Positions 1 to 12,529 of a DNA stretch of 12,529 bases are shown here, piece after piece. Source of the stretch: Amoebophrya sp. AT5.2 (taxonomy: Eukaryota; Sar; Dinophyceae; Syndiniales; Amoebophryaceae). The stretch is from contig RXOD01005776.1 in NCBI GenBank assembly GCA_005223375.1, forward strand, positions 1 to 12,529. The letters run 5' to 3'. Numbering within the stretch: the stretch's first letter is position 1; every line of letters starts with the position of its first letter. Both the position numbers and the translations under genes were made by a program. A model generated the notes under the pieces. The model searched no databases. It was not told the origin of the DNA and worked only from the letters and a program-made list of their open reading frames with translations.

Positions 1-54
1 GGTGGTCGCGCGCGCGCTTCGGGTGCACCTGGCGGCCGAGTAGAAGAGAACGAG

Positions 55-495
55 ATGAAGGAGAACAAGAACAACTCCACCTCCTCCCCCGGCGGGAACA
101 AGTACGCGCGCGACACCGCCCGGCAGAAGCTGTTCGCAGTGGCCTGCGAGCGGTTTCCGAGCTTCCCGACGGTACGCACCGCGAGCGGGAAGGTTTGTGA
201 AAGTTCCTTCTACATGAGCGATGCGTGGGCCACCGCGCTGCACGCCCGGTTGGAGACGGCCGTGCGGGAGAAGATGAACGACGAGGAGCTAGTGCGGAAG
301 ATGCGGAAGCAAATCCTGGAGACGCGGAAGATGAAGACGTTGGAGACGCAGATACGCATGCTGCACCCGCGGAAACCAGCGACAGACCTGGAAGAAGTGA
401 TGGAGAGCCAGGTAAAACAAATGCTGAAAACCAAAATCTACCACCTATGCAACGAACCAGTCCTCAAATGCTCAGCCACCGGCGCCGCGGGCTGA
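55..495 (+). CDS. Unrecognised basic, helix-rich protein, possibly 5' partial
   Basis: I do not recognise this protein. From ATG 55 it reads 146 residues: a Ser/Asn/Gly-rich start, a region with the segment ERFPSFPTVRTASGK, then a highly charged Lys/Arg/Glu stretch (residues about 60-125) that looks like a long helix or coiled coil. The frame is open upstream of ATG 55 to base 1 with no stop, so the true start may lie outside the window. An intron is possible: CAG|GTAAAA at 411/412 could splice to TTGTTTGCAG ending at 607, which follows a CTAAC branch-like site at 593-597. That gives an in-frame continuation from 608 to a stop at 796, or on to an exon at 878-943 if the donor-like GTGAGT at 629 is also used. 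The unspliced ending at 495 also reads naturally, so the 3' end is unresolved. Confidence 0.5.
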   Translation: MKENKNNSTSSPGGNKYARDTARQKLFAVACERFPSFPTVRTASGKVCESSFYMSDAWATALHARLETAVREKMNDEELVRKMRKQILETRKMKTLETQIRMLHPRKPATDLEEVMESQVKQMLKTKIYHLCNEPVLKCSATGAAG

Positions 496-1135
496 AGCTT
501 GGAAGTTTCGGCTGAGCTGCTAGCGCTTGGAGAATGAAGGTGGACGTGGACGTGGACGCGGACCCGAGCCAGCCAATCCCAATGAGGACGGACTAACTTG
601 TTTGCAGCCAGCAAGCTCCAAAAGCATCGTGAGTGGCAACCACGAGTTCACCAAAATGACGGATAGCAAACGATGTAGGGGTCACGCACAATACAGGACC
701 CCAGAAATCAATGTTCGCTGCCTGTTCGGTCGTGATTTTCACCGCTCCAACGTGTTGTATCTTCAGACGAAATACAAAAACCGGGCGAAGACGTGACCAA
801 GCACGTGAAGCATTTCCACGGAGGAGCATCCTCAACGTCGGAATCGTAATTTTTGTCTTTGTCGATGTTCTCAACAGAAGCCAAGGCTGAATTTATCGGA
901 TTTTAGAAGTGCTAGTAATAAAAGGCAGTTGGTAGTAGACTGAGGGACGACGAGCATATGAAAGAGCAGGAACACTCCCACTGCCACTCAGTCTCAGATG
1001 ATCCATTGTGCGCGTACTAGTGACCGCACGCTGTTGGTGCTTCTCATCTCCACCCAGGACCCCTCTCGCTTGAAGGCTTCATAGCACTTTGCTCACCCTT
1101 TTTATTCGCAGAGAGAGCATCAAGAAATTGAAATA
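496..1135. other. Downstream part of first gene and intergenic spacer
   Basis: This stretch holds no gene with recognisable family features. 541-563 is a short hexamer-like run based on TGGACG. 608-796 may be a second exon of the first gene. 878-943 could be a further short exon, preceded by a CAACAG acceptor-like site. From 944 to 1091 I see nothing specific. Confidence 0.4.
1092..1111 (+). promoter_or_regulatory. Candidate trans-splice (or 5'UTR) acceptor for the MFS gene
   Basis: A pyrimidine-rich run ends in TTATTCGCAG at 1111, 24 bases before ATG 1136. In dinoflagellates the capped spliced leader is added at such an AG. No partner donor is visible just upstream, which fits trans- rather than cis-splicing. 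A 5'UTR intron is the alternative. Confidence 0.45.
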
Positions 1136-4100
1136 ATGACGGCAGCCCCGCCGCCACAGGGCCGCGCCGGCGGCGTGGAGGTCGTGGAGCCGTCTGATGA
1201 GGGCGGTAGAGACCCACACCCACACGTGCACGCCAAGAAGTCTGCAAGAACCACATCTGCTTCATACCAGGCTGCGGAGCACAACGCCAAGGCCATCATT
1301 GTGTACAATTTGTGCTCCGCGATCTCGATCGGAACGGCGCTGGGTCCCTTCTTCGAGAAATACGTGCTGCAGGTGCAGCAGGAGTTAGGATCGAGAGTCA
1401 GCTCGTCCGATCCCGATCTTCTCGATAGCCGAGAACACCCGAACAAGAAATACAGTCTGCTAGTCGGATCATGTCGTGGTCTTTTGAAGACGGTCTACAT
1501 TGTGGTCCTCGCTGTCACAAACATGGCATGGGCATCGCTGGCGCTGCGTGCTCTTGAAGCCTCACTGGGACGCTCTAGTATAGCTTTAGCATGCCAGCCT
1601 CTGTCTACTTTCTCAGTCTCAAAGAAGTCTCTGGCCCTGGCTGTCAAGGAAGATAAGCATAGATAAGGACGAGTCGGGCCAGTCTTGACAACATCGGGAC
1701 GCGGGCACGGCGAACGCTACCGTAGGGTTCTGTGAGTCGCTGTTCGGCTATGTCGGGACCAGGTGGTAAGTTGGCATACTTAGCTGGTATGTAAGAAAGT
1801 ATTACAACGGCATGGCTTCTCTTGTTGGAGGCGGCTGACGTCGACTGCGTTCAGGCGCTCTGAGTCTCAACCGGCCGGCGCGAGGAGGCGGGTCCCTCGC
1901 CGGAGATGAAGAGCCTTTGGGAGGTAGATAGAAGTGCTCGGGGAAAGTCGGGGGACTGATCATGATAGGGCGACCTGCTGAAAGCAGGGCAAAGGAGGGC
2001 GCTTAGGCTTGTTAGGGTGGCGATTGGCTCGATCAGCTATGTACTTATCCCCACTTACCACTTGGCCCCAACATATGGGCATTTCGCAGCTGCTGGTGTT
2101 CTGGCCGGTGGGGCTGATTGTGGACCGGCAGCCTGAGCGGCGGCACGAGCTCGCGCGGGCAGTCGGGACGATCGGCCTCGGCGCGGTGGCGTTGCTCGGC
2201 TCCGCACTGTACAGCGACTACCTGCCCTTCATCTACGTCGCGATGGTCGTCCTCGGCGTCTTCTACGAGGGCCTCACCTCCAGCTCGGAAACCCTCTTCG
2301 CAGACAGCGTGCAGGAGCTCGCGAACGAAGCAGGTAAATCTAAGTAAACGTTAACGTAAACTTCTGCTGTCATCGATAGATAAACGTTCAACACCTCGTC
2401 CAGGACCAGCAAAATGATGTGATGATGTAGGTCATCCCGATCCCGTTCAACATTACCACACACTTCTACACAAGATTCTGCCGACGCCAAGGCGCAGATT
2501 TCCGCGAACTGGTTCACGAAGAAGATGGCTGCGTCCTACTCCGGCGTGGCGCTGTCGCCGCTGCTGGGCGTGTTGTGCGTGTTGTACTTCCGGCGCTACG
2601 TGTCCCCGCACGTGCTGCTGACTCGCGACCAGTTCGCGCACGAGATCGGCGTGCCCGCCGTGCCCGACGCGGACTCGGCCGAGGCTGCCACCGTGAACGT
2701 TTATTGGAACATGGGTCTGCTGCACTTCATCCTCCTCCTCGGCCTCATCCTCATCCTGCCCGCCGTCTGGCGCATCTCCGGACTCAAGTCCATCGGCAGG
2801 ATCAAGAACAAGCCCGCGAGTCCATCGTCCGGGGGCGCCCTGCTGAGTCAAGACTTGAGCGAGCCGCTGGTCTCGAAGGTGCCTTCACCCACGACCCCCG
2901 GTACAACTACAACTACCAGCAGTTCGAAGGTGCCGTATGTGATTGCCGTGGCGGACTTCGCGCAGTGCATCGGGGCGGGCATGACCTTCAAGTACTTCAA
3001 CCTCTTCTTCATCCAGGACTTTGGCTTCGGGCCCACGGAGATCTGCGCGCTGCAGATCGTTTATCCCCTGTGCATGGTGATCACTGTGGAGTTCTGCAAC
3101 CGGGTCTTTTTGCCTTTACTGAAGAACTCGCGCGCGAAGGTTTCCATGCTGTGCCGCCTCATCGCCGTCCTAGGGCTGTGGCTCATCGGCGGCGCGTACC
3201 CCTTTCAGATGGTGGAGAGGGACGGAAGTGGCAGCATAACTTCCGCCAGCTCCGCCGAGGAGGCCAGTACGTCGCGCTCGCTGCTTGCGGGAGCCGCCGC
3301 AGCGCGGTCCTCGTCGTCGTTGACAATTTCTACGCAGTCGCCTGCTGCAGGAGCGAGAAGCACTTCTGCGGCCGCAGATGTAGTATCAGGTGGAGAGTCC
3401 TCAGCAACGGAGCTGAGTGGCACAGTCCCGCCCAATATCATGAATCAGTACAAGGATTACGTGATTCCGTCAACAGCGGTTATGTTCAGGGACGGCAAAC
3501 TGCCTCAGTCAAACATCATCGTTCGAGGTCAAGCACACGACGACGGACAATCATCAGCACCGGGGCGCAGCGATTCGAGCGGGGATAGAAGTATGAGTAT
3601 CCTCCAGATCAACCCATTCACTTGTGCGGGTCTGCTCGTCGAAGAGAGCGCGGTTCGGAGGAAAGCGCGCGGGACAAGAAACAAGCAGTTCTCGTCCTTC
3701 GGCATTTTCGGAGTCGGGAGCAGGCGGCGGAAAACGAAGCAGGAGCTCCCGGCACAAAGATCGCAGACAGCAGTAGATGAATCTCTACAACGCGGCCGCG
3801 CAGCTGGGGACGCTGGCGCTCCATCAATTCGTGCGCATGCTTTCGACGCCTCCGGCGCGTTGTCTTCTGTGCAGCTGCAGGAGCCGCCGGCGGATGGGTT
3901 GGAGGCCACCAGGAGCGCGTCCGATCGGGGTTCGTCATCCTCACCACCATTAAACGTCGGACCACGTTCACCCCTGCCGCCGCCGAGCTTTTTTTCCATG
4001 AGAACCAGCGCTATCGCTTCCATCACGTACTGCGAGCCGGCGGTTCTTTTCATTTTCCTCCTGACTGGGTCCTTCGCGATGGCCACGCCGGGATTCGACA

Positions 4101-4318
4101 AGAGCATATTGATGGACCACGTGGCCACGGAAAACCGCGGCAAGTGGAACGCTCTCCTGTCGTTTAACGGGTTTGCCTTCCGCGGCTCGGCTCTGTTTGG
4201 CGGCGTGCTGGCCGACGGCCACTTCGGCGACTACCGCCCAGCCTTCACCTACGCGGCAGGCATCTACATCCTCAGCTCGCTCCTGTACGCCCCGCTCGTG
4301 CAGCTGGTGAAAAAGTAG
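1136..4318 (+). CDS. MFS membrane transporter, four exons, with long loop between spans 9 and 10
   Basis: A polytopic membrane protein of about 806 residues if exons 1136-1410, 1700-1748, 2081-2333 and 2475-4318 are joined; the sum is in frame. It has the major facilitator layout. Span 1 includes IIVYNLCSAISIGTALGPFF. Span 2 is assembled across two introns (VGFCESLFG + ISQLLVFWPVG) and is followed by the loop motif LIVDRQPERR. Spans 3-4 are in exon 3, and spans 5-12 in exon 4. Exon 4 shows ILMDHVATENRGKWNALLSF before span 11 and GGVLADGHFGDYR after it, matching the second-half MFS loop. Residues about 439-700 form a Ser/Ala/Arg-rich hydrophilic insert between spans 9 and 10, normally a short turn. 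The substrate cannot be told from sequence. Intron 2 has a canonical alternative (GT at 1752 to AG at 2089) that stays in frame but drops ISQ and shortens span 2. The start is the first ATG after the acceptor at 1111. Confidence 0.82.
1411..1699 (+). mobile_element. MFS intron 1: non-canonical, inverted-repeat-ended (introner-like)
   Basis: The first 17 bases (1411-1427, starting TCCCGATCTTCTC) pair with the last 17 (1683-1699, ending ACATCGGGA) at 13 of 17 positions. Cutting exactly at these ends joins TCC-GA to C-GCG and keeps the frame (SSD-AGTANATVGF). The ends are not GT-AG. A canonical acceptor is hard to place: the frame of the next exon has a TGA at 1686, and there is no AG between it and the conserved NATVGFCESLFG segment. 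Confidence 0.6.
1749..2080 (+). mobile_element. MFS intron 2: introner with 23-bp terminal inverted repeats
   Basis: The 5' repeat 1749-1771 (TATGTC, then GGGACCAGGTGGTAAGT) is matched in reverse complement by 2053-2075 (ACTTACCAC, then TTGGCCCCAACATA), with about 19-20 of 23 positions pairing. The flanks share GGC (1746-1748 and 2078-2080), a possible short target-site duplication. Removing 1749-2080 leaves ESLFG-ISQLLVFWPVG, which restores the spacing expected in MFS span 2. The 5' repeat is nearly identical to that of the intron at 8981-9346 in the FkbM gene. The interior shows no coding sequence. Confidence 0.75.
2334..2474 (+). other. MFS intron 3 (GT-AG)
   Basis: The donor GCAG|GTAAAT at 2334 and acceptor ACACAAG at 2474 give a phase-1 join, ANEA-DSADAKAQIS, in frame with exon 4. 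Weak inverted similarity exists at the ends: GCAGGTAAATCT against the complement of AGATTCTGC just past the acceptor. This may be an old introner. The interior contains short TGATG-rich sequence. Confidence 0.65.
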
Positions 4319-4337
4319 CTCGCTCCTGTACGCCCCG
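4274..4337 (+). repeat. 21-bp direct duplication spanning the MFS stop codon
   Basis: The 21 bases at 4274-4294 (beginning AGCTCGCTCCTGTACG) recur exactly at 4317-4337. The stop codon TAG (4316-4318) overlaps the second copy, so the last coding codons have been copied into the 3' flank. Confidence 0.9.
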
Positions 4338-4342
4338 GACGA

Positions 4343-4411
4343 TGATGCATGGTGATGTGATGTATGGTGATGTGAAGTTAAAGAACTAGAACGTGATGCA
4401 TGGTGATGTGA
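4343..4411 (+). repeat. Small minisatellite, three TGATGyATGGTGATGTGA units
   Basis: Near-identical 18-base units lie at 4343-4360, 4358-4375 (overlapping the first by three bases) and 4394-4411. Units 2 and 3 are each followed by AGTTrAAG. The tract is just downstream of the MFS gene and has no coding role that I can see. Confidence 0.8.
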
Positions 4412-4677
4412 AGTTGAAGTGTTTAGCGCACAGTACAAACAGGAGAACTCATGTATGCAGTTGCAGATCATCTTGTTTGATACAAACTCGTCGCGATTTC
4501 ATGGATCTGGATTGATTCTGAATTTCTTGCCCACAGGGTAGCAGGATGACACGACGGATCTAGGAACACCTCCTTGCTTCAGGCCCTTGAAGGTCGTGGT
4601 TTTGATTTGCTTGTCGATAGTTCTTCTTTTCTAAAGAATTTTTCAACCAGGCATGACCGCATGGAAGCCCGCGATCT

Positions 4678-4726
4678 CTTCTTGCTGGCAAGAAGCGATG
4701 AGTTCAACTTCAAGCATTTTTTGAAC
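4678..4726 (+). repeat. Two adjacent hairpins
   Basis: CTTCTTGC (4678-4685) and GCAAGAAG (4688-4695) are a perfect 8-bp inverted repeat with a 2-base loop. It is followed by GTTCAA (4702-4707) pairing with TTGAAC (4721-4726) around a T-rich loop. They could fold in RNA. I cannot tie them to a known RNA family. Confidence 0.55.
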
Positions 4727-4794
4727 GCTGTATCTATGTTCTTGGAGAATGTTCTTGGTCATTGATCTATGGACGCGAGGATTCTCTGGGCTTG
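4698..4794 (+). repeat. Dispersed repeat, copy A
   Basis: 4698-4730 matches 7600-7626 perfectly apart from a 6-base insertion (CTTCAA). After a divergent stretch, 4757-4794 again resembles 7635-7672: GGTCAT, then TATGGA, GAGGATTC and GGCTTGC in the same order. Copy A runs directly into the spliced-leader relict. Confidence 0.8.
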
Positions 4795-4814
4795 CCGTAG
4801 CCATTTTGCTCAAG
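4795..4814 (+). other. Dinoflagellate spliced-leader relict
   Basis: The bases CCGTAGCCATTTTGCTCAAG equal the conserved dinoflagellate spliced leader (from its second base) except that one G of the TTTTGG run is missing. The leader is known to be trans-spliced onto nuclear mRNAs, and genomic relicts mark genes that returned through reverse transcription. Here it is followed by ACCACC, not by a GT donor, so it is not an intact SL RNA gene. It lies on the same strand as, and 185 bases upstream of, the intronless RING gene. Confidence 0.8.
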
Positions 4815-4999
4815 ACCACCGCAGCTTTCAAGTTTAACATGTTGATCGTATCGTAACGACAGTTCGCTTTACGTCTAAGAGACAAAGAACTCGTTAGCAC
4901 GGCTTCAGTTGATCGCGTTCGCGTCGTAAACACAAGGGTCAGAAGATTCATTGCACAAAGAAAACCAACTATACGAGAGATCACTAGCAACTAAACTAG

Positions 5000-6331
5000 A
5001 TGCCGGGGCAGAAGCGCGCAGCCGATCCAAGCGTCGCGTCGCCGTCTGATGCAAAGAAAAGCAAGCACGAGGACGATCTGTTGCAGATCTCGCAGGTGCA
5101 GCGATTTCAAGTGCTTTTTCGGGCTTACCAAGCAGATGCAGAAGCAGCAGCTTCCAGCTCGTCGCGATCTTCTTCCGACACCACTTTGGGGCCCGCGGGC
5201 GTGCCTTATCTTCCATATGAAGGGACTAGATTGAATGCGGTTCTGGATGATTGGGTACAACAACTCACGAGATTCAAGGAAGCGGATAACGGCACGAAGA
5301 AATTGGCGCCACAGGTTCACGCGCAGTTGGACGCTCTTGCGGCCGCCGTTCATCATGTGCTGGAGACGCTGTACTGCGGTGCCACTGCCGAAGAAAACAC
5401 TCCGCTGGACTCGCTGGCTTTCGAGGACCTTCTTTCAGATCTCCGACCAGAGCCGCAAAGTGAGCGAATTAGCTCAGCCGAAAAGCAGTTCGAGGACGGG
5501 CTAGCCGTACCCCTCCAGCAGTGCGAGGATATACTGCCGCCGCATGGTACAGGGAAAGAAGCGCGGATGCGGTGGCAGTCGCATTTTCTAGCGGAAGTGG
5601 CGTGCTCGACGGCGACGTTGTCAGATGACGGAAAGGACATGAAACCACTCTACCGAGCCTTAATCCAAAGCGTTCGCGACAGCGGCCAAGATACGTGCGC
5701 GTGCTGCCAAGTGTTCGATATGGATGCGACTGATAACGACATCTGCAAGCCGGCTCTCCTGCATCTCGGGGTCGTTTGTCCTCCTGTCGTTGTGCCGGCT
5801 TGTGGGCATGCAGTTTGCACGGAATGCTTCGAGGAGCTCGCAATTAATCCGTTTCCTGATGCAGGCCAGCGCGGATTCGGTGGGTGTGTGATTTGTGACG
5901 CAGCATACGACTGGAGCAACGGGATGCTTTTATTTCTGGCAGATGTCGTTGCGCTTTGGCACAGTCAATCTTTCTCCGGCGTTGTCGAGTTCAAGGAAGA
6001 AAATCGGGCGACGGAAACGACGGACTTCGCTGCGGCAGTGCTGCGATCATTGCAGGCGGCAGGACTTGACAACATGTTCCGAGAGGACATCGAAGAAGAG
6101 GGAGAGCATGGCGAGATGCTTTCGGCGGCAAAGTACGTTATGGAGAAAGTGTGGGAAACAGCCGAAAGCTTAGAAGTAGCTGTTCCGCCGAAAGAGTGGC
6201 GGGAGGCGGCTGTAGAACGCGCTGCGGAGTTGATGGCTGACGGGTTTGAAGGAGATGATGAAGACGCGGAGGATGAAGACGCGGATGACGAAGACGCGGA
6301 AGATGAAGAGCAGGATGATGACGAGACCTAA
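5000..6331 (+). CDS. RING-finger protein with acidic tail, single exon
   Basis: A 443-residue protein from one uninterrupted exon. The N-terminus has basic clusters resembling a bipartite nuclear signal (QKR and KKSK, residues 4-22). Residues 233-299 form a C3HC4 RING-type zinc site: C233, C236, C268, H270, C273, C276, C296, C299, with the loop between the second and third ligands longer than usual. RING domains typically recruit E2 enzymes in ubiquitin ligases; ligase activity here is inference. The C-terminus (about 415-443) is almost wholly Asp/Glu/Ala. The start is well supported: TAG at 4997-4999 is in frame and directly precedes ATG 5000. Other genes in the window have one to three introns; this one has none, and it sits behind a spliced-leader relict, so I read it as a retrogene. 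Its stop codon is one base from the ATG that opens the GDT1-like frame. Confidence 0.85.
   Translation: MPGQKRAADPSVASPSDAKKSKHEDDLLQISQVQRFQVLFRAYQADAEAAASSSSRSSSDTTLGPAGVPYLPYEGTRLNAVLDDWVQQLTRFKEADNGTKKLAPQVHAQLDALAAAVHHVLETLYCGATAEENTPLDSLAFEDLLSDLRPEPQSERISSAEKQFEDGLAVPLQQCEDILPPHGTGKEARMRWQSHFLAEVACSTATLSDDGKDMKPLYRALIQSVRDSGQDTCACCQVFDMDATDNDICKPALLHLGVVCPPVVVPACGHAVCTECFEELAINPFPDAGQRGFGGCVICDAAYDWSNGMLLFLADVVALWHSQSFSGVVEFKEENRATETTDFAAAVLRSLQAAGLDNMFREDIEEEGEHGEMLSAAKYVMEKVWETAESLEVAVPPKEWREAAVERAAELMADGFEGDDEDAEDEDADDEDAEDEEQDDDET
6257..6316 (+). repeat. Four 15-bp tandem units coding the acidic tail
   Basis: Units at 6257-6271, 6272-6286, 6287-6301 and 6302-6316 follow the pattern GAyGAAGACGCGGAn and encode DEDAE-like pentapeptides (residues 420-439). 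The array is in frame, so copy-number change would only lengthen or shorten the tail. Confidence 0.9.
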
Positions 6332-6332
6332 C

Positions 6333-7020
6333 ATGACGGTGCTCTCAGGTACTTCTTACAATCGTTGTAGCGAAGATCTAGAGCAGATGAGATGTACTAG
6401 ACGGGGACAGCGGAGGAGAAGGAGATGATAACGTATACAACGTCTTAACGTTTTGATTAAACCAACTCTACTCATCTCTCTGAAACCAAGTTCAGAAAAA
6501 TCTCAACGAACAACTACGAACTGCAACTCACTGCACCGCAGCTGTAATCGGGTTGCTTGTTCCAACGCTGCTTTCACCAACGCTGTCACATTGGCGGGCG
6601 ATCGTTTTGTTCTTTTTCTTCGGACTTGGCGCGATTAAGGATGCGCTGCAGATGTATTCCAAGGGGGAGGGTGACGGCGTTAGTGACGAGCTGGCTGAAA
6701 CCGAGAAAGAACTCACTGACGCTGACATCGTGCGGAAGGTCCTTACTTCTCGTCACTGAGCTAGGTTGATAAACAATTTGTTTTTGTTTGAAATTGAATA
6801 CGAAATCAAAGAAAGATTTATTTATCAAAGCAAATCTTTTCCCCGATGCTCCTCGCTGATGATGTAAGCTCACTATCACTAAAAACAGCAAAAGTCCGCG
6901 GTATCTCTGGTCGGGGCCATTTTTGCGATGACGTTTCTGGCCGAATGGGGCGACAAGTCACAAGTACCGACAGTTGCGATGGGGGCTGCGCGGGATGTTG
7001 CGGACGTTATTCTCGGGGCG
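6333..7020 (+). CDS. GDT1/TMEM165 (UPF0016) family transporter, 5'-truncated and 3' end unresolved
   Basis: Three exon pieces join in frame: 6333-6348 (MTVLS plus one base), 6542-6738 and 6889-7020. The junctions are CAG|GTACTT to CCGCAG (intron 6349-6541) and AAG|GTCCTT to AAACAG (intron 6739-6888). The product reads MTVLSAVIGLLVPTLL, then a membrane span with FFFFGLGAIKDAL, a charged linker, and the family hallmark FLAEWGDKSQ followed by VPTVAMGA. GDT1 proteins are Golgi or organelle-membrane Mn/Ca/H transporters with two copies of an E-x-G-D-K/R-S/T motif; only the second copy is here. The first half, normally just before MTVLSA, is absent from the window and is replaced by the RING gene. 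After GGGGCG|GTGAGA at 7021 the next span is not recovered cleanly. This is either a broken copy or a gene whose 5' exons lie outside normal expectation. Confidence 0.72.
6812..6839 (+). repeat. Hairpin in GDT1-like intron
   Basis: AAAGATTT (6812-6819) and AAATCTTT (6832-6839) form a perfect 8-bp inverted repeat with a 12-base loop, inside the A/T-rich intron 6739-6888. Confidence 0.6.
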
Positions 7021-8018
7021 GTGAGATTTATTCATGGATGTCTTACACGGTCTGCGCCTCAGGACGATTCCTCCTTTTCCTTGCGCAAAAAGCGTACCGA
7101 TCGAGAGAGAGTGAGTGGTTTTGCTTTTCTTTGTGCTCCTCTATTTGACCTTCCTGCGATCTGATTTACACTTCATTCCTTCTGTCCTACTTTTATTATC
7201 TCTTCTCGGGCAGGGGCAGTGAGGGAAATCTAAGGCGTCAGCGCCGCAAGATTAACATCGTCATCTCTTCTCGGACCTACTTCGTTGCACTTGGTTGTAA
7301 GTTTTGAGAATTGAGCTGCGCTTTGGGCGACGAAAAGTGTGAGCTCTGTAGAGGGGACCGATTGAAAATGCAACTTCTTGAATTCCGCCATCAACCCGGT
7401 CCTTTATTGATGGATGTGATCTACTACGAGCCCTGATTCACCGAACACGCACTAAAGCATTAAGCGCGATCATCCCTGAAGTAAAGAGACAGACCGTTTC
7501 AGATGTTGGCTTGGTCCCGAGCGATTCGCTTTGCGCAAAAGAAAGGTCGTTGGTAGATTGATGGGGGACGCCTCTTTCATCTGCCCTGGGTTCTTTGCAA
7601 TGAGTTCAAGCATTTTTTGAACGCTGCTCCTCTCGGTCATCTAGTATGGAGAGGATTCCCTTTTTGGCTTGCGTACTTATCTGGCAAAAGCTACGCTCAG
7701 TTATTTTCGAAGTTTTATCTCTACTGCTCGTCTTCGTTTCTTAACGTACGCGATTCGAAGCCCGCAATTCCCCCCCCCTGTCATATGCGTTCGTCTCGTT
7801 TCGCGTCGTTGCCTTGCGGTGATCGTCCTCATGTTGTAATGAAGCGTTTTTCCGACTTGGGAAATCTAAAAGCATGAGCATCGATACTCGATCAACTCGG
7901 TTGTACGAGACGAGGTCCGTCTGATGTCTGTTACTGTTTACGTTTACCTTTACCAAGATCAAGGCATTAGTTTGAGTTTCTTCCTGTCTGCGGCGCGAGA
8001 CCCACGAGGAAGAGCAAG
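7021..8018. other. Region without a confident gene
   Basis: Directly after 7020 the frame still reads ILGAVRFIHGCLTRSA, and a neighbouring frame reads YTVCASGRFLLFLAQK. Both vaguely resemble the GDT1 span that should follow, but in different frames. At 7259-7297 the translation INIVISSRTYFVALG could be a last GDT1 span, ending near a GTAAGT at 7300. 7600-7676 is dispersed repeat copy B. A run of eight or nine C lies near 7770. I see no other gene. Confidence 0.45.
7600..7676 (+). repeat. Dispersed repeat, copy B
   Basis: 7600-7626 (ATGAGTTCAAGC, then TTTTTTGAACGCTG) matches copy A at 4698-4730 except for a 6-base gap. 7635-7672 matches 4757-4794 with small gaps. The sequence just past it (CGTACTTATCTGGCAAAAG) is a very loose counterpart of the spliced-leader relict next to copy A. 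Confidence 0.78.
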
Positions 8019-11000
8019 ATGGTGTCACTGCAGCTGCTCTGCTGCCGGGTATTGGGCCACTGGTTTTCCGTTTCCCAATCCCTTTCAGCCCTTGCACTCC
8101 TTACCGATTCTTCCGCTGCGCCGACAGAGGACGGACGGGGGGCGCCCAAGATCATGAATTGGTGGGACTACTTCGGCCCGGTTCCGACCGCTCTCCTCGC
8201 GACAGGATCTATATCTGCTTCGTCTTCATCTGGCTCATCTGGTGAAAAACTGTTTTCGCGCCTGGACGTTCTCGACCGCCTCACGTGGGAAAAGCTCGCC
8301 GGCATGCGGGGTTTGAGTGAGGCGCGGCAGATGAAGAAAGTGATCGACCACGACATCAAGCCACCCTTCGAGAAGTGCACCAACCGGCTTGCCACGTACG
8401 ACGCCACACGGATGGTCGGGGACGCCAAGGGAAACCAGTGGTCGCAAGTACTGACAGGTTCTTAATCTTATGAAAAAATTTGCAAAAATGCTTTCTGGTT
8501 GTGGTTGCAGTTCTTCTTCTTGCTGATAATCATCCTCTTGAAATGGCCCCCCATTTGTTGAGGATAATGTATCTAGACATAGAAGTTAGAAGTAGAGCGC
8601 ACTGGGTGGTCCGGTGAGCGCATGAAAGGCGGCGCGCCACCGCTAAAGCATATTCTTTCACAATAAAGAAACAACAAAAATAATTGAAAATCCGTCGTCC
8701 AGGTTGCCAGCGAGTTTCACCTGATGTCGTGTGGCGACCCCCGGCTGGCGGGCGCTTCCGACGACCGCGGCAACAACGATTTTGCGCAAAACTCCGAGCA
8801 TCCCTCGTTCGCCGACGCGGAGCTGGTTGTCCCCACTGTGCACGGGTTCAATCTAGCGATCTACGCTGACTTCACCTCCCGCGACCGCCTCATCAGTTCC
8901 TGCCTCGCGTTCTCCGGCGAGTGGGAGCAGCAGACGTCGTTCCTGATCAAAACCCTGCTCCAACAGTACGCCAACGAGAATATGGCAGGACCAGGTGGTA
9001 AGTCGCCAAGAAGTGGTATAAAAAAGATGGAATTTTGGGGCGCTCCCTTACTTTGGTGGTCCACCTCAGAAGAGTAAGAGAGCTTGAGTCCTAGGAGAAG
9101 CGCGTGCTTGCTGCGATTGGCAGGCCTGGCACTGTTGCGCCCTACAGCTAACAGGAGTACAGTGCCACTCTATGCCTCCTCTTTTCCCCTACTTTCGCGC
9201 TCGATCGATTTCAGAGCGCCTCGCTCGGCACTCGCCACGAGCACGACCCAAGTGGGAACCCAACACTACACGATCATGATGCACACAGCTGTTTACTATG
9301 TTTGTACATCCACTCTCTCACGACTTAGTCATCTGGTCCCTTCATAGAGGAGGACACCCTGTTCATCGACGCTGGGGCGAACATGGGCTACTTCTCCCTG
9401 CTCGCGGCTTCGAATGGCTTCGACGTTCTGTCGGCGGAGATGAGCGTACAGAACGCGCTGCACCTGGCGAGGTCGGCGGCCCTGCACAACGAAGAGCATA
9501 TCGCCGACAAGATCACCTTGTACCTCCTTGCGCTGTCGGCAGCGGACGGAGTAGACGTAGACGAAGAAGATGTAGAAGAATGGCCGTTGACCGCGGTGAT
9601 GAACGATTTTTCGGACAACAGCGGACTGTACGAGGTCTTTTCCGTACTGGACGAGGCGAACGCAAAGCTGCGACAGGCGTTCTCGCCCAGAACAGAGGGC
9701 TACGGACAGGCCTGGACCGTGAAGAAAGCCCTGGACGAAGTCTTGCGCGACTACGTGAGGCGGAAAGCGAGGACGAAGGAGTTTCCAGGGGGGAGTTCGA
9801 ATCACGGAGCAGGGTCGCCTAAAAGTAGAAGTAGCGGCGCGCAGGACGAGGAGCCGAAAGACGTCGAGGAAGCAGATCAAGATGAGAGAGAGAAAGAGTT
9901 GTCCTCTAGTACGTTTTCGACGATCCAGTGGCGGCGGTTGCTGCGGAACGCCGACGGCGAGCTGTTGTATCCTGACGAAGATGACGAAGATGACGAAGTA
10001 GATGAATCGGAGCCACAGCCAGAGGACCCGGAAGATGGACGACAGCAGCAAGCCGAGTCCGAGAACGGCTCCGGTACAAGAAGTAAGGACCCGCCCGACG
10101 GCTTTTGCAACTCCTTTCCCGCTCGGCAGTTTGAGTTCGTGGACTATTTCTGGCGCAAGTGGAACCGCCGCTTCCGTTGCGGGTGGAAGCAGAGGACGCT
10201 GAAGATCGTGCTCAAGCTAGATCTGGAGAAGTCGATCTGCGAAGCGCTGTCCGGCTTCCGCGACTTTCTGCACGCTGCCGTGGACAGTAAGTCGGGCCTG
10301 TTCCGGGTTTCTCCACCTTCTCGATTTGGCACAAACCCAGATGAAGAGCTGTTCGTGAAGGTCGAGCTGCTCGCCATTTTCGCCGAGGGTGATCACATGG
10401 ACGTGCCCGGCCGGTTCTTCGAGCCGTCCAGATTCTTCCACAACCGCACCTCGCCGCTGGCCGCCGTTCCCGATGAATCTTCGACTTCCGAGCCGGCTCC
10501 CACGGAGCAGTCCGGGAAGAACTGCTTCTACGCGCTGCGGGACTTGCTGGGCACTGGGAAGAATGGCCGGGGCGGCCGGTTCTACGGCGGGAGCTACGAG
10601 AGCGACAACGTGTCGGGGGAGCTCGCCTGGATCAACCAGAGGTACATGCCGGCAGGCGTCGCGTGGATGCTAGTGCGGCACGCACGGGAATGGCAACCTC
10701 TCAGCTGCATCACACAAAAAGAAATGTCCTTCTCGCTCCCCGAAAGCGGTACTGGGGGGACCGATCGTAACGTGAGCGCGAGTTTGGAAAGATGGGGAGA
10801 CGAACTACTGGCGAGAAAACTGCGGAGGTGGAGGAAGCTGCCGAAGAAGGAAGGAGTGGAGGTAAAAAGCGATGTTGTATCGGAGAGAATAAGTCGCGGT
10901 CCCCAGCAAAGCTCGATCCCAATTCCAATTCGTAGGAGCGGCCGCCACGTGGGCGTGCTAGAGCACGCGTTTGGCTTCGATATGCGCGAGGAGCGGAAGC

Positions 11001-11413
11001 GCGGAAACGGCACCCACTGGGTGCGGGTTCCCTACGCCGACGTGGACACTCAGCTGCACAGAATTAAAGCAGAATTTCGCACAGCAATCATGGAGGACTA
11101 TCACTACGATCAAGATGCTGGAGCCGTAACATTTGCTTTGTGCTGCTTGTGGCTACTCGCTGCAGATGTCCCCCAAAAAACTGGACTGCCAGAGGACGAT
11201 CATGAAGTGTTCAGAAAGATCAGCATTCCAAAACCAAATCCAATGGCTGATATAGCTAGATGTAGTAGATCTAGTAGTAGTAGGAGGACGAGGACGAGCA
11301 GGAGGAGCACGACCACGAGCTACTGCTCCTGCACCAGTACACTGATTATAAAAAAAGACTTCTGGTGGCGCTGGTTCTGCATTTCCATTTGCACGTACTT
11401 ACCGACTGTATAA
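8019..11413 (+). CDS. FkbM-type methyltransferase-like protein with large acidic insert
   Basis: Exons 8019-8447, 8703-8978 and 9350-11413 give about 922 residues. Using the canonical donor at 8998 and acceptor at 9347 instead adds a few residues and also stays in frame. The first 30 or so residues are hydrophobic and resemble a signal peptide (LQLLCCRVLGHWFSVSQSLS). Residues about 236-250 carry the S-adenosylmethionine-binding motif FIDAGANMGYFSL. LKLDLE at 523-528 matches the later FkbM acidic motif. In the family these motifs lie much closer together; here they are separated by about 280 residues including a poly-Asp/Glu segment near 441-466. The family methylates sugars and other small molecules; the substrate here is unknown. 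The last 60 or so residues (from about 11230) are encoded by simple AGTAG/GAGGACG-like sequence and may not be genuine coding sequence, so the real stop may be upstream. Confidence 0.75.
8448..8702 (+). other. FkbM intron 1 (GT-AG) containing a hairpin
   Basis: CAA|GTACTG to GTCCAG|GTT gives the phase-0 join NQWSQ-VASEFHL. The apparently better donor ACAG|GTTCTT ten bases downstream is out of frame. Inside, 8529-8546 and 8551-8568 form an imperfect 18-bp inverted repeat (14 of 18 pairs) around CCCC. Confidence 0.65.
8981..9346 (+). mobile_element. FkbM intron 2: introner of the same family as MFS intron 2
   Basis: The 5' end 8981-9003 (TATGGCA, then GGACCAGGTGGTAAGT) is identical at 21 of 23 positions to the 5' end of MFS intron 2. 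The 3' end 9323-9346 (ACTTAGTCATCTGGTCCC, then TTCATA) is its approximate reverse complement. The flanks GAGAA (8976-8980) and GAGGA (9347-9351) look like a target-site duplication. Removing one copy gives YANE-EDTLFIDAGAN. A GT-AG option inside the element ends (8998-9347) is also in frame. Confidence 0.78.
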
Positions 11414-11438
11414 GTAGCTCCGCAGCTCAGCTGAAGGC
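11414..11438 (+). promoter_or_regulatory. Candidate trans-splice acceptor for the C69 gene
   Basis: The FkbM frame stops at 11413 and the next ATG is at 11439. AGCTCCGCAG ending at 11425 lies between them and resembles the CGCAG upstream of the MFS gene. Such a short gap suits polycistronic transcription split by spliced-leader addition. Confidence 0.4.
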
Positions 11439-12529
11439 ATGCCGTCTGCTCGCACCAGCACGCCCAGCGCGGCGCGACGTTCGCGCAAAGGGAATTATCG
11501 TGTCCCCCTGCTCCTGACTTGTGCCGTTTATTTTCATCCTCACGACCGCGGCGCGTCTGCGTGCACGAATTTGATTGTGACTCCCGGCGCGAGTGTGAAT
11601 GGGTCCACGATCTACTCCTACGCGGCCGATTCCGCGGGGCTGTACGGCAGCCTTACCACCTATCCCAGACGAAAAAACATTCCCCCGGGCAGCACGAAGG
11701 ACATCTACGACTGGGACTCTGGGCTTTTCCTCGGCCGCATTGAGGAGCCGGCGGAGACCTACAACGTGGTCGGCAACATGAACGAGTTTCAGCTCACGAT
11801 CGGGGAGACCACGTTCGGCGGCGTAGGCGTCCTCACTAAGGGCCAGAAGCACGCCAAGATGGACTACGGCAACCTGATCTGGACCACGCTGCAACGGGCC
11901 AAAAACGTGCAGGAGGCGATCGGCGTGATGACGGACCTGGTGGCGAAGTACGGCTACGCGAGCGAGGGAGAGTCGTTCACACTCGCGGACCCGACAGAAG
12001 TGTGGATTCTGGAGATGATCGGCAAGGGTGAGTTCGGGTTCGGCGCCGTGTGGGCCGCGGTGCGGGTCCCGGACGGCCACGTCTCGGGCCACGCGAACCA
12101 AGCGAGAATCACGACCTTTGACGTGAACGACACCGCGAACGTGCGGGCAGCGCCAGACGTGGAGGAGTTCGCGAAAAAGGTACTTCCTCCGCATCGTCCA
12201 ATATATTTATTTGATTGGCGTCACCGTCATGGTCATGAACATGTTGATCAAGCACAAGCTCCTCGGCCTAGTAGCTTTCGTGCCGAGTGTGATCATCCTG
12301 ATCGATTCTTGGCTTTGGTCACACAGTCTTTGCTTTTTTTAAGCATCTTCGCCTTTTTCCATACCATTACCAAATGATCGTCGCCCGTGCGTGGTGTTGT
12401 GAGATGGTGTCGTCATCGGCCATCAACCTCGGCTGCCCCCGCACCCGCACAAAAATACCAAAAATTTTTTAAAGGTCGGATTGTACGACCCCAGCAAGGG
12501 CGAGGTGTTGCAGCCGCGTGCGGCCGCAA
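11439..12529 (+). CDS. Secreted C69-family dipeptidase, 3' partial
   Basis: Exon 11439-12179 (247 residues) continues from 12475 (VGLYDPSKGEVLQP) to the window end. Family C69 enzymes are N-terminal-nucleophile dipeptidases. Visible family blocks, in order: ACTNLIVTPGAS with the presumed nucleophile Cys42; NGSTIYSYAADSAGLYG; NMNEFQLTIGETTFGG; YGNLIWTTLQRAKNVQEAI; YGYASEGESFTLADPTEVWI; and VRVPDGHVSGHANQARI. Residues 17-41 include a short hydrophobic stretch (VPLLLTCAVYF) and end in ASA just before Cys42. A signal peptidase cut there would expose the cysteine as the new N-terminus, as the mechanism requires. A lysosome-like or secreted location is inference. The end of the protein lies beyond the window. 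Confidence 0.88.
12180..12474 (+). other. C69 intron (GT-AG) with matching junction repeats
   Basis: AAAAAG|GTACTT to TTAAAG|GTCGGA gives the phase-0 join FAKK-VGLYDP, which restores the family sequence. Both junctions read AAAGGT, so the intron is bounded by a 6-base direct repeat. I see no clear terminal inverted repeat. Confidence 0.75.

Follow-up and report, generated by a model that had tools for sequence, protein, structure and literature searches.

A family of MITE-like DNA elements probably acting as introners in an Amoebophrya-like genome

The window, the whole 12,529-nt stretch of DNA analysed here, contains an intron in an MFS transporter gene and another in an unrelated FkbM-like gene, and the question raised by this locus is whether the two are copies of one mobile element and, if so, how such an element could be taken out of a transcript. 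As an earlier note on this DNA had observed, the left 23-base ends, TATGTCGGGACCAGGTGGTAAGT (1749-1771) and TATGGCAGGACCAGGTGGTAAGT (8981-9003), are identical at 21 of 23 positions, far above chance given the abundance of their core described below, and both introns close with the approximate reverse complement. The note's interval 8981-9346 corresponds to the element alone, while its 1749-2080 combines the element (1749-2075) with the right 5-bp duplication. The features, with terminal inverted repeats abbreviated as TIRs, are as follows.

1744-1748, forward strand: left target-site duplication TCGGC of the MFS copy (length of 5 set by 56 copies, letters read)
1749-2075, forward strand: putative introner copy 1, 327 bp, interior sense to the MFS gene (TIR pair, family interior matches, orientation)
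1749-1771, forward strand: left TIR of copy 1, containing GGTAAGT (core and 23-base end searches)
2053-2075, reverse strand: right TIR of copy 1 (2 mismatches against the family end)
2076-2080, forward strand: right target-site duplication TGGGC of copy 1 (4 of 5 letters as in the left one)
2081-2333, forward strand: MFS transporter exon 3' of the introner (exact excision would give ...CESLFGISQLLVFWPVGLIVDR)
2334-2474, forward strand: ordinary GT-AG intron of the MFS gene, a contrast case (predicted by eye, from frame only)
8448-8702, forward strand: ordinary GT-AG intron of the FkbM-like gene, a contrast case (predicted by eye, from frame only)
8976-8980, forward strand: left target-site duplication GAGAA of the FkbM-like copy (letters read)
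8981-9346, reverse strand: putative introner copy 2, 366 bp, interior antisense to the FkbM-like gene (TIR pair, interior matches, orientation)
8981-9003, forward strand: left TIR of copy 2 (core search, TIR pairing)
9324-9346, reverse strand: right TIR of copy 2 (6 mismatches)
9347-9351, forward strand: right target-site duplication GAGGA of copy 2 (4 of 5 letters as in the left one)
9352-11413, forward strand: remaining FkbM-like frame, KDTLFIDAGANMGYFS... (reading frames, joined protein)

The joined MFS protein matches MFS_1 with E 1.3e-5 and a score of 24.7 bits, which falls short of the curated cut-off (33.4). At the FkbM-like junction the relative P0001 aligns across without a gap; the FkbM label itself is weak, PF05050 being borne only by a distant match, P0002 (32%, E 1e-4).

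In the window's own assembly (50.7 Mb), the 16-base core occurs exactly 114 times, where 0.02 occurrences are expected and the reversed control gives none, and with up to 3 mismatches allowed the 23-base end occurs 907 times, again with no occurrence in the reversed control. These counts rule out a chance likeness of the two introns, and the core search set out beforehand in the earlier note is far from limited to two places. Among 56 clean copies, an exact 5-bp target duplication is found in 35 (0.05 expected), and the duplication match is 0.89 at length 5 versus 0.20–0.38 at lengths 2–4 and 6–9, so that the anticipated short flanking duplications are present at many copies. The majority sequence runs to about 430 nt, with ends TATGRNGGGACCAGGTGGTAAGTG; mean identity of the copies to it is 81%, an average divergence of 19%, part of which may predate insertion. 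Copies measure only 229–668 nt, and no transposase gene can therefore fit inside them. The TIRs and the fixed-length duplication are those of a TIR DNA transposon of the MITE type, and the description of a non-autonomous, inverted-repeat-ended element that inserts is borne out. The interiors had been described as unlike each other, which holds for the pair (best E 0.03) but not for the family: both match other copies (E 3e-17 and 1e-11), and all 56 clean copies fall into one component with 983 of 983 links consistent in orientation, which rules out unrelated interiors at that level. Similar copies thus stand at many unrelated gene positions, as in introners, and judged by these matches both window introns derive from a single jumping element with hundreds of copies in the genome.

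Movement would presumably depend on a transposase provided in trans. MULE, DDE_Tnp_4 and DDE_3 have no match in the assembly, with controls matching in 3, 1 and 3 of 14 genomes, respectively. No autonomous partner was seen among 31 strong partnerless ends, 17 of which have less than 200 nt of contig left; the family interior follows in 28 of the 31 and is missing in L067, L089 and L093, of which L067 and L089 are truncated by the end of their contig. The search for other TIR families with 5-bp duplications, which covered 247,781 bases of partly overlapping copy flanks, gave 22 candidates, of which at least 3 belong to the present family; the mirror control gave 19. Against a viral collection, 87 stretches matched, with one match each among the 80 listed, and these are taken as chance. 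Inverted sequence copies, possibly amplification artefacts, occur at L010, L028 and L032.

The element inserts with a 5-bp duplication, often within coding exons and in either orientation. Of 54 testable copies, 34 are flanked left and right by coding signal in a single frame, compared with 229 of 880 positions drawn at random from the same loci (p 5e-8); the other 20 copies give no clear two-sided signal. Deleting the element and exactly one duplication restores the host frame and conserved proteins: at 120 nt, with the left and right frames chosen freely, 25 of the 26 scorable copies regain the frame (28 more are too weak), and at 150 nt 24 of 24 do so (29 weak). The sole out-of-phase copy is L059, whose assumed duplication contains 3 mismatches. 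Location in coding sequence with the frame restored on removal is again what characterizes introners. At all 8 junctions in 7 joined proteins, chosen as recognisable among 35, comparison with solved structures gave gapless joins; these are Pol epsilon (two junctions), axonemal dynein 6, UBE2G2, cystathionine beta-lyase, MAPK6, PKG/PKA-R and GH2, whose stretch at the junction is weak taken alone (i-E 0.13). Pfam families were recovered at E 1e-3 in 14 of 18 joined proteins, with none for the FkbM-like protein, L011, L013 and L017. Pol epsilon matches three pieces, all on contig C411, which form the only locus found in the assembly and carry two element copies; the four genomes tabled in PMC12005148 are 88–127 Mb, and since the 50.7-Mb assembly may therefore be incomplete, a second, uninterrupted Pol epsilon copy could exist.

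Taken together, the reading we prefer, with a probability of roughly 0.8, is that the two introns belong to a family of MITE-like, non-autonomous DNA elements that serve as introners in the genome of an Amoebophrya-like syndinian dinoflagellate. Fresh disruptive insertions would likewise restore the frame, so the case rests on gene integrity. Because the host genes are conserved, including the only Pol epsilon locus found with its two copies, we strongly infer that the element is cut precisely out of the transcript.

How such removal could be guided is constrained by orientation. Among the gene-oriented copies, which were picked on the assumption of an in-frame join, 14 are sense and 20 antisense (p 0.39) relative to their host genes, and the window contains one of each. 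An explanation built on a directional signal inside the element must therefore hold for either strand: a branch point, pyrimidine tract, donor or acceptor located there would need to function from both. Under exact removal, GT-AG is found in 0 of 33 copies in each of 6 registers, so canonical spliceosomal borders would be absent; in one register, the last two bases are AG in 13 of 33 copies, and the pair GC-AG or GA-AG occurs in 3 of 33. A supply of both GT and AG by the duplication is ruled out by the same 0 of 33. The pyrimidine bias on the 3' side (0.52/0.54 versus 0.46/0.48) is about that expected for a fixed element read from either strand. U1 snRNA has no match in the assembly, and as the control matched 0 of 14 genomes, this result is uninformative.

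It is plausible that removal is guided by the TIRs, which are the feature identical from either strand; their pairing into a stem would bring the two duplications together, and in most cases they put GGTAAGT close to the 5' end. The predicted fold pairs the arms end to end for 49 of 55 copies, and the mean number of paired positions among the outer 24 is 19.8. Arm covariation as proof of a working hairpin is absent, pairing being 19.77 of 24 within copies versus 19.76 with arms exchanged among copies, and arms still pair in 46 of 55 copies with shuffled interiors; the stem may thus be a mere relic of the TIRs. More tentatively, the transposon TIRs may double as a splicing signal, with a dedicated or modified machinery recognising the paired ends in RNA and excising all that lies between the two target duplications, in either orientation and without GT-AG. 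If this were true, intron removal would be steered by a transposon end instead of splice sites.

Ordinary spliceosomal splicing, in which GTAAGT of the left TIR serves as donor and a nearby AG as acceptor with a few codons added, is unlikely, even though 28 of the 34 gene-oriented copies have GTAAG within their first 30 nt and, by eye, the FkbM-like copy offers a donor G|GTAAGT and an acceptor CATAG| in frame with codons added; introners that add codons are also described for Aureococcus in the part of PMC9860276 considered here. An in-frame, stop-free AG is available in 20 of 33 copies versus 21 and 18 for wrong-phase AGs counted with no stop filter, so a donor within the TIR is not favoured; AG is missing from the last 30 nt of the element in 26 of 34 copies, and added codons would break conserved stretches that join gaplessly. 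Removal at the DNA level, as with ciliate internal eliminated sequences, in an expressed nucleus or life stage would equally give exact restoration, TIRs with target duplications and independence of orientation, and is yet considerably less probable. Such a process is not known in syndinians. The interrupted Pol epsilon is in the assembly and an uninterrupted one was not found there; moreover, passages of PMC7789003 describe related introns of A25 and A120 as called from RNA-seq junctions on assembled genomes. Least credible are recent gene-disrupting MITE insertions (pseudogenes) or assembly chimaeras with no splicing: flanks always stay in phase after insertion into an open frame, and the inverted sequence copies at the three loci named above could be artefacts, but conserved single genes are struck, with two insertions at the one Pol epsilon locus found, copies are enriched rather than depleted in coding sequence, and the duplication has diverged in 12 of 34 gene-oriented copies, which together with the 19% divergence makes many copies look old while their flanks are still open.

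Regarding the preferred reading of MITE-like introners, the lineage suggested by the earlier note fits, since the dinoflagellate spliced leader is present in the assembly (18 exact occurrences, 50 at up to 2 mismatches, none in the control) and the best-scoring Pol epsilon match is Amoebophrya sp. A25. These results place the host in Amoebophrya or close kin; the Pol epsilon identity of only 87% indicates that it is not A25 itself, and the difference observed from A120 and other sequenced strains is one of assembly size. The family fits the Amoebophrya introner class of Farhat 2021 (PMC7789003), whose passages on A25 and A120 describe repetitive introns of non-canonical type: inverted repeats lie at either end, short direct repeats mark the exon borders, the splice dinucleotides are not fixed, and no transposase is found inside. 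The present borders, read from exact removal on DNA, are likewise non-canonical. The inverted repeats are 8–20 nt in those introners and slightly longer here, and the direct repeat, 3–5 nt at a variable position there, is exactly 5 bp here and abuts the ends. According to the same passages, A120 repeats begin with TAT, as does the present family, but the A120 motif continues with seven less-conserved bases and at least 3 A at the end, and the A25 motif consists of TTA, two purines and a final G; the present ends differ from both. Those passages hold no mention of insertion in both orientations relative to genes, which the present family displays. By these published end motifs, the elements would form a family outside both motifs within a known introner class, in line with the suggestion of a known class with a possibly unlisted subfamily.

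Similarities extend to other systems. In the parts of PMC9860276 (Gozashti et al. 2022) concerned, DNA-transposon introners, including those of Symbiodinium and Florenciella, have TIRs and target-site duplications in some families, insert into exons and usually leave mRNA length unchanged; the examples given there bring splice sites or borrow those of the insertion site, whereas GT-AG is lacking here on exact removal. In the unrelated euglenid lineage, nonconventional introns, as treated in sections of PMC6221363, also lack canonical borders, have ends drawn together by pairing and a suggested MITE origin, and their removal mechanism is likewise unexplained; pairing there involves positions +4 to +6 with −8 to −6, compared with TIRs of more than 20 nt plus the 5-bp duplication here.

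PMC7789003, the paper describing them, does not settle by what means Amoebophrya introners are removed in the absence of splice sites, and the present family sharpens that question through fixed, scorable ends, a fixed 5-bp duplication, conserved host genes and both orientations. The 2025 genome paper (PMC12005148) confines such elements to a subset of the genus; the present family may add a lineage to the known carriers, provided that this lineage is not A120.

The earlier note had held that two introns in unrelated genes share near-identical 23-base ends and close on the reverse complement; 21 of the 23 positions do agree, and the closing complement is present in both, with 2 mismatches in the MFS copy and 6 in the FkbM-like copy. 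The first interval was drawn slightly too long, since its last five bases lie outside the element. The features concerned, together with a further coding frame of the window, are as follows:

1749–2075: element, MFS copy
2076–2080: right target-site duplication of the MFS copy
8981–9346: element, FkbM-like copy (gene label weak)
11418–12377: Peptidase family C69 frame (PF03577, E 5e-38)

The reading frame is kept in both genes after deletion of the element and one duplication. The two copies show no direct match to each other (E 0.03), and each matches other family members; the copies are oppositely oriented relative to their genes, which helps to explain why they look unrelated.

In the window's own assembly (50,716,278 bases, 2759 contigs), the 16-base core of the ends has 62 + 52 = 114 exact matches against 0.02 expected, with none for the core read backward as a control, and TATGNNGGGACCAGGTGGTAAGT at ≤3 mismatches has 460 + 447 = 907 matches (control 0). 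Pairing was carried out over the loci of the end searches and the window, excluding 8 loci from the core search, most of which are the same places; it gave 62 paired elements and 31 strong ends without a partner. Because only 41 of 62 partner ends lie within 3 mismatches, the element total is a rough figure of some 700, and at least about 450. At 17 of the 31 unpaired ends, <200 nt of contig remains, so that further copies are hidden by assembly breaks. Six paired elements with an end out of register were dropped, and the 56 clean copies have a mean length of 442 nt (229–668) and a GC content of 0.57. The majority ends of their terminal inverted repeats (TIRs) are TATGAAGGGACCAGGTGGTAAGTG and TATGGTGGGACCAGGTGGTAAGTG, whose strength of conservation is partly selected, as copies were retrieved by their ends. 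The target-site duplication is exactly 5 bp, with a flank match of 0.89 at length 5 compared with 0.20–0.38 at lengths 2–4 and 6–9, and is perfect in 35 of 56 copies. The copies form one family: once the ends are masked, the 56 interiors make up a single similarity component, one orientation per copy is consistent in 983/983 interior links, and mean identity to the family majority sequence is 81% (71–87%). Inverted sequence copies, perhaps amplification chimaeras or foldbacks, lie close to the element or elsewhere in its locus at L010 (~1123–1683), L028 (~1289–1943), and L032 (~2106–2389).

The elements are inserted into exons in both directions. Under a codon model trained on the window frames (2146 codons, FkbM-like copy flanks included), a same-frame coding signal is found on both flanks of 34 of 54 testable copies; for random positions drawn from those loci the figure is 229 of 880 (p 5e-8). 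Of these 34 copies, 14 lie in the sense orientation and 20 in antisense (p 0.39). The interrupted frames are exactly restorable: with a free choice of frame on each side and 120-nt flanks, 25 of 26 scorable copies are in phase after deletion of the element and one duplication (28 more are too weak), and with 150-nt flanks 24 of 24 are in phase (29 weak). The out-of-phase exception, locus L059, carries an assumed duplication with 3 mismatches. As to codon phase, 17 of 33 scored gene-oriented copies are in phase 2, with 8 and 8 elsewhere (p 0.04), a weak skew that target base composition could cause.

Joined proteins, translated after deletion of the element and one duplication, bear on gene integrity. 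Seven were picked as recognisable from 35 and compared with solved structures:

Pol epsilon, two junctions (E 7e-132)
axonemal dynein 6
UBE2G2-type E2
cystathionine beta-lyase
MAPK6-type kinase
cyclic-nucleotide-dependent kinase or regulatory subunit
GH2 glycosidase, junction stretch weak alone (i-E 0.13)

All seven have junction-crossing matches with gaps at 0 of 8 junctions, and several of the alignments contain gaps elsewhere. Pfam assigned a family to 14 of 18 joined proteins and none to the FkbM-like protein or those of loci L011, L013, and L017; domains also run across the junctions of antisense copies, UQ_con (L026) and Aa_trans (L062) among them. A Pol epsilon query against the assembly returns three pieces, all on contig C411 and broken at the two elements, which share one orientation with respect to the gene (L029). 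This gene is conserved and essential, the assembly yields no other copy of it, and it is therefore unlikely to be defunct, which makes removal of the elements ahead of translation the most likely reading. The argument is strong, if not final, as the assembly may be incomplete; we strongly infer removal from the transcript. Pol epsilon of Amoebophrya sp. A25 is gapless across the first junction; at 87% identity it is the best-scoring of 784 matches in a search of similar-length proteins, from which A120 could be missing. Similarly, P0001, the protein matching the FkbM-like gene (61% identity), runs gapless through the junction, and its gene presumably lacks the intron, although the record carries no exon structure. 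P0123, the sole match to the MFS gene, retains the element tail; it therefore comes from this organism or one almost identical to it and does not count as independent evidence for that junction.

Exact removal allows six intron start positions across the duplication, which were scored in 33 copies (34 gene-oriented, minus two with 3 or 4 duplication mismatches, plus the MFS copy). None of the 33 yields GT-AG at any position; at one of the six, 13 copies have a terminal AG, and GC- or GA-AG accounts for 3. GTAAG lies within the first 30 nt in 28/34 copies, and 26/34 lack an AG in the last 30 nt. A TIR-internal donor with a nearby in-frame AG would be feasible in 20/33 copies, which does not exceed the 21 and 18 of the two wrong phases, these being scored by a looser rule. 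Directional signals within the element do not sit easily with insertion in both orientations. In predicted minimum-energy folds, the TIR arms are paired end to end in 49/55 copies; arms pair no better within the same copy than between copies (19.77 vs. 19.76 of 24) and still pair in 46/55 with interiors shuffled, which counts against a selected hairpin. The TIR stem exists as sequence, and any role for it is putative.

The dinoflagellate spliced leader has 18 exact matches and 50 at ≤2 mismatches (control 0). The host is most naturally taken to be an Amoebophrya-like lineage. At locus L187 (contig C139:709–729), an exact leader runs straight into GT, the arrangement that a spliced-leader RNA gene should show. 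Window 4795–4814, upstream of the frame at 5000–6331, carries the leader minus one G (CCGTAGCCATTTTGCTCAAG), possibly a relict from a retroposed mRNA. An identical 22-nt word, TTCAAGCATTTTTTGAACGCTG, stands at 4709–4730 and 7605–7626, each some 270–400 bases upstream of a coding frame, with no further occurrence in the assembly at ≤2 mismatches.

It has been reported by Farhat et al. 2021, in the available text of PMC7789003, that A25 and A120 contain non-canonical introner elements with 8–20 nt inverted repeats and 3–5 nt direct repeats, that the families are strain-specific, and that U1 was not detected. The present family shares all the features testable against that text, with slightly longer repeats; however, its ends fit neither motif published there, and its duplication, unlike theirs, has one length and one position. 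Two putative transposases are described there, both confined to A25, and on this ground the authors exclude transposase-mediated mobilisation as a general route; the present assembly has no MULE, DDE_Tnp_4, or DDE_3 match. According to the accessible part of PMC12005148 (2025), the introns of another strain are mainly canonical, and only some members of the genus carry the odd elements. A literature text search did not find the 16-base core, and the available texts on introners in dinoflagellates or Amoebophrya, supplementary family tables aside, do not describe this family.

A removal route other than ordinary GT-AG spliceosomal recognition is conceivable, if rather unlikely, and the odds that the ends are the decisive signal are about even. 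The reading that we favour, at a probability of roughly 0.9, is that the element is an introner removed precisely from mRNA, whose symmetric ends may be recognised by a relaxed spliceosome or by another machine.
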